A stretch of DNA of 64,000 nt from an uncultured SAR86 cluster bacterium (GTDB lineage Bacteria > Pseudomonadota > Gammaproteobacteria > Magnimaribacterales > D2472). This document shows positions 1-64,000 of this stretch, piece after piece (position 1 is the stretch's first letter; each line of letters opens with the position of its first letter). The translations under genes were made by a program, and so were the position numbers. Where the stretch lies: contig CACKRJ010000003.1 of NCBI GenBank assembly GCA_902602595.1, forward strand, positions 1 through 64,000, written 5' to 3'. Under the pieces are notes generated by a model. The model worked only from the letters and a program-made list of their open reading frames with translations. It had not been told where the DNA came from and made no database searches.

Positions 1-1
1 A

Positions 2-583
2 TATAAAAATAGAATTTCTCAAACTCATGCAAAAATTAATATCAAAACTGTAAACTCAATAGCTGCTCCTGAACTATTAACACCCTCAAGACTTGAAACT
101 CAACTCGATCAGTCTCTTGCTTTTGTGAAAGGAACTGCATCAACCTTTCTTAGATGGGTGCACGAATTTAAAGCTAATCATAAGAATCAATTACCCATGG
201 GTGATCAATCTTTTTTTCAAGCAGCAGGTGGTGATCCTAAAATTTGTTACCTTCATGGATATTATGAGTTTGGCAAAGATGAATATATGGAAATCACTAC
301 TGATATACCTGATTGTGAATACTGGAATTTTCAATTAGAAAATTATTGGATGGAATCTCTTGATTATAGGCATTTTCCTATCCATATAAATGGATCATCG
401 GCAATTCTTAATAAGGATAAAACTTTAACTATTAATGTTAGTCACTACCCCATTAATATTAAAAATAATCTTATAACCGAGGGTCGCAATAATGGAGCAA
501 TGCTCCTTCGATGGATAGGCGCTAGCGATCATCCAATCCCAAAAGTAGAAATAAAAAATATTTATTCAATGGGAGCTAGCTGA
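2..583 (+). CDS. DUF1214-like protein, 5' end outside window
   Basis: The reading frame is open from base 2 through the first internal ATG at 125, so the protein starts upstream of the window and about 193 residues are visible. The C-terminal half has the aromatic-rich pattern typical of DUF1214 proteins (DIPDCEYWNFQLENYWMESL and a later LRWIG segment). That family often accompanies sulfotransferases and steroid or lipid genes, but its biochemical role is not settled. The stop codon shares one base with the ATG of the sulfotransferase gene (TGATG at 581-585), which suggests translational coupling. The family call rests on pattern recognition only, so it is moderate; the existence of the gene is secure. 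Confidence 0.7.
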   Translation, partial: YKNRISQTHAKINIKTVNSIAAPELLTPSRLETQLDQSLAFVKGTASTFLRWVHEFKANHKNQLPMGDQSFFQAAGGDPKICYLHGYYEFGKDEYMEITTDIPDCEYWNFQLENYWMESLDYRHFPIHINGSSAILNKDKTLTINVSHYPINIKNNLITEGRNNGAMLLRWIGASDHPIPKVEIKNIYSMGAS

Positions 584-1722
584 TGCTTGATTCTGTATCA
601 ATAAAAAATGAAGCTATAAATCAAACTAAATTAGAAAATTTTGGCAATCCTTTATTTTTAGATGGGTTTGAAAGTCTCGTTCAATCTATTAATTACGAAG
701 CAGATTTAAATGATATTGGATTAGATGCACAAAAATATAGATTGACTGGTGTGTTAGCTAATTTATTGATGATTGAAGAAGCTTGTATCAGGCATCCAGA
801 AATACTTACTGAAGAAATTAATTCTCCTGTTGTAATTGTTGGACTGCCAAGAACAGGAAGCACCATGACCCACAGACTTCTTGCTTCTGATCCAAACCAT
901 ACTGCAATGCTTTGGTGGGAAGGAAGATATCCAGCAATGCTAAAAGATGAATTGCGCGGCAATCCAAAAGAACGAATGGAAATGGGCAAAGCTGAAGTTG
1001 AAGCAGTGATGCAAGCATCGCCAGAAGCTCTTACCATTCACCCTTGGGATTACAAAGGTGCAGATGAAGAAATTTTACTTTTAGAGCATACTTTTTTTAG
1101 CACAGTACCAGAATCATTTATGCGCCTACCCTCTTATTCTAAATGGGTTGAATCACAAGACCATATTCATGCATATGCGCAACTTAAAAAAATGCTTCAA
1201 TATCTTCAATGGCAAAATCCTGGAAGAGAAAAGAAAAGATGGGTTTTAAAGTCACCTCACCATCTAGGCTTCATAGATAAGTTATTAAAAATTTTTCCAG
1301 ATTCAAAAGTTATACAGACTCATAGAGACCCATTAAAAACTGTGCCATCATTTTGTTCAATGTGTGCAAATTTATTTGAGCCCCTTACAAATTCATATGA
1401 TAAAAATGAAATTGGTCATCATTGGGCCCATAAATTAGCCAAGGTCTTAAATCACTGTATGAAGATTAGCAATGAAAACAAAGATAATTTCCTTAATCTT
1501 GAATTTAATAAGATGATTCAAGATCCTATTCTTGAAATGAATGAGGTTTATAACTTTATTGGTGAGGATTTTACTGACCAAGCAGAAAATGCAATGAAGG
1601 CATGGAAAGAAGAAAATCAACACGAAATGGGCGCTCATCAATACTCACTAGAAGAGTTTGGACTAGAAAGTTCATTCATTGATAATTACTTTCAAGAATA
1701 CATTAATCAATATATAAAATAG
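583..1722 (+). CDS. sulfotransferase family protein
   Basis: A 379-residue PAPS-dependent sulfotransferase of the Sulfotransfer_3 type, expected to move a sulfonate group from PAPS to a hydroxyl of an unknown small acceptor in the cytoplasm. The 5'-phosphosulfate loop GLPRTGST lies at residues 87-94, and the 3'-phosphate region appears as VIQTHRDPLKTVPSF around 244-257, preceded by the usual WVLKSPHH. Length fits the family. It is coupled to the DUF1214-like gene by a one-base overlap and is followed after 8 bases by an SDR gene, so these genes probably form one transcript. Substrate cannot be read from the sequence; a sterol or hydroxylated lipid is a guess from the neighbours. Confidence 0.85.
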   Translation: MLDSVSIKNEAINQTKLENFGNPLFLDGFESLVQSINYEADLNDIGLDAQKYRLTGVLANLLMIEEACIRHPEILTEEINSPVVIVGLPRTGSTMTHRLLASDPNHTAMLWWEGRYPAMLKDELRGNPKERMEMGKAEVEAVMQASPEALTIHPWDYKGADEEILLLEHTFFSTVPESFMRLPSYSKWVESQDHIHAYAQLKKMLQYLQWQNPGREKKRWVLKSPHHLGFIDKLLKIFPDSKVIQTHRDPLKTVPSFCSMCANLFEPLTNSYDKNEIGHHWAHKLAKVLNHCMKISNENKDNFLNLEFNKMIQDPILEMNEVYNFIGEDFTDQAENAMKAWKEENQHEMGAHQYSLEEFGLESSFIDNYFQEYINQYIK

Positions 1723-1730
1723 GAACTAAT

Positions 1731-2507
1731 ATGTTATTAAAAGATAAAGTAGTAATTATTTCCGGTATTGGACCAGGGTTAGGTCAAGAGCTTGCATATG
1801 GAGCTGCTAGAGAGGGTGCAAAAATTGCTATATCGGCTAGATCAACTGATCTATTAAATAAACTCAAAGAAGAAATTGGAGAAAAATCAGAAGTGGTTGC
1901 AATCCCTTGTGACATCACTAAACCAGATGAATGTAAAAATTTAGTTGACAAAACAATTAAAAAATATGGAAGACTTGATGGCTTAATCAATAGTGCTTAT
2001 CGTGCAGGTGATTTCAAAGAAATTGAAGATTCTGATTTTTCTGATTGGCAAGAAACTATGAACACAAACTTTTTTGGAACCATGAATCTAACCATGGCTG
2101 CAATTAAAGAAATGACTCCAAATCAACAAGGTTCAATTGTAATGATCAATAGCTTAATAACAAAAAAACCTCTGCCAACTCAAGGTGGGTATGCAGCATC
2201 AAAAGGTGCTCTAGCTACTGCAACTAAAATTCTTGCAAAAGAGCTTGGCCCAAAAGGAATAAGGGTTAACTCAGTATACATGGGATGGATGTGGGGTCCG
2301 CCTGTTGAAATGTATGTAAATTTTACAGCTGAATCTATGGGTGTAGAACCTAAAGATGTAATAGACGACGTTACTAAAGATATTCCATTGGGAATAATTC
2401 CTGATGATAGTGATTGCGCTAATGCTGCATTATTTCTAATCTCTGACCTCGCAAAAGTTATTACTGGAGCTAACTTAGATGTAAATGGTGGAGAATTTAT
2501 GTCTTGA
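1731..2507 (+). CDS. SDR family NAD(P)-dependent oxidoreductase
   Basis: A 258-residue classical short-chain dehydrogenase/reductase. The cofactor loop is GIGPGLG at residues 12-18, and the catalytic residues are S141, Y154 and K158 (YAASK). The C-terminal DVNGGEFMS is typical of the family. It likely oxidises or reduces a secondary alcohol or ketone in the same pathway as the upstream sulfotransferase and the downstream Rieske oxygenase. ATG at 1731 follows a GGA-containing ribosome site (TAGGAACTAAT). An acidic residue after strand 2 is not obvious (SARSTD instead), so NADP preference is possible. Substrate unknown. Confidence 0.9.
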   Translation: MLLKDKVVIISGIGPGLGQELAYGAAREGAKIAISARSTDLLNKLKEEIGEKSEVVAIPCDITKPDECKNLVDKTIKKYGRLDGLINSAYRAGDFKEIEDSDFSDWQETMNTNFFGTMNLTMAAIKEMTPNQQGSIVMINSLITKKPLPTQGGYAASKGALATATKILAKELGPKGIRVNSVYMGWMWGPPVEMYVNFTAESMGVEPKDVIDDVTKDIPLGIIPDDSDCANAALFLISDLAKVITGANLDVNGGEFMS

Positions 2508-2624
2508 TAGCTTATTTATATATAAATGATCAGAATCAAATTAATTCGTCAAGAATTATGTAAATATTCACAGTTTTATTACGATCTTGTCATTTCTATG
2601 CTTTTTATTTATTAAAATCTATAA

Positions 2625-3491
2625 ATGTTTATTAACAAGAATATTCATACTATTGACCTAATGCTGGGTATTCCAGAACAAGAAGATAGATCAGATTGGT
2701 ATAAGTTTATGGAGCCTCTGCTTCGAGATGAAGAATCAAGGTCCATGTTTAAGATGCCAGCTCAATATATGTTTAAAGATATTCCTGAAACAGGTTCTCA
2801 CGATGACTTTATCCAATACACAATTGAACAAATGGATAAATTTTATATCAATCAAGCAATGATAGGATTTCATGAGAAATCAGAAGTTAAAATTAAGGCT
2901 GCAAAAAACCATGCAGATAGATTCTTTTTTGATCTCCCTGTAAACCCTAATATTGAAAATGAATCTGAAAATATTAAAAGGCATTATGAAACTTATGGCA
3001 TAAAAGCTGTAAGCGCATTCCCCTCTGGTATGTATCCTCAGATCGCAATCAATGATCAAAGGTGGCACCCAATATATGAGATGTGTGTTGAGTTAGATAT
3101 ACCTTTTTTCTGTTGTGTAGGTGTTCCTGGACCAAGAATACCAATGGCGCCTCAAAAAGTTGAATTAATTGATGAGGTTTGTTGGTATTTTCCTGAGTTA
3201 AAGTTTGTCATGCGTCATGGAGCAGAACCCTGGACAGCTCTAGCATGTAAATTAATGCTCAAATATCCAAATTTGTATTATTCAACCAGTGCTTTCTCAC
3301 CAAAACATTATCCAAAAGATATTATAAATTTTGCTAATACACGTGGAAAAAATAAAATTATGTATGCGGGATATTTCCCAATGGGCTTATCTTTAGATAA
3401 AATTTTTAGTGAAATGAATAATGTACCTTTTAATGAGGATGTTTGGCCATTATTTTTGGGAGACAATGCGAAGAGAATACTTAAATTATAG
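2625..3491 (+). CDS. amidohydrolase-2-like TIM-barrel protein
   Basis: A 288-residue protein with the overall plan of the Amidohydro_2 family: the middle MRHGAEPW motif (usually HGGxPW) and a C-terminal DNAKRILKL (usually xNAxRLxxL). Two hallmarks are altered. The N-terminal HxH metal motif is replaced by IHTIDLML, and the late GTDxP acidic motif is replaced by AGYFPMG. It may therefore act with fewer metal ligands or without hydrolysis. It starts at ATG 2625 after a 117-base gap that holds nothing I recognise, and it ends 19 bases before the Rieske gene, so it probably belongs with it. Exact function unknown. Confidence 0.75.
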   Translation: MFINKNIHTIDLMLGIPEQEDRSDWYKFMEPLLRDEESRSMFKMPAQYMFKDIPETGSHDDFIQYTIEQMDKFYINQAMIGFHEKSEVKIKAAKNHADRFFFDLPVNPNIENESENIKRHYETYGIKAVSAFPSGMYPQIAINDQRWHPIYEMCVELDIPFFCCVGVPGPRIPMAPQKVELIDEVCWYFPELKFVMRHGAEPWTALACKLMLKYPNLYYSTSAFSPKHYPKDIINFANTRGKNKIMYAGYFPMGLSLDKIFSEMNNVPFNEDVWPLFLGDNAKRILKL

Positions 3492-3510
3492 ATATAATTA
3501 ATACCACGCT

Positions 3511-4494
3511 ATGACAGAAAAACAAAGATATTCAATGTTACAAATTCCATTTGGTTGGTACGTTGTAGATTATTCCAATGAACTTAATCCAGGGGATGTA
3601 AAAGCTGTTCGTTATTTTGCCCAAGATCAAGTGCTTTTCAGAACTGAATCAGGCGAAGTAAGTATGTTAGATGCTTATTGTCCTCACTTGGGAGCCCATC
3701 TTGGACACGGAGGAATTATTAATGGTGAATGTATCGAATGTCCTTTCCACGCATGGAGATGGAAAACAGATGGAAAAATCGGTGAAATACCTTATGCAAA
3801 AAATATTCCTCCAAAAGCCAAAGAAACTAAAATATTTACATATCCAACTATTGAAAGAAATAATCTGATATATGCTTGGTATCATCCCAATGGCGAAGAA
3901 CCTCATTATGAAGTTGAAACTTATCCAGAAATTAATGATCCTGAGTGGGGTGATGAATTTGAAAAGTTTGAATATCGTATTAAGTGTCATATTCAAGATA
4001 TGGCAGAAAATGCCGTTGATGCAGCTCATTTTATGTATGTTCATGGAGTCGCTTCATATCCAGAATTTGAAGTAACTTACAAAGATCAAAAAAGATTTTT
4101 TTACCAAAAAGCTGACATGATAACTCCTAGAGGTACTGTCAAAGGCAAAATATCTGGAGCATCTAACGGACCTGGTGATAATTTTACAAAATTTGAAGGT
4201 ATTTGTGACACTCTCCTGCTTGGTTCAACAACGCCAACTGAAAATGAAGAGGTAATTACTAGATTTTCATTTCTCCAAAAAAAGGTTAACGGTGCGGTCC
4301 CAGCTGGTGGTGTTGGAGCAGCAATAATTGCAGATATCAATAAACAAGTTAAAGAGGATATTCCGGTTTGGGAAAATAAAAAGTATGCATCTAAACCTGT
4401 GCTCTGTGATTCAGATGGCCCAATTGCTAAATTTAGAAAACATTTTTCATCATTTTATGCTGAAAATGATCAGACAAAATCTATAGAAAATTAA
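3511..4494 (+). CDS. Rieske non-heme iron oxygenase, KshA-like
   Basis: A 327-residue oxygenase component. The Rieske [2Fe-2S] ligands are C57, H59, C77 and H80, and the mononuclear iron site is visible as NAVDAAHFMYVH with N167, H173 and H178. The C-terminal stretch VWENKKYASKPVLCDSDGP resembles the corresponding part of 3-ketosteroid 9-alpha-hydroxylase (KshA) and of cholesterol 7-desaturases, so a steroid or other polycyclic lipid is the best substrate guess. It needs a separate reductase, which is not in this window; a rubredoxin is encoded on the opposite strand just downstream. It is somewhat shorter than typical KshA (about 380 residues). Confidence 0.85.
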   Translation: MTEKQRYSMLQIPFGWYVVDYSNELNPGDVKAVRYFAQDQVLFRTESGEVSMLDAYCPHLGAHLGHGGIINGECIECPFHAWRWKTDGKIGEIPYAKNIPPKAKETKIFTYPTIERNNLIYAWYHPNGEEPHYEVETYPEINDPEWGDEFEKFEYRIKCHIQDMAENAVDAAHFMYVHGVASYPEFEVTYKDQKRFFYQKADMITPRGTVKGKISGASNGPGDNFTKFEGICDTLLLGSTTPTENEEVITRFSFLQKKVNGAVPAGGVGAAIIADINKQVKEDIPVWENKKYASKPVLCDSDGPIAKFRKHFSSFYAENDQTKSIEN

Positions 4495-4550
4495 TTCTTT
4501 TTAAGATAATTGTAAATAAATCTTGGTATTGGATTTGTTTTATAGAAAAT

Positions 4551-4721
4551 CTATTCCTCTAGTAATTCAAAATCAAACTTACTGACTCCGCATTCTGGGC
4601 ATACCCACTCATCAGGAATATCTTCCCATCTTGTTCCAGGCGCTAAACCATCCTCAGGATCACCAAGCTCCTCATCATAAATGTAGCCACAAATGACGCA
4701 TTCATATTTTCTATACGGCAT
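4551..4721 (-). CDS. rubredoxin
   Basis: A 56-residue rubredoxin found by translating the minus strand. The two CxxC iron knuckles read CVICGYIYD near residue 8 and CPECGVSKFDF near residue 41, with the conserved GLAPGTRWEDIPDEW between them. It carries one Fe(Cys)4 centre and passes single electrons, for instance to alkane or other hydroxylases. It begins with ATG at 4721, overlapping the 3' end of the symporter gene by 11 bases, so it is last in a CBS-symporter-rubredoxin transcript and convergent with the Rieske oxygenase gene. The 56 bases between the two stops hold no clear terminator. Confidence 0.93.
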   Translation of the reverse strand: MPYRKYECVICGYIYDEELGDPEDGLAPGTRWEDIPDEWVCPECGVSKFDFELLEE

Positions 4722-6060
4722 GGTTGCTTAACTCAGATTTAATTTTTTCATGATCCTCTCTTCCTAATGAATGGGTGAATAATAGATATGAAGCAATAGA
4801 ATAACTAATGATTGGTACAAATGTATAGATATAGTAAATGGCCATTTTAGATGACTCTGTATTTGATGTTCCAATAGAGATATCAAATCCCCAATAAAGC
4901 TCTAACACTAAGTAAGGAAGAACTGCTGCAAGCGCAAACCCTATTTTTGTTAGAGTTGTTAGAAATGAAAAAACAGTTCCAGAGATATTCTCTCCTACTT
5001 CTACTGTTAATTTATCAGAAACATCTGCTGTCATTGCATTGATTAAAGGAAGTGGGCCAGAGAATGAAATTCCATATAAAACTATAAATGAGCCAACCGC
5101 AATTAATTTATATCCAGTCTCAATATCTTTAATAAACCAATAACCAATAAAGCCTGATGTCAAAACAATAATGGCATAAATACATGAGATTCCTGCAGCA
5201 AAATGCTTTGAAGTTTTTAAACTTAGGTATCTCCATATTGCTAAACCAAAAACACTAACAACATAATAAATTAGCATCAATCTAGAAGAGTATTCAGGAA
5301 GTTCCATAACAACTTCCATCCAGATCAAATAAAGAGCTCCGTTTAAACTCATGCAGAAGGCTATTAAAACTGCAGCAATAACAATCCTAATTAACATTAT
5401 ATTTGAAAATAATTTCTTAAAGTTTTTAAATGAATTATCAGATCTCTCACCAGGAATTGAATTCGCATAGTCAGGAGTTTGCCATATGGCATTAAGGGTT
5501 ATGATTGGAATACAAAATAATACAAAGATACCAATAGCATTAACTTTTGCCTGTAACGAGGAGTCGGTAATTTCAACAACTGCTGGAATTGCAATCACAG
5601 AAAACATTCCCAAAAGTGCCATCAACTCTCTTAAAGTTAATAACTTAGTCCTTTCGTCGTAATCAGGTGCTAAATAAGTTGCCCAAGATAGCTGGGTAAT
5701 GCTGCTCAATGTAAATGCAGAGTATAGTAAAAATAATCCTCCAAAAAAATATATCCAGGATGGTGATGTAGTTGACGGTAAAAAAATTAAGTAGGTAGCC
5801 AACATAAATATTGGTGCAGAAAGAAAGATCCAATGCTTATGTTTACCCCATCTAGATGGAAATTTATCAATGAGAAGTCCCATCACTGGATCGGTTAAAA
5901 TATCAGTAAATCTTCCAAGAAAAAAAATAATGCCCACCAAAGAAAGACCCAGACCTAGATCATCTGCATAGAAAGGAAGAACAAATATAAAAATTGGCAT
6001 TCCAGCTGCCGACGTAGGAAAATTTAATGATGTGAACGAAAGTCGCTGAAATAAATTCAT
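4711..6060 (-). CDS. MFS transporter, GPH (MelB-like) family
   Basis: A 449-residue integral membrane protein with about twelve hydrophobic segments. The N-terminal part, with VGIIFFLGRFTDILTDPVMG followed by DKFPSRWGKHKHW, is the signature region of MFS_2 or glycoside-pentoside-hexuronide cation symporters, where the Asp residues of helix II bind the coupling cation. In oligotrophic marine bacteria this clade often takes up sugars or unknown organic solutes. It lies 16 bases after the CBS-domain gene and overlaps the rubredoxin start, so the three genes are probably co-transcribed. The substrate cannot be inferred. Confidence 0.85.
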   Translation of the reverse strand: MNLFQRLSFTSLNFPTSAAGMPIFIFVLPFYADDLGLGLSLVGIIFFLGRFTDILTDPVMGLLIDKFPSRWGKHKHWIFLSAPIFMLATYLIFLPSTTSPSWIYFFGGLFLLYSAFTLSSITQLSWATYLAPDYDERTKLLTLRELMALLGMFSVIAIPAVVEITDSSLQAKVNAIGIFVLFCIPIITLNAIWQTPDYANSIPGERSDNSFKNFKKLFSNIMLIRIVIAAVLIAFCMSLNGALYLIWMEVVMELPEYSSRLMLIYYVVSVFGLAIWRYLSLKTSKHFAAGISCIYAIIVLTSGFIGYWFIKDIETGYKLIAVGSFIVLYGISFSGPLPLINAMTADVSDKLTVEVGENISGTVFSFLTTLTKIGFALAAVLPYLVLELYWGFDISIGTSNTESSKMAIYYIYTFVPIISYSIASYLLFTHSLGREDHEKIKSELSNHAV

Positions 6061-6076
6061 AGTTTAAAATTAAACT

Positions 6077-6478
6077 CTAAACTTTGAATACATCCCGCAT
6101 GGAGATAATTCCAACAAGATGCTCATCTGAAAAAACAGGCAAATGCCTAATTTGATTTTCGAGCATAAGTTTTTTTGCTTCTGAGTTAGAAGTATCTGGA
6201 CATGTAAAAATTAACTTCCTTGTCATAACATCTTTAACGGTTTTAGATTCCAAGGTTTTAGCACCACCTGATAAAGCATAAACAAGATCTCGCTCAGTTA
6301 AGATACCAACAACAGACGATTTCGAAAGATGATCTCCAGAACCGCACTCACTTATCATTAGGGCACCAATCTTATTTTTATTCATTAAAGTAGCTGCATC
6401 AAATAAGCTCGAATCCTCGGGAATAGTAAAAATATCCCAGTACTTCTGTTCATTTAAATGATCTTTAACTTTTTTCAT
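6077..6478 (-). CDS. CBS domain pair protein
   Basis: A 133-residue cytoplasmic protein made only of two CBS repeats. The first ends in VGILTERDLVYAL and is followed by VKDVMTRKLI, and the second ends in LVGIISMRDVFKV, the usual repeat endings. Such stand-alone pairs bind adenosine nucleotides and act as energy sensors for partner proteins. It is the first gene of the minus-strand set with the symporter and the rubredoxin, so it may tune one of them. It is divergent from the TonB-C gene across a 133-base gap. Confidence 0.88.
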   Translation of the reverse strand: MKKVKDHLNEQKYWDIFTIPEDSSLFDAATLMNKNKIGALMISECGSGDHLSKSSVVGILTERDLVYALSGGAKTLESKTVKDVMTRKLIFTCPDTSNSEAKKLMLENQIRHLPVFSDEHLVGIISMRDVFKV

Positions 6479-6559
6479 GCTTTATATATTGTGGTAGTTA
6501 AGTAAATTCTGTGAAAGATATTAACACCCAAACTAATTTCTTGGTATTATAAGGTACAA

Positions 6560-6587
6560 TTGAATACGTATAACTAATACTTATAAA
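6560..6587 (+). promoter_or_regulatory. putative sigma-70 promoter for the TonB-C gene
   Basis: TTGAAT at 6560-6565 and TATAAA at 6582-6587 are separated by 16 bases, 25 bases ahead of the ATG at 6612. In DNA this AT-rich such matches can occur by chance, so this is a suggestion. Confidence 0.35.
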
Positions 6588-6611
6588 TAACTATAACAAT
6601 ATAAAAACATT

Positions 6612-6986
6612 ATGAAATCTATAAATTCCCTCTCAGTTTTTGTTTTTGCATTTTTGCTTGCTGCACCTACCTTTGCTGGTGACAAAGGATACGTTGGAGA
6701 AGAAGGTACGGAAATTGAAGTAACTCGAGTTTCAAGCCCAGCACCTGAATATCCAAGAAGAGCTATAAGGCTTGGTGTAGAGGGCTCCGTAAGATTAGAA
6801 TTTGATGTTGACACAGATGGTTCAGTCCTAGATCCATATGTGGTTGAAAGCAGTCCCGCTGGAGTATTTGATAGAGCAGCTATCAAAGCTGTAAGAAAAT
6901 TCTTGTATCAACCTCCAACTTACAATGGAACATCGGTTAAGGTTAATAACGTTCAAATTGATCTTACTTTTAAACTCGCTAACTAA
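6612..6986 (+). CDS. TonB C-terminal domain protein, secreted
   Basis: A 124-residue protein with a cleavable signal peptide (about residues 1-22, ending AAPTFAG) and then one TonB C-terminal domain: PEYPRRAIRLGVEGSVRLEFDVDTDG, then AAIKAVRKFLYQPP. Full TonB proteins have an uncleaved anchor that contacts ExbB/ExbD and a proline-rich spacer; both are absent, and no exbBD is adjacent. It is probably a soluble periplasmic protein that binds a TonB box, peptidoglycan or another partner. It lies 31 bases before the hybrid kinase gene and may be co-transcribed with it, which would connect envelope state to signalling; that link is inference. Confidence 0.82.
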   Translation: MKSINSLSVFVFAFLLAAPTFAGDKGYVGEEGTEIEVTRVSSPAPEYPRRAIRLGVEGSVRLEFDVDTDGSVLDPYVVESSPAGVFDRAAIKAVRKFLYQPPTYNGTSVKVNNVQIDLTFKLAN

Positions 6987-7017
6987 CATTTAGTTTTAAT
7001 ATAGCCGAAGCATACCT

Positions 7018-9996
7018 ATGCCAATAAGACTCCAGTTACTTTTATTTGGGGTCATTGGTAATATCCTTGTTGCAGCAATATTTATATTTTCTTTTGGTTA
7101 TAGAGAAAATATTCAAGAGGACTCATCAAATGAATCTCTTCTAACTCTTTACGAATCTGCTTGGTACCAAACCTACAATAAATCTTTTGATGTGATGTCA
7201 AAATGGCTTCCAGTAACTGGAGAAAATGCATCATTCTGGGATCCTGATTCTGAAATATTCTTAGATGAAGTTAGCTCTAGTAATCTTTATACCAACCCTC
7301 TTCTAGATACCATCAGCGCTGATAGAATTGGAGATGCACAATATTTAATTGAGTTATTTTTTGAAGAAGAACTTGATTATGGAAACTTGAGCTATGTAAT
7401 GGCTTATTTTCCCTCAGGAGAAAGAATTTATTGTGGTAGTGCTTTAGATTTATTAGGTGTTGATCCATGCTCTCCTGCTGCCCGTCCTGATTTTTTCAGT
7501 TATCTAGATTCATTTCTTCAAGATGCTTCGAGCAGACCTAGGCAGTCAATAGTAAAAATAAAAGATAAAAATGAAGAGCAGGCATCAACTTTAAATCAAG
7601 CATTAAGTTTTCCAATTAAAGTAGAAGGCGAAACTTTAGCTGTAATAGCTTTAGGTGTAGATATAAGGAAAGGTTTAGAAGTTTTTGAAGATGAGTTTGA
7701 AGTTAGGACTGCAATTAATACTGACTCTGGTTTGATCTCACTAAATGATTACTATCAACAATTTGGTGATACGGAAGATGATCTTTTTGATATTGAGAAC
7801 TTTAATAAGTTAACCGACAAAGCATCTTTATTCAAAGCAATAAATGGCTCACGTCACTCTGAAAAAGATACTGAACTTGGCACTTCAGTCACCCTTCTTC
7901 CTTTAAGTACTTTTTTGTCAGCTGACGAAGCACAACTATTTATTTTTAAAGATGAAAGAGAAAATATACTCAGAGCAGCCAATGTATTAAATCTAACTTA
8001 TGTAGCTGCTATCTCATTTGTAATATTTATTATTTCCCTTATTGCATTTATCACTACCAGAACTTTTGGTGGAATTACCCAAGCCATCGAGGTTCTTGAG
8101 GGCCTAACAAAAGGTGATCATACTCAAGAAATGCCAGTAAGAAAGGGAATGCTTGCATCTGAAAAAGATGAAGTTGGGCAACTATCTGCAGCTCTGGGGA
8201 CCTACAAATCTCATTTAGTTGAAATGGAGTCTATTAGAGAAGAACAAGCAAAACGAAGACATGAAAGAGATGAGGTGATTATTGAAAAAATGACAGCACT
8301 GGCAGATCAACTTGATGGTAGCGCAAGAACACTCATTTTAAATGACATTAAAAAAATGAATGAGCTTGCTGATAATGCTGATAGAAATTCAAGCGAAGAA
8401 GCATCTGTAGAATTGATGTTAGTTGCTTTCTCAAGAATGTCTGATGAAGTGAATGGATTGATAGATGCTAGAACGAGTGAAATGGAAACTGCGAGAGATG
8501 AAGCTAGAGATGCTAGCGATCAAAAAACAAAATTCTTTGCAAATATGAGTCATGAATTGAGAACTCCATTGAATGCGATTCTTGGTTACGGAGAAATGCT
8601 ATATGAGGATTGTGAGGACTTAGGATATGATGACTTGCTTCCTGATCTTAAAAAAATTACTTCATCAGGTACTCACCTTTTATCTCTAATTAATAATATT
8701 TTAGACCTTTCAAAAATTGAAGCTGGAAAGATGGAGCTATTTGTGACAAGTTTTGAAATTGAAAATATGGTTCAAACAATCAAGGATGTTTCAGAACCCT
8801 TGGCTGCAAAAAATGACAATGGATTTGTAATTAACCTCGATGGAGCTATGGGATCAATGTCTCAAGATGAAACAAAGCTCAGACAGTGTCTTACTAATTT
8901 CCTAAGTAATGGTTTTAAATTTACCAAAAACGGCACTGTTACATTAGATGTAAAAGCTAGAATGGAGGGCGATGTAGAATTTGTGGACTTTGCCGTCATC
9001 GATACTGGAGCAGGAATGAGCCCTGAGGGCGTTGCTAAAGTTTTTGAAGAGTATACCCAGGCAGAACGCTCAACATCAGCAAATTATGGTGGTACTGGAT
9101 TGGGACTTCCAATTTCAAAGAAATTTGCAGAAATGATGGGTGGTGATGTCATAGTCACTAGTGAAGAAGGTGTGGGCTCAGTATTTACCATGTCAGTTCC
9201 TAGAGAATGCCCTGAATACAGTGAAGATGAAGTCGAAGGAAGCGTAATTAACCTAGATGATCAAGATAATTTAGTGGTGTTGGTTGATGATGACGTGGCT
9301 ATGCATGATTTAATCAAAAGAACAATCTCTAAATTAAATCTTACTTTGCTTGGTGCTACTAATAGTGAAAAAGGAATGGAGCTTATTCGAGAAGTAAAAC
9401 CAAAACTCATCTTGCTTGATGTATTGATGCCTGGGCGTGACGGATGGTCTTTACTTAAAGAATGTAAAACAGATAAAGAGCTTAAAGACATTCCAGTCAT
9501 TATGATTAGTCAGCTTAACCAATCGAATCTTGCCTCCTCTCTTGGAGCAAATGATTATTTAACCAAACCAATTGATAGAACGCACTTTATTAATACTCTT
9601 AAGAGAATATTGGGTGAAGAAACACAAAATCAAAAAGTACTAGTGATTGATGATGATAAGGATGTAAGGGAACTTCTTTCAAGGCTCCTAAAAGACGCCG
9701 GGTATAGGCCAATAGATGCCCGAGATGGCAAAGAAGGTCTTGAAAGAACAAAAGATGAGCCAGCATTAATTATTTTAGATTTAGAAATGCCTAGGATGGA
9801 TGGTTTTGAGTTTTTAGATAACTACATTAAAGACGTGCCAGATGATAAAAGAGCGCCAGTTCTTGTGTTCTCTGGTAAAGATTTAACCGATGTACAAGAA
9901 GATCTTCTGAAAGAAAGAGTTATTGGTCTTGTTAAAAAAGATGATGTATCAATGGATAAACTGTCACAAATGATTCAGGGAATCATAAAAGGCTAA
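7018..9996 (+). CDS. hybrid sensor histidine kinase with two receiver domains
   Basis: A 992-residue membrane-bound kinase. Order: TM helix (about 5-27), a roughly 300-residue periplasmic sensor region, TM helix (about 327-348), HAMP (about 349-400), a helical coil, HisKA with [19 protein letters not shown] and phospho-acceptor H512, HATPase_c with N box ([12 protein letters not shown]), DTGAGM and [10 protein letters not shown], then two receivers with phospho-Asp D801 ([12 protein letters not shown]) and D921 ([11 protein letters not shown]). The sensor region contains two cysteines ([14 protein letters not shown]), possibly a disulphide. Its stop overlaps by 4 bases the end of the convergent single-receiver gene, suggesting a local phosphorelay with the minus-strand genes. 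Confidence 0.93.
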
Positions 9997-10358
9997 GACC
10001 CAACAAACGCTTCAATTTTTCCTAGCAATCTTTTAAAATCAACTGGTTTTGTATCAAAATCATCAGCTCCACATTCTAATGCTTTTTGCTTGTCAGACTC
10101 TAAAGCATGAGCAGTTAAGGCAATAATCGGTATAGAACTTATAGATTCATCAGCTTTTGCCTGAATCGTTGCTTCCCAACCATCTAAAACCGGAAGACCC
10201 ATATCCATCAAAACTAGATCAGGAGATTCACTTCTCATCATGTCTAAACCTGCTTGACCATCAAATGCCATAATAATTTCATAACCTCTTCTTGAGAGTC
10301 TACGAGATAACATATCTCGATTCATCTCATTGTCTTCAACATAAAGTAATTTTGCCAT
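9993..10358 (-). CDS. single-domain response regulator
   Basis: A 121-residue CheY/DivK-like receiver with no output domain. The acidic pair is in [12 protein letters not shown], the phospho-Asp is in [14 protein letters not shown], the Thr in IALTAHA and the Lys in FDTKPVD. It is the last gene of the minus-strand c-di-GMP operon (5 bases after the cyclase gene) and converges with the hybrid kinase gene, from which it could receive phosphate. DivK-like proteins usually act by binding a kinase or a cyclase. Confidence 0.92.
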
Positions 10359-10362
10359 TGTA

Positions 10363-11853
10363 TTAGTCTCCTACTAACTCACTATCAATTAATTTAAATC
10401 TATTTCTGCCATCTTTTTTAGCCTCATACAACCTTTCATCAGCTTTGTTAGTAAGATCAGCAGAGGTTTCAGTTTCAGTTGAAAATGCAACGCCACCACT
10501 TGAGCTTACCTTAATATCTTTGCCATCAAAATTAACAACATTACTGTTAATTTTTTTAATCAGCTTTATACAAAATTCCTTTGCTTGATCAGGATCAAGA
10601 TAAAGAATCGCTAAAAACTCTTCTCCACCTATTCTACCAACTATGTTGGGTGATGAAATCTCTGTTTGTAACAATTGTGCAAATGATATCAGTACTGCAT
10701 CTCCTCCTGCATGACCATAGTTATCATTCACTTGCTTAAAAAAATCAATATCGAACATTATTGTTGCAAATTGACGGTCTTTTGATTGCTTTGAATTGTC
10801 CATGGCTTCATCCAAAGCTTCAAAAATTACTCGACGATTATAAATCCCAGTCAACTGATCTGTGGTAGCCTGAATATGTAATTTATTTACCAGCTCTTTT
10901 TCACGTTCACGCCAAAATTTTCTTTCCAATGCAGCCACAACTTTGGCAAGTAAAATTGTTCCATTAATGGGTTTAGGGAGATAGTCTTGAGCGCCTAATT
11001 GAATGCATTTAGAAATACTATCAACATCATTAAATGCTGAAACCATTATCACAGGCAATGATTCAGCGTTATGCTCTTTTCTAAAAGTTTTTAGTAATTC
11101 TAATCCATTAATATCTGGCAATATTACATCTAATAATATTAAATCAGGTGTTTTTTTAAAGACCTCAGCAATAGCAGTATTTCCATCATAGGCAGTTCTA
11201 CAGTTAAGGCCTTGCATAGATAACCGCCTTTGCAATACTTCACAGTTTGTTACATTGTCATCAACAATTAGAATATCTGATTCTTTGATCTCATCGCCAA
11301 GAGTAATTGAGTATTCTATATCACCCAGAGATTTAAAAAGAGCTTCCGCTGATTCAAGTTGATTAGAGGAATTGTCATTCTTTGAATCGATTGATTCACC
11401 CCGAATATAATCTACAAAGTTTTCTATTGCAGTTTCAGTCTCTCTAGCAAGATTAATAATTTGTTGAAAATCCTCTAAGGTACTTTCTTCTAGATCATCC
11501 TCATAGTCTTCCATTAAAATTTCACTATACCCAATAATTGCATTCAGAGGGGTTCTTAAATTGTGACGAAGTTCTGAATATTCCTCTGGTGATTTCTTAA
11601 AAGAATCAGCATTTGCACCAGTATTTTGCACAAAAGCAACTTCATACTGATCTATTAATTTAGAGCAAGAGGATTTTATTTGCTCAATCTCATCATCAGA
11701 TTGAAGGTCAGCTTCATTAAGAGATTTTTCAACCATATCAACATAATCAAAAATAGCATTGGCAGGCGTAATGAAATCTTGCTTGATTTGAGTAAGGACA
11801 ATCTCTTCTGCACCTTTGGATGTTTCTTTTGGAGTAAGCTTATCCATCATCAA
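10363..11853 (-). CDS. REC-GGDEF diguanylate cyclase with pseudo-HisKA N-terminus
   Basis: A 496-residue cytoplasmic protein. Residues 91-150 form a HisKA-like helical hairpin ([20 protein letters not shown], possible phospho-His H97) with no HATPase domain behind it. An earlier stretch near 25-40 (DFITPANAIFDYV) looks like a second degenerate copy without the His. A receiver follows (about 192-305, D242), then a GGDEF domain (about 330-485) with the active GGEEF at 409-413. No RxxD inhibitory site is visible just upstream of the GGEEF. It should make c-di-GMP in response to phosphorylation. It overlaps the EAL gene by 4 bases, so synthesis and breakdown enzymes are co-made. Confidence 0.92.
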   Translation of the reverse strand: MMMDKLTPKETSKGAEEIVLTQIKQDFITPANAIFDYVDMVEKSLNEADLQSDDEIEQIKSSCSKLIDQYEVAFVQNTGANADSFKKSPEEYSELRHNLRTPLNAIIGYSEILMEDYEDDLEESTLEDFQQIINLARETETAIENFVDYIRGESIDSKNDNSSNQLESAEALFKSLGDIEYSITLGDEIKESDILIVDDNVTNCEVLQRRLSMQGLNCRTAYDGNTAIAEVFKKTPDLILLDVILPDINGLELLKTFRKEHNAESLPVIMVSAFNDVDSISKCIQLGAQDYLPKPINGTILLAKVVAALERKFWREREKELVNKLHIQATTDQLTGIYNRRVIFEALDEAMDNSKQSKDRQFATIMFDIDFFKQVNDNYGHAGGDAVLISFAQLLQTEISSPNIVGRIGGEEFLAILYLDPDQAKEFCIKLIKKINSNVVNFDGKDIKVSSSGGVAFSTETETSADLTNKADERLYEAKKDGRNRFKLIDSELVGD

Positions 11854-12953
11854 GTCTCCTTAGTTTTAAATGAGTCCAAAAAATCTGGACGATGCATCAA
11901 ATATCCTTGGCCAATTTTACAACCAAGATCTAACATCATTTGCTTATCTTCATCTGTCTCAATACCTTCGCCAATCATCTCTAGTTTTAAGTCCTCACAG
12001 ACCTCTGAAACAAAACTTATTAGCCTAGCTGTAGATGGATCAGAAACATTAAATGTAAAATGCTTATCCAATTTAACAACATCAATCGGTAAATCTCTTA
12101 CATACTTCAATGAAGCATAGCCTGCACCAAAATCATCTAAGGCAATTTTGATTCCTTTGCTTTTTAAAATGCGTAAAGATTCAGAGGCAACATTAATATC
12201 TGCAAGTTCAGCAGTTTCTGTAACTTCAAGACCAAATTGATTAGGGCCAAGTTTATGTTTTTCTACAAAGTCAGTAAATATTGAACAAAACTCAGGGTGC
12301 ATGATGGTGTGAGCTGAAACATTTAAATAAAGGGTTGCGTCTTTAAATCCAATTTCTTCTTTAATTGCAAAAAATTTTTCTAACTGAACAAGCGACTCTA
12401 AGACAACCAGGGAAAATAAACTTTCCCCTTCTATTTGAGGGATTATTTGATCATTTGGCAGATAGCCACCTTCGCCATCTTGCAACCTTAACAGAGCTTC
12501 AATACCTGTCACTTTATTTGTTGCAAGGTCAACTTGTTTTTGATATGCCAATTCAATTCGATGATACTCTATGCAATCAATAGTCTTTCTTAGTGCATCA
12601 AGCCCTGATCTTGAAGAGCATAAGAGCTCAATTAACATAATGCCATTCGAAATATCAACAGGGATCATGTGAACCCTTGTTCGCATGAAGAAATTAATTT
12701 TTCTAAGAGAGATTTCTATAGGCGTATCATAATAAAGAGCTATAGAATCCAAGTCTCCAAAATTCTTAGTGATTTTTTCATCAATTTTTATCACAGAGAG
12801 CTCATCCAATGAGCTTAAATTAAAAATATAATTAGCCGCAATATTTGCCCAGGCAATTGAGCCATCGAGCTCATAGATAATATAAGGGCTTGGGTGGTGT
12901 TGTAATGATTTGGTTAAATAATTAAGCTCTTGATCAGAATGCATGCTTTTCAA
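11850..12953 (-). CDS. EAL-domain c-di-GMP phosphodiesterase with PAS-like N-terminus
   Basis: A 367-residue protein. The first 110 or so residues look like a PAS-type sensor (PSPYIIYELDGSIAWANIAANYIF). The EAL domain then shows the catalytic set: IEALLRL, the Asn in YLNVSA, Glu in LEVTETA, DDFGAGYASL, VKLDK and GEGIE. All metal and substrate ligands that I know for active EAL enzymes seem present, so it should hydrolyse c-di-GMP to pGpG. The gene overlaps its neighbours by 4 bases on both sides, forming a tight operon with the membrane protein upstream and the cyclase downstream. Confidence 0.92.
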   Translation of the reverse strand: MKSMHSDQELNYLTKSLQHHPSPYIIYELDGSIAWANIAANYIFNLSSLDELSVIKIDEKITKNFGDLDSIALYYDTPIEISLRKINFFMRTRVHMIPVDISNGIMLIELLCSSRSGLDALRKTIDCIEYHRIELAYQKQVDLATNKVTGIEALLRLQDGEGGYLPNDQIIPQIEGESLFSLVVLESLVQLEKFFAIKEEIGFKDATLYLNVSAHTIMHPEFCSIFTDFVEKHKLGPNQFGLEVTETAELADINVASESLRILKSKGIKIALDDFGAGYASLKYVRDLPIDVVKLDKHFTFNVSDPSTARLISFVSEVCEDLKLEMIGEGIETDEDKQMMLDLGCKIGQGYLMHRPDFLDSFKTKET

Positions 12954-13417
12954 CCGTATAATTTACTTTGTTTAATTTGCTCATCTACTAATTCAACAAA
13001 ATCTTCAGCAAATGTAATTTTAATAAATTCCCATATCTCAAGATGTTTTGGTTCCTTGAAGAGAGTTTTAAATGATATCAACATTGCATTCCATTCATCT
13101 TCATCAAGCATGCCAATTTTAAACTGGTAAAATTGATTCTCTCTGGCTCGAAGCATAACGCTAAAATATGTTAAGTAGACTGCATTCTCTTCTTTTGTTA
13201 ATTCCTCATTATTTCTGAGCTTAATTTTAGTATCTACCAAAATTGGTTTCATGCCAGCTAAGGCAACTTTTTGATGAGAATCAGCAATATTCTGTCTTGC
13301 ATTTGCTCGGGCAACTCTATTTTGCTCTTTTAATTCTGTAACCAAAAAATAGACTGTTACTAGAACCGTAAAAGGACCTACAGTCTGCAAAATCAGAATA
13401 ATATTTTCGAAACTCAC
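12950..13417 (-). CDS. small membrane-anchored protein of unknown function
   Basis: A 155-residue protein with one N-terminal transmembrane helix (about residues 5-27), then a soluble, largely helical region with many charged and aromatic residues (for example YLTYFSVMLRARENQFYQF and DEDEWNAML). I do not recognise a named family, although similar single-helix proteins are common in marine gammaproteobacteria. It overlaps the EAL gene by 4 bases and is the first gene of the c-di-GMP operon, so it may be a membrane partner or input for the module. That role is only inferred from position. Confidence 0.75.
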   Translation of the reverse strand: MSFENIILILQTVGPFTVLVTVYFLVTELKEQNRVARANARQNIADSHQKVALAGMKPILVDTKIKLRNNEELTKEENAVYLTYFSVMLRARENQFYQFKIGMLDEDEWNAMLISFKTLFKEPKHLEIWEFIKITFAEDFVELVDEQIKQSKLYG

Positions 13418-13524
13418 TAATATGTAATGTGTGTATTTTTATTACTTTAATATAAGGTTTTTTTACAAGCCGGTAAAGAAACTTGTGGATATAAAAAAAC
13501 ATTTCTAAAGTATAATAACTGCGT

Positions 13525-13601
13525 GCGCCCGTAGCTCAGCTGGATAGAGTACTTGGCTACGAACCAAGGGGTCGGGAGTTCGAATCTCTCCGGGTGCGCC
13601 A
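13525..13601 (+). tRNA. tRNA-Arg (anticodon ACG)
   Basis: A 77-base tRNA with encoded CCA. The anticodon arm is CTTGG-CTACGAA-CCAAG, giving ACG (read as ICG after deamination). D and T arms are normal, with GTTCGAAT in the T loop. The acceptor stem GCGCCCG pairs with CGGGTGC, which makes base pair 3:70 a G:U wobble, the main identity mark of tRNA-Ala; base 73 is G. A TATAAT at 13511-13516 lies just upstream and could be the -10 box, although no good -35 is at the right distance. It converges with the BVMO gene, whose stop begins 5 bases after the CCA. Confidence 0.97.
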
Positions 13602-13605
13602 AATA

Positions 13606-15051
13606 TTACTTGGGGTTATAGAACTTCAAAGTTGAATCTTTAATTGAAAATAATCTCACTAAAAAAATATCTTTTAAGTAATTTTGATATTGACGCCATG
13701 GTGATTTCTTGCCTTGTTTAGGCAATCTATTGAGAGCTCTTTGAACATAACCAGAAGTAAAATCAATATATTCATCATCTACCATTGCATTTGGATCTTC
13801 CTCAGGAATACAAGTTGTTACACCCTGCTTGTCCATTTGATTTAAAAGTCTGCAAACATATTCGCATGTAAGATCTGCTCTAAGGGTCCAGGAAGCATTG
13901 ACATAGCCAAAAGAAAAAGCAAGATTTGGCACTCCACTTAACATCATTCCTTTATATGAAAGTTTGTTATGAGGCTCGACTTTTATTTGATCAATGGAGA
14001 CATCTATATCATTTAAAGCATTTATTTCTATTCCTGTTGCTGAAATAATAATATCTGCATTTATAACTTCTCCTGATTTAATTAAGATTCCATCTTCAGT
14101 GAATCTATCTATATGATCGGTAACTACAGAGGCTCTTCCAGCTTTAATTGCATTAAAAAGATCACTATCAGGGACAAGGCACATACGTTGATCCCATGGG
14201 TTATATCTAGGTGTAAAGTGCTTATCAACATCAAAATCATCTCCCAGCTCCTCTCGAACTAAATTGATCAATTTTTCTTTTACTTTTGCTGGATATTTTC
14301 TTGACAAATAAAAACCTAAGCTAGTTCTTAATACGTTTTTCCATCTGATTAAGAAATAGGTTAAACGTGTGGGCAAAATTTTATTTAATGCTTTACTCCA
14401 TGAATCCTCGCCAGGTGCAGAGACAACGTAGCTGGGAGATCTTTGCAACATAGTTACATGTCCAGCCTTCTCTGCAATAGCTGGAACCAATGTTACTGCA
14501 GTTGCACCACTTCCAATGACTACGACTTTTTTATTTGTGTAGTCCATAGCCTCATCCCAAAACTGTGGATGTATTAGCCTGCCCTTAAATTCATCTTGAT
14601 GAGGAAATTCAGGCATATAAGGCTTATCGTAACTATAGTAACCACCGCATAAAAATAAGAAGTTGCAGGTCATAGCTAATTCTTGTCCATTATTTTTGAT
14701 AGTTAATTCCCATACCGATCTTTCAGAAACCCAATTGGAAGCAATTACTTTTTGATTAAAAATGATATTTTTTCTAAGATCATACTCATCAACCGTTTCA
14801 TTGAGATACTCTAAGATAGATGGGCCATCTGCAATTGATTTCTTGTGTATCCAGGGTTTAAAGCGAAAGCCAAGAGTATGCATATCAGAATCAGAGCGAA
14901 TACCAGGGTATTTAAATAAATCCCAAGTTCCTCCAAGCGACTCTCTACCTTCTAAAATTGCAAACGATTTATTTGAACAGCTTTTCTGAAGATTATAACC
15001 AGCAGCTATGCCTGAAATTCCAGCTCCAACTACAATAATATCTTTATGCAT
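13606..15051 (-). CDS. flavin monooxygenase, Baeyer-Villiger type
   Basis: A 481-residue class B flavoprotein monooxygenase. The FAD motif is VVGAGISGIAAG at residues 7-18, the BVMO fingerprint FxGxxxHxxxW(P/D) is met by FKGRLIHPQFWD at 155-166, and the NADPH loop is VVVIGSGATA at 176-185. Such enzymes insert oxygen next to a ketone to give an ester or lactone, or oxidise S or N centres; family assignment does not give the substrate. It lies 9 bases downstream of the M28 peptidase gene on the same strand. A second, longer BVMO is encoded at 55306-57198. Confidence 0.9.
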   Translation of the reverse strand: MHKDIIVVGAGISGIAAGYNLQKSCSNKSFAILEGRESLGGTWDLFKYPGIRSDSDMHTLGFRFKPWIHKKSIADGPSILEYLNETVDEYDLRKNIIFNQKVIASNWVSERSVWELTIKNNGQELAMTCNFLFLCGGYYSYDKPYMPEFPHQDEFKGRLIHPQFWDEAMDYTNKKVVVIGSGATAVTLVPAIAEKAGHVTMLQRSPSYVVSAPGEDSWSKALNKILPTRLTYFLIRWKNVLRTSLGFYLSRKYPAKVKEKLINLVREELGDDFDVDKHFTPRYNPWDQRMCLVPDSDLFNAIKAGRASVVTDHIDRFTEDGILIKSGEVINADIIISATGIEINALNDIDVSIDQIKVEPHNKLSYKGMMLSGVPNLAFSFGYVNASWTLRADLTCEYVCRLLNQMDKQGVTTCIPEEDPNAMVDDEYIDFTSGYVQRALNRLPKQGKKSPWRQYQNYLKDIFLVRLFSIKDSTLKFYNPK

Positions 15052-15060
15052 TAATACTTC

Positions 15061-16710
15061 TCATTTTCCAGATCTAGATTTATCTCTAATTGATTTAAAT
15101 TCATTTCCTTCATACCAATTAGGCCATTGTGAGCTATTTGCTAATTCTTTACTAATATTAAATATCACATCAATTGATTGATTTAAACCATCCAGGTTCC
15201 AAGAAGTATCATATTCATCAGCAACTCCATGATAAGCACCAAGTCGATATTGCTCTTCAATAATAAAACCTGCCTCCTTGCCACCATTAACAAGATCAAA
15301 ACCACCATCAGCATATAGAACTGGAACTCCCCTTTTTGCAAAACTTATATGATCTGATCTATAAAAATATCCTTTGTCAGGATTGGGATCAGGATTAATA
15401 TATCGACCAGATTTACTTAACTCATCTTCTAATAAATCTTCAAGCTCAGAAGCCCCATAACCAACTACAACCATGTCATTGGTTAAACCAGTTGGTAAAA
15501 TAGCATCGTAGTTAAAGCCCGCAACTATATTTGGTAAATCAATGGGTGGGTATTTTGCAAAATACTCAGATCCCAACAACCCAGATTCTTCCAGTGTTAA
15601 TGCCAGAAACATAATAGATCTATCAGTCTCAATATTGGAAAATCTTTTAGCAAACTCTAATACAGCTGCTACTCCTGTTGCATTATCAACTGCTCCGTTG
15701 GCAATTTTGTCATCGCCTATTTGAGGACCTTCCATAAAACCAAGATGATCCCAATGTGCCATAAATAAAATATATTCATCAGGTTGAATTAATCCTTTTT
15801 TGACTGCGGCGATATTATGGGATTGAAGATATCTTACCTTGTTATGAATTTCAGAACTAAGTGTTAAACCTCTCAATGGAAAAGCAGAAAAAGTTTTCTC
15901 AAGAGCTATTTCCTTTAATGAATCGTAATTAAACCCAGTAAAGTTCAGCACATCATTTAAAGTGCTATCTCTTATCCAGCCCTCCAAAATTACTCTATCT
16001 GCACCTAAATCGTCTCTCTGCAGATCTAATTGAGGCCCTTGCCAGCTATTCTCAACCACAGACCATGGGTAAGCAGCAGGTTCTTCTTCATGGATAACTA
16101 TTGCAGCTGCAGCACCTTGGCGTGCAGCTTCTTCAAATTTATAAGTCCATCTTCCATAGTAAGTCATTGATCTTCCATTAAAAAGTCTAAGTTTTCCAGT
16201 AGCAAAACCTGGATCATTTACTAGGATGATAACTGTTTTACCCTTAACATCGATACCCTCATAATCATTCCAATTGTATTCAGGAGCAACAATTCCATAA
16301 CCAACAAAAACGACCTCACTATCTCTAATTTTTCTAAATTCCCTCGCCTGTTTTGTCCAAAAAACAACTTCATCGCCTGTGATCATTTTTCGATCATTCC
16401 CTCTAAAAGACAAAGTTAAATATGAAGAATCTTTTAAAGTAATTTCTGAAGTAGGTACATCTAAAAAGTAACTGCCATTCACAGGGTCTAACTTTAAATC
16501 TTGAAATGTTTTAGAGATAAAGTTTTTAGTTAATTGACCTCCTTCAGTTCCAGGCGCCCTGCCTTCAAATTCATCAGAAGAAAGAGTAGAAATCCAATAT
16601 CTCAATCTACCATCAGTCGTATCGCTTAAAGAATCTGAGCAACTGGTTATAAAGATTGAGGTTCCTAAAAGAAACAACAAAGAGTAAGTTTTATTAATTT
16701 TCATAGTCAT
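15061..16710 (-). CDS. M28 family zinc peptidase, lipoprotein
   Basis: A 549-residue exported metallopeptidase. The N-terminus carries a lipoprotein signal with ITSC lipobox (Cys about residue 24). A protease-associated insert spans roughly 120-270 (EEAARQGAAAAIVIH). The zinc site of M28 is complete: AHWDHLGF, NGAVDNATG, TLEESGLLGS, NYDAI and RSDHISFA. It should remove N-terminal residues from peptides, or release glutamate-like ends, in the periplasm or at the outer membrane. ATG at 16704 is an equally plausible start (MKINKTY). It is divergent from an M16 peptidase gene, so the pair probably handles peptide food. Confidence 0.9.
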   Translation of the reverse strand: MTMKINKTYSLLFLLGTSIFITSCSDSLSDTTDGRLRYWISTLSSDEFEGRAPGTEGGQLTKNFISKTFQDLKLDPVNGSYFLDVPTSEITLKDSSYLTLSFRGNDRKMITGDEVVFWTKQAREFRKIRDSEVVFVGYGIVAPEYNWNDYEGIDVKGKTVIILVNDPGFATGKLRLFNGRSMTYYGRWTYKFEEAARQGAAAAIVIHEEEPAAYPWSVVENSWQGPQLDLQRDDLGADRVILEGWIRDSTLNDVLNFTGFNYDSLKEIALEKTFSAFPLRGLTLSSEIHNKVRYLQSHNIAAVKKGLIQPDEYILFMAHWDHLGFMEGPQIGDDKIANGAVDNATGVAAVLEFAKRFSNIETDRSIMFLALTLEESGLLGSEYFAKYPPIDLPNIVAGFNYDAILPTGLTNDMVVVGYGASELEDLLEDELSKSGRYINPDPNPDKGYFYRSDHISFAKRGVPVLYADGGFDLVNGGKEAGFIIEEQYRLGAYHGVADEYDTSWNLDGLNQSIDVIFNISKELANSSQWPNWYEGNEFKSIRDKSRSGK

Positions 16711-16769
16711 ATGTATATTCAGATAACTAAAGTATAAAATATATTTTCAATTCAATGGGATGAAGATCA

Positions 16770-19490
16770 ATGAAAACATTTTTTAATGCTCTAACACTTA
16801 ATTTAATATTTATTTTTGCAATACAAGCTTCCTTCATAGAGGACCTTCCTGAGATTAAATATGAATCGTTCAAACTTGATAACGGTCTAACAGTAATAGT
16901 CCATGAAGATAAGAAAGTTCCTATGGTTGCTGTTAATGTTTGGTACCACGTAGGCTCAAAAAATGAAAAAGTTGGAAAAACTGGTTTTGCTCATTTATTT
17001 GAACATTTAATGTTCAATGGAACTGAAAATTACAATAGTGAATATTTTGAACCTTTTGAAAAAATTGGTTCCACGGATCAAAATGGAACTACCAACTCTG
17101 ATAGAACAAACTACTTTCAAAACGTCCCAACCAATGCATTAGATTTAGCTTTATGGATGGAATCCGATCGCATGGGTCATTTATTAGGTGTAGTTGATCA
17201 AGAAAAGCTCGATGAGCAAAGAGGCGTTGTTCAAAATGAGAAACGTCAAGGAGAAAATCAACCCTATGGAAAAGCGTTTTCAAGAATAGCTGAGGCTGCT
17301 TTTCCTAATGGCCATCCCTATTCATGGTCTGTAATAGGTTCTATGGAAGACTTAGATGCAGCATCACTTGAAGATGTACAAGATTGGTTCAAAACATATT
17401 ATGGTCCAAACAATGCAGTCTTAGCTTTGGCTGGAGACATTGACCTAGAGACAGCTATTGAGAAGGTTAATAAATTCTTTGGAGATATTCCTGCAGGACC
17501 CCCTCTTGTAAAACCTGATATCTGGATTGCTAAGAGAAGCGAGGAGAAAAGAGATGTAATGTTTGATAATGTTCCACAAGCACGAATTTATAAATCCTGG
17601 AATGTTCCACCAAGAGATACAGAAGCTGCTGCCCACTTTGATTTGGCATCAAGCATCCTTGTTGGTGGAAAAAATTCTCCTCTCTACAAAGAATTAGTTT
17701 ATGAAAAGCAAATAGCAACTAACGTCTCAGCCTTTTATTATGATAGAGAGATTGCAGGAATGTTTTTTTTAATTGCGGACGTTGTTGCAGGTGAGGATCC
17801 AGCTACTGTTGAAAAAGCAATGGATGATGTTATAAATTCATTTATTAAAAAAGGTCCGAATCGAAAACTATTAGAATCTGAAAAAACGAAAGCTGTGGCT
17901 GGATTTATTAGAGGTATTCAGCGAATTGGAGGGTTTGGAGGTAAATCCGATTTATTGGCCACTTGTCAAACTTATACAGGAAATCCTGGATGCTACAGAG
18001 ATACTGCTAAATATCTTGATGAAGTTACTCCTGCAAAAATGAAAGCAACATTTGCTCAATGGATTGATGATACTGCATACATTCTTACTATTTTACCAAA
18101 TGAAAAACTTGGGGTTAATGATGAAGGCATAGATAGATCTGAAGGTGTGCCTTATCCAACAGAAAAAGTTTCTTTTGAGTTTCCAATACTCCAAACATCA
18201 ACTTTATCTAATGGTGCAAAAGTTGTCTTAGCTCAACGAACTGGGGTTCCGCTGGTTGAACTAAATTTTCAATTTAATTTTGGTTACGCACAGGAAAATA
18301 ATGACGAGCTAGGATATACAAACTTTATGATGGATATGCTAAATGAAGGCACTAAAAAATATACCTCGCTAGAATTTGATGAAGTTCTGGATTCTCTTGG
18401 ATCTAACTTAGGGTTTGGTTCTGGTCTTGATACTTCATATGCAACTGTTTCTTCACTAAAGGCGAATTTATCAGAAACTTTAGACTTAGCTAAAGAAGCA
18501 TTGATTTACCCTACTTTTCCGCAAAATGAAATTGATAGAATTAAAAAACAAACTCTTGCATCTATTGTTCAAGAAGAAAATAGGCCTGCAGCAATTGCAT
18601 ACAGAAACATTGGCAAATTACTTTACGGTGAAAATCATCCATATGGAAAACCATTAACTGGAAGTGGAATATCAGAAACTATCTCTGATATTACACGTGA
18701 TAATGTCATCGCTGTTCATAGCAGAGCCATTAATCCAGCTAATCTTACTTTTGCTGTAGCTGGAGATATTCAATTGGATGAATTGGTTGAAATTCTCGAG
18801 GATAAATTTGGAAATTGGTCTGGCAACACAAATTCAAATTTAAAGGAACTTAATAAGGTACCCCTGCCAGATGCCAGAAGGGTTTACTTGATTGATAAAC
18901 CTAATGCTCAACAATCCTATATTGTTGCTGGTCAACTGCTACCCCCATCTGCAACTGATGAAGAAATTAAAATTAGCTATATGAATTACGCAATTGGTGG
19001 AAGTTTTACTGCCAGACTCAATATGAATCTTCGAGAAGATAAAAGCTGGTCCTATGGTGTTAGAACTAGGTTATCAGATGCCAAAGGGCAAAGAGCTATG
19101 CTGGTGACAGCGCCTGTACAAACTGATAAAACCTCCGAATCTATCATAGAGATAGTCAATGAATATGCTGCCTATATAAGTACATCACCAACCACAGCAG
19201 ATGAGCTAGCTAAAGGTAAAGCATCGAAAACATTAAGGCTGCCTGGTCAATTTGAAACCCTTGGTTCCCTTAAAGGCGGGGTGTCGGATATTGTTACCTA
19301 TAACAGAGATCTAGATTACCTAAATCAATTGCCTAAATTATTAGATGAGCCATCTCTTGAGGATGTTCATGCAATGGCACAAAAGTACATTAAGCCGGAT
19401 CAATGGACGTGGCTAATAGTTGGTGACCTCAGCAAAATTGAAGAATCAATTAGAGCTTTAAATCTTGGTTCTGTTGAGGTATTGGACTGA
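16770..19490 (+). CDS. M16 family zinc peptidase (two-lobed)
   Basis: A 906-residue insulinase/pitrilysin-type protease with an N-terminal signal peptide. The inverted zinc motif HLFEH is at residues 75-79, with the third ligand in the EQRGVVQNEKRQ region about 75 residues later. The second half repeats the fold (starting near LSNGAKVVLAQRTG) without an HxxEH, as in most two-lobed M16 enzymes, and includes SYGVRTRLSD, like the R/Y substrate-binding motif. It likely degrades peptides in the periplasm. Its TGA shares a base with the ATG of the P450 gene, so the two are translationally coupled although functionally unrelated at first sight. Confidence 0.92.
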   Translation: MKTFFNALTLNLIFIFAIQASFIEDLPEIKYESFKLDNGLTVIVHEDKKVPMVAVNVWYHVGSKNEKVGKTGFAHLFEHLMFNGTENYNSEYFEPFEKIGSTDQNGTTNSDRTNYFQNVPTNALDLALWMESDRMGHLLGVVDQEKLDEQRGVVQNEKRQGENQPYGKAFSRIAEAAFPNGHPYSWSVIGSMEDLDAASLEDVQDWFKTYYGPNNAVLALAGDIDLETAIEKVNKFFGDIPAGPPLVKPDIWIAKRSEEKRDVMFDNVPQARIYKSWNVPPRDTEAAAHFDLASSILVGGKNSPLYKELVYEKQIATNVSAFYYDREIAGMFFLIADVVAGEDPATVEKAMDDVINSFIKKGPNRKLLESEKTKAVAGFIRGIQRIGGFGGKSDLLATCQTYTGNPGCYRDTAKYLDEVTPAKMKATFAQWIDDTAYILTILPNEKLGVNDEGIDRSEGVPYPTEKVSFEFPILQTSTLSNGAKVVLAQRTGVPLVELNFQFNFGYAQENNDELGYTNFMMDMLNEGTKKYTSLEFDEVLDSLGSNLGFGSGLDTSYATVSSLKANLSETLDLAKEALIYPTFPQNEIDRIKKQTLASIVQEENRPAAIAYRNIGKLLYGENHPYGKPLTGSGISETISDITRDNVIAVHSRAINPANLTFAVAGDIQLDELVEILEDKFGNWSGNTNSNLKELNKVPLPDARRVYLIDKPNAQQSYIVAGQLLPPSATDEEIKISYMNYAIGGSFTARLNMNLREDKSWSYGVRTRLSDAKGQRAMLVTAPVQTDKTSESIIEIVNEYAAYISTSPTTADELAKGKASKTLRLPGQFETLGSLKGGVSDIVTYNRDLDYLNQLPKLLDEPSLEDVHAMAQKYIKPDQWTWLIVGDLSKIEESIRALNLGSVEVLD

Positions 19491-20842
19491 TGAGCGAACC
19501 TGTATCTATAAGCAATGCTATTGCTAATAAAAAATTTAATTCAAATGCTCATCCACCTATTAATGATTTTCAATCAGATGTTAATTTCACTGATTTAGAT
19601 GTTTTTACTCAAGGGCAACCTTTTGATCACTTCAAAAAAATGCGAGAAGAAGCGCCTGTTTTTTTTCATCCTCCATTTTTAAACGATCCAGAGCCTGGCT
19701 TTTGGTCGTTAACTCGTCATGAAGACATTTTAAAGGTCTCATCCAATCCTAAGATATTCTCATCCCAAGCAGGTACTGGTACCATGATTACTCTAGGCAG
19801 TGAAGATAGAAGACATCCTAAATTATGGCGATCAGCGGTTGATCACATGTTAAATCTTGATGGAGATATGCATATCAATCTAAGGCGTGAGCACATGCCC
19901 TTCTTTAAGCCAGATTATGTATCTAATTTAAGAGTTAAAGTTCAGGCTAAAGTAACAGACTTGCTAGATGCTATTAACATCAATGAAGACTGTAATTTTG
20001 TAACCGCTTTTTCACAACAGTTGCCAATTTTTACCTTATCTGAAATTCTTGGAATTCCTGAGGCTGATAGACAAAAATTAGTTACCTGGATGGAGTTTCT
20101 TGAGTTAGCCCAGTACATTCAAGTTGAACAATTAAAAAAAGAGTTTGATGCTGAGCAGTCCAATGAACCAGTGAATACCGAGATGATCGATATGTTCAAT
20201 GCCATGGTCGATGAAATGTTTGAATATGGAAGAGATATATTAAATGCTAAAAGAAAAAATCCAGCAGAGGATTTGCTCTCTGCGATTGCAAATGCTGAAT
20301 TAGAAGGTCATCAATTGAGTCCTGAGTTCCTAGATGGTTCTTGGTTGCTCATCATTTTTGCGGGCAATGATACAACACGTAATACTCTAAGTGGTGCCAT
20401 TAAGCTGCTTACCGAAAATCCTGATCAAAAACAAAAACTCATAGACAATCCAGATCTCATGCCTAATTTCCTGCAAGAATGCATTCGAATGATTTCTCCA
20501 GTCATGCATATGCGCAGAACTACCACTTGCGAAACAGAAGTTGGTGGTCAGCTGATGGGTCCTGGTGAAAAAATTGTCATGTGGTATGGAGCTGCTAACA
20601 GAGATCCCTCTGTTTTCTCCAACCCAGATCAGTTTAATATTGAGCGTGAAAATGCTGACAAACATTTAGCATTTGGCATAGGTAGGCATACTTGCATTGG
20701 AAAACCTGTTGCTTTGATGCAGTTGGAAGAATCGTACAAACAAATTCTGACACGTTTTCCAAACATTCATATGAGTGGAAATTGGAAAGTTGCACCTAAT
20801 AACTTTGTGCATGCAATTCAAGAAATGCCAGTGAAATTTTAA
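19490..20842 (+). CDS. cytochrome P450
   Basis: A 450-residue soluble bacterial P450. The I-helix oxygen-binding motif is IIFAGNDTTRNT, the K-helix ExxR is ECIR, and the heme-thiolate loop is FGIGRHTCIG with ligand C402. It resembles CYP125/CYP142-like or terpene-type proteins in overall layout, consistent with hydroxylation of sterol, alkyl or terpenoid substrates, but the subfamily cannot be fixed by eye. Electron partners are not adjacent; a rubredoxin, not a 2Fe-2S ferredoxin, is the only small carrier in the window. It is followed after 20 bases by a hotdog thioesterase gene. Confidence 0.93.
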   Translation: MSEPVSISNAIANKKFNSNAHPPINDFQSDVNFTDLDVFTQGQPFDHFKKMREEAPVFFHPPFLNDPEPGFWSLTRHEDILKVSSNPKIFSSQAGTGTMITLGSEDRRHPKLWRSAVDHMLNLDGDMHINLRREHMPFFKPDYVSNLRVKVQAKVTDLLDAININEDCNFVTAFSQQLPIFTLSEILGIPEADRQKLVTWMEFLELAQYIQVEQLKKEFDAEQSNEPVNTEMIDMFNAMVDEMFEYGRDILNAKRKNPAEDLLSAIANAELEGHQLSPEFLDGSWLLIIFAGNDTTRNTLSGAIKLLTENPDQKQKLIDNPDLMPNFLQECIRMISPVMHMRRTTTCETEVGGQLMGPGEKIVMWYGAANRDPSVFSNPDQFNIERENADKHLAFGIGRHTCIGKPVALMQLEESYKQILTRFPNIHMSGNWKVAPNNFVHAIQEMPVKF

Positions 20843-20862
20843 TTACTATTTAAAATATCCAT

Positions 20863-21294
20863 ATGTCTAAATCAATCTGGTTTAATCCTATCTCAATTGA
20901 AGATTTCAAAGATTCATCCATCAACATGGATAAACATCTTGATATAGAAATTATAGAAATTGGTGATAATTTTATTGTTGGCAGAATGCCAGTGGTCGAA
21001 AAAACCAAACAACCATATGGAATCCTTCATGGTGGTGCTTCGTGTGTCCTAGCTGAAAGCGTTGGCAGCACAGCTGCAGCGTTAACATTAGATGGATCTA
21101 AAAAGTACCCAGTAGGCATTGAAATTAATGCTAATCATATTTCATCCCCCAAGCATGGAAATGTATTTGCTAAGGCAATGCCTCTTCATGTTGGTGGTTC
21201 AACATCAGTATGGAACATAGACATAACTGATGACCAAGGTAAGAGGGTTTGTTTTGTAAGATTCACAGCTCTACACAAAACATACCCAAAATAA
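20863..21294 (+). CDS. PaaI-type hotdog thioesterase
   Basis: A 143-residue single-hotdog acyl-CoA thioesterase. The core motif PYGILHGGASCVLAESVGS matches the HGG helix of PaaI and YbdB/EntH enzymes, where the following Glu or Asp is catalytic. It would release free acid from an aryl- or acyl-CoA in the cytoplasm. It is downstream of, and probably co-transcribed with, the P450 gene. A terminator-like hairpin at 21298-21320 closes the unit. Confidence 0.88.
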   Translation: MSKSIWFNPISIEDFKDSSINMDKHLDIEIIEIGDNFIVGRMPVVEKTKQPYGILHGGASCVLAESVGSTAAALTLDGSKKYPVGIEINANHISSPKHGNVFAKAMPLHVGGSTSVWNIDITDDQGKRVCFVRFTALHKTYPK

Positions 21295-21297
21295 ATT

Positions 21298-21320
21298 GGC
21301 CCCAAAAAAAATTTGAGGCC
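21298..21320. terminator. hairpin terminator between convergent genes
   Basis: GGCCCCAAA at 21298-21306 and TTTGAGGCC at 21312-21320 form a 9-bp stem with one C/A mismatch and a 5-base A loop. It sits between the thioesterase gene (+) and the NTF2-like gene (-), and could serve both. Neither side has a long T run. Confidence 0.55.
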
Positions 21321-21332
21321 TGAAAATATTAA

Positions 21333-21815
21333 TTAATCTTCAAAATCTGAAGCAACGGTAATATGAACTCCACCAAATTGTGCTGGAGAGTAATGTTGTG
21401 TCTTCACAACCCATTTTCCACTTTCTTTTACCCAATTTTGAGTAACTCTAGTTCTATAATCAGAGGTTTGGTCTCCATTTCTTGCAACGCCTTCATAGTA
21501 AAATCTTACATAGACAACATCATCAGCTATCTCAGAAAACTCAGGGTAGTAGGTATTCAAAGATCCGCTTTGACCACTTGCTTTCCATTGAGCTGCAGAA
21601 GTTTTGGCTAGAGCTTTATGAAAGCTCCCATCGGAATTTGTATTGTATGTTCCTGCTGCGCTTTCCATCGCAGCAACAGTATCCCAATCCTGGTTAACTC
21701 TTGCATCAAAGTATTTATTAAATGCAACAGCAACTTCTTTTTCTGCTTTAGTATGATTATCTGCCTGGATCGATACTATAAAAAATAAACACATTAAAAT
21801 TGATAATTTTTTCAT
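21333..21815 (-). CDS. secreted NTF2/SnoaL-like protein
   Basis: A 160-residue protein with a signal peptide (about residues 1-18, SIQADN) and an NTF2-like fold (DUF4440/SnoaL type) recognised from the pattern FNKYFDARVNQDWDTVAAM and the C-terminal YRTRVTQNWVKESGKWVVKTQHYSP. Members bind small ligands in a cone-shaped pocket, and some are enzymes. It stands alone between a convergent gene and a 168-base gap without clear features. Function unknown. Confidence 0.75.
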   Translation of the reverse strand: MKKLSILMCLFFIVSIQADNHTKAEKEVAVAFNKYFDARVNQDWDTVAAMESAAGTYNTNSDGSFHKALAKTSAAQWKASGQSGSLNTYYPEFSEIADDVVYVRFYYEGVARNGDQTSDYRTRVTQNWVKESGKWVVKTQHYSPAQFGGVHITVASDFED

Positions 21816-21983
21816 ATGAGACTCCTTAATTAAAAGTTAATAATAGCATTACAAATTAAAAGATTTTTATTAGTTTAAATTTTCTTCGATATCTCAACCT
21901 GCTCTCTACAAGTTCTATTCAAAATATATTTAATTCCATAGATAGTTATCTATAGAACGATTCAGAAGTTAATTAGTTACAAA

Positions 21984-22352
21984 CTAATTTATATCTAGCG
22001 CGTATTCTCTCAGAATTTTTAAAGGTACTAATTCTAAGGTTTTCTCATGAGTCTTGGTAAGGTAAATCTTTGGAGCGCAGTTAGCTTCATAGGCTTCAAC
22101 CCATCTAGGTGCACATAAACACCAATCATCGCCCTCCTTTAAACCAGGGAAGCCATACTCAGGCATAGGAGTTGATAGGTCATTGCCTTGAGCTTTAGAA
22201 AAAGCCAAAAACTCGTCAGTCATATGAGCGCAGACTGTATGGATGCCATGGTCTTGATCCATCGTCTCGCAAGATCCTGAACGCGTGAATCCAGTCATAG
22301 GGTTTTCACAACAGATTGGTAATGGCTCACCGAATACATTTAATTGATTCAT
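21984..22352 (-). CDS. DUF2237 family protein
   Basis: A 122-residue cysteine-containing protein matching DUF2237 from its conserved stretches: NVFGEPLPICCENPMTGF, then CETMDQDHGIHTVCAHMTDEFL, then GLKEGDDWCLCAPRWVEA. Members are common in proteobacteria and are of unknown function; the conserved Cys/His content suggests metal or redox chemistry, which is unproven. It lies 7 bases after the MBL-fold gene on the same strand. Confidence 0.88.
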   Translation of the reverse strand: MNQLNVFGEPLPICCENPMTGFTRSGSCETMDQDHGIHTVCAHMTDEFLAFSKAQGNDLSTPMPEYGFPGLKEGDDWCLCAPRWVEAYEANCAPKIYLTKTHEKTLELVPLKILREYALDIN

Positions 22353-22359
22353 GGATTAA

Positions 22360-23355
22360 TTATAAGGCTAATTTAGTGAGTTGAAGAATCTCTCCAGGCT
22401 TCGGTGATCTAAAAAAATCTGGTTTTAGATTCAACTTTTTGAGTTCTTGTTCTAATCGTTTAGGAGGTTCTAATACAGGTTCATCGGTGAGTGAAAAAGT
22501 TCCCCAATGCATTCCAAAAGACTGGGAAGTCTTTAGATCCAAAGCAATTTGGACTGCTTCCTCTGGATTTACATGTGAATCTTTCATAAACCATCTCGGA
22601 TCGTAAGCTCCAATAGGTATAAAAGAATAGTCTGGTGCTCCTAAACGCTCATAGGTGGTTTTAAAATCGCTGGAATACCCTGTATCACCTGCATGGTATA
22701 AGGCTAAATCATTTGATTTTATGAACCAGCCACCCCATAAGCTTTTATTGCGATCAAAAAGGCCTCGCTTTGACCAATGCTGAACGGGTGTAAAGTGAAA
22801 TGAAGTATCACTATGACTAAATATATCCCACCACTTCATCTCATACACATTTTTAATACCAGATCTAGTTAGCCTTTTACCATCTCCTACAGGCACTAAG
22901 AAAATAGTTTCAGGATTAAGCTTGTATAGTTTTTTTAAAGACCAAATATCAAAATGATCATAGTGATTATGACTCACAACAACAATATCTATTCTAGGTA
23001 AATCATTAAGATTCATCACTGGCGGAATCATTCTTTTAGGCCCAGCAAATCCAAAGGGTGATGCGCGCTTGGAAAAAATTGGATCAGTCAGAATATTAAT
23101 ATCACCATTATTGATTAAAAAAGTTGCATGGCCTATCCAAACGGCATATTTCGTTTGATCAGTCGATAACGACTGCCATTCATTTGAAGTTTTAATAGCT
23201 ACCCTTTTGGGACCTTTTTCACCATCAAGTACCCAGGTCATTAACTGGCCAAAAGTTTTGCCATTTTGTTGATCATTGGTATTTTTATAAGTTTGCGCAT
23301 AAGCAAGACTCGAACAAAAATAAGCAATAACGATTAACGCCGAAAAATATTTCAT
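22360..23355 (-). CDS. MBL-fold metallohydrolase, NAPE-PLD/UlaG-like, exported
   Basis: A 331-residue metallo-beta-lactamase fold protein. I start it at the ATG at 23355 because a signal peptide follows at once (MKYFSALIVIAYFCSSLAYA); the longer frame to 23460 would run into the upstream gene. Metal motifs: VVSHNHYDHFD, YHAGDTGYS, and a late GMHWGTFSL. The layout resembles N-acyl-phosphatidylethanolamine phospholipase D and related lipases, so it may cleave phospholipid-like or phosphodiester substrates in the periplasm. It starts 13 bases after the DUF3604 gene, so the pair is likely co-transcribed. Confidence 0.87.
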   Translation of the reverse strand: MKYFSALIVIAYFCSSLAYAQTYKNTNDQQNGKTFGQLMTWVLDGEKGPKRVAIKTSNEWQSLSTDQTKYAVWIGHATFLINNGDINILTDPIFSKRASPFGFAGPKRMIPPVMNLNDLPRIDIVVVSHNHYDHFDIWSLKKLYKLNPETIFLVPVGDGKRLTRSGIKNVYEMKWWDIFSHSDTSFHFTPVQHWSKRGLFDRNKSLWGGWFIKSNDLALYHAGDTGYSSDFKTTYERLGAPDYSFIPIGAYDPRWFMKDSHVNPEEAVQIALDLKTSQSFGMHWGTFSLTDEPVLEPPKRLEQELKKLNLKPDFFRSPKPGEILQLTKLAL

Positions 23356-23368
23356 CTTATCTAAGTTT

Positions 23369-25372
23369 TTAGGGTATGTAGTGAATGGGTGATGACCAAA
23401 CACGCTCTTGAATTGTTTTATGCATGTCAGATCTTGGTTCAACATTGTTTCTAATAGCATCCCAAGTGCTCCATCTGCAAGTAGGATTCTCCAGTGCTCT
23501 TACATAATAAAAAGCTCTCTGCTCAAATTTGAAGGTTGGATCAGTCCAAAATGTTTTTAGTTCAGCTGCTCCAACATCTTGAGAAAATTCGCAATTAGAA
23601 ATATCAACCTTGGCATTATTATCTGGACATAGGTAAGTATCTGGATCAGGTACTCCTCCATCAGAACATGCGACATCAAATACCTGCTCCTGTGGATCAC
23701 CATTATTATCTACATATCCTTTAATAATTTGCACTCTCTGCAAAGGTGCCGTAAAAGCATCCCTTACAGCCCATACAAAGAAACTAGGTGTTTGCTGATC
23801 AATACCATCTAGATCCGCTCCCATTGTTTCAGCGTTGGTATATAAGTATTCAATTAAATCATTGTCGTTGATTTTATCTTTGTATAAATCATAGCCAGCA
23901 AAAAATCTCACTGTCATTCTGGGTCCAGATGTTGCAAATGATTCTTTGCGTCTAAAAGCGTCATAAATACTATTCCTCGTATTTTCTTCAGCCCATACGC
24001 CAGCAAGACCAGCTGCACCCCATGTAATTGCAGATGAATTCATATATTTATTACCATCAACTTCTTCAAACGATTGATCTGATTCAAGCATAGCTGGATC
24101 GGTAACGGGAATAGAACCCCTTAGGGCAGCGCTAGAATCTAATAAGCCTATTTTAGAAAAGAAATTATCTTCTTCTTGAGAAGAAGCAGCAGTATGAGTA
24201 TCACTAGAGCCAATAAATCCAAATTTATATGGATTAAAGTCATCTTTTTGTTCCATTTTAATACCCTCTAACAATGCATCTCGAACATAGCTTCCTTTGG
24301 GCTCCGAAAAACTTTGAGTTGCAACTTTGTATGGCATGATCTCAAAATCTGCCCATTCATCATTTGTAGAAAGCGCTGGATGAGTATCTGAAGTTCCTTT
24401 TACTTGAGTTATTTCAACTATCGGTTCATTTCGCATTCTTAGTTGAGCATATTCTTTGGTGAATGGTTTACCAAAAGAATCTTTTAAGGCAAACATAAAA
24501 CCATCAGATCCATTTGAATTATGCGGAATCGCTAAACTCTCAATGCCGTCTTCTCTTAATCTATCCATCCATTGCCATAAACCTTCAGGATCATTCGAAT
24601 TGGCTCTACTATAAGGCACTGAAGGAATACGATTACCATCTCCTCTAAAAATTACATTTCTATGAAGATTGCCCATGTCAGGAGTTGATGCGGTATATTC
24701 ATAACCAATAAAAGTTGTAAAATTTCCAGGATCGTTATGCCTTTGCGCGGCACCAACCGTATCAGCCCATGCCCTTCGGCTTACACTATCTACGTATCTA
24801 ATATCAAGCTTTTGCTCTCTTAAAGCAGTTACAGTATTTATTAAAAAACCTCCAAAAGCCTCTGTTCTTCGAGGGATGGTTGAGATATTTAAATTTTCAG
24901 GACTATTAATGTCATTAACTTGAATGCTAGATGGAGCTTCATAATATGGTGTCCCTGGAGTTGCTGCCTCCTCAACATGTCCTAAAAAAGTTCCATGATC
25001 AGTCACGCCATAAAAATCTAGAGGCCTATCCAAACTGATATCAAAACCCGCTGGATGCTTAATAGATTTTCCCTTAGCGAACTCGTATGCATCATCAGGT
25101 GTTGCCAAAGTACCAAAAATATAAGCATCGAATGAATAAGTGGTATGAACATGCAAATCACCAAATAAAGGTATCCTAGATGAACTGAGTTTTGGATCCA
25201 TGTTCATGTATGGGTCTATGGCTTGAGAATCCCAGTCAATGGGCTGCTGACTCGCAAGACCTACTCTAGCACCTGCTATATTCAAAAAACTGTCAGACTC
25301 AATCTCTTCGATAGGTTCTGAGCAGCTAATAATTGCTAAAAAGATGAATAATAAACCTAAATTTTTATACAT
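23369..25372 (-). CDS. DUF3604 family lipoprotein
   Basis: A 667-residue exported protein with a lipoprotein-like leader (IISC, Cys about residue 17). It shows the PHP-like metal motif DLHVHTTYSFDAYIFGT and the later VTDHGTFLGH and FIGSSDTHTA, all characteristic of DUF3604. The family is widespread in marine bacteria, has a phosphoesterase-like fold, and its substrate is unknown. It is first in a minus-strand set with the MBL hydrolase and the DUF2237 gene, which supports a lipid or phosphodiester role. Confidence 0.88.
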   Translation of the reverse strand: MYKNLGLLFIFLAIISCSEPIEEIESDSFLNIAGARVGLASQQPIDWDSQAIDPYMNMDPKLSSSRIPLFGDLHVHTTYSFDAYIFGTLATPDDAYEFAKGKSIKHPAGFDISLDRPLDFYGVTDHGTFLGHVEEAATPGTPYYEAPSSIQVNDINSPENLNISTIPRRTEAFGGFLINTVTALREQKLDIRYVDSVSRRAWADTVGAAQRHNDPGNFTTFIGYEYTASTPDMGNLHRNVIFRGDGNRIPSVPYSRANSNDPEGLWQWMDRLREDGIESLAIPHNSNGSDGFMFALKDSFGKPFTKEYAQLRMRNEPIVEITQVKGTSDTHPALSTNDEWADFEIMPYKVATQSFSEPKGSYVRDALLEGIKMEQKDDFNPYKFGFIGSSDTHTAASSQEEDNFFSKIGLLDSSAALRGSIPVTDPAMLESDQSFEEVDGNKYMNSSAITWGAAGLAGVWAEENTRNSIYDAFRRKESFATSGPRMTVRFFAGYDLYKDKINDNDLIEYLYTNAETMGADLDGIDQQTPSFFVWAVRDAFTAPLQRVQIIKGYVDNNGDPQEQVFDVACSDGGVPDPDTYLCPDNNAKVDISNCEFSQDVGAAELKTFWTDPTFKFEQRAFYYVRALENPTCRWSTWDAIRNNVEPRSDMHKTIQERVWSSPIHYIP

Positions 25373-25519
25373 ATTGATTTCATAAATGTATGTTTAACCC
25401 ATTATGTTGACCTTCTCTTAAATGTTCAAGGCTCATAGAATTATTTCAAATGTATTCTTTAGATAATATGAAATTAAGGAATATGTTTAAAAAATTTCAA
25501 TTATAATCTTTATACAAAT

Positions 25520-25596
25520 GCGCCCGTAGCTCAGCTGGATAGAGTACTTGGCTTCGAACCAAGGGGTCGGGAGTTCGAATCTCTCCGGGCGTGCCA
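25520..25596 (+). tRNA. tRNA-Arg (anticodon TCG)
   Basis: A 77-base tRNA with encoded CCA, identical to the tRNA-Arg at 13525 except at three positions: anticodon base 34 (T instead of A), base 70 (C instead of T) and base 72 (T instead of C). The anticodon loop is CTTCGAA, so it should read CGA/CGG. The acceptor stem has a G1:U72 wobble but a normal G3:C70. It is clearly a duplicate of the ACG gene that diverged. TATAAT at 25502-25507 could be a -10 box. Confidence 0.96.
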
Positions 25597-25608
25597 AAGA
25601 AAAATAAT

Positions 25609-27291
25609 ATGAAAAGAATGCTAAGCTTTATACTGATTTTAATTATGTCTAACTCCGGATATGGATACGATCGAATAACAGGTGAAAAATTTGCCAGTAG
25701 GTCTGAGATAATTGGCCAGAATGGAATGGTAGCAACGAGCCACCCTCTTGCAACTCAAATCGGTTTAGATATTTTAAAAAAAGGTGGTACTGCTATAGAT
25801 GCTGCAATTGCCGCCAATATTGCTTTGGGTCTAATGGAGCCAACTGGTAATGGCATAGGTGGAGACCTATTTGCAATTATTTGGGATGCTAAAACAAAAA
25901 AACTTCATGGTTTAAATGCAAGTGGGCCTGCCCCAAAAAATATTACAATTGATTACTTTGTTGAACAGGGCCTTAAAAAAATTCCATCCTATGGACCTCT
26001 ACCAGTAACTGTTCCTGGTGTAGTCGATGGATGGGTTAAGTTGCATGAAAAATTTGGGAAAATAGATTTTAAATCTTTGTTTGAACCTACCATTGAATAT
26101 GCTAAATCAGGCTTTCCAATTACAGAGACAATTGCCTATTACTTAGATCGGTCTCAAAAACGTTTCGAAAGTTATCCTAATTTTAATAATGTATGGGTGA
26201 AGAATGGTCGCATGCCAAAAAAGGGAGAAATTTTTAAAAATCCTCAACTTGCAAAAACTCTAGAAATTATCGCATTAAAAGGTAGAGCTGGATTTTATGA
26301 GGGACCCATTGCGCAAACGATGGCAGATTTCATTCAATCTCAGGGAGGCTTTTTAACTTATGAAGATTTAGCTTCTTTTCATTCAGAATGGACCCCTCCT
26401 GTCTCATCTAATTATAGAGGCTATGATGTTTGGGAATTACCTCCCAATGGACAAGGAATTGCAGCTCTACAAATTTTAAACTTGCTAGAAAATTATGATC
26501 TTAAATCTCTTGGACTATTTAGCGCTGAATATATTCATCTGTTTACAGAAGCAAAGAAACTCGCTTTTGCTGATAGGGCAAAATATTATGCTGATCCATT
26601 ATTTGAAAATATACCTGTTGAACAACTCATTTCAAAGTCTTATGCAAAAGAACGGGTGAAACTTATTGATGTCAATGATGTTGCTCAGACTGACGAGGCT
26701 GGAGTTTTAAAAAATGGTGATACCATTTATTTAACAGCTGCAGATCAATATGGAAATATGATCTCGCTCATTCAAAGTAATTATCGAGGCATGGGCTCTG
26801 GCATGGTGCCACCTGGATTAGGTTTTATGCTCCAAGATAGAGGTGAGCTCTTTAGTTTAGATAAGAATCATAAAAATGCCTTAAAGGGTGGCAAAAGACC
26901 ATTTCATACAATCATTCCAGCATTCGTGACCAAAGACGGAGAGCCATTTATGAGTTTTGGCGTTATGGGTGGAGCAACTCAACCTCAAGCACATGCTCAA
27001 ATCATTATTAATATGATTGATTTTGGTCTCAATCTTCAAGAAGCTGGAGATGCACCAAGAATCGTCCACAGTGGGTCTTCTCAACCAACAGATGAAATTA
27101 TGAAGGATGGAGGGACACTTAGCATTGAAAGTGGGTTTGGTATTGAGATTGAAAAACAATTACTTAAAAAAGGTCATAACCTAAAATATGAAAAAGGCAT
27201 CTTTGGTGGCTATCAAGCCATCATGCTCAAAGATGGGGTTTACTATGGTGCCTCAGAAACCAGAAAAGATGGGCAAGCTTCTGGTTACTAA
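25609..27291 (+). CDS. gamma-glutamyltransferase family protein
   Basis: A 560-residue Ntn-hydrolase precursor. I place the start at ATG 25609, followed by a signal peptide (MKRMLSFILILIMSNSGYG); the in-frame GTG at 25591 lies inside the tRNA. The large-subunit motif GGTAIDAAIAANIALGLMEPTGNGIGGDLF and the small-subunit GSGMVPPGLGFMLQDRG are typical. Autocleavage should occur before T372 (GDTIYL), the nucleophile. The enzyme would hydrolyse glutathione or other gamma-glutamyl compounds in the periplasm. It overlaps the convergent VOC gene by 4 bases. Some GGT-like proteins act on other amides, so the substrate remains open. Confidence 0.92.
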   Translation: MKRMLSFILILIMSNSGYGYDRITGEKFASRSEIIGQNGMVATSHPLATQIGLDILKKGGTAIDAAIAANIALGLMEPTGNGIGGDLFAIIWDAKTKKLHGLNASGPAPKNITIDYFVEQGLKKIPSYGPLPVTVPGVVDGWVKLHEKFGKIDFKSLFEPTIEYAKSGFPITETIAYYLDRSQKRFESYPNFNNVWVKNGRMPKKGEIFKNPQLAKTLEIIALKGRAGFYEGPIAQTMADFIQSQGGFLTYEDLASFHSEWTPPVSSNYRGYDVWELPPNGQGIAALQILNLLENYDLKSLGLFSAEYIHLFTEAKKLAFADRAKYYADPLFENIPVEQLISKSYAKERVKLIDVNDVAQTDEAGVLKNGDTIYLTAADQYGNMISLIQSNYRGMGSGMVPPGLGFMLQDRGELFSLDKNHKNALKGGKRPFHTIIPAFVTKDGEPFMSFGVMGGATQPQAHAQIIINMIDFGLNLQEAGDAPRIVHSGSSQPTDEIMKDGGTLSIESGFGIEIEKQLLKKGHNLKYEKGIFGGYQAIMLKDGVYYGASETRKDGQASGY

Positions 27292-27689
27292 CCCATTCTT
27301 TTTAAAGCGCAGATTTTATTACCTGAAGGATCTCTAAGATATGCTAAATACATATCTGTTCCCATTAATTTTTTAACATCTCTTATGCCTGGAGGTCCCT
27401 CACACGACTCTCCACCATTATCAAGACCCGCTTGATGCCAAGCATTACCAGTTTCAACATCAGGAACTGTAAAACCAATAGTACTTCCATTACCTACAGA
27501 AGAAGGCTCACCGTTGATTGGTTCAGAAATAATAAACATATTTTTTTCATGAATATAAATATATCTTTTTTGATCAGTTGTATTAATAGATAAAATTCCA
27601 GGCTTGCAACCGAGAGTGCCTAAAACTGCATCATAAAAATTTTTTGATGCCTCTATATCATTAGCTCCAACCATAATGTGACTAAACAT
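27288..27689 (-). CDS. VOC (glyoxalase/bleomycin-resistance) family protein
   Basis: A 133-residue protein with the double beta-alpha-beta fold signature of the vicinal oxygen chelate family: MFSHIMVGANDIEASKNFYDAVLGTLG at the start and YLAYLRDPSGNKICAL at the end. Members bind a divalent metal and act on glyoxals, catechols or antibiotics. It lies 16 bases after the rhodanese gene on the same strand and converges with the gamma-glutamyltransferase gene, a loose hint of a glutathione-related role. Confidence 0.87.
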   Translation of the reverse strand: MFSHIMVGANDIEASKNFYDAVLGTLGCKPGILSINTTDQKRYIYIHEKNMFIISEPINGEPSSVGNGSTIGFTVPDVETGNAWHQAGLDNGGESCEGPPGIRDVKKLMGTDMYLAYLRDPSGNKICALKRMG

Positions 27690-27705
27690 ATTTATTTCTC
27701 CGTTA

Positions 27706-28065
27706 TTAAATTAAGAATTGCTTTTCAGCGCCTTGATCAAGGATATCTTGAAATCCCACTAAATTAAAAACTTTTTGATAGCCAACTTTTTTTAAATTAT
27801 ATCCAGCAATAGCTGATCTAATCCCTACTGCACAAAAAACGTAGACAGAAGTATCAAATGAAATTTCATCATTATTATTTAATCTAAATTCTATAACGCC
27901 TTTAGGTATGTGAATTGACCCTTGAATTGTTCCAGAGGCTTTTAACTCTTCTTGCTGACGAACATCTATCATTACTTTTGGATTTGAATCATTGTTAAAG
28001 TCTTCTAATGCAACTCTTGGAATAACTGCGTCTGCTTTTGCAAGTAACTCTTCTGTATAAGTCAT
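27706..28065 (-). CDS. rhodanese-like sulfurtransferase
   Basis: A 119-residue single rhodanese domain. The catalytic loop is VFCAVGIRSA with the active Cys present; VMIDVRQQEEL and GSIHIPKGVIEF are the other conserved parts. I use the ATG at 28065, because the longer frame begins with TTG at 28104 inside the transporter gene. It follows the DMT transporter by 7 bases, so the two are co-transcribed. It could move sulfur from thiosulfate or a persulfide to a cytoplasmic acceptor. Confidence 0.87.
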   Translation of the reverse strand: MTYTEELLAKADAVIPRVALEDFNNDSNPKVMIDVRQQEELKASGTIQGSIHIPKGVIEFRLNNNDEISFDTSVYVFCAVGIRSAIAGYNLKKVGYQKVFNLVGFQDILDQGAEKQFLI

Positions 28066-28072
28066 ATAAATA

Positions 28073-28933
28073 TCAGGACTTTGTCTTATTTGATGAATTA
28101 GCAAAGTACATCCCCATCATAACAAATATAAAACCACCAAGAATAATTAACGTTATTTTTTCCTGAAGAAATATAGCACCCCAGATAATGCTAAATACTG
28201 GTAGAAGATATGTAAGAGTGGCTGTCTTAACAGCACCAATTTTGTCAATCAATCTAACATAAGCCAAGTAGCCTAAACCAGTTGAAATAACTGCCAACCA
28301 TAACAATGCTAGAATAGAATTTATATCTGGCATTTCATTTTGTAAATTAAAAGAAGCCAGGGGAATCATAAGCAAACCTCCAAATAACATCGACCAACCT
28401 ATTAGAACGATTTTATCTGAATTTGAATGATACTTTTGGAGATATACAGCGTTAAATGCATAGCATAAAGAGCCAATCATCGCGCACATACTTGCAATAA
28501 ATGTAGTTGATCCATTAGATGGATTTACCAGAATTAATACGCCAATAAAACCAAGAAACAACCCAATTATCTGCTTTAAAGTTACGGATTCTTTTAACCA
28601 AAAGTATGCAATGACAGTGGTTAAAAATGCAGTTGTGCCATTTAGTATTCCAAGCATATTTGAAGTTGCTCCCAGTGAAGCAAAAGCAAACATTGAAAAA
28701 GGAATAGAATTGCTCACTATTGCAATAATCAAGATTGATGGGAAATAAGGCTTAAACAATTGCCTTTTGCTCTCTCTTAACAAGAAAGGCAGGAAAACTA
28801 TGCCTGCAATTAATAATCGTAAAGTCACTAGAAGAATTGGCCCAAAAACTACCGCAGATATTTTTATAAACATAAAAGCGCTGCCCCAAATAGCAGCCAA
28901 TGCAGTTAGTAAAATCCAGTCTTTTAATTCCAT
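28073..28933 (-). CDS. EamA/DMT-family transporter
   Basis: A 286-residue membrane protein with about ten hydrophobic helices forming two EamA repeats (first repeat begins WILLTALAAIWGSAFMFIKIS, second near GFIGVLILVNPS). Drug/metabolite transporters of this kind usually export amino acids or metabolites. It is first in a set with the rhodanese and VOC genes. A structured region with tiny ORFs and an intrinsic terminator (29014-29040) lies directly upstream on the same strand, so expression may be controlled by read-through. Confidence 0.88.
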   Translation of the reverse strand: MELKDWILLTALAAIWGSAFMFIKISAVVFGPILLVTLRLLIAGIVFLPFLLRESKRQLFKPYFPSILIIAIVSNSIPFSMFAFASLGATSNMLGILNGTTAFLTTVIAYFWLKESVTLKQIIGLFLGFIGVLILVNPSNGSTTFIASMCAMIGSLCYAFNAVYLQKYHSNSDKIVLIGWSMLFGGLLMIPLASFNLQNEMPDINSILALLWLAVISTGLGYLAYVRLIDKIGAVKTATLTYLLPVFSIIWGAIFLQEKITLIILGGFIFVMMGMYFANSSNKTKS

Positions 28934-29013
28934 TGATTACTATCAGTTTTGAATGATGAAGAATTTTAAACTAATAAAAAAATTTAGGTTGATAATTTAA
29001 ATATAAATTATCT

Positions 29014-29040
29014 AAAAAGAAGCCTCCGAAAGGAGGCTTC
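29014..29040 (-). terminator. intrinsic terminator or attenuator upstream of the DMT gene
   Basis: On the minus strand a perfect 9-bp stem (GAAGCCTCC / GGAGGCTTC, plus-strand 29019-29027 and 29032-29040) with a 4-base loop is followed by TTTTT (29018-29014). It lies about 80 bases before the transporter ATG. This is a textbook Rho-independent terminator. Confidence 0.85.
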
Positions 29041-29043
29041 AAA

Positions 29044-29069
29044 CTATCAGAGTTAAATAAGTCTGATAG
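29044..29069. repeat. inverted repeat in the leader
   Basis: CTATCAGA at 29044-29051 and its exact complement TCTGATAG at 29062-29069 form an 8-bp hairpin with a 10-base loop, immediately before the terminator on the minus-strand transcript. It overlaps the end of the third tiny ORF, so translation there would melt it. Confidence 0.6.
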
Positions 29070-29224
29070 GCGAATTCGGTAATTCACCTCTTGTCAAAAG
29101 GCGAACCCTCCGTTTCCTAATTTAATATAAATACTAATAAGATCACCTCCTGTGCAAGGGCATTAAAACAAGCATAAACAAATCCCCTTAGTAATTTGTA
29201 TATGCGACATCTAATTAAATTATA
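29053..29224 (-). promoter_or_regulatory. structured leader with three possible tiny ORFs
   Basis: This fills most of the gap between the 77-aa gene and the DMT gene. A TATAAT box (plus-strand 29219-29224) has a weak -35. Downstream, AAGGGG with 8-base spacing precedes ATG 29175 and a 10-codon ORF (MLVLMPLHRR, stop at 29143). Its last codons form AGGAGGTGATC, an 11-base match to the 16S anti-Shine-Dalgarno tail; the only start at good spacing is a rare ATT (29138), opening a 14-codon ORF that ends at 29094 with a TTGA overlap. A TTG at 29097, 8 bases after GGAGGG, opens the third ORF (MTRGELPNSPIRLI, stop at 29053). Whether they are translated is unknown; the layout resembles a translated attenuator leader. 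Confidence 0.5.
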
Positions 29225-29273
29225 TAGAGAAATCCTTTAAATTAAAGATTGTTGTAAAGCAAAAAGTGAATAC

Positions 29274-29507
29274 TTAGTGTAATAATTCTGGTTGATAATA
29301 TTCTGTGTTTTCAACCAAACTTAGCTTAATTGATTGGATCTCTTTTGGCTCTTGAATAGTATTAATATCTAAATACTCAATTGCTTTTTGTATATCTGCA
29401 CCAAAATATTTAAAGGCTATAGTCTTTAAGCCTGCACTTTTATCAACAAAAGCCTCATACTCGTTAAAGATTGGATCTAAAGGGTTTAAATGTATTAAAT
29501 TATTCAT
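29274..29507 (-). CDS. orphan 77-aa protein downstream of an SOS box
   Basis: A 77-residue acidic, soluble-looking protein with no signal peptide, no membrane segment and no family I recognise. The start is ATG at 29507. The striking feature is upstream: a nearly perfect LexA box at 29518-29537, ending 11 bases before the start, with a fitting promoter. The protein is therefore probably made during DNA damage. Small SOS proteins elsewhere include DinI, SulA and TisB-type peptides, but I see no similarity to them. No ribosome site is visible, so translation may start on a very short leader. Transcription could continue into the tiny-ORF leader and stop at the terminator at 29014. Confidence 0.65.
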   Translation of the reverse strand: MNNLIHLNPLDPIFNEYEAFVDKSAGLKTIAFKYFGADIQKAIEYLDINTIQEPKEIQSIKLSLVENTEYYQPELLH

Positions 29508-29517
29508 AATATTATTA

Positions 29518-29537
29518 TACTGTATATTTATACAGTA
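29518..29537. promoter_or_regulatory. LexA-binding site (SOS box)
   Basis: TACTGTATATTTATACAGTA differs from the E. coli consensus SOS box at one central base. The outer CTGT...ACAG halves are perfect, and the 20-mer is an exact inverted repeat around a TT centre. It overlaps the -10 box and start of transcription of the minus-strand promoter at 29537-29565. It also lies 68 bases upstream of the plus-strand SnoaL-like gene, so it could control either or both. Confidence 0.85.
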
Positions 29538-29565
29538 TTTAATAACATTATTAAAACTAAGTCAA
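29537..29565 (-). promoter_or_regulatory. putative promoter of the 77-aa SOS gene
   Basis: On the minus strand, TTGACT (29565-29560) and TTAAAT (29542-29537) are 17 bases apart. Transcription would begin within the LexA box, the usual arrangement for SOS repression. Confidence 0.5.
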
Positions 29566-29605
29566 CTATTGGCTAAAAATGGTTAATCAAACAAAATAGT
29601 TACCA

Positions 29606-30115
29606 ATGAAAAATAATAATATCAAAGACAGAATTGAATCTATTCATGCTGTTAGCACTATTAAAAATTTAAAATTTAAATATTGGAATGCTTGCGATTT
29701 AAAAAAACCTGCTGAAATTCTTAGTTGTTTTTGTATGGATGATGTTTACATTAATTTTGAAGATTTTGGTATCTTCTCTTCAGCTAAAGCCATGGTAAAA
29801 AAATATGAGCTTGATTCATGTCATGATCATTTGCTTGAACAGCATGCAGGTAAAAATGAAATTATTAAATTACTATCAAGCAACGAGGCATCGGGGTTTT
29901 GGTCATTATCCTATAACTTAATTGATACTCTAAAAAATATTAATCTTTATATTACTGGCACCTACGAAGACTTATATGTTCGTGATGAGAATAATAATTG
30001 GCTCATTAAAGAAACAGTCTTCAAAAAAAGAACCAGTATGTATAGATCATTATCTTCAGGTCAATGCTCCAACCCAAGAATTTATAGAAGCTTAGATGGC
30101 AAAAAGATTATCTAA
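29606..30115 (+). CDS. SnoaL/NTF2-like protein
   Basis: A 169-residue cytoplasmic protein with the SnoaL_4 / NTF2-like pattern: an N-terminal helix (IHAVSTIKNLKFKYWNACDL), a catalytic-type region with CMDDVYINFEDFG, and a C-terminal strand YEDLYVRDENNNWLIKETVFKKR. Related proteins include polyketide cyclases, dehydratases and the small subunit of ring-hydroxylating dioxygenases, so function cannot be fixed. Its 3' end overlaps the convergent VOC gene by 24 bases. The SOS box is upstream, which may or may not affect it. Confidence 0.75.
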   Translation: MKNNNIKDRIESIHAVSTIKNLKFKYWNACDLKKPAEILSCFCMDDVYINFEDFGIFSSAKAMVKKYELDSCHDHLLEQHAGKNEIIKLLSSNEASGFWSLSYNLIDTLKNINLYITGTYEDLYVRDENNNWLIKETVFKKRTSMYRSLSSGQCSNPRIYRSLDGKKII

Positions 30116-30505
30116 GTTTTTAAAGGCTTTAAATTCAAGCGCGTTTCCACTTGGATCTTTAAGAAACATTGTGCGCTGCTCACCTGGTTTGTCTGCAAAA
30201 CGAACTTTAGGTTCAATAATGAAAATTTGGTTTTTATTTTTTAATTGCTTTACAAGAGCGTCGAACTGATTAAAGTTCAGGATCACTCCAAAATGTGGAA
30301 CTGGTACTTCATCCCCATCAACGGGATTAGTGTTTACTCTGTTAGTTTCTTCGACAAAATGACAAACCAGCTGATGACCAAATAAGTTAAAATCAATCCA
30401 AGAGTCACTTGACCTACCTCTCTGACACCCAAGTGTGTTTTCATAAAACTCAGCTGCTGTAACTAAATCATTGACAGGTATAGCTAAGTGAAATGGATTC
30501 TTCAT
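30092..30505 (-). CDS. VOC family protein
   Basis: A 137-residue vicinal oxygen chelate protein. The start FHLAIPVNDLVTAAEFYENTLGC and the end RTMFLKDPSGNALEFKAF are diagnostic; H6 and E near residue 126 would be metal ligands. This subgroup resembles glyoxalase-like or dioxygenase-like enzymes. It overlaps the convergent SnoaL-like gene by 24 bases and is divergent from the DUF885 gene. Confidence 0.87.
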   Translation of the reverse strand: MKNPFHLAIPVNDLVTAAEFYENTLGCQRGRSSDSWIDFNLFGHQLVCHFVEETNRVNTNPVDGDEVPVPHFGVILNFNQFDALVKQLKNKNQIFIIEPKVRFADKPGEQRTMFLKDPSGNALEFKAFKNLDNLFAI

Positions 30506-30562
30506 GCCTAAATCATTGGTTAAATGCTAAAATCAATATACTACATTAGGCAAAGGAATATT

Positions 30563-32380
30563 ATGAAAAAATTATTAAAGTATGTTGGCTATCTTGCACT
30601 AAGTGGCTTAGCTATTGTATCGCTATATTTAACAAATTTATTTTTGATGAAGCCATATTCAATTGATCATTATCTAGCCAAAGAGCTAACTTTAAGCCTA
30701 TTAGATTCACCAGAATTTATGACGTATATCGGAATTTTTGATCGATTCAATGCTATTTTAAAACATAATCAGAAGCTCAGCATTGATACCTTAGAAGATG
30801 GTGAAGAAGATTATCAAGACACTTTAAAGCATCTAAAAATGCTCAAAAAATATAACTCGGATGGCTTAACAGATGTGCAAAAGATTACACAAAAAATAGC
30901 TATTTTTGATACAGAAAACAGTATTGATAGATTTGAGAACTTTAGATTTCATTCTTATCCATTCAATCAAATAAGTGGCAATCATCTTAATCTTGTTGAG
31001 TTTATGACAGATACGCATCCCATTAGAAATTATAGAGAAGCCACAGATTACATTAAAAGGGTCAGATTGTTTGATGATTCTATGAAGTCAGACTTAGTTT
31101 GGCTAGAGGAACAAAAGAAATTAGGCATTTTTGCTCCTCAGTTTGTCTTTGATCATGTTATCACGCAACTAAAAGAATTAATTGCCTACACAGATAATAA
31201 CAACCCCTTGATGCAGGTATTTATAAGAAAGGTTAATAAGTTGCAAATCTCAACTAAGAAAAAGGAAGCTTTGTCTAGTGAGTTGAGTGAGGTTATTAAA
31301 TCTGACGTAAAGCCAGGCTATGAATTAATCTTGCAATTCATGGAGAGTAATTACGATCAGGCAAATAAGTTTCATGGGGTTTGGTCCTTACCAAATGGTG
31401 ATGCCTTTTATGCATCTCGTCTCCGGTCTTATACAACAACAGATTATTCAGCTGAAGAAATCCATCAAATTGGTCTTTCGGAGGTTGAAAGGATTGGAAA
31501 CCGAATGAAAGAGATCTTTATTCTGTTAGGTTATGAAGTAAATAAGCCTGTTGGTGAGATGATGAATGAGTTGAATGAAAGTCCAGATTTTCTTTATGCC
31601 GATACCCCAGATCGAAAACAAATTGTGATTGCTGATTACAATCAAATGGTGAAGGAAGCAGAAGAAGATGTTAGACCCTACTTTGAAAGATTTCCAATCA
31701 GCCCTGTAGAAGTAAGAGCTGTACCCGAATATTCAGAAAAAACTGCTGCTGGAGGTTATTACCAAGCTCCAAGCTTGGATGGATCACGTCCCGGTGTTTT
31801 TTATGCAAATTTATATGATATTAAGCAAACACCAACATTTGGCATGAGAACTCTTACATTTCATGAGGCTGTTCCAGGCCATCATTTTCAAATTGCTCTT
31901 AATCAAGAAAATGAAGATTTAACACTATATAGAAAGATGGGTTATAGAACCTCTGCTTTTACTGAAGGCTGGGCTTTATACTCAGAGCAGTTAGCTGTAG
32001 AAGTTGGAATGACCAAAAATCTATATGATGAGCTTGGAGTTCTACAAAGTGAAATGTTCAGAGCCAATAGACTGGTTGTCGATACTGGCTTGCATTATAA
32101 AAAATGGACAAGAGAAAAAGCCATGGATTACATGAAGAGAACTACTGGTATGTCAGATACAGAAGTTAGAGTTGAAATTGAACGATATATTGTTTGGCCT
32201 GGTCAAGCAACTAGTTACAAAATGGGCATGCTAAAGATTTTAGAATTAAGACAAAAAGCACAAGATTCATTAGGTGAAAAATTCGATATTAGAAAATTTC
32301 ATACAATAGTTCTTGATCAAGGAATAGTTCCTTTATTTATCTTAGAAGATATTATTAATGAGTGGATAAAATCGTCTTAG
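30563..32380 (+). CDS. DUF885 family metallopeptidase-like protein
   Basis: A 605-residue exported protein. I use ATG 30563 because a good ribosome site (AAAGGA) precedes it and a hydrophobic N-terminal segment follows (VGYLALSGLAIVSLYLTNLF), either a signal anchor or a signal peptide. The zinc-type motif HEAVPGHHFQ, then a second ligand region FTEGWALYSEQL, are typical of DUF885, whose members are thought to be carboxypeptidase-like metallopeptidases. It probably works in the periplasm on peptides. Its stop overlaps the convergent membrane-protein gene by 4 bases. Confidence 0.9.
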   Translation: MKKLLKYVGYLALSGLAIVSLYLTNLFLMKPYSIDHYLAKELTLSLLDSPEFMTYIGIFDRFNAILKHNQKLSIDTLEDGEEDYQDTLKHLKMLKKYNSDGLTDVQKITQKIAIFDTENSIDRFENFRFHSYPFNQISGNHLNLVEFMTDTHPIRNYREATDYIKRVRLFDDSMKSDLVWLEEQKKLGIFAPQFVFDHVITQLKELIAYTDNNNPLMQVFIRKVNKLQISTKKKEALSSELSEVIKSDVKPGYELILQFMESNYDQANKFHGVWSLPNGDAFYASRLRSYTTTDYSAEEIHQIGLSEVERIGNRMKEIFILLGYEVNKPVGEMMNELNESPDFLYADTPDRKQIVIADYNQMVKEAEEDVRPYFERFPISPVEVRAVPEYSEKTAAGGYYQAPSLDGSRPGVFYANLYDIKQTPTFGMRTLTFHEAVPGHHFQIALNQENEDLTLYRKMGYRTSAFTEGWALYSEQLAVEVGMTKNLYDELGVLQSEMFRANRLVVDTGLHYKKWTREKAMDYMKRTTGMSDTEVRVEIERYIVWPGQATSYKMGMLKILELRQKAQDSLGEKFDIRKFHTIVLDQGIVPLFILEDIINEWIKSS

Positions 32381-32955
32381 AAATTAGATTTAGATTGCCT
32401 TAAAATTGGTTTTAGAAATATTGATAGAAAAATAAAAATAACAAGAACTCCAAGCATATCACCGATAAAAAACCTAAGAACCTGATTAATATCTGCTTCC
32501 ACAGGTTCAAAATTTGCATGAATTTGGGATAAATAAACATTTACCATCAATGCATTAAAAAATGCAGATATCATTGTGATTAAGCCTATATGCTTATAAT
32601 TTCTCTTATTTAGAGGGCTTTGGATAGTTCTTCCAAGAGGAAATCCAAAAAATCTCAATACAATTAATGCAGCAGGTACTGATAAAACGCTTATAGCTGA
32701 AGGAATCCATAATGCAAAATTATATGCATCTTCTGCTAAATAATATGGGCCCCATAGCTCGGCTAAGTAGAGACCAGGTATTGATCTCCAACCAAAGTAT
32801 ACTACCATCAAAACCCTAGCAGCATGAGGTAAGTATAAAAGGCTTCCCATCCAGTTAGGAATAATTCCAGATTGCACTGAAAAAAAGGACCAAATAATCC
32901 ATAGAACTGATGAAAAAACAAAGCCTGTCATAGAGATCAAAAGTAAATTTTTCAT
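32377..32955 (-). CDS. membrane protein, MASE1-like
   Basis: A 192-residue integral membrane protein with about five hydrophobic helices and no soluble domain. The stretch YLPHAARVLMVVYFGWRSIPGLYLAELWG resembles the start of MASE1 sensory membrane domains, which are usually fused to kinases or GGDEF domains. Here nothing is attached, so it may be a stand-alone membrane unit or an unrelated protein. It lies 24 bases downstream of a small HTH regulator gene on the same strand. Confidence 0.65.
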   Translation of the reverse strand: MKNLLLISMTGFVFSSVLWIIWSFFSVQSGIIPNWMGSLLYLPHAARVLMVVYFGWRSIPGLYLAELWGPYYLAEDAYNFALWIPSAISVLSVPAALIVLRFFGFPLGRTIQSPLNKRNYKHIGLITMISAFFNALMVNVYLSQIHANFEPVEADINQVLRFFIGDMLGVLVIFIFLSIFLKPILRQSKSNF

Positions 32956-32979
32956 TCTTTTGTGATTTAAGTTAAAGTT

Positions 32980-33276
32980 TTAAGAAATGCTATTCAATTG
33001 AATGATAGATTCGCGACCATCCTCTTCAGATTGAAAAAAAGATATTATGCCTTCTGAAGACAACTTCTTCATAGTTTTGTATACAGTAGATCGAGACATG
33101 CCAGAATTTATAACAATTTCTGAAATATTTGATCCTTTCTCGCCGGATGCTGAACGTTTAATAATAGTATAAAACACCCTAAGTTCATTCGGAGTAAGAT
33201 GCCCGAGGTTAAGATCTTTCTCTAAACCGTCGAGCATATTCAGAGCGTCAGTGATATTTTGGTAGAATTCATTCAT
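32980..33276 (-). CDS. small MarR-like winged-helix regulator
   Basis: A 98-residue DNA-binding protein starting at ATG 33276 (a longer frame begins with GTG at 33336, but its extra 20 residues do not look like part of the fold). The winged helix reads LTPNELRVFYTIIKRSASGEKGS, then ISEIVINSGMSRSTVYKTMKKL as the HTH, and a wing at GIISFFQSEEDGRES. It may control the membrane-protein gene that follows. No ligand can be inferred. Confidence 0.78.
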   Translation of the reverse strand: MNEFYQNITDALNMLDGLEKDLNLGHLTPNELRVFYTIIKRSASGEKGSNISEIVINSGMSRSTVYKTMKKLSSEGIISFFQSEEDGRESIIQLNSIS

Positions 33277-33362
33277 GACTGTTATGGTAAAAAATTTTAT
33301 TTTAAATACTGTAAATGAATATAAAATATATGTCACTTTTTATAAGTTAGAATACTTATATG

Positions 33363-33452
33363 TGGCGGAGAGACGGGGATTCGAACCCCGGAACCAGTTG
33401 CCTAGTTACTACCTTTCCAAGGTAGCGCAATCGACCACTCTGCCATCTCTCC
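33363..33452 (-). tRNA. tRNA-Ser (anticodon GGA)
   Basis: A 90-base class II tRNA with encoded CCA. The anticodon arm is CTACC-TTGGAAA-GGTAG, giving GGA. A long variable arm (TAACTAGGCAACTGGTT region) and acceptor GGAGAGA/TCTCTCC confirm tRNA-Ser. It lies between the small regulator gene and the FtsX-like gene. Confidence 0.97.
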
Positions 33453-33486
33453 GGATTAATGCTGTAGCATTTTACATTAACTAAAC

Positions 33487-35952
33487 CTAAGAATCTCTCA
33501 AAGTAATCATAGGCGAAACATAGACACTTTTTCTAATAGAGATAATGCCAACAACAAAAATAAAAGTAATCGCAAGGAAAAAACTTAAACCAAGAATTAA
33601 TAAATTTGGTGAATAGATAAGATCAAGAAATTGATAAAAAATTACAGATGAAAGTATTGTTGAAAAAATTATTGCCGTGGTTGCAGATAGCATACCTAAT
33701 ATAAAAAACTCTGATGCAGCTGATTTAAAAATAAGAGACCTGCTAGCTCCAATTGCATGCATAATCGCCGTTTCTTTAGTTCGTTGATCTCTATTCGAGT
33801 ATATGGAAGCAATCAAAGCGAGAATTCCTGCAATCAATGTTAATAAGAAAATATATTGCACAGCCAGGGAAGCGCTTGAGATTGAGCTTTTAGCCTGATC
33901 TATAATTGCCTCTAAATTAACACTTGTGATTGTAGGAAAACGATTAGTAAAGTTATTCATAAACTGTTGTGAGTTTTCTAGCTTGATGCTCGTAATGTAT
34001 GAATTTGGCAATTCTCTTCCTGCTGCAGGAGAAAGAATAAAAAAGAAATTTGGGGAAAAACTTTGCCATTCAATTTCTCTAAAACTAGATACAGAAACAC
34101 TAAATGTTTTTCCTCCAGCTGAAAAAGTGAGCTCATCACCAATCTTAAGATTCATTGATTCTGCAATCTCTCGATCAATTGAGACTTCCGCAACCTCATT
34201 ACCATTAGTCCACCATTCGCCCTCTACCAGTGAATTACTTAGGGGTAATTGATTCCGCCAAGTTAAATTTGCTTCCCGCTCCATAAGATTATCGAAATTG
34301 AGATCTTCAGATCCAGGTCGAGATGCCGATAAAAGTCTACCTCGAATCAAAGGAGTAAGATCTGGAACGATTTTTCCTTGGTCTTTGAAGTAATTGGATA
34401 TGGGATCTATGTTGTATTGCTGAATATTAAACAAAAAATAGTTTGGTGTATCTTTATCCAGAGTTTCGGTCCATGAATCAACCAAATCCGTTCTTGTTTC
34501 CGCAAGCACCACAAGAAATAACAATGAAAGCCCAAATATAATTACTTGTAAAATACTATCATTTCCTTGCTGAACTATATTTTTTAGACCTAATTTCCAA
34601 CCTTTTCCATAAGAAAATTTCACACCTGAAAGCCCATAAATCAACAGCCTACCTATTAAATATAAAGAGGAAGTGACTACGATCAATGAAATAACTATGT
34701 ATATAATTAATTTGATGTCTTGAAATAAAGCTCCTAGAAATCCAAACATTGTAAAAAAAGCAACTAGATAAATCATGAGGTTGCTCGATAGCTTGATATT
34801 AAAGTCATTCCTTAAAATTCTGATAGGCTCAGTTTCACTTAGGATTTTTATATAGGGAGATGCTGTTGCAAATATCACAAAACCAGCTGTAATGAAGCCA
34901 AGAATTACCGGTCGAGATGACGGCGGCGGTAAATCAGCATTAATAATTCCTTGTAAAGTAGAAAGCAAAAGATGCTGTAGCCCATAACCAAAAATTAATC
35001 CTAGTGAAGAACCAAGGATAGCAACTAAAGTTAGCTGCATAATTTGGTGTCCTAAAATAAATAACTTTGAAGCTCCAAAGACTTTCATTAATGATGTATG
35101 AAGAAGGCTTCTGCTTGCATACCGTCTAACCGCCATCATGGATGCAATAACAGAAATAATAATAGTGAAAAGGCTAGCTAAATTAAAAAAGGTTGTTGAA
35201 TTAGCTATATCTTCTCCAAGATTATCTCCTGCATCTAATGCATTTTGCACTCTAATATTGGCTGGCATAGCGTCTAAAGACTTCTCAAAACGTTCAAGGT
35301 TGTCTTGATTACCTGAAAAAAGGTTTCTATAAACAACTCTGCTCCCAGTTTGAATGACCCCCATTGCATCAACATCATTTATATTCACAATCGCGACTGG
35401 ATAAAAACCTACAAAGCTAGAGTTTCTGTCAGGATAATCTTCAATAATGCCCTCAACTATAAAATTTTTATTACCAATAGAAACCTTATCCAGCTCCATT
35501 AACTCTAAAGTTTCTGATACTTTTCTTTCAATCCAGATATTGCCAGACTCTGGTGAGCCAAAATGCTTAATTCTAGCTCCCTGATAATTAACAATCTTTA
35601 ATTCACCTCTTAATGGATATGAAGCAGTTACAGCTTTAATAGAAGTAAGCAGATTATCGTCTTCTGTTATTATCATGCTCAGAAATGTAGACATCTCAGC
35701 AGAATCAAGATCATTTGCTGCAGCTAAGTCCAAATATTTTGAATCTATTTTAGATGCTGATCGCAATACAAGATCTGCACCTAAAATACTTGAAGCCTGC
35801 ATTTGCATGGAGGACTTAAGCCTGTCACCTAAAAATCCAACACTTGAGATCGATGTGACAGCTAAAACAATTGATAAAAATAATATTAATAAGTCGCCAC
35901 TAAAAACTTCAGACCAAAATTTCTTTAAGCCATATAAAAGGCCTCTAATCAT
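33487..35952 (-). CDS. FtsX-like ABC permease, YbbP type
   Basis: An 821-residue inner-membrane protein with the YbbP arrangement: an N-terminal helix, a large periplasmic region, and groups of helices typical of two FtsX domains (near residues 250-370 and 700-815). It overlaps the ATPase gene by 4 bases. YbbA-YbbP systems sit next to tesA in many proteobacteria and are thought to act mechanically on lipids or lipoproteins rather than as simple transporters. That same gene order is found here, which supports the call. Confidence 0.9.
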   Translation of the reverse strand: MIRGLLYGLKKFWSEVFSGDLLILFLSIVLAVTSISSVGFLGDRLKSSMQMQASSILGADLVLRSASKIDSKYLDLAAANDLDSAEMSTFLSMIITEDDNLLTSIKAVTASYPLRGELKIVNYQGARIKHFGSPESGNIWIERKVSETLELMELDKVSIGNKNFIVEGIIEDYPDRNSSFVGFYPVAIVNINDVDAMGVIQTGSRVVYRNLFSGNQDNLERFEKSLDAMPANIRVQNALDAGDNLGEDIANSTTFFNLASLFTIIISVIASMMAVRRYASRSLLHTSLMKVFGASKLFILGHQIMQLTLVAILGSSLGLIFGYGLQHLLLSTLQGIINADLPPPSSRPVILGFITAGFVIFATASPYIKILSETEPIRILRNDFNIKLSSNLMIYLVAFFTMFGFLGALFQDIKLIIYIVISLIVVTSSLYLIGRLLIYGLSGVKFSYGKGWKLGLKNIVQQGNDSILQVIIFGLSLLFLVVLAETRTDLVDSWTETLDKDTPNYFLFNIQQYNIDPISNYFKDQGKIVPDLTPLIRGRLLSASRPGSEDLNFDNLMEREANLTWRNQLPLSNSLVEGEWWTNGNEVAEVSIDREIAESMNLKIGDELTFSAGGKTFSVSVSSFREIEWQSFSPNFFFILSPAAGRELPNSYITSIKLENSQQFMNNFTNRFPTITSVNLEAIIDQAKSSISSASLAVQYIFLLTLIAGILALIASIYSNRDQRTKETAIMHAIGASRSLIFKSAASEFFILGMLSATTAIIFSTILSSVIFYQFLDLIYSPNLLILGLSFFLAITFIFVVGIISIRKSVYVSPMITLRDS

Positions 35953-36617
35953 AATAATTGCCCTTCTGAGAGTTCATAAACTTCATCACATTTTTCTGCT
36001 AAAGACAGATCATGAGTTACTAGAACTAAGGTTGTTTGGATGAGTTCATTTAATGAAAATATAAGATCGGTAATAGAGCTTGAGCTCTTTTTATCCAGAT
36101 TACCTGTTGGCTCATCAGCAAATAATATTTTTGGCTTGTTAACAATGGATCTTGCTATAGCAACTCGCTGCTTTTCACCGCCACTTAATTGAGTCGCAAA
36201 ATGCTTTGCCCTTTTTAAGAGTCCAACTTGTTTTAGGGCTTCGTAAGCTTTATCTATTGAGTATGGATCTCCGGAAATTTCAAGTGGCAACATAACATTG
36301 TCAAGAGCGGTTAATCTTGGCATCAAATGAAAAGATTGAAATACAAAGCCAACATCCTTACCTCTAATTTGAGCTCTCTTATCTTCATCAAGGCTTGTAA
36401 TTTGAGAACCCAGCAACTTAACAGTTCCAGCAGTCGGCAAATCAAGTCCAGCCATTATAGCCAAAAGTGTAGTTTTGCCAGAGCCAGATGGTCCAACCAA
36501 AGATACTGGTTTACCTTGTTCAACCGATAAATTTATATCCTTAACTATTGTCAAAAGACCCTCCGGACTGTTAACTTCTTTTGTGATGTTCTTAACTTCT
36601 AAAATTAAATTGCTCAA
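35949..36617 (-). CDS. ABC transporter ATP-binding protein, YbbA type
   Basis: A 222-residue ABC ATPase. Walker A is GPSGSGKTT, the signature is LSGGEKQRVAIARS, and Walker B is ILFADEPTGNLD, all as in the LolD/MacB/YbbA group. I choose the TTG at 36617, preceded by AAGGA, because it gives the usual N-terminus (SNLILEVKNITK); the frame upstream to 36689 adds 24 residues that look unlike the family. With this start the gene overlaps the start of the divergent tesA by about 32 bases. Partner of the FtsX-like permease. Confidence 0.9.
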   Translation of the reverse strand: MSNLILEVKNITKEVNSPEGLLTIVKDINLSVEQGKPVSLVGPSGSGKTTLLAIMAGLDLPTAGTVKLLGSQITSLDEDKRAQIRGKDVGFVFQSFHLMPRLTALDNVMLPLEISGDPYSIDKAYEALKQVGLLKRAKHFATQLSGGEKQRVAIARSIVNKPKILFADEPTGNLDKKSSSSITDLIFSLNELIQTTLVLVTHDLSLAEKCDEVYELSEGQLL

Positions 36618-37245
36618 AATATCCTTGGGTTTGCTTTTAGGTATTCTACTGGCACTTCCTTCGTCAGTAAATTCATCAACACAATTCAATAAAGATGAAT
36701 ATGTTGTAGTTATTTTAGGAGATAGTTTAAGTGCTGGTTATGGGGTAAAAATTCAAGAGTCTTGGCCATCTATCCTTGAGCATAATTTAAATTCAAGGGG
36801 CATGAATATAAAAATTATAAATGCTGGAATCAGTGGCGATACTACATCTGGAGGTCTATACAGACTCCCCAAATTATTGAAAGAGCATAAACCAAAATTA
36901 ATAATCTTAGAGCTTGGTGGAAATGACGGCTTGAGAGGAATGCCTATCAAAAAAGTAATAAAAAAAAATTTAGATGAGATGATAAGAATGTCACTAGATG
37001 AAGGATCCAAGGTCGCGCTAATTGGAGTGGAGCTTCCTCCTAATTACGGATCAAGATATACAGATAATTTTAAAAATATGTATGTAGATTTAGCGAATCA
37101 ATATGATTTAACCCTTGTGCAAGGCTCAATAAAGGAAATGGTCTCATTAAGTCTTATGCAGGCAGATGGCATTCATCCAAATGTCAAAGGACATCTGCAA
37201 ATAGAGGAAGAAGTGAGAAGTAAAATCTTCAGTTTTTTGGATTAG
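36586..37245 (+). CDS. tesA: TesA-like SGNH esterase/thioesterase, exported
   Basis: A 219-residue GDSL/SGNH hydrolase. Block I is GDSLSAGYG (nucleophile about S47), block II NAGISGDTTSGG, block III GGNDGLRG and block V DGIHPN, giving the Ser-Asp-His triad and oxyanion hole. A signal peptide (LKISLGLLLGILLALPSS) sends it to the periplasm. I use ATG 36586; no ribosome site is visible and internal TTG starts are possible, while the longer frame to 36475 would be antisense to the ATPase P-loop. As in E. coli, it is divergent from the ybbA-type gene. It should act as esterase, thioesterase and lysophospholipase. Confidence 0.9.
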   Translation: MFLTSKIKLLKISLGLLLGILLALPSSVNSSTQFNKDEYVVVILGDSLSAGYGVKIQESWPSILEHNLNSRGMNIKIINAGISGDTTSGGLYRLPKLLKEHKPKLIILELGGNDGLRGMPIKKVIKKNLDEMIRMSLDEGSKVALIGVELPPNYGSRYTDNFKNMYVDLANQYDLTLVQGSIKEMVSLSLMQADGIHPNVKGHLQIEEEVRSKIFSFLD

Positions 37246-37249
37246 ATTA

Positions 37250-37981
37250 TTACTGACTAAAGTCTCTAAAATTCTTAAATATCAGTTTTTTTGAAGTAGA
37301 TCGCATTGGATTGATATCAATACCACCTCTTCTTAAAAATTTTCCATACACCGTTAAATCATCAATTTTGAAATCATTTCTTAATGATATAAAAATAGAT
37401 TCAATACAGGCTTCATGAAAATCACCCCTATTTCTATATGATTTTAACAATTTAATTAACTTTTTTGCATCTATTGAGTCAGAGGCAGAATGAATATAAA
37501 TATTCCCCCAATCGGGCTGAGAGGTCACAGGGCATATAGATCTAAAACCTTGAAAGCGAGTAACCTTATTTTTTGGCACTTTATTTTTAAATTTTGAAAT
37601 AAGAGTCGAGATTGGCATATCATCAAATCTTTTTAGCTTTCGAACTGAAACCGAGGAACCTAAAACCTTAGTTAAATCTTTTTCAATTAACTTATATGCG
37701 TTAGCAGGCTTAGAAAATTTTTTATTATAAAATGATGCCAAATAAAGTTTCAAAGACTTAGATTCAACTGTAAGCACAGAGTGCATTGAAATTTTAATTT
37801 CTAATGCTTCGATCACGGGAAGATTCCTAGAATTTAGATATGAAAATTCATAAGCATTCCAATAATCTAAGCCAAAAAATTTATTTAAATGCTGATTATT
37901 TCTGGGTATAGAGTCTAAAAAATCTGGAGAATAAGAATCTAGTTTTGGCGAGGATTGATTTCCTAGATATTTAATCTTCAC
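37250..37981 (-). CDS. queF: NADPH-dependent 7-cyano-7-deazaguanine reductase
   Basis: A 243-residue bimodular QueF, which reduces preQ0 to preQ1 in queuosine biosynthesis. The catalytic Cys is C150 in SICPVTSQPDWGN, with the proton-donor Asp D157, and the QueF substrate motif ESKSLKLYL is at about 73-81. It is shorter than E. coli QueF (282 residues) but both halves are present. It overlaps the ABC-2 permease gene by 4 bases at the end of a long operon and converges with tesA 4 bases away. Confidence 0.93.
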   Translation of the reverse strand: MKIKYLGNQSSPKLDSYSPDFLDSIPRNNQHLNKFFGLDYWNAYEFSYLNSRNLPVIEALEIKISMHSVLTVESKSLKLYLASFYNKKFSKPANAYKLIEKDLTKVLGSSVSVRKLKRFDDMPISTLISKFKNKVPKNKVTRFQGFRSICPVTSQPDWGNIYIHSASDSIDAKKLIKLLKSYRNRGDFHEACIESIFISLRNDFKIDDLTVYGKFLRRGGIDINPMRSTSKKLIFKNFRDFSQ

Positions 37982-38757
37982 TGACGAGTTCCAACCCCTT
38001 TATGTAAAAGAATTAAACATGCAGAAGTAAGAACAGCAATAAAAAAAATAATCATTGATAATGCAAATGGAATAGATACATCGCTTACTCCAAGCATCCC
38101 TTCCCTAAAGGTATTGACTACATATAACATTGGATTTGCCATAGAGATATTTCTCCAAATATCAGGAAGTATATTGATAGAATAAAATACACCCCCCAAA
38201 TAAATTAAGGGCGTAAGGACAAAAGTAGGAATGATAGAAATATCATCAAAACTATCTGCAAAAATGGCATTGATAAAACCCATCAATGAAAACAATATAG
38301 CTGTTAAAAATAAAACGGAAATAGTCAGTAATGGATTCACAATTGTAAAAGATGGGTAAAAGAAAAGGCTGACACAAAAAACAATGCAGCCAATTAAGAC
38401 GCCGCGAGAAACCCCACCCATAATAAAGCCAACCAATATGGCCCAATTTGGCATTGGAGAAACAAGTAATTCTTCAATAGATTTTTGAAATTTAACAGAG
38501 TAAAAAGAAGAAACAACATTTGCATATGAATTAGTAATAACAGACATCATAATTAGTCCAGGAATCATAAACTGAATATAATCGAGTCCGTCCATAGAAC
38601 CAATTCTTGGACCAATTAAGGATCCAAATATAACAAAATACAAAGACATGGTAACTGCAGGTGGAACCAATGTTTGCACCCAAATCCTCAAATAGCGTTT
38701 AATCTCTTTTCTAATAAGAGTAATCAAAGAAACTAATATTTCATTCCTTCTTCTCAT
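37978..38757 (-). CDS. ABC-2 type permease, YadH-like
   Basis: A 259-residue membrane protein with about six helices. It has the ABC2_membrane layout of YadH and NodJ: IMMSVITNSYANVVSSFYSVKFQKSIEELLVSPMP in the middle and LTPLIYLGGVFYSINILP before the last helices. It pairs with the ATPase encoded 2 bases upstream to form an exporter of unknown substrate. YadGH-type systems are common in proteobacteria and remain uncharacterised in most. Confidence 0.9.
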   Translation of the reverse strand: MRRRNEILVSLITLIRKEIKRYLRIWVQTLVPPAVTMSLYFVIFGSLIGPRIGSMDGLDYIQFMIPGLIMMSVITNSYANVVSSFYSVKFQKSIEELLVSPMPNWAILVGFIMGGVSRGVLIGCIVFCVSLFFYPSFTIVNPLLTISVLFLTAILFSLMGFINAIFADSFDDISIIPTFVLTPLIYLGGVFYSINILPDIWRNISMANPMLYVVNTFREGMLGVSDVSIPFALSMIIFFIAVLTSACLILLHKGVGTRQ

Positions 38758-38759
38758 AA

Positions 38760-39677
38760 TTAATGCTTTTTCACCATCTCAATAAACATTTCTTCCAACC
38801 TATTTGATTCATTGCGCATCGATGAAACATTTATACCAAGAGCTGATAATTGATCAAAGAGATGATTAATAGATTGATCTTTTTTAATTGCAACATTTAA
38901 TGTTGTTGGATCCTCAAGAGTGATTGGAAAATTAGGGATAGAAGGAGGTTGATCTAAAGACTTATCTATATCTAAAAGAAATCCTTGAACATCCAAGCGA
39001 CTTAAAAGATCTTTCATTGAGGTGTTTTCAACTATCTCACCATGATCAATAATAGCTATGTTTTTACATAATTGCTCAGCTTCTTCCAGGTAGTGAGTGG
39101 TTAAAATAATTGTAGTGCCTTGAGCATTGATCTCTTTTAAAAAATCCCACATCTCCCTTCTAAGTTCAATATCAACCCCGGCTGTAGGCTCATCAAGTAT
39201 TAAGAGTTTTGGCTCGTGAATTAATGCCTTTGCAATCATTAGCCTTCTCTTAAATCCACCAGATAATGTTCGAGCTTGCTCATTACGCTTTTCCCAAAGA
39301 CCAAGACGCTTAAGAGTAATTTCAGTTTTTAGCTTAGAATCTTTTAACGGTATACCATAAAAACCTGCTTGAGTATTAACAATATCTATAACTTTCTCAA
39401 AATTATTGAAATTTATTTCTTGTGAAACAACTCCAAGTAAGCGCTTTGCTTCGGGGAAGTTTTCGTCTATATCAATATCAAAGATTTTTACTTTACCAGC
39501 ACTCTTAGTAACTAGTGATGCGATAATTCCTATTGTGGAAGATTTTCCAGCTCCGTTTGGTCCAAGCAATGCAAAGAAATCTCCTTCTTTTACGGAAAGA
39601 TTAATACCTTTTAAGGCAACTACATCTGAATCATAGATTTTTTTAAGATTAGTTATCTCAAGAGCAAATTGACTCAT
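38760..39677 (-). CDS. ABC transporter ATP-binding protein, YadG-like
   Basis: A 305-residue ABC ATPase. Walker A is LLGPNGAGKSS, the signature LSGGFKRRLMIAKAL, and Walker B LLILDEPTAGVD. The C-terminal 80 residues form the accessory region usual for exporters of ABC-2 type. It overlaps the NCS2-like permease gene by 4 bases and is paired with the following ABC-2 permease. Confidence 0.92.
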   Translation of the reverse strand: MSQFALEITNLKKIYDSDVVALKGINLSVKEGDFFALLGPNGAGKSSTIGIIASLVTKSAGKVKIFDIDIDENFPEAKRLLGVVSQEINFNNFEKVIDIVNTQAGFYGIPLKDSKLKTEITLKRLGLWEKRNEQARTLSGGFKRRLMIAKALIHEPKLLILDEPTAGVDIELRREMWDFLKEINAQGTTIILTTHYLEEAEQLCKNIAIIDHGEIVENTSMKDLLSRLDVQGFLLDIDKSLDQPPSIPNFPITLEDPTTLNVAIKKDQSINHLFDQLSALGINVSSMRNESNRLEEMFIEMVKKH

Positions 39678-41059
39678 GTACCCTCTTCTTCAAATCCATC
39701 AACAAAAACTGCCAACAGCAAACCTATCAGAAGACCCACCCAGGCACTATAAAAAGTAATGAAGAATGCAATAAGAAGAGCTGTTGCCATTTCAGAATTC
39801 TTTTTTGGAATTGCCATGGCAACATAAGCACAAGCAAAACCAGTTAAGATTAATGTCAAGGTCAGGGCCATTACCATCAATGGCTGCATGAGAGTTACAA
39901 AAGGTAGAGTAAAATATAAGAACGGAATTCCCATTAAATAATAAGAACCAATTCCATCAAAAATTGAAGGCATTTGTTTGCGCCCCTTTTTCCATTGTTC
40001 AGCTACAACGACATGGACTCCTGTCCAAAGTGCTCCTTGAGTTGGAAAAAAAGGATTAATCAATGAAGCCAATAGATTTCTAATTCCAACAGAAAGATGT
40101 GAACGATTAAGATCAATAGGTAGCTTCTCATCATCTCTATGTTTTTGAGCATCTTTAAGAACTTCTGTTGCAGTAACTAAATCTCCAAAAAGAAGCATAT
40201 AACCTATTATCACAAGAGGTAATGCATCTATATACATCTGCATTGTGGGTAATCCAATATATAGTGGAGAAGTTTTTTCGATTAAGCTGATGATTGCTGG
40301 GATTTTGAAACCCCACTCAATATTAAAGGTTAACTCACCTAGAAAGAAAGCTACCAAACCAGCAATTAAAAATCCTGGCAATAACCCCAACGAACCAATT
40401 ATTTCAAAAAATTTATTTTTAGCAGCGATTCTTTTAAATGGATTAGAAAATGTGGTTATGATGCATAGGACTATGGCTACTGTCATTGAGACAGGTTGTA
40501 AAAGGTATGCATCAAAGTCTTCAAAAAATACTTGATAAAAAGCAGCCAAAGCAGCTCCCAAGATAATTCCAGCTTTTAATCCATTTGGTATTCTTTCAAC
40601 CAATATTTTGCCCCAACCAGTTAATCCTAGAATTAAAATTAATGCAGTGAATTCAAAACACATTGCTGCCATAAATTGAAAGGCTTCAGGGTTGTATCTG
40701 CATACACCATCAACACAAATATCTGATCCTTCGGTAGGAACACCATAGTAACCAGCAGCAGCCAAAGCGCCCATTACGATTGGAACAGCAGGGGTGACCC
40801 AGCCTGGCGCCATAGGCTCTCCAAAAATTATAGGGCCGGCTGCAATAAAAGTTCCTGCGACCATACTTAAAGCTACGGCTTCCTCGAAAGTTAAACCAAG
40901 TTTCATTGCTAAAGGAGCAGCTGCAAAAGCAGTAGCTCCTGAAATTACAAGACCTTGAAGAAATTCAGGAGCTCTAAATTTTATATGGATAAAAGGAATC
41001 CTCAGGGTAAAGGGACCCCATTTAATTCCAGTACTTTTTGAAGTTTGAATTGTATTCAC
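39674..41059 (-). CDS. NCS2/SulP-like transporter
   Basis: A 461-residue integral membrane protein with about 12-14 helices. Features that point to the nucleobase-ascorbate or SulP fold are the long first helices (FLQGLVISGATAFAAAPLAMKLG), a GWVTPAVPI stretch, and the late FFPTQGALWTGVHV. I cannot tell the substrate: purine, uracil, anion and vitamin carriers share this fold. The gene overlaps both neighbours by 4 bases, with the VWA gene upstream and the ABC ATPase downstream, so the whole set is one transcript. Confidence 0.7.
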   Translation of the reverse strand: MNTIQTSKSTGIKWGPFTLRIPFIHIKFRAPEFLQGLVISGATAFAAAPLAMKLGLTFEEAVALSMVAGTFIAAGPIIFGEPMAPGWVTPAVPIVMGALAAAGYYGVPTEGSDICVDGVCRYNPEAFQFMAAMCFEFTALILILGLTGWGKILVERIPNGLKAGIILGAALAAFYQVFFEDFDAYLLQPVSMTVAIVLCIITTFSNPFKRIAAKNKFFEIIGSLGLLPGFLIAGLVAFFLGELTFNIEWGFKIPAIISLIEKTSPLYIGLPTMQMYIDALPLVIIGYMLLFGDLVTATEVLKDAQKHRDDEKLPIDLNRSHLSVGIRNLLASLINPFFPTQGALWTGVHVVVAEQWKKGRKQMPSIFDGIGSYYLMGIPFLYFTLPFVTLMQPLMVMALTLTLILTGFACAYVAMAIPKKNSEMATALLIAFFITFYSAWVGLLIGLLLAVFVDGFEEEGT

Positions 41060-42231
41060 TTTGATAGCTCTGCCATACCCTCTTCTAGACCCTTTAAAGT
41101 TAATGGAAACATTCTGTTATCCACTAGTTCTCTAATAATACATAATGAAGAAGTATAGTCCCAATGATCATCAGGAACAGGGTTTAACCAAGCCACTCTA
41201 TCAAAATGATCGCATAAACGTCTGATAGTTGCTCCGCCAGGCTCTTCATTCCAATGCTCAATACTTCCCCCAGCATTAGTAATTTCATAAGGTGCCATGG
41301 TGGCATCGCCCACAAAAATAACTTTATAGTCAGCACTATATTTGTTAATGATATCTTGCACCAAAAATCTCTCTTGAGTTCTTCTTCTATTGTCCTCCCA
41401 AACAGATTCATAGACACAATTGTGAAAGTAGAAATATTTTAAATGCTTAAATTCGGTCTTAAGAGCTGAAAAAAGTTCTTCACATAATTTAATATAAGGA
41501 TCCATTGATCCGCCAACATCAAAAAAGATTAAAACCTTCACATGATTGGTTCTTTCAGGAATCATATTAATATCTAAAATTCCTGCGTTTCTAGCTGTAG
41601 ATTTAATGGTTCCATCCATGTCCAACTCATAATCTGTGCTTTGGCGTGCAAACTTTCTTAATCTCCTTAAAGCAACTTTGATATTTCTAGTTCCTATCTC
41701 AACAGAATCATCTAGATTTTGAAATTGTCTTTGCTCCCAAACTTTCACAGCCTTTTTATTTCCACCCTCTCCCCCAACTCTTACTCCTTCAGGGTTGTTT
41801 CCGTTATTTCCAAAGGGTGAAGTACCATTTGTGCCAATCCACTTATTTCCACCTTCATGCCTTTCTTTTTGCTCCTCAAGTCTTTTTTTGAATTCTTCAA
41901 GTAACTTTTCTAAACCGCCCAAAGATTGAATTTTTTTTAACTCTTCAGGGTTTAATTCTTTTTCGAATGCTTTACGCAACCAGTCCTCAGGAATGAGCGC
42001 TTCAAAAATATCCTCTAACGTTTCGATTCCTTTAAAATAAATTTCAAAAGCTCTATCAAACTTATCGTAATTTTTTTCATCTTTTACAAGAATTGTTCTT
42101 GAGAGAAAGTAAAAATCTTCCATATCAGCAAATGCAAGATTTTTTTCAAGCGCGCCTAATAAATCAAGTAGTTCTCTTAAGGTACAAGGAACTCCTGCAG
42201 ATCGAACTGTATGAAAAAGATTAATTAACAT
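41056..42231 (-). CDS. VWA domain protein, CoxE-like
   Basis: A 391-residue cytoplasmic protein. An N-terminal helical part (about 1-130) leads through a Gly/Asn-rich linker (about 130-165, HEGGNKWIGTNG) to a von Willebrand A domain with MIDAS motif FFDVGGSMDPY around residue 240. It begins directly after the MoxR gene, the standard pairing of MoxR-AAA plus VWA proteins, which act together as chaperone-like machines for metallocentre insertion or complex assembly. The client could be one of the membrane proteins encoded next, though that is inference. Confidence 0.88.
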   Translation of the reverse strand: MLINLFHTVRSAGVPCTLRELLDLLGALEKNLAFADMEDFYFLSRTILVKDEKNYDKFDRAFEIYFKGIETLEDIFEALIPEDWLRKAFEKELNPEELKKIQSLGGLEKLLEEFKKRLEEQKERHEGGNKWIGTNGTSPFGNNGNNPEGVRVGGEGGNKKAVKVWEQRQFQNLDDSVEIGTRNIKVALRRLRKFARQSTDYELDMDGTIKSTARNAGILDINMIPERTNHVKVLIFFDVGGSMDPYIKLCEELFSALKTEFKHLKYFYFHNCVYESVWEDNRRRTQERFLVQDIINKYSADYKVIFVGDATMAPYEITNAGGSIEHWNEEPGGATIRRLCDHFDRVAWLNPVPDDHWDYTSSLCIIRELVDNRMFPLTLKGLEEGMAELSK

Positions 42232-43081
42232 TTATTTCGCTTGCTCTCTCCTTGACATGAATGCAAGTCTTTCAAGAAGCTGCACATCTTGTTCGTTTTT
42301 TAGAAGTGCGCCATAAAGTGGCGGAATTGCTTTTGATGTATCGGCATTTTTTAAGATTTCATCTGGGAGTTCGTCTGACATAAGCAATTTTAACCAATCG
42401 ATTAATTCAGAGGTTGAAGGTTTTTTCTTCAATCCAGGAATTTTTCTGACATCAAAAAATAAATCTAAAGCATCTTTAACCAGAGCCTTCTTTATTTTAG
42501 GATAATGAACTTTAACAATACCTTCCATAGTTGGACGATCTGGGAATTGAATATAATGAAAAAAACATCGTCTTAAAAATGCGTCTGGGAGCTCTTTTTT
42601 CATTATTGGAAGTGATGATGATTAGTGGTCTTTTTTTTGCTTTGATTGTCTCCCCAGTTTCATAGCAGTAGAATTCCATACGATCGAGTTCTTGCAATAA
42701 GTCGTTTGGAAATTCAATATCTGCCTTATCTATCTCATCGATAAGCAGAACTACTTGCTTATCTGATTCAAAAGCTTCCCACAACTTTCCTTTTTTGATG
42801 TAATTTTTAATATCCTTGACCCTCTCATCTCCTAATTGAGAATCTCTGAGTCTTGTAACAGCATCATATTCATAAAGTCCTTGTGATGCTTTTGTAGTGG
42901 ATTTTACATGCCATTCAATTAATTCCATTCCGAGCGATTCAGCAACTTCAATAGCTAACAATGTCTTACCAGTTCCTGGCTCCCCCTTAATAATTAGAGG
43001 CCTCTCTAATGCTATAGTTGCGTTAACAGCCATACTGAGATCTTCAGTTGACACATAATTTTTAGTACCAGTAAATTTCAT
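42232..43081 (-). pseudogene. MoxR-family AAA ATPase, split by a frameshift
   Basis: Two overlapping reading frames together make one normal MoxR protein of about 283 residues. The first (from ATG 43081) has Walker A GEPGTGKT at 33-40 and Walker B LLIDEIDKAD, and runs well as far as TSNNEK; the second continues with ELPDAFLRRCFFHYI and the C-terminal lid. The join is an A6 run on the minus strand (plus-strand T6, 42595-42600) where one A too many shifts the frame. Removing one A restores the protein. Either this is an assembly or sequencing slip, a strain-specific break, or slippage during expression. It is paired with the VWA gene that follows immediately. Confidence 0.85.
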
Positions 43082-43098
43082 TTGGTTTCCTTTTTTGA

Positions 43099-43941
43099 TT
43101 ATGAAGAAATTTTTTCTTCTGATTTTAAGATTTTTGCGAGCTGTCTGCTAGTGGCAACTAAATTTCCGTCCATATCCCATATGTAGCAATCTTGTTCAAA
43201 ATACCCATTGCTTATGTCTTTTGCGAGACCGTCAATAAATAATAGGTTTGTTTGAGGAAGTTGCCGAATATTGCAAGTAAGTGCAAGCGTAGGAATCCAC
43301 CCCAAAGGGCCATATTTATTCTGAACAACAGGTGGCAAGATATCTGCAAGATAAGAAATAACTGACGTATCAGCAACTCCTCCTTCTAATTCTAAGTATG
43401 CAGAACATCTAGCCTGAGCAACTTCAGTGGAAATTTCTCTATCCCACCATGCATGATCTGGATGAACTGACATATTTAATTGCTGAATAAAAGATGGGGT
43501 TGATCCTGATTTAAAACTATCATAATTCATTACTTTAAAATCACTCTGTTTAACCGAATGAATTATTTCAGGCAATGGAGTTTCAAGACCAGAATGACCT
43601 TTCATGTATTGAAAATCAGAACATAAAGAGGAATACAAGCATGTTATTTTTTTATTCTGAATTAATTTAACTTGACCCATTGATGATCCTCTTGAGGTTC
43701 TAAATACTTCAACATGCAACTCAGCAGGCTCAGGTTCAGTTCTATCTAGATAATATACATTTGAATTAATTGCACTCGGATGAGGAAGCACTTGCGCCAT
43801 CGCTTTGTTCATTAGTGCTAACAGATATCCTCCATGAGGAGTATTGCCAACAAAATATCTTGAATCAGGCGTGAAAGAAAAAACAGTATCTGAAACTTTC
43901 GTTAGATCTAAAGCTGCTTGAAATTGTTCAAATTGGTTCAT
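43099..43941 (-). CDS. acyl-CoA thioesterase, double-hotdog TesB-like
   Basis: A 280-residue protein with two hotdog domains. The start FVGNTPHGGYLLALMNKAM and the middle VYYLDRTEPEPAELHVEVFRTSRGSSMGQVKLIQNKK fit the thioesterase family that is related to TesB. It should hydrolyse acyl-CoA esters in the cytoplasm. It lies 17 bases upstream of the MoxR gene on the same strand and is divergent from tatD, so the promoter of the whole operon probably lies in the 45-base gap before 43987. Confidence 0.85.
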   Translation of the reverse strand: MNQFEQFQAALDLTKVSDTVFSFTPDSRYFVGNTPHGGYLLALMNKAMAQVLPHPSAINSNVYYLDRTEPEPAELHVEVFRTSRGSSMGQVKLIQNKKITCLYSSLCSDFQYMKGHSGLETPLPEIIHSVKQSDFKVMNYDSFKSGSTPSFIQQLNMSVHPDHAWWDREISTEVAQARCSAYLELEGGVADTSVISYLADILPPVVQNKYGPLGWIPTLALTCNIRQLPQTNLLFIDGLAKDISNGYFEQDCYIWDMDGNLVATSRQLAKILKSEEKISS

Positions 43942-43986
43942 ATTGATAGATAATTACATCATTATTGTAATAGATAGAAATTAAAA

Positions 43987-44772
43987 ATGGCTGGATTTAT
44001 AGACATTGCTTGTAATTTTACTCATGAGTCTTTTAAACATAAATTAGGGGAAGTAATAAATAATGCAGAGCATGCAGGCGTAGAGAAGTTTGTATTACTT
44101 TGTGCGAGTTTGTCTGACCTTGATCCTATTAAGCAGATTCAAAATATTGAGCCTGAAAAATACTTCATATCTGCAGGCATTCACCCTCATCATGCAACAG
44201 AAACAGCTGGAATGAATTACGACCAACTACTAAGTCAACTTCAATCAATCAATCCTCATGCCATTGGCGAGACTGGATTAGACTACTTTAGAAATATATC
44301 TCCACCTGATATTCAGAAAGAATCTTTTAGAATGCACATTGAAATTGCAAAAGAACTCAGCCTCCCTCTATACCTTCATCAAAGAGACGCACATAATGAT
44401 TTTATGCGCATGATACGAGAACACAGAAAGAACTTTCCAAAATTTGTAGTTCACTGCTTTACTGGAACTCAAAAAGAATTAGATGATTACCTCGACCTAG
44501 GCGCCTATATTGGGCTTACAGGATGGATCTGTGATGAAAAAAGAAATATTGATTTGCGTCAGTCGATTAAAAATATACCTCTTGAAAAAATGATGATAGA
44601 GACAGACTCTCCTTACCTGATTCCAAAAAACTTACCAAATAAGCCTAAAAAAAACATAAATGAGCCAAAATATTTGCCCCATATAGCAAATGAAATATGT
44701 GAGCTTACAGGATATGAATTGGAGGAACTTAAATTAGCAACAAGCAATAATGCAATTAATTTCTTTAGCTAA
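43987..44772 (+). CDS. tatD: TatD 3'-5' DNA exonuclease
   Basis: A 261-residue TIM-barrel nuclease close to E. coli TatD itself: the opening is DIACNFTHESF, the form used by TatD in place of the usual DxHxH, followed by AGIHPHHA, AIGETGLDYFRN, VVHCFTGTQKEL, GLTGWICDEKR and ETDSPYL. Metal ligands at the expected places are present. It degrades single-stranded DNA in repair of oxidative damage. Its 3' end overlaps the convergent racemase gene by 8 bases. Confidence 0.93.
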   Translation: MAGFIDIACNFTHESFKHKLGEVINNAEHAGVEKFVLLCASLSDLDPIKQIQNIEPEKYFISAGIHPHHATETAGMNYDQLLSQLQSINPHAIGETGLDYFRNISPPDIQKESFRMHIEIAKELSLPLYLHQRDAHNDFMRMIREHRKNFPKFVVHCFTGTQKELDDYLDLGAYIGLTGWICDEKRNIDLRQSIKNIPLEKMMIETDSPYLIPKNLPNKPKKNINEPKYLPHIANEICELTGYELEELKLATSNNAINFFS

Positions 44773-45871
44773 AACAAGATCTGTCTAAGTCAAACATAGC
44801 ACAGATTTCATCATTGTTTTCTCCTGCTTTAACTGAGGAATGCTTAATTTGAGGGGCTGTATCAGAAAACCTAGGAGCTGGCGCAGGCTGTATAACCCCA
44901 TCAACTTCAACAAATGAATTCCTTGCTTTCATATGATGATGTTCTGGAGCCTCAGATAAATTTAAAACTGGGGCGACGCATGCATCAGAGCCATCAAAAA
45001 TATCTGCCCATTCATCACGAGTCTTTTCTTTTATTTTTTTTCTAATAATAGACTTTAGTTCTGGCCACAATTTTTTATTATGCTGGTCTTGAAATTTGAT
45101 GTCTGAGATTTCTAATTTCTCTAATAGCACTGAATAAAATTGAGGCTCTATTGAGCCAACTGCAAGAAACTTTTGATCGGCACATTCATAGGTATCATAA
45201 AAATGCGCAGCTCCATCTAGCAAATTAGACTCCCTCTCCTCTAACCAAAAACCGGAGGCTTTAAAAGCATAAAACATTGACATAAGAACAGAAGCCCCAT
45301 CAACCATTGCAGCATCAACAACCTGGCCTTTTCCACCTTGTTTAATATTGAGTAATGCGGAAACAATTCCAAGAGCAAGAAACATACCACCGCCACCGAA
45401 ATCTCCTACGAGATTTAATGGAGGTGGAGGTGTTTGACCCTTTCTGCCCATTGCTTCAAGTGCACCAGTTAGCGCAATGTAATTTATGTCATGGCCAGCG
45501 GTTTTAGCTAAAGGTCCATCTTGTCCCCATCCAGTCATCCTGCCATATACTAGATTTGGATTAATCTTTAAACATTCTTCAGGACCTAATCCCAAACGCT
45601 CCATTACACCAGGTCTAAAACCTTCAATTAATCCATCCACACTCAAAAGAAGCTTTTTAATTTCATTGATAGTTTGTGGATTTTTTAAATCTGCAGAAAG
45701 TGATAATTTTGACCTATGCTGAAAATCTATTGTGTTTCCACGTCCATGTTGGGTTGATCTATCAATCCTGATAACTTCAGCACCTAAGTCAGCCAAGATC
45801 ATTCCGCAAAATGGTCCTGGGCCAATGCCAGCAAATTCAACAAGCTTTATTCCACTTAAAGGTCCCGCCAT
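44765..45871 (-). CDS. alpha-methylacyl-CoA racemase (CoA-transferase family III)
   Basis: A 368-residue protein of the CaiB/BaiF family that looks like an AMACR rather than a transferase: it keeps the racemase His in AGHDINYIAL, the Asp in LVGDFGGGG and the Glu in GSIEPQFYS. The N-terminus MAGPLSGIKLVEFAGIGPGPFCGMILADLGAEVIRIDR region is also racemase-like. The enzyme interconverts R and S 2-methylacyl-CoA esters, needed for beta-oxidation of branched chains such as sterol side chains, phytol or isoprenoids. It abuts the MMPL gene. Confidence 0.9.
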   Translation of the reverse strand: MAGPLSGIKLVEFAGIGPGPFCGMILADLGAEVIRIDRSTQHGRGNTIDFQHRSKLSLSADLKNPQTINEIKKLLLSVDGLIEGFRPGVMERLGLGPEECLKINPNLVYGRMTGWGQDGPLAKTAGHDINYIALTGALEAMGRKGQTPPPPLNLVGDFGGGGMFLALGIVSALLNIKQGGKGQVVDAAMVDGASVLMSMFYAFKASGFWLEERESNLLDGAAHFYDTYECADQKFLAVGSIEPQFYSVLLEKLEISDIKFQDQHNKKLWPELKSIIRKKIKEKTRDEWADIFDGSDACVAPVLNLSEAPEHHHMKARNSFVEVDGVIQPAPAPRFSDTAPQIKHSSVKAGENNDEICAMFDLDRSCFS

Positions 45872-48331
45872 CTATGACTCCTGGCTTGAAAAAGCATTAA
45901 AGAGATTTAATAGAAATGGTAACAAAGTTAAGGAAGCGAAAAAAGACACCATCAATGCAAAAGCTGTAAATAATCCAAAAAGGACTGTTGGCGTGAAATT
46001 TGAAAGAGCAAAAATAGAGAATCCAGCTGCTATGGTTGTTGCTGTATAAAAAACTGCTCTGCCCACTGAATCATGAGAATTTAAGATTCTTTGATCATTG
46101 GTAAGGTCTTTATTTTTAACCTCTGTTTTATATCTATAAAGATAATGGATCGTGTTATCTACTGCCATGCCAACACTTATTGCAGCTACAGTAATTGTCA
46201 TAATATCTAATGGAATGTTTAAAATTCCTAATAATCCCAACACAGAACCTGCTGTTATTAAATTTGGAATTAGTGCAATTAATGTTATTTTTATTGATCT
46301 AAATATCATCAACAACATCAAACCAATCGCACTGAAAACCAATCCTAAAGATTTAATTTGTGATGAAAATAAAGATTGAAGCATATTGTTATATAAAACA
46401 GCTAAGCCGGTTACCTGAAATTGATCTTTTTCTAAATTAAATTTATTAACTAGATCATAGTTAATTTTTTTAAGTAACTCATTTCTATTCAACGTTTGGG
46501 CAGATTCAAGAACTCTTGCTGAAATCCTTACTTTTGAATCATCTTGATTTATATAGGAATATAGCAAGGTTTCTTTTATATCTTCTGGTAATACTGATCG
46601 CAATAAGGCTAACTCTAGATCATTTAAGTCATTATCATCATTAATCATTCTAGCTAATTTTATTCCGCTAGCTACACTCAAAACCTTTCCCATTTCAGGA
46701 ATGTCATTAAGGTAGTCATGGATTTCTTCGATTTTACCAAGAGATGATGTATTCCACCAATAACCAGATGCATCGCTTGACTCATCTTCGAATAAGTCAT
46801 CTTCAAATAACTCGTCTCCATCAAATTCTGATTCATCAAAAATTTCTTCAGGCGGCTGGTCAATCATAATATCTAATGTCGCGGTGCCACCTAATTCTTG
46901 GTCCAGCAACAACATACCCTGATATATTTCGGTTTCAGGAGAAAAATAATCTATGAATCTGTTTTCAACCTCAAGTTTTGAAATTCCATAAATCATAGTG
47001 ACGGTAACGATAAGAAAAAAGACACTAATCTGCTTTCCTTTATTTACGGTAAACGTACCTAATCTTATAGGTATTTTATTTATAAATTCATGTGAATGTG
47101 TGGTTGTTGATTTAATTGCAAGTTTCATGGCGCTTGGTAAAAAGGTAAATGTAAAAATAAATGCAAAAAGCATTCCAACTGACATCATCTTCCCAAACTC
47201 AATAACAGGTTTGATGTCACCCATAATCAACGAAAGAAAAGCTATCGCAGTAGTTAGTGCTGCCAATAAACACGGCATAACCATTTGATTTAAGGTCTTA
47301 TAAATAGCTTCATCGACAGAATCTGAGTCACGTGAGATCTCAGTAAACCTAACTAGTATATGAACAGTTAATGAAATAGTTAGAATCAACAAAAGAGCAA
47401 TAAAATTAGAGGAAATAACACTTATTTTCCAATTCATTAACCCAAGCACGCTGGCTGTAAAAGCTGTTGTAACAAATGCATTGCCTAATGGAAGGATTAC
47501 AAACCAAATATTTTGAAAAAATATAAACAGCATTAAACAGAAGACTATCGCAACACCTCCACCAAAAACAGCTAAATCTGATTTAATAAAACTCATCATG
47601 TCTGTGGCTATCATGGATGCACCACCTAAAAATAAAGTCCCTTTCTCACTATTTGCTTTTAAAAGCTGTCTAACTTTAGCAATTAGATCTGCTCGTTGAA
47701 TTGATTCTTCATCATTGATCTGGGAAATCTGTTGATTAATTTCACGAAGATCTGAATTATGTGTGGATGAAAGGTCTATTAAATTTAGCAAGTCGTATCT
47801 TTTATTAATTAAATCTCGATACAAAGGGTTCTCGCGCAAAGTAATCTGTATTGCAGTAACATTGCCAGAGGGGCTAATAATAAGTTCTGAGTAAACTGGG
47901 TTATTTATGATCTCTTCTTTGGCTGAATTAAGATCGATACCTTCAGTTTCTAGTGTTTTTAGATTATCCATTAAATCAGCTAGTGGGACTTTTGGTTGAA
48001 AAAAGATTGGGGCATCTAGGATAGATAAAACAGAATCAACGGTGGGCAATTTCTCAAGTGCAGTAGTAAGATTTTTAATAGTTGCTAAAGATTCAGATGC
48101 GAATAAATCAGATTCTGGACTATAAGTAATAATTAAGAAATCTGAATTACCAAATATTTCACCTGTTTCTCTATAAATTTTAAAGGCTTCATCCCCCTCT
48201 ATAACCAAAGCATCAGAAGATGCATCAAGCTTGAAGTTCTTAAGACCAATTGCAGCTGAGAAGAAAATAGCAACTATAAAAACCATTACAACCAGTGGCT
48301 TTTTTAAGATAAATTGGAAAATATTCTTCAT
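45872..48331 (-). CDS. MMPL/RND-family exporter
   Basis: An 819-residue inner-membrane protein with the RND pattern: one helix, a large periplasmic loop (about 35-225), five helices, a second helix and loop (about 420-600, including a very acidic stretch DESEFDGDELFEDDLF), and five final helices. The conserved VAAISVGMAVDNTIHYLYRY near the fourth helix of the second half is the proton-relay region typical of MMPL proteins. It probably exports lipids or hydrophobic molecules. It ends directly before the racemase gene, which supports a lipid role. Confidence 0.9.
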   Translation of the reverse strand: MKNIFQFILKKPLVVMVFIVAIFFSAAIGLKNFKLDASSDALVIEGDEAFKIYRETGEIFGNSDFLIITYSPESDLFASESLATIKNLTTALEKLPTVDSVLSILDAPIFFQPKVPLADLMDNLKTLETEGIDLNSAKEEIINNPVYSELIISPSGNVTAIQITLRENPLYRDLINKRYDLLNLIDLSSTHNSDLREINQQISQINDEESIQRADLIAKVRQLLKANSEKGTLFLGGASMIATDMMSFIKSDLAVFGGGVAIVFCLMLFIFFQNIWFVILPLGNAFVTTAFTASVLGLMNWKISVISSNFIALLLILTISLTVHILVRFTEISRDSDSVDEAIYKTLNQMVMPCLLAALTTAIAFLSLIMGDIKPVIEFGKMMSVGMLFAFIFTFTFLPSAMKLAIKSTTTHSHEFINKIPIRLGTFTVNKGKQISVFFLIVTVTMIYGISKLEVENRFIDYFSPETEIYQGMLLLDQELGGTATLDIMIDQPPEEIFDESEFDGDELFEDDLFEDESSDASGYWWNTSSLGKIEEIHDYLNDIPEMGKVLSVASGIKLARMINDDNDLNDLELALLRSVLPEDIKETLLYSYINQDDSKVRISARVLESAQTLNRNELLKKINYDLVNKFNLEKDQFQVTGLAVLYNNMLQSLFSSQIKSLGLVFSAIGLMLLMIFRSIKITLIALIPNLITAGSVLGLLGILNIPLDIMTITVAAISVGMAVDNTIHYLYRYKTEVKNKDLTNDQRILNSHDSVGRAVFYTATTIAAGFSIFALSNFTPTVLFGLFTAFALMVSFFASLTLLPFLLNLFNAFSSQES

Positions 48332-48338
48332 ACTAAAA

Positions 48339-48638
48339 TTATTTTTTAGAACAATCTGGTGATTCTAATATCATTGGATTATTTTTAAATTCATCGATCG
48401 TAAATGCTTGAATTGATAAAGCGTGAATTTTATTCATTACATCATTGAGTGCGGAATATACAGCTTGATGCCTTTGAACATTTGACATGTCATTAAAATT
48501 GTTTGAAATAATAACAAGTTTAAAGTGAGATTCAGAATCAGGAGGAACATTATGCATAGAGCTCTCATTCTCTAAGAATAGATGTTCGACAGCAAATTCT
48601 CTATTCAGGCATTCAATAATAGTCTCATAGATAATCAT
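48339..48638 (-). CDS. BolA family protein
   Basis: A 99-residue BolA/IbaG-type protein: ESHFKLVIISNNFNDMSNVQRHQAVYSALND, then IHALSIQAFTIDEF with the conserved His. With monothiol glutaredoxins, BolA proteins bind [2Fe-2S] clusters and regulate iron-sulfur traffic and stress shape. I start at ATG 48638, which has GGAGGG (formed around the end of ogt) about 9 bases upstream; the GTG at 48647 is too close to it. Confidence 0.92.
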   Translation of the reverse strand: MIIYETIIECLNREFAVEHLFLENESSMHNVPPDSESHFKLVIISNNFNDMSNVQRHQAVYSALNDVMNKIHALSIQAFTIDEFKNNPMILESPDCSKK

Positions 48639-48639
48639 A

Positions 48640-49080
48640 TTAAACACCCTCCATATTCAGCAAGTATTTTTTATTATGAGCGCCTAATGCAAATCCCCCA
48701 AAAGATTGATCTTGCTTGATCACTCTATGACATGGAACAAACAGAGGGATTGGGTTCAATTTACATGCAGTACCTACTGCTCTTGAAGCATTTGGCGAAC
48801 CAATTTTTGTTGCAATCGCTAAATATGACGCTGTTCTTCCTCTTGGTATAGAGCATAGAGCATCCCAGACCAGTAACTGAAAATCTGTGCCTTGAAGGTC
48901 AATCTGGAGGACAGATTTCAGACCCCTTGAAGAAAAAAAACTGTCTATACTCTTTTGTAATTTTAGATCACTTGGATGCATCGATCGATTCCGACCGAGA
49001 AAGGATAATTTTCTAAGCCCTTTATTGCTATAAAAAGCATCGAAGAAGCCAATGGGGGATGAAACGCTTTTAATAATCAT
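48640..49080 (-). CDS. ogt: methylated-DNA-protein cysteine methyltransferase
   Basis: A 146-residue DNA repair protein that removes O6-alkylguanine lesions by moving the alkyl group to its own Cys. The active site is FVPCHRVI with C117, followed by FGGFALGAHNKKYLL, and the helix-turn-helix part GRTASYLAIATKIGSPNASRAVG lies just before it. It has no Ada regulatory domain. It is directly upstream of bolA with 1 base between them. Confidence 0.93.
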   Translation of the reverse strand: MIIKSVSSPIGFFDAFYSNKGLRKLSFLGRNRSMHPSDLKLQKSIDSFFSSRGLKSVLQIDLQGTDFQLLVWDALCSIPRGRTASYLAIATKIGSPNASRAVGTACKLNPIPLFVPCHRVIKQDQSFGGFALGAHNKKYLLNMEGV

Positions 49081-49122
49081 TGCTACATTTTAGCATTTGA
49101 GTTTGATAAAAAACCTTATATT

Positions 49123-49146
49123 AAAAAAAGAGAGGCTAGCCTCTCT
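49123..49146 (-). terminator. intrinsic terminator after tRNA-Gly
   Basis: AGAGAGGCTAGCCTCTCT at 49129-49146 is a perfect inverted repeat. On the minus strand it is followed by seven Ts (49129-49123). It lies 12 bases after the tRNA CCA end. Confidence 0.85.
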
Positions 49147-49158
49147 ATAATTAAAAAC

Positions 49159-49233
49159 TGGTGCGGCATCCGAGATTCGAACTCGGACCATCTGCTTGGA
49201 AGGCAGATATACTAGCCATTATACTAATGCCGC
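49159..49233 (-). tRNA. tRNA-Gly (anticodon TCC)
   Basis: A 75-base tRNA with encoded CCA. The acceptor GCGGCAT pairs with ATGCCGC, the anticodon loop CTTCCAA gives TCC, and the T loop is GTTCGAATC. It should read GGA and GGG. Confidence 0.97.
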
Positions 49234-49340
49234 GCTTTGAAGAGATCGTATATTACACTATCTTTGTATTAATCTTAAGGGAATTAAATGCTCTTTTAGA
49301 TATTCACAAACATTTTTATGTAATTAGTTTAAGATTAATC

Positions 49341-49535
49341 ATGATATTTGATTTTCATCATCTAAAAAAAGCTAACATCAATTATATCGCTCATGGAATA
49401 AGAGTGATAAAGGTTTCAATTATTCTCATTACACTTGGGGTCATAGGAATCATTCATGCCCTCTTCCCTTTTACATTCGTTGAGACTGTTAGTAATGGAG
49501 TCAAGAAGATTGCTGACGAGATGTCACACTTCTAG
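49341..49535 (+). CDS. small DUF6356-like membrane protein
   Basis: A 64-residue protein with one hydrophobic helix (VSIILITLGVIGIIHALFPF) and the pattern IHALFPFTFVETVSNGVKKI, which resembles DUF6356. The frame is open further up to 49161, but that would read through the complement of tRNA-Gly. ATG 49341 gives the usual family length. It converges with the lipoprotein gene with a 1-base gap. Function unknown. Confidence 0.55.
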   Translation: MIFDFHHLKKANINYIAHGIRVIKVSIILITLGVIGIIHALFPFTFVETVSNGVKKIADEMSHF

Positions 49536-49536
49536 A

Positions 49537-50271
49537 TTACAAAACTTTGTATTGACGATATGTCTTAGAGGATTGACACATAGATTGCTCTAATAATAAC
49601 TCTTGGATTTCTTTACTAATCTCTAACTCCTGCCATGATTCTACAAAATCTCGCCTAGACTCGAGAGATAAAAATATATTAGTCCATTTAAAATTATTAT
49701 TCATGCCTTCTTGTTCAGAATAAATTACGTCTACAGGTGAATTATTTTTTTTCAATGCATCTGTAAATTGCTCTAATACAAGCTTCATTGTTGCGTAATT
49801 AAATCCATCGATATATTCACAGTCTAATATTTCGGAAATGGCTGGAGAATTAAAATTTGTTTGATTGGTTATCCTTAAAGAATTATTTGAAATAGTAGAA
49901 CCGTTACAAGTTGCAATTTCATTAAAACTCAATGCAGCAAGGGTAAGATTAAATCTATCCAAAGAAGTGGCCTCACCATGTTTTAATAAGAGATTAAAAA
50001 ATTGAGTTTCTGTTGTTTCTTCTTTAACTGGAAATAAAAAATATAATTCTTCTGAATTATATCCCATTTGTTCAAAACTATTTATAAACTTTGGAATGAA
50101 CCGCTCCACAGAATTAAGCGTTTGTCCCTCTACTAACTTACAATTGAAGAATGATTCTTTAAATGAATATTCTGGTTTTATAAAGTTACTTAATTCTATA
50201 TTAGAGTTTTTGAAACCATCGTCACAACCTGCAAGAAGGAGAATGCATATAAATTTGATATAGGATTTCAA
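49537..50271 (-). CDS. lipoprotein of unknown function
   Basis: A 244-residue protein with a clear lipobox (ILLLAGC, Cys about residue 16), so it is probably anchored in the outer or inner membrane facing the periplasm. It contains several further cysteines (FNCKLVEG, ATCNGS, LDCEYIDG, SMCQSS) that might form disulphides. The mature part resembles no family I can name, although the WQELEISKE region is reminiscent of proteins found repeatedly in SAR86-like genomes. It is divergent from the PhoD-like gene. Confidence 0.75.
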   Translation of the reverse strand: MKSYIKFICILLLAGCDDGFKNSNIELSNFIKPEYSFKESFFNCKLVEGQTLNSVERFIPKFINSFEQMGYNSEELYFLFPVKEETTETQFFNLLLKHGEATSLDRFNLTLAALSFNEIATCNGSTISNNSLRITNQTNFNSPAISEILDCEYIDGFNYATMKLVLEQFTDALKKNNSPVDVIYSEQEGMNNNFKWTNIFLSLESRRDFVESWQELEISKEIQELLLEQSMCQSSKTYRQYKVL

Positions 50272-50310
50272 CTTAGATATAAAATATTTAAATAATGAGA
50301 TAATAATATT

Positions 50311-51294
50311 ATGAAAAATTATACATTTATACCAATTATATCTTTGTGCATTTTATTAATGGGCTCAGCAGATGTTTATGGATATAAATACGGACTTGGT
50401 TCATGTCTAGATCAAGATCTAGAACAAAGCATATGGTCCTCTATTGAAAAAGAAAATTTAGATGGTTTTATCTTTCTAGGAGATAACGTTTATGGAGATC
50501 TGCCAAGTGGAAAATTGTTGAAGATGCAAAAAGCATATCAAATTCAAAGAAAAAGATTGCCTAGATGGCTTATGGATGAAAAGGAAATATTGGCTATATG
50601 GGATGATCATGATTTTGGTCTTAATGATGGAGGTGGAGATTATCCTTATAAAAAAGACGCTGAAAAAATGTTTTTAAACTTTTGGAATGTTCCTCAATCA
50701 GATCTAAGAAGAAATAGAGAAGGTATTTATTTTAAAGAGACCAAACAAATCGATGGTACTGAAGTTGAAATAATTGGTTTGGATACAAGATACTTCAGGT
50801 CTAAGCTCAGGGGGAAAAAAAATGCATATGAACAAAATAATGATTCTGCAGCCACTATTCTTGGTCAAGATCAATGGACTTGGTTAGAAAGATCAATTTC
50901 TAACTCCATTGCAGATGTAATTATAATTCTTTCGTCCATTCAAATTTTAGCTACTAATCATCCTTATGAAAAATGGGACAATTTTCCCTTAGAACGAAAA
51001 AGATTACTTGAATTAATAGCTAAAGCTTCAAACGATAAAACAATTATCGCTGTAACTGGTGATAGGCATAAATCTGGCATTTATCAAAATAAAGATTTTC
51101 TTGAAATTACAGCCTCTTCTCTTAATAAATCTGCTTCAAAAGGAAAGGAAACTGATCCTTTATTAATTGGAAAAACATATCCGATAATAAACTATGGACT
51201 TCTAAATATAGAACCAAACAAAAATAAAATTACCGTCTCAATTCATAATAAAAATGGACAAGAGCTAAACTCAAAAACAATTAACATCCATTGA
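50311..51294 (+). CDS. PhoD-like alkaline phosphatase, exported
   Basis: A 327-residue protein with a signal peptide (about 1-23, LLMGSADVYG) and a calcineurin-like PhoD core: LGSCLDQDLEQSIW, then GFIFLGDNVYGD, IWDDHDFGLNDGG and AVTGDRHKSG. These hold the metal ligands for a phosphodiesterase or phosphomonoesterase. It probably releases phosphate from organic phosphorus outside the cytoplasm, useful in phosphate-poor surface water. No Pho box is apparent in the 39-base gap upstream. Confidence 0.9.
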   Translation: MKNYTFIPIISLCILLMGSADVYGYKYGLGSCLDQDLEQSIWSSIEKENLDGFIFLGDNVYGDLPSGKLLKMQKAYQIQRKRLPRWLMDEKEILAIWDDHDFGLNDGGGDYPYKKDAEKMFLNFWNVPQSDLRRNREGIYFKETKQIDGTEVEIIGLDTRYFRSKLRGKKNAYEQNNDSAATILGQDQWTWLERSISNSIADVIIILSSIQILATNHPYEKWDNFPLERKRLLELIAKASNDKTIIAVTGDRHKSGIYQNKDFLEITASSLNKSASKGKETDPLLIGKTYPIINYGLLNIEPNKNKITVSIHNKNGQELNSKTINIH

Positions 51295-51352
51295 TAAAGA
51301 TAGTATTGTTTAATGTTAATGAATTGGCGAAATTTTTAACTTAAGCACGATT

Positions 51353-52852
51353 ATGAACCAAATTGGATTAATTTTTCCGGATGATTTATCTACAAATAAT
51401 GAAGTTCTTAGCAGTATAAATAACTCTGATCCATTATTACTATATGAGCCATGCGATACTTTTTATCAACTCAAGCATCATAAACATAAAATAGCTTTAC
51501 TCATTTCAGCTTTGCGACACTGGAAAAAAGATTTAGAAAAAAATTTTAAAAACATTATTCATATCAAAATTTCTAAAGATAGAAATATTGATCTAATGCA
51601 TGAATTAGAGTCGTTGCATAAAAAGATAGGATTTGATTTTTTACATGTTACGCAACCGAGCGATCATGGGATATTAACTCAACTTATGTTCTTTAGCTCA
51701 AAGCATAATGTAGAACTAAAAATTCATCCAGACAGAAAGTTTATTGATTCGATTGACGGATTTTCTGAATGGTCGAAGGATAAAAAATCACTTGTTCAGG
51801 AGTACTATTATCGATGGTTAAGGAAAAAATATAACCTTCTTATGGAAGATAACAAGCCATTAGGTGGCAAGTGGAATTTTGATAAAGAGAATCAAAAAAG
51901 CATCTCAAAATTAAAGGAAGCTCCAAAACCCAGACAAAATCTTAAATCTGATGAAATAACAATATCAGCAATGGTTGAGGTAGAAAATTGCTTTCCAAAT
52001 TCACCAGGAAATTTAGAGAATTTCAATTGGGCAGTTACTCATACCGAGGCTAGAAAACAATTGAAGAATTTTCTAGTGAATTATTTTAAATCATTTGGTG
52101 ATTTTCAAGATGCAATCGATAAAGAAAATACTACTCTATTTCACTCTCTGCTATCTCCATATATAAATTCTGGATTGCTAGACCCGATGGAATGCATAGT
52201 TGATGCTATTAGTCACTTCAAAAAAAAAGAATGTGGAATACCCATAAATGCATTGGAGGGGTTTGTAAGACAAATTCTTGGTTGGAGAGAATTTATCAGA
52301 GGAGTCTATTGGCAGAACATGCCGCAATACAAAGAAATGAATTTTTGGTCTCATAGTAATAGCCTGAACCAAAATTGGTACTCAGGTGAAACTGGAATTC
52401 CTTTACTCGATGATGCAATTAAGGAGTCTGCAAATACTGGTTATACCCACCACATCAATAGACTAATGATAATTTCTAATTTAATGAATCTATCAAACAT
52501 CAAGCCAAATGAAATCTACAAATGGTTTATGGAAATGTATGTCGACTCAGCTGACTGGGTCATGGTTCCAAATGTTTATGGAATGGGTACATATGCTGAT
52601 GGGGGAATATTTTCAACCAAACCCTATATCTGTGGATCAAGTTACATGCTTAGAATGTCTAATTATAAAAAAGGTGAATGGTGCGATGCAGTGGATGGTC
52701 TTTACTGGAGGTTTATTGAGACAAATAGAAAGTTTTTTGCTAAAAATCCTAGACTGGGATTGATGCTGAAGTCACTTGATAGAATGAATGAAGATAGAAA
52801 GAGCAAGATATATAAGGCAGCTGACGCATTCATAGAGAAAAATACAGCCTAA
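51353..52852 (+). CDS. FeS-BCP/cryptochrome-type photolyase-family protein
   Basis: A 499-residue flavoprotein of the deoxyribodipyrimidine photolyase-related (PhrB/CryB) clade. The FAD pocket shows GFVRQILGWREFIRGVYW and TGYTHHINRLMI, with HH at the 6-4 active-site position, and NVYGMGTYADGG. The region that holds the [4Fe-4S] cysteines in PhrB is reduced to MSNYKKGEWCDAVDGLYW, which keeps one Cys only, so the cluster is probably absent or bound differently. It would repair UV photoproducts or act as a blue-light sensor. Its stop overlaps the convergent hydrolase gene by 4 bases. Confidence 0.9.
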   Translation: MNQIGLIFPDDLSTNNEVLSSINNSDPLLLYEPCDTFYQLKHHKHKIALLISALRHWKKDLEKNFKNIIHIKISKDRNIDLMHELESLHKKIGFDFLHVTQPSDHGILTQLMFFSSKHNVELKIHPDRKFIDSIDGFSEWSKDKKSLVQEYYYRWLRKKYNLLMEDNKPLGGKWNFDKENQKSISKLKEAPKPRQNLKSDEITISAMVEVENCFPNSPGNLENFNWAVTHTEARKQLKNFLVNYFKSFGDFQDAIDKENTTLFHSLLSPYINSGLLDPMECIVDAISHFKKKECGIPINALEGFVRQILGWREFIRGVYWQNMPQYKEMNFWSHSNSLNQNWYSGETGIPLLDDAIKESANTGYTHHINRLMIISNLMNLSNIKPNEIYKWFMEMYVDSADWVMVPNVYGMGTYADGGIFSTKPYICGSSYMLRMSNYKKGEWCDAVDGLYWRFIETNRKFFAKNPRLGLMLKSLDRMNEDRKSKIYKAADAFIEKNTA

Positions 52853-53691
52853 AGATCTTCAAGCAAAAACTCAGATGCTGCCAAACTCATTCCAGCATTA
52901 TCATGAGCAATCCCTGGGGCTATTTGATACCTCCATCTAAAGGGTAAATTCTTTTCTACTCCCAATTTAATTAAGTCATTAAAAAAATTTGTTCCTCTTG
53001 CAAATCTGTGCCTGCCTTGTTTTTTTGCTTTTCGCATATTCGGGAGTGAATGATGCTTTGGGTTATTATCAGCATCGCCTAAGAAGACCCCTCCCTTCAA
53101 TCTTAAAAACCACTCAAGCCTTTCATCTGAGACATTCATATTTTTAATCCCAAAAGGATAAGAAATCTCATCATCAGCAAAAGTATAAAAGCCTGCATTT
53201 GCCATGGCGGCCTTCTCAATTCTTGTTTCACTGCTTAATAAAAGATATCTATGCACAAATTGAGACCCTCCAGAATGTCCATAAAGTCTAAAGGTTTTAG
53301 TTGAGATTTTTAATTTAGCTTTAAAGTAATCAAAAAGTAGTCCTAAAGAATCTGTTAAAAAAAGCGATTGATCCTTTAATAATTTTCCTTTTTCTGTGCT
53401 CATCATTAAATATACGTATTCAGGGTACAATTCTTTAGAAAATTCCGGGGCTATTAGAACAACATTTCTATTTTTAACTAAAGGCAACCAATCATTTAGA
53501 TACTTTTTTGCACTTCTAGAAGCGCCATGCATAATAAAAATAATTTTCGTATTCGTATCTATTGAATCTGGTATTGAGAAGTAAATTTTTGAATCAGGTT
53601 TATTCCAATAAGAGAAAGTGGTTTCTTCTATTTGCCGAGCAAATACCTCAAAGGAATAAAAAATAAAGAAAAATATAAAAACTTTTTTCAT
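52849..53691 (-). CDS. secreted alpha/beta hydrolase, PHB depolymerase-like
   Basis: A 280-residue exported esterase-like protein. A signal peptide (about 1-18) is followed by the oxyanion region FIMHGASRSAKKYLNDWLP, the nucleophile elbow GHSGGSQF (about S148) and a C-terminal APGIAHD His. The layout resembles PHB depolymerase or LpqC-type esterases. It is last in the set BVMO-sulfatase-hydrolase with a 4-base overlap, so it may cleave esters formed or exposed by those enzymes. Confidence 0.82.
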   Translation of the reverse strand: MKKVFIFFFIFYSFEVFARQIEETTFSYWNKPDSKIYFSIPDSIDTNTKIIFIMHGASRSAKKYLNDWLPLVKNRNVVLIAPEFSKELYPEYVYLMMSTEKGKLLKDQSLFLTDSLGLLFDYFKAKLKISTKTFRLYGHSGGSQFVHRYLLLSSETRIEKAAMANAGFYTFADDEISYPFGIKNMNVSDERLEWFLRLKGGVFLGDADNNPKHHSLPNMRKAKKQGRHRFARGTNFFNDLIKLGVEKNLPFRWRYQIAPGIAHDNAGMSLAASEFLLEDL

Positions 53692-55322
53692 TCGTTTATA
53701 TGAGTATTAGATTTTTTTGGAACTTTGCATTTTCCTCGCTCCCAATCACCAGGCTTACAATCGTAGATGATTCTTCCATGATCTATAAGGTAAGAATCTA
53801 AGATTTGATGAGCATGAGCGCCAAAACCCAACGAAGCATCGTTTTGTAGTTCATCTTTTGGAATTGTGTAAGTTGACCAATCTTTAGGAGCTCGCCATCC
53901 AGGAGGAGGAACTAAGAGAGTTCGAGTGCCTGCAATAGGATGCAAGGCCCTCCAGTTTCGAATTTTTTCAGCCATCTCTTTAACTAAATTAGGTTTTTGA
54001 GATGCTAAATCATGATACTCATAAGGATCATTGGCAATATCAAATAACTTATTTTCAACCTTAATTTCAAGCAATGAAGTTGAGATAGATTGAACAAGCT
54101 TCCATTTCTTATTGAAGACTGTAGTATGAAAGTGACCGTAATTAGGGATTTCTGAAACAAAATAGATATCATCTTTTAATGGAATTTCCTCTTGTTCCAT
54201 GATCGCAGGCCACATATCTCTTCCGTCAATCATTTTTGTATTATTCATATTTATCCTGCTTGCAGAAGAAAGAGTGGGGAATACATCCATAACTGTCATA
54301 ATTTGATCTAATGAAGTGCCTGCTTGAATTTTTCCTTTCCATTTTAATGCTGCAACTACTCTTATGCTGCCTTCAAATGTATCACCCTTGCCACCTCGAA
54401 GAGGAAAATTATCCGCTCCACCTCCTCCATAGGTAGCTCCTCCATTATCAGAACTGAATAGAATAATTGTTTCATCTTCAATTCCTGCCTCTTTAATAGT
54501 TGTTAAAATCTTACCTATGGCTTGATCAAGGGCGTCCACAACCGCTGCATATATAGGTCTAGCAGACGGAGCTAGAGTCTTGGTTAATTCTCTTGATCTA
54601 TCGGCGGAAATATTTCTAGTAGGTTTTCTTGTATCCTCGAGATCCTTATGTTTTTCTATTAAATTATCAGGAGCCTCAAGAGGAGTATGAGGAGCCAAAA
54701 AAGGAACATACATAAAAAAAGGTTTTTCCTTATTTCTTGAATTTATCCAATTCGACGCTTCCCTTGCGAGAAGAAAAGTTGAATAGCCCTGATCGTTAAT
54801 GGTTACTCCATTTTTTTGGAAATCAACTCCACCTTGATTAGAAAATGGAGGAAAGTAACCAACCTCTGTATGAAGATGACCATAAAAATGATCAAAACCT
54901 CTTTGATTTGGATGAAAAATTTCCTGCGAATGTCCAAGATGCCATTTTCCAAACATTGCTGTTTGATAACCATTCTTTTGAAAAGATTCGGGCATAAAAT
55001 GTTCATCTGGATGTATGCCATTATTCATCCAAGGCATTATTACACTATAAGCTACTCCAAGTTTTAATGGGTCTCTGCCAGTCATTAAAGCTGCTCTGGT
55101 TGGGCTGCATATTGGTGTTGTATAAAATCTGTTTAAAGAAACTCCATCTTTAAATAAAGAATCAATATTTGGGGTTTTGAATGGAGCTCCTCTCAAAGAA
55201 ATATCTGCCCAACCTAAGTCATCGACCAAAAATATAATGACATTAGGTCTTCTTTCTTCTGCATTAGTGATAATAGATAAAGTTATCAATGCAATAAAAA
55301 ATAATTTAAAAATCATACTCAT
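53688..55322 (-). CDS. arylsulfatase-type sulfatase
   Basis: A 544-residue exported sulfatase. The formylglycine motif CSPTRAALMTGR has its Cys at residue 72, the metal site begins with FLVDDLGWAD, and the middle SSDNGGATYG region completes the ligands. A signal peptide spans about residues 1-21. It needs a formylglycine-generating enzyme, which is not in this window. It should cleave a sulfate ester, from polysaccharide, glycolipid or sterol. It overlaps the BVMO gene by 17 bases and the hydrolase gene by 4. Confidence 0.92.
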   Translation of the reverse strand: MSMIFKLFFIALITLSIITNAEERRPNVIIFLVDDLGWADISLRGAPFKTPNIDSLFKDGVSLNRFYTTPICSPTRAALMTGRDPLKLGVAYSVIMPWMNNGIHPDEHFMPESFQKNGYQTAMFGKWHLGHSQEIFHPNQRGFDHFYGHLHTEVGYFPPFSNQGGVDFQKNGVTINDQGYSTFLLAREASNWINSRNKEKPFFMYVPFLAPHTPLEAPDNLIEKHKDLEDTRKPTRNISADRSRELTKTLAPSARPIYAAVVDALDQAIGKILTTIKEAGIEDETIILFSSDNGGATYGGGGADNFPLRGGKGDTFEGSIRVVAALKWKGKIQAGTSLDQIMTVMDVFPTLSSASRINMNNTKMIDGRDMWPAIMEQEEIPLKDDIYFVSEIPNYGHFHTTVFNKKWKLVQSISTSLLEIKVENKLFDIANDPYEYHDLASQKPNLVKEMAEKIRNWRALHPIAGTRTLLVPPPGWRAPKDWSTYTIPKDELQNDASLGFGAHAHQILDSYLIDHGRIIYDCKPGDWERGKCKVPKKSNTHINE

Positions 55323-57198
55323 CTGGATTAAAGTTATTTGTCCAATTCCAATATTCTACCAATCTCCATGGAGATGTGGTGACAACTTTGCCTTTAGAAT
55401 TCTGATACCAGCTAGAAACATTTGCATGCTGCCAAACCATTCTCTTATGCCTCTCATCAAACCTATCTTGATATTGCTTTTCAATTTCAGACTTCACCTT
55501 AATAACTTTGTGGTCATTGTTCAGCATGTATTCAATTGCCGAGCAAATATAATTAATTTGGCATTCTGAGTTGAAGATGATACTTCCAGCATGAGCTAAA
55601 TTAGTGCCCGGACCATACATAGCAAAAAAATTTGGCATAGATGAGAAAGTTATTCCTAAATAAGATTGAGGTGAATCTTTGTAAATGCTCTTAAAGTTTC
55701 CAGAACCACCATCAATATTAATAGGATAAAAAAAATCTTGAGCTTTAAAACCTGTTGCGAAAATTATCGTATCAAACTCATGCTCCATTTCTGAGCTAAC
55801 AATTCCTCTTGAGTTCATGCGCTCGACTCCCTCAGAAAGCAAACTAACATTTGGAAAATGAAGTGATTCCAACCATGCGCCATTATCCTGTAGCATGCGC
55901 TTTCCAAATGGAGGGTATTTTGGGATCACCTTATCAATAAGAGATTTATCAGAAATTTGCGCCAACATAGCAGCTGTAAATAGCTCCCTCATTTCATCAT
56001 TTTGCTGATTAATAGAATCACCTTTATCTTTCCAGGATGAATCAACAAACAATGAATCATGTAACTGATCTGATCCAGGATAAAATAGTAAAAATCTATA
56101 CCATCGTGAATAAAAAGGTAGGTTTTCTAATAACCATTTTTTTTCTTCATCTACCTCTTCATGATATTTTGGATTTGGAAACATCCATGGAGGAGACCGT
56201 TGGAAAATTGTTAACTCTTTACAGGATTTTGCAATGCTAGGAACTATCTGAAATGCGCTTGCACCACTGCCAACTACAGCAACTTTTTTTTCAGCAATCA
56301 CATCACCATCTGGCCATTTGGAAGAATGAAACATATTGCCTTGGAACTCATCTATGCCTTTAATGTTAGGGATTTTTGGATGATTTAGCTGCCCAACACA
56401 AGAAATAATAATATTGATTGTTTCCTGATTTCTGCTCCCATTACAAATAGAGGCTACTTTCCATGTTTGAGTTATATCATCAAACTTCATATCAGTGACC
56501 TGAGTTTCGAAGTATGTATTCTTTTGAATATCATATTTATCAAAACATCTTTTAAAGTAATCTAATAGCTCTGGCTGTTGAGAGAAATGTTCTGACCACT
56601 GATGATTTTCTTCAAATGAATATGAATAAAAATGGTTTGCGATATCAACTCTAGATCCCGGATATCGGTTTTCATACCAGGTCCCACCAAGATCAGCATT
56701 CTTTTCATAAATTTTATACTCGATGCCTCTTTCAGCTAATTTGATTGCAGCAAGGATTCCAGACATACCGGCGCCGACAATTAATACTTCTAGACTTGAT
56801 TTTGTCGTTTCAAAATCTGATTTTGAATCATGAGATGCAATCTTTAAATCACTTAACATCATAGGAATATAATCAGAAGAAACGCTCTCACCCACTATAA
56901 AATTCATCATCTTATTAATCTCATTATTGGAGGGAATATAGATATCATTGACCTGATGGTTTGAAAAAAACCTACTTATCTCATTGAGGGCTATTTTTTT
57001 AATTTTTTGCCTATCTTCCTCGGGGAGGAACCCCTGTGTTTCTCCTAGCACTGCCTGATTAGGCCTAGGCAATTTATCTAATATTGAAATATCTCCTGTA
57101 AAATGAACTAATAAAGCTGCGACAACAGGAAAACTGGCTGAATCTAATGCCCTTTCTAGAAATTGCTTGTTAATATTCACATTGATTTTATTATGCAC
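55306..57198 (-). CDS. flavin monooxygenase, Baeyer-Villiger type, with N-terminal extension
   Basis: A 630-residue class B monooxygenase. The FAD motif LIVGAGMSGILAA starts near residue 139, after an extension of about 135 residues not found in short BVMOs; the fingerprint is FQGNMFHSSKWPD at 285-297, and the NADPH loop VAVVGSGASAFQ follows. Extended BVMOs with this N-terminal part are known among steroid- and long-chain ketone-oxidising enzymes. It is first in the set with the sulfatase and hydrolase genes, a combination that could take a sulfated ketone or ester apart. Confidence 0.92.
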   Translation of the reverse strand: MHNKINVNINKQFLERALDSASFPVVAALLVHFTGDISILDKLPRPNQAVLGETQGFLPEEDRQKIKKIALNEISRFFSNHQVNDIYIPSNNEINKMMNFIVGESVSSDYIPMMLSDLKIASHDSKSDFETTKSSLEVLIVGAGMSGILAAIKLAERGIEYKIYEKNADLGGTWYENRYPGSRVDIANHFYSYSFEENHQWSEHFSQQPELLDYFKRCFDKYDIQKNTYFETQVTDMKFDDITQTWKVASICNGSRNQETINIIISCVGQLNHPKIPNIKGIDEFQGNMFHSSKWPDGDVIAEKKVAVVGSGASAFQIVPSIAKSCKELTIFQRSPPWMFPNPKYHEEVDEEKKWLLENLPFYSRWYRFLLFYPGSDQLHDSLFVDSSWKDKGDSINQQNDEMRELFTAAMLAQISDKSLIDKVIPKYPPFGKRMLQDNGAWLESLHFPNVSLLSEGVERMNSRGIVSSEMEHEFDTIIFATGFKAQDFFYPINIDGGSGNFKSIYKDSPQSYLGITFSSMPNFFAMYGPGTNLAHAGSIIFNSECQINYICSAIEYMLNNDHKVIKVKSEIEKQYQDRFDERHKRMVWQHANVSSWYQNSKGKVVTTSPWRLVEYWNWTNNFNPDEYDF

Positions 57199-57232
57199 AT
57201 AAAAACATTCAGATTTACACCGAAAATTTAAA

Positions 57233-58339
57233 ATGTCTCAATATTTAGAAATTATTCAAAAGATACACTCTTCACCATTTAGATTTGTATTAGTATCGAG
57301 TGGTGGAGGTACTAATGCTATATCAGAAATCTTAAAAGTTCCTGGAGCAAGTAAATCAGTATTAGAGGCATATGTTCCCTATGCAAAGGAATCTTTAGAT
57401 TATTACCTTCTTAAGCAGCCCGATCATTATTGTAGTTTGGACACAACTCTGAGTATGGCAGCAAAGGCTTACAGTGCAGCAAAAAAAATAGATCCAAAAA
57501 CAAAACCAAAAAATCTTTTAGGAGTTGCAGTCACTGCCTCACTAGCAACAAATTATTCAAAAAAAGGAGAGCATAAATTTTTTATTGCCATACAAACTTA
57601 TAAATATTCCTCAAGCTTCTCTTATTCATTTGTAAAGGGAGAACTATCAAGGGAAGAAGAAGAGGCAGTTGTAACTGATTACATTATCAATGCAATTGCA
57701 CAATCATGCCAGGTGCGAAACCATGCGATATATGAAAACTCTTCACTTAAAATTAAGACTGTTGAAGCTGAAAAAAATTGGGTTAAATTAGTTGATAGTA
57801 AAATTGATTTTGTATCTTCGTCAAATAGTATTCCTGAGCTAATTTTTCCCGGATCATTTAATCCCTTTCATTCTGGGCATAACTCAATGAGTGATTTAGC
57901 TGAGAAAAAAACTGGATTAGGTCTTGCATATGAAATATGCATTCAAAATGCAGATAAGCCTCCTCTTTCCTACCATGAAATTGAAAAAACACTAAATCAA
58001 TTTAATAATGGGCACGAATGGGTATTAACTAAAGCTGGAAAATTTACAGATAAAGCCGCTCTCTTCCCAAACTCTGTATTTATTATTGGAGCTGATACAT
58101 TAACAAGAATTCTAGATGAAAAGTTTTATCTAAATCGTCAAGATATGCTAAATCAATTAGACTTATTTAATAGCCATAATATTAATTTCTTGGTGTTTGG
58201 ACGTAAAATAAAAAATAACTTCATTGGCCTTGATTCTGTCACTATACCTGAACATATAGCCAAAAGATTTTCTGGATTTGGTGAGGAAATCTTTAGAGAT
58301 GATATTTCATCGAGCTTGATCAGAAAAGAACAAGAGTAA
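57233..58339 (+). CDS. CinA-C-like / NadD-like nucleotidyltransferase fusion
   Basis: A 368-residue two-part protein. Residues 1-160 resemble the CinA C-terminal (NMN deamidase) domain: LVSSGGGTNAISEILKVPGAS, then LEAYVPYAKESLDYYL and the later AVTASLATN. Residues 198-368 form a nucleotidyltransferase with (H/T)xGH motif PGSFNPFHSGH and a C-terminal ISSSLIR, both needed for catalysis in NMN/NaMN adenylyltransferases. Such fusions are known in some bacteria and plants; the natural reaction is unproven. Next to an indoleamine dioxygenase gene, a role in NAD salvage or repair is an attractive inference. The gap before 58399 is short. Confidence 0.82.
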   Translation: MSQYLEIIQKIHSSPFRFVLVSSGGGTNAISEILKVPGASKSVLEAYVPYAKESLDYYLLKQPDHYCSLDTTLSMAAKAYSAAKKIDPKTKPKNLLGVAVTASLATNYSKKGEHKFFIAIQTYKYSSSFSYSFVKGELSREEEEAVVTDYIINAIAQSCQVRNHAIYENSSLKIKTVEAEKNWVKLVDSKIDFVSSSNSIPELIFPGSFNPFHSGHNSMSDLAEKKTGLGLAYEICIQNADKPPLSYHEIEKTLNQFNNGHEWVLTKAGKFTDKAALFPNSVFIIGADTLTRILDEKFYLNRQDMLNQLDLFNSHNINFLVFGRKIKNNFIGLDSVTIPEHIAKRFSGFGEEIFRDDISSSLIRKEQE

Positions 58340-58398
58340 ATTTAATAAAAATCGGTATACTGATTTAGTCTAAAATTTTATAAAACTGGGGGGTTTTT

Positions 58399-59541
58399 AT
58401 GAAAGGTTTCTTACCAAAAAATGCGCCGGCAAAATCATACTCAGTAGACTCTAATTCATGCTCAAGAATTGAAGATATATGTAATAACCTCCCAAAATTA
58501 TTATTAACAGGAAAAGTTCAATCAACCATTAATAAACTTTCAAAGAAAGATTTGTCTATTAAAAAGTTACTTGTTAATCAAATGGGGCGAGATCTTAAGC
58601 TTGCTATGTCACAACTAAGTTTTATTGCTCACGCATACATTTGGGGAGACATTAAGCCTCATGGAAAATTGCCTGAGGCTCTTGCAAAACCCTGGGTAGA
58701 GGTTGCAAATAATCAAGGCAGACCTCCCATTTTAAGTTACGCAAGTTACTGCCTAGATAACTGGTTTTTAATAAACCAAGATGAAGATATCTCATTAGAA
58801 AATGTAGGTTTAATAAATAATTTTTTAGGTGGAGTTGACGAGGATTGGTTTGTAACAATCCATGTATGTATTGAGAATGCAGCCTCAGGATCAATTGAAG
58901 CTTGTCAAAAAATATCTCAATGTAATGACAGTTCTTCTGAGAAAGAAATTTTAAATTTATTAAAGCAGGTCGTGGAATCGATGAAAAAAGTTAATTCAAT
59001 CTTTGCTAGAATGCCTGAAAAATGCGACCCATATATTTACTATCATCGAGTGCGTCCTTTTATTTTTGGTACAAAAGATAATCCTGACCTTGAAAAAGGT
59101 CTCATCTATGAAGGTCAATTTGATAATAAGCCTCAATTCTTTAGAGGTGAAACAGGCGCACAAAGCAGTATCATCCCATCTCTTGATGGAGCATTACAGA
59201 TATCACATACCAAAGATCACTTAAGGCATTATTTAAATGAGATGCGTGATTATATGCCTCCAAAACATAGAAAATTTATCAGCTCTCTTGAAAATAGCTC
59301 GATGATAAAAAATCTTATTAAAGATTCAAGTAAACTTAAAAATCAATACAATGATTGTCTAGAAGAAATTAGGATATTTAGAGCTATGCATCTTGAATAT
59401 GCTGGAACTTATATCCACAAACAATCTCAAATTAAAAATCCATTTGGTAGAGGCGGATCAACAATAACAGGAACCGGCGGAACTCCCTTTATGACTTATC
59501 TAAAAAAGCATCGGGACGAAACCGAGCAACAAAAGAAATGA
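58399..59541 (+). CDS. indoleamine 2,3-dioxygenase-like heme protein
   Basis: A 380-residue member of the IDO family, which opens the indole ring of tryptophan to N-formylkynurenine. The family opening HAYIWGD...LPEALAKPWVEVANNQGRPPILSYASY is clear; the proximal heme His is H331 in FRAMHLEYAGTYI, and the C-terminal GRGGSTITGTGGTPFMTYL is the distal loop seen in IDO. A G6 run (plus-strand GGGGGG) sits 5 bases ahead of the ATG as a ribosome site. It ends 5 bases before the convergent L33-like gene. Bacterial IDOs can have weak tryptophan affinity, so other indoles are possible. Confidence 0.9.
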   Translation: MKGFLPKNAPAKSYSVDSNSCSRIEDICNNLPKLLLTGKVQSTINKLSKKDLSIKKLLVNQMGRDLKLAMSQLSFIAHAYIWGDIKPHGKLPEALAKPWVEVANNQGRPPILSYASYCLDNWFLINQDEDISLENVGLINNFLGGVDEDWFVTIHVCIENAASGSIEACQKISQCNDSSSEKEILNLLKQVVESMKKVNSIFARMPEKCDPYIYYHRVRPFIFGTKDNPDLEKGLIYEGQFDNKPQFFRGETGAQSSIIPSLDGALQISHTKDHLRHYLNEMRDYMPPKHRKFISSLENSSMIKNLIKDSSKLKNQYNDCLEEIRIFRAMHLEYAGTYIHKQSQIKNPFGRGGSTITGTGGTPFMTYLKKHRDETEQQKK

Positions 59542-59546
59542 GGGTC

Positions 59547-59750
59547 TTACTTACTGTGGGGTGGTAACTTAGCTTCAACAAACCACTCATGGATTTGCTT
59601 GGCAGGATTAAACTTTTTTAATCTAAGCTTTTGATTTTCAATAACTAATTTCTTAGTTTTTACCGCGAGGTAATGATAGGTGTGGCTATCCCTTGATTCG
59701 CTCTCGGGAATTAAATAAACCTTAGTTTGTTTCTTTTTGCTATCTGCCAT
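59547..59750 (-). CDS. divergent ribosomal protein L33-like protein
   Basis: A 67-residue basic protein whose C-terminal half, KLRLKKFNPAKQIHEWFVEAKL, aligns with the end of bacterial L33 ([22 protein letters not shown]), and whose middle HTYHYLAVKTKK resembles HFYTTTKNKR. It has extra residues at both ends and stands alone, not beside L28 as the usual rpmG does. It might be the main L33 of this organism, a paralogue or an unrelated look-alike. No zinc-binding cysteines are present. Confidence 0.55.
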   Translation of the reverse strand: MADSKKKQTKVYLIPESESRDSHTYHYLAVKTKKLVIENQKLRLKKFNPAKQIHEWFVEAKLPPHSK

Positions 59751-59890
59751 GATTGGATGATTATACCGAAATCAATTAAATTTCCCATGTAATTTTTAAA
59801 AAAATCTTATGAAATATCTGTATTCATCGTAAGCGATATCACTTAAAATAGTTGGCTTCAAAAAAAATATAGACAGAAAAATTAATATCA

Positions 59891-62083
59891 ATGAAATCAT
59901 CTGAGCTTTTGCTAAAAATATACCTATTAGCAATGGCTTTATTCATTGCTCCTGGAATTATGAGCAGCAGCATTGCTCTTGATGGAACTTTGTCGGCTAA
60001 TGAATGGGATGGTTCTCTCTCTTTTGATTTAGAGTACGAAATCATGCCATCTCGCAATACCCCAGCAGCGCTAAAAACGACTGCTTTTGTGCAATACGAT
60101 GAAAAATACTTATATATTGGATTTAAGGCATATGGAGATCCAAATAAAATTAGATCAACTTTAAAAAATAGAGATGAGACTTGGAACGAAGATTATGTTG
60201 CTTTGATGGCAGACCCATTTAGAGATGGTAGATATGGTATTTTGATTGGCGTAAATTCATTAGGTGTTCAGTTAGATGAAAAGCATATAAGTAATGCTCA
60301 ACCGGATAATTCATGGGATATACTTTTTCAATCAGCTACCGCTTTTCAAGATGATGGTTACTCAGCTGAATTAATCATTCCTTTTTCAGAACTACAATTA
60401 CCAGATACAGAAGTTCAAAAATGGAAGATGGGATTTATTAGAAAATCATATGAAGCTGGCATACAAACTGTATTTGGGTCTTTTAAAAATCTTCCAGCTG
60501 AAACATGTTATGCATGCCAGGTAGATGAAGAAATACTCTTAGGGTCCCCTGAAAAAATCTATAGAAATTACTTATATCCATATATTTTTCTTAACCAAAT
60601 TGGTGATAGACCTCTAAATGATTTTAAAACACAGAATCCTGACTATGAGATTGGCATAACCGGTCTTTACGATCTTAGTAAATCAACATCCATAGAATAC
60701 ACTATTAATCCTGACTTCTCACAAGTAGAATCAGATGTTCCTATGATTATGGCTAATCAAACCTTTGCTATGTCATATCCTGAGAAAAGAACTTTTTTTC
60801 TTGAAGGTGCTGAATTACTTAAATCAGATTCACAAACTGTTTACACTAGATCCATTACCAATCCTCTTGGAGCACTGAAATACATCAATCAAGGAGATAA
60901 AACCTCAACATATTTATTGCAAGCCACAGATACTGACTCCCCCTACTTGGCAGCAGGACAATATAGATCCTTCAGGGGTAATGCTGGCAAAAGTAAAATA
61001 ACGATAGGACGCTTTAAACGAAATCTAGGAAATAAATCACATGTAGGGTTGATTGCAACAAATCGAAATTATCAAATTGGTGGCTCTGGTTCTGTGGTTG
61101 AAATTGATAGTTTGATTAACTTTCTAGACGATTACATTTTGGACCTAAATTACGCAAGGAGTGATACCCAAGAAGGCAATATTAATTTCATTGAAACTAA
61201 TGATACATTTGCAGGCAGAACATATGCAATGGATGGTGAATCTTTTTCAGGAACAACTAAGAATATTCGCCTTAGAAGAGCATTAGATGGATCATATGCA
61301 GGCATTAGATTTAAAGATGTTTCTCCCACATACAGAGCTCATGTTGGGTTTGTTGGAAGAAATGATTTCAAAAGTCGTAATTATTGGTATGGGAGAACTT
61401 ACAGATCTCAAGGCACTATAAGAAAAATAACTTTTCATTGGAATAATCGTAATAGATTAAATTTTAGAGATGAGAAAACACAAGAATTTTATGAATTTAA
61501 AATTGATCTAGAAACAAATTTTAATTTCACTGGTACAGTCGAATGGCAGCTAAAACCCAGCGAAAAATTTGATGGCATTCAATATGGTGAGCAAAAAGAA
61601 TTTGAAATAAGGGGTCAGTATCATCCTTCAGAAAGTTTCTTTACTAGTTTTGAAATAGAAAAAGGAGAGTCAATAGCCTACAGAATTGATAACCCTGAGA
61701 TCGGTGATTCTAAAGAATATAATCTCTTTAACGTATTTAGATTTTCGGATAATTTTAAGATTTCTCTAGGACATCGATATTCTGAATTAAAAAATAAAGT
61801 CACTGGCGAAGAATTTTATGCTGGTGAAATTAACAGACTTGAATTTGATTATCAGATTGATGGTGCTTTATCGACAAGAACTATAATTGAAAAAAATGAT
61901 TTCAGTGATGATTATTTTCTAGAAGCCCTTATTCAATGGAAGCCAAATCCTTATACCATCTTTTATGCAGGCGGAACTCAGTTCTATGAAAAGCCAAACC
62001 CTTTCAGTGATCATATAAGACTCGAAACTTCACAAATATATGCAAAGTTTCAGTACTTTTATAATCCAAATAAGTCAAAATAA
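59891..62083 (+). CDS. CBM9-like / DUF5916 outer-membrane protein
   Basis: A 730-residue exported protein. After a signal peptide (about 1-31) comes a carbohydrate-binding family 9-like domain (about 32-215, SIALDGTLSANEWDGS and YLYIGFKAYGDP). The rest, from NPDFSQVESDVPM and EKRTFFLEGAELL, is DUF5916, predicted to form a beta-barrel in the outer membrane, with alternating strands to the last residues. It may take part in polymer binding or uptake. It converges with the glucokinase gene 8 bases away. Confidence 0.88.
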   Translation: MKSSELLLKIYLLAMALFIAPGIMSSSIALDGTLSANEWDGSLSFDLEYEIMPSRNTPAALKTTAFVQYDEKYLYIGFKAYGDPNKIRSTLKNRDETWNEDYVALMADPFRDGRYGILIGVNSLGVQLDEKHISNAQPDNSWDILFQSATAFQDDGYSAELIIPFSELQLPDTEVQKWKMGFIRKSYEAGIQTVFGSFKNLPAETCYACQVDEEILLGSPEKIYRNYLYPYIFLNQIGDRPLNDFKTQNPDYEIGITGLYDLSKSTSIEYTINPDFSQVESDVPMIMANQTFAMSYPEKRTFFLEGAELLKSDSQTVYTRSITNPLGALKYINQGDKTSTYLLQATDTDSPYLAAGQYRSFRGNAGKSKITIGRFKRNLGNKSHVGLIATNRNYQIGGSGSVVEIDSLINFLDDYILDLNYARSDTQEGNINFIETNDTFAGRTYAMDGESFSGTTKNIRLRRALDGSYAGIRFKDVSPTYRAHVGFVGRNDFKSRNYWYGRTYRSQGTIRKITFHWNNRNRLNFRDEKTQEFYEFKIDLETNFNFTGTVEWQLKPSEKFDGIQYGEQKEFEIRGQYHPSESFFTSFEIEKGESIAYRIDNPEIGDSKEYNLFNVFRFSDNFKISLGHRYSELKNKVTGEEFYAGEINRLEFDYQIDGALSTRTIIEKNDFSDDYFLEALIQWKPNPYTIFYAGGTQFYEKPNPFSDHIRLETSQIYAKFQYFYNPNKSK

Positions 62084-62091
62084 ATTAAAAA

Positions 62092-63030
62092 TTAATTAAG
62101 ATTTTTGTTTAAGTTGTTTATGAAATTCAAGCTTCCATGCAAGCATGTCATTTCTTTTGTAACTAATTCTATGGGCATTTGAGCTAAGACACTTCTATGG
62201 ACTGGTTTTCTATTCTTTAAAAAATTATTCATAAAAATACTAACATCAATAAATTGATGAAGACTTCGCATTAAACCTCCCATAATATATATTCCCTTTC
62301 CAGGCATGTATATCAAGGCTAGCTCAGAAAGAATTTGAGAAAACGCTAATAAAAATGTATCTATGCTCTTTTTAGAATATTGATTCTGATTATATGTTGC
62401 AACTATCTCTTCTGGCGACTTCTTAGTTGCATCAAAATGTGAATAAATTCTTGACAATCCTCTCCCAGAAATTAAGTCCTCAACAATATTAAAAGATGAA
62501 TCATTTAAAATTCCAAATTCATTTAGAAGTTTAGGCATTCTAAATAAACTGTTGCCAATTTCTGTTGGAAGAACAGTATCTGTTCCAACGATCTGAGCAG
62601 CACCCAACCCGGTTCCTGGTCCAAGAATTAATGCTGAATCATTAAAAGAATTTCCTGGATTAATTATTTTCATTTCATTCTTTTTTAAAAGAGAAAAACT
62701 ATGGCCTATAGATTCCCAATCATTAAGGATATGGCATGAGTCTATAGAAAATTTTTTTAAAATATTATTTTTGTCTATTGTAAATTTTCTATTTGTCATC
62801 GAAATAGAATCAATAAGCTTTGGCCCGGCTATTGAAAAAACTATGTGATTAATATTTGAATATTTGTCTAGAAAATTTTTCAAGATCATTTCAAATGAAT
62901 CCAGGGAATCTAATTTTTGTTTTTTTACATTTTTTATTTCATTAGAACCAATATCAGCAGTCGCTGATCTAATATTTGTTCCACCAATGTCAATCAATAA
63001 AACACTCCCCTTAAAATATGATTTTTTCAT
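62092..63030 (-). CDS. glk: glucokinase-like protein
   Basis: A 312-residue ASKHA-fold kinase. The phosphate-1 motif is LLIDIGGTNIRSATAD, the catalytic Asp is in HILNDWESIGHS, ATP-binding GPGTGLGAA and the late MGGLMRSL are as in Glk. It lacks the CXCGXXGC zinc motif of ROK kinases and so fits the Glk group. It should phosphorylate glucose, or another hexose, in the cytoplasm. It lies 2 bases after a LacI-HTH-only ORF and downstream of a GH2 glycosidase gene, so it would act on sugar freed by that enzyme. Confidence 0.88.
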   Translation of the reverse strand: MKKSYFKGSVLLIDIGGTNIRSATADIGSNEIKNVKKQKLDSLDSFEMILKNFLDKYSNINHIVFSIAGPKLIDSISMTNRKFTIDKNNILKKFSIDSCHILNDWESIGHSFSLLKKNEMKIINPGNSFNDSALILGPGTGLGAAQIVGTDTVLPTEIGNSLFRMPKLLNEFGILNDSSFNIVEDLISGRGLSRIYSHFDATKKSPEEIVATYNQNQYSKKSIDTFLLAFSQILSELALIYMPGKGIYIMGGLMRSLHQFIDVSIFMNNFLKNRKPVHRSVLAQMPIELVTKEMTCLHGSLNFINNLNKNLN

Positions 63031-63032
63031 TC

Positions 63033-63197
63033 TCAGCTCTTAGTAATTTTATTGTTTTTGAAGCCAAGCAAGGGTATTGATACGAAAACTTTACTTTTAG
63101 TAGAATTGACAACATTTGATTCATTAATAACTTCTCTTGATACAGTTTTGATGGATACGGCGGCGTCTTTAGAAGGATTTTTTATGGTAACTATCAT
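63033..63197 (-). CDS. stand-alone LacI-type DNA-binding domain
   Basis: A 54-residue ORF (ATG 63197, stop 63033) that aligns with the first 50 or so residues of LacI-family repressors: VTIK, then the HTH AAVSIKTVSREV, then NESNV and LLGFKNN where LacI proteins have LGYRPN. Where the hinge and sugar-binding domain should begin, it stops, and glk starts 2 bases later, so the two are coupled. Some core positions are changed (KNPSKDAA instead of KDVAKLAG), so it may be decaying or may be a mini-repressor. Without the core it could not sense a sugar on its own. Confidence 0.7.
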   Translation of the reverse strand: MIVTIKNPSKDAAVSIKTVSREVINESNVVNSTKSKVFVSIPLLGFKNNKITKS

Positions 63198-63273
63198 AAT
63201 GTTAGGATTTAATTAATTTATCTTAGTATGTTCTTATATTTGGTTAAATATATTTAACGGAATTTTATTGAGA

Positions 63274-63299
63274 CAAAAAAAAACAGAGCTAAGCTCTGT
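63274..63299 (-). terminator. intrinsic terminator of the RNA gene
   Basis: ACAGAGCT at 63283-63290 and AGCTCTGT at 63292-63299 form a hairpin, followed on the minus strand by nine or more Ts (63283-63275). Confidence 0.85.
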
Positions 63300-63494
63300 C
63301 TTTTCAATTCGAGATTGGAAGGGGTCTAAAGTGAGAATCTCTTTAGCTCCTTGGAGGCTTTCTCTTTCCTCCTTGGTGGGTTACTAAGCTCTTTTTTATC
63401 GTCGACTCTTAATAACGCTTTCGCCCTTCGTCTCTTCCTTCTCTTTCTCTCTTACTCCCGTCTGCAGTTGTTTGTAAGTCGGTCCGAGTTGGTC
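63274..63494 (-). ncRNA. stand-alone structured RNA gene, about 220 nt, possible CsrA-type decoy
   Basis: The gap 63198-63565 holds no plausible protein gene, but on the minus strand it has a strong promoter (63500-63527), a purine-rich body and a T9 terminator (63274-63299). The body includes hairpins such as GGAGG / CCTCC around a 10-base loop and CTAAAG / CTTTAG, and at least six GGA trinucleotides, several in AAGGA context, the motif bound by CsrA/RsmA. The start (about 63494) is estimated from the promoter. It does not show the conserved parts of tmRNA, RNase P, 4.5S or 6S RNA that I know. Identity as a decoy RNA is a hypothesis. Confidence 0.6.
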
Positions 63495-63499
63495 TATTA

Positions 63500-63527
63500 A
63501 ATATACGCCTTTAAGAAATAGAGTCAA
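63500..63527 (-). promoter_or_regulatory. sigma-70 promoter of the RNA gene
   Basis: On the minus strand TTGACT (63527-63522) and TATATT (63505-63500) are 16 bases apart; each matches the consensus at five of six bases. Start of transcription is expected near 63494. Confidence 0.6.
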
Positions 63528-63565
63528 TACTTTTATTTAAAAAAATATAAATAATTTAAATAAAT

Positions 63566-64000
63566 TTATTTATTCCATTTATTTTTATAAAAATCAGCTA
63601 AAACCTCAAAAGCTTCTTTTTTATTTCCATCCTCATCGATTAAACCTTTTCTGTTATAAAAATCTTGAATGCCAGGTAAAGGTCTTAGCATAGCTCTAAA
63701 ATCTTTGAATACCCAAGGGCTGATTCCTTGTATTTGAGGGTTATTAGAGAGCATTTCTAATTGATGCTTATAAAGCTTAGCCTGATATTCTTCGGACCAA
63801 ATTTTATTTGTATGATTGCCATACTTTGCACCAGCCCCAAATTCAGAAATATGAATGGGTTTATCAAAGGATGAGCTAATTTTTATATCTGGCATAACCT
63901 CAAACATGAGTTTTCTGAGAGTGCCTTCTGAAATCATCATTTGCTCAGTAAAAAATGTAACGTAGTACCAGCCAAAGTATTCATTATAAGAAATTAAATC
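63566..64000 (-). CDS. GH2-family glycoside hydrolase, 5' end outside window
   Basis: The frame is open to the right edge, so only the C-terminal 144 residues are seen. They form the end of a GH2 TIM barrel: ISYNEYFGWYY, then KPIHISEFGAGAKYG, with the Glu as the likely catalytic nucleophile, and GISPWVFKDFRAMLRP and NRKGLIDEDGNKKEAF, as in beta-glucuronidases and beta-galactosidases. Together with glucokinase downstream it suggests use of a beta-linked sugar or glucuronide. The internal ATG at 63940 is not the true start. Confidence 0.88.
   Translation of the reverse strand, partial: DLISYNEYFGWYYVTFFTEQMMISEGTLRKLMFEVMPDIKISSSFDKPIHISEFGAGAKYGNHTNKIWSEEYQAKLYKHQLEMLSNNPQIQGISPWVFKDFRAMLRPLPGIQDFYNRKGLIDEDGNKKEAFEVLADFYKNKWNK

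Follow-up and report, generated by a model that had tools for sequence, protein, structure and literature searches.

SAR86 bacteria belong to the abundant bacteria of sunlit ocean waters, and the literature that we searched contained no paper combining 'SAR86' and 'SOS response'. The 64,000-nucleotide stretch of a SAR86 genome analysed here (the window) contains a 20-base site resembling a LexA box close to the start of a 77-aa ORF. Does this ORF belong to the SOS response of its host and, if so, what might its product do? An earlier note on this DNA had inferred LexA control and proposed a damage-induced protein, perhaps a checkpoint protein or a nuclease inhibitor. The host genome is 1.35 Mb and 83% complete. 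Coordinates are collected in Table 1.

Table 1. Features of the small ORF, its surroundings and the well-matched LexA sites of the host genome (plain positions are those of the window; positions with C1, C3 or C5 are those of host contigs)
Feature	Position	Strand	Evidence or remark
EamA transporter gene	28073-28933	-	neighbour
77-aa ORF, SOS-controlled (probable), SAR86-specific family	29274..29507	-	orthologs; overall dN/dS ~0.11
C-terminal peptide YQPELLH, residues 71-77, candidate beta-clamp-binding motif	29277..29297	-	Q72 invariant, E74 nearly so; motif counts
Variable linker, predicted disordered, ~residues 49-65	29313..29363	-	pLDDT; alignment
Predicted three-helix N-terminal domain, residues 11-48	29364..29477	-	AlphaFold2; invariant residues; dN/dS 0.066 (residues 1-48)
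LexA box TACTGTATATTTATACAGTA (19/20)	29518..29537	.	18-20/20 at 67/67 ortholog loci
Sigma-70-like promoter TTGACT-17-TTAAAT	29537..29565	-	sequence; -10 abuts LexA box, 1-base overlap
SnoaL-like protein gene	29606-30115	+	neighbour, divergent from small ORF
Glyoxalase-like protein gene	30092-30505	-	neighbour
LexA site before umuD-umuC	C1:62218		18-19/20
LexA site before lexA	C1:88853		18-19/20
LexA site before recA	C5:14132		18-19/20
LexA site before 77-aa ORF	C3:29520		18-19/20

LexA operators in the window and in the host genome

The box TACTGTATATTTATACAGTA differs from the E. coli SOS consensus TACTGTATATATATACAGTA at a single central base, as the earlier note had it. It is the only site in the 64 kb window with three mismatches or fewer; 0.01 such sites are expected from shuffled sequence. 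Upstream of the box on the minus strand lie TTGACT (29565-29560), a 17-base spacer and TTAAAT (29542-29537). The reported overlap between box and promoter can thus be read in the sequence and amounts to one shared base. This promoter was absent from the output of a generic promoter scan. The ATG of the ORF (29507-29505) starts 10 bases past the box, not 11 as had been noted. A high-scoring operator of the CTGTN8ACAG type accordingly overlaps the promoter of the 77-aa ORF.

We found 11 CTGTN8ACAG sites in the host genome. Four of them match the consensus at 18-19 of 20 positions, the remaining seven at only 10-12. The four strong sites precede umuD-umuC, lexA, recA and the 77-aa ORF, so that lexA and recA of the same genome carry an operator of the same type. 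Across 20 genomes of the SAR86 order the strict pattern yielded 1-5 sites per genome; these precede recA, lexA, umuDC and, in a family-dependent manner, a small protein, and a few that fit the consensus poorly probably arose by chance. Genes at LexA sites were assigned from their translated starts rather than by profile searches, UmuC being the exception. Given the box at the orthologs described below (18-20/20 at 67 loci) and the same box at lexA, recA and umuDC, the control by LexA that had earlier been inferred is very likely.

Two further arrangements were seen at LexA boxes of the order. In three genomes of another SAR86 family (f3; L136, L139, L142) a 19/20 box sits right at the start of an unrelated protein of 61-62 aa that probably has a membrane helix, and the gene is divergent from a DUF3604-like gene; the window has a DUF3604 gene as well (23369-25372), ~4 kb from the small ORF. 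At six loci (L072, L121, L137, L140, L144, L146) the lexA box separates lexA from a divergent gene that starts ...IGI[ST]SRALFDLD... and, because of this position, may also be LexA-controlled. We take its product to resemble a cytosolic 5'-nucleotidase.

Conservation of the ORF together with its box

A search with the single protein recovered the ORF in 19 of 26 genomes for the genus and in 68 of 107 for the family; a profile search raised the latter to 71, all of them SAR86, and many of the other genomes are incomplete. A contig scan gave 49 loci with nearly all record titles naming SAR86, the few others being metagenome bins labelled generically or, once, probably wrongly; a complete genome recorded as isolate D2474-A1-1 is among the carriers of the gene. 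In a class-wide sample of 369 genomes, matches were confined to the genome of the window and a single further member of the family, both SAR86; the other 367, which lie outside the family, gave no match. No relatives were found in viral contigs. In a second SAR86 family of the order (f4), weak profile matches proved to be divergent homologs of 54-56 aa, with the end of an 18/20 LexA box overlapping their ATG.

The box matched the consensus at 18-20 of 20 positions at every one of 67 family ortholog loci, which span several species. The start codon lay 2-14 bases past it with a single exception, a locus whose start call is doubtful. Two promoter layouts recurred: TTGAC 22 bases before the box (29/67 loci) and TTGAC abutting the box, which then fills the 17-base spacer (12/67). 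The earlier note had proposed joint conservation of box and ORF in related genomes as a check, and this held at the family loci examined; it had named an ORF lacking the box, a box lacking any ORF, or a broken frame, as counting against its reading. No ORF without the box was seen, every intact or truncated ortholog examined having an 18-20/20 box at its start codon. Among ~70 orthologs one was frame-broken (L104, G104:C3:105500-113500) and one had lost its tail (L058/L189), both with the box intact. At L104 decay and sequencing error are indistinguishable.

Short ORFs and AT-rich palindromes are common, which would speak for a chance box before a spurious ORF. The probability of this is practically nil here: 0.01 such sites are expected per window, box and ORF are conserved together at dozens of loci, which refutes this reading, and dN/dS is ~0.1. 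The label 'orphan' in the earlier note is apt insofar as no family model matches the protein; it does not fit a gene that is conserved in SAR86 and not specific to a strain. Judged from sequence, the small ORF appears to be a core SOS gene of SAR86.

The neighbours of the ORF encode an EamA transporter, a SnoaL-like protein and a glyoxalase-like protein, and we agree with the earlier note that no known SOS gene adjoins it. Since the gene on the SnoaL-like side varies between genera and the small ORF stays, we assigned the box to the small ORF and rejected the divergent SnoaL-like gene as its target. The flanking genes change between genera and no partner gene is conserved beside the ORF. In particular, there is no adjacent conserved antitoxin gene of the kind found in SocAB and RipAB; the small ORF stands alone.

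The small ORF and the EamA gene are separated by a conserved non-coding element (29001-29225, minus strand), which has TATAAT upstream and a terminator at 29019-29040. It contains long invariant stretches (GGAGGTGRTCYTATTAGTATT... and CCTTTTGACA), a 5' stem with many compensatory changes among 29 SAR86 sequences, and a AGGAGGTGATC stretch complementary to the 3' end of 16S. Rfam returned no family at threshold. It may be a structured RNA not described before, or else the EamA transporter gene's leader.

A conserved N-terminal domain and a conserved tail

Codon comparison within the genus put dN/dS at 0.066 over residues 1-48 and at 0.052 over residues 68-77; both ends of the protein are under purifying selection. 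An AlphaFold2 model built with 46 sequences has helices at residues 12-19, 23-34 and 39-46, with block means of ~86-92 over residues 11-40. The linker, which varies in length and sequence across the alignment, has a pLDDT below 50 at residues 50-64, and the C-terminal stretch is of intermediate confidence. Invariant in the 46 aligned sequences are M1, D11, K23, A31, F32, F35 and Q72. There is no evident membrane segment.

The search of the protein by profile methods, also proposed earlier, returned scattered chance-level matches only when the family was compared with Pfam, NCBIfam, PHROG and PDB sequences. Neither the full model nor the N-terminal domain alone gave a significant match in fold searches, and we gave up a UBA-like or HTH-like interpretation of the three helices because nothing supported it.

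The family tails resemble beta-clamp-binding motifs, for which a 2024 review gives Q-phi-x-[L/M]-[F/L] or Q-phi-x-[L/M]-x-[F/L], often in disordered or terminal segments (PMC11139829). By genus they read QPELLH (window genus), QPELI, QPELF, QLAMF, QLELL, QLELF(S), QLEFSF, QMEFSF, QLEFTF, QLEFAF and QLELPF. The tail is placed C-terminally after the low-confidence linker, an accessible, terminal position. A relaxed motif occurs near the C-terminus of all 46 aligned members and in none of 533 background proteins (further SAR86 ORFs, 150 aa or longer, at the same loci); because the relaxed pattern was written after the family had been seen, this comparison gauges how unusual the tail is and is no independent test. 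The strict motif is exact in 11 of the 46; in most members position 4 is F or position 2 is P. The copy in the window, QPELLH, is a weaker form with Pro at position 2, and in the MutL motif a Pro at this position reportedly makes the Gln contact less favourable (PMC11139829). Among the f4 homologs, which keep the box and the N-terminal domain, a recognisable motif is missing in 5 of 6.

The tails thus look like canonical or near-canonical beta-clamp-binding motifs, and the family probably binds the sliding clamp; for the QPELLH form of the window we would say so with less assurance. One in four members of the very small host regulon (lexA, recA, umuDC and the 77-aa ORF) is an undescribed protein with a clamp-type tail.

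Clamp motifs were also compared among the SAR86 polymerases. UmuC was the sole Y-family polymerase found, in 28 of 30 genomes of the order searched, and reads QQSLF (host), QYSLF, QQLLF, QMNLF or QGNLF at the Pol V motif position. We had considered that the small protein might supply a missing clamp hook to UmuC; with UmuC having a motif of its own, this was rejected. DnaE of the family (L208-L215) has no recognisable C-terminal clamp motif, and its internal one (SGDLF or similar, ending ...DLF) appears to have lost its Gln; E. coli Pol III alpha is listed with ...SEQVELEFD (PMC11139829). A Gln-type tail peptide could therefore compete well.

A proposed role at the replication fork

The tail that looks like a sliding-clamp hook, together with the shared DNA-damage switch, makes action at the replication fork during DNA damage probable. 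Our most likely reading, to which we give slightly better than even confidence, is a fork effector induced by SOS, which docks on the sliding clamp and there restrains DNA synthesis or re-routes it. In the undamaged cell LexA on the promoter-overlapping box would shut the gene. Upon DNA damage LexA would be cleaved, and the gene would be switched on along with recA, lexA and umuDC. Its product would be a two-part microprotein, a three-helix N-terminal domain joined by a flexible linker to a terminal peptide that would dock in the hydrophobic pocket of the beta clamp. With the pocket held at the fork, Pol III would most likely be slowed and exchange to Pol V (UmuD'2C) eased; alternatively, a partner held by the N-terminal domain would be brought to the clamp. 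We take a brake or exchange factor as the best guess because the pocket is common to Pol III and Pol V and because overexpression of the clamp peptide MGPRQLDLF is reported to inhibit growth of E. coli (PMC11139829). The earlier suggestion of a checkpoint protein or nuclease inhibitor would thereby be narrowed to a clamp-binding fork effector, which fits 'checkpoint'. The boldest form, a dedicated SOS replication brake that occupies the clamp pocket after damage, stops Pol III and hands the clamp to Pol V, is doubtful but conceivable.

The peptide might instead only localise the protein, as a clamp-tethered adaptor whose N-terminal domain recruits a repair enzyme or protease to the fork. Two separately conserved modules with a variable linker between them would suit such a protein, as would the f4 homologs that retain the N-terminal domain without a clear motif. 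That these homologs mostly keep the domain without the motif, and that L058/L189 has lost the tail, counts against our favoured reading, and the N-terminal domain must therefore have a role of its own; perhaps it binds a partner. However, no partner gene is conserved alongside, the flanks changing between genera, and we consider a pure adaptor rather unlikely.

SulA, SidA and other SOS division inhibitors are small lineage-specific effectors in LexA regulons, and SulA was found in none of 30 genomes of the SAR86 order by a search that recovers it in E. coli. The small protein could then be the SAR86 substitute for SulA, inhibiting division through its N-terminal domain and using the tail for another purpose such as turnover; the boxed f3 protein with its probable membrane helix would fit a swap of small SOS effectors. 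Homology to SulA was rejected, with no profile match (PF03846; 36 members scanned) and no SulA in those genomes. The substitute reading leaves the family-specific invariant Gln and the clamp-like tail unexplained, and the protein has no evident membrane segment. We regard it as quite unlikely.

DinI and YebG are small LexA-controlled proteins that the SAR86 protein resembles in size and in strong SOS control. A functional analogue of DinI, an acidic modulator of RecA filaments or UmuD cleavage that tunes the SOS signal, would be consistent with co-regulation with recA and umuDC and with an acidic pI (mean 5.2; 4.6 for the window copy). Acidity is not conserved, however, as the pI spans 4.1-9.7 across members. 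There is no profile match to DinI in Pfam, NCBIfam or PDB, the N-terminal domain is predicted all-helical without strands, and the C-terminal motif would go unexplained, all of which makes this role highly unlikely.

Relation to known systems and significance

Like known clamp-motif proteins such as Pol III alpha (QVELEFD), Pol II (QLGLF), Pol V (QLNLF) and Hda (PMC11139829), the clamp-binding fork effector that we favour has a hydrophobic peptide that begins with Gln and is terminal or lies in a disordered segment; where this peptide reads QLEFSF, it is similar to the hexameric motif of Pol III alpha. The known proteins are polymerases, subunits of the clamp loader, repair proteins or Hda, whereas the SAR86 protein has 70-77 aa, ~40 structured residues plus a tail, and no recognised enzymatic domain. 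SocB of Caulobacter and RipA of pneumococcus are small chromosomal toxins whose reported target is the hydrophobic pocket of the sliding clamp, with interference in replication (PMC9690074, PMC12795458). Each is part of a toxin-antitoxin pair, and SocB sets off SOS; unlike them, the SAR86 gene itself appears to be LexA-controlled and is solitary, with no conserved partner gene. From SulA and SidA the protein differs in having no SulA homology, no evident membrane helix and a clamp-type tail.

The protein is best filed as a new SAR86-specific member of the LexA regulon and as a candidate, not a proven, clamp-binding protein. If it does bind the clamp, it would show a compact way in which DNA damage is signalled to the replication fork, and studies of polymerase exchange would gain a small natural ligand of the clamp. 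Were it a dedicated brake, a streamlined bacterium without SulA and with one translesion polymerase would have a checkpoint that acts on the clamp itself.
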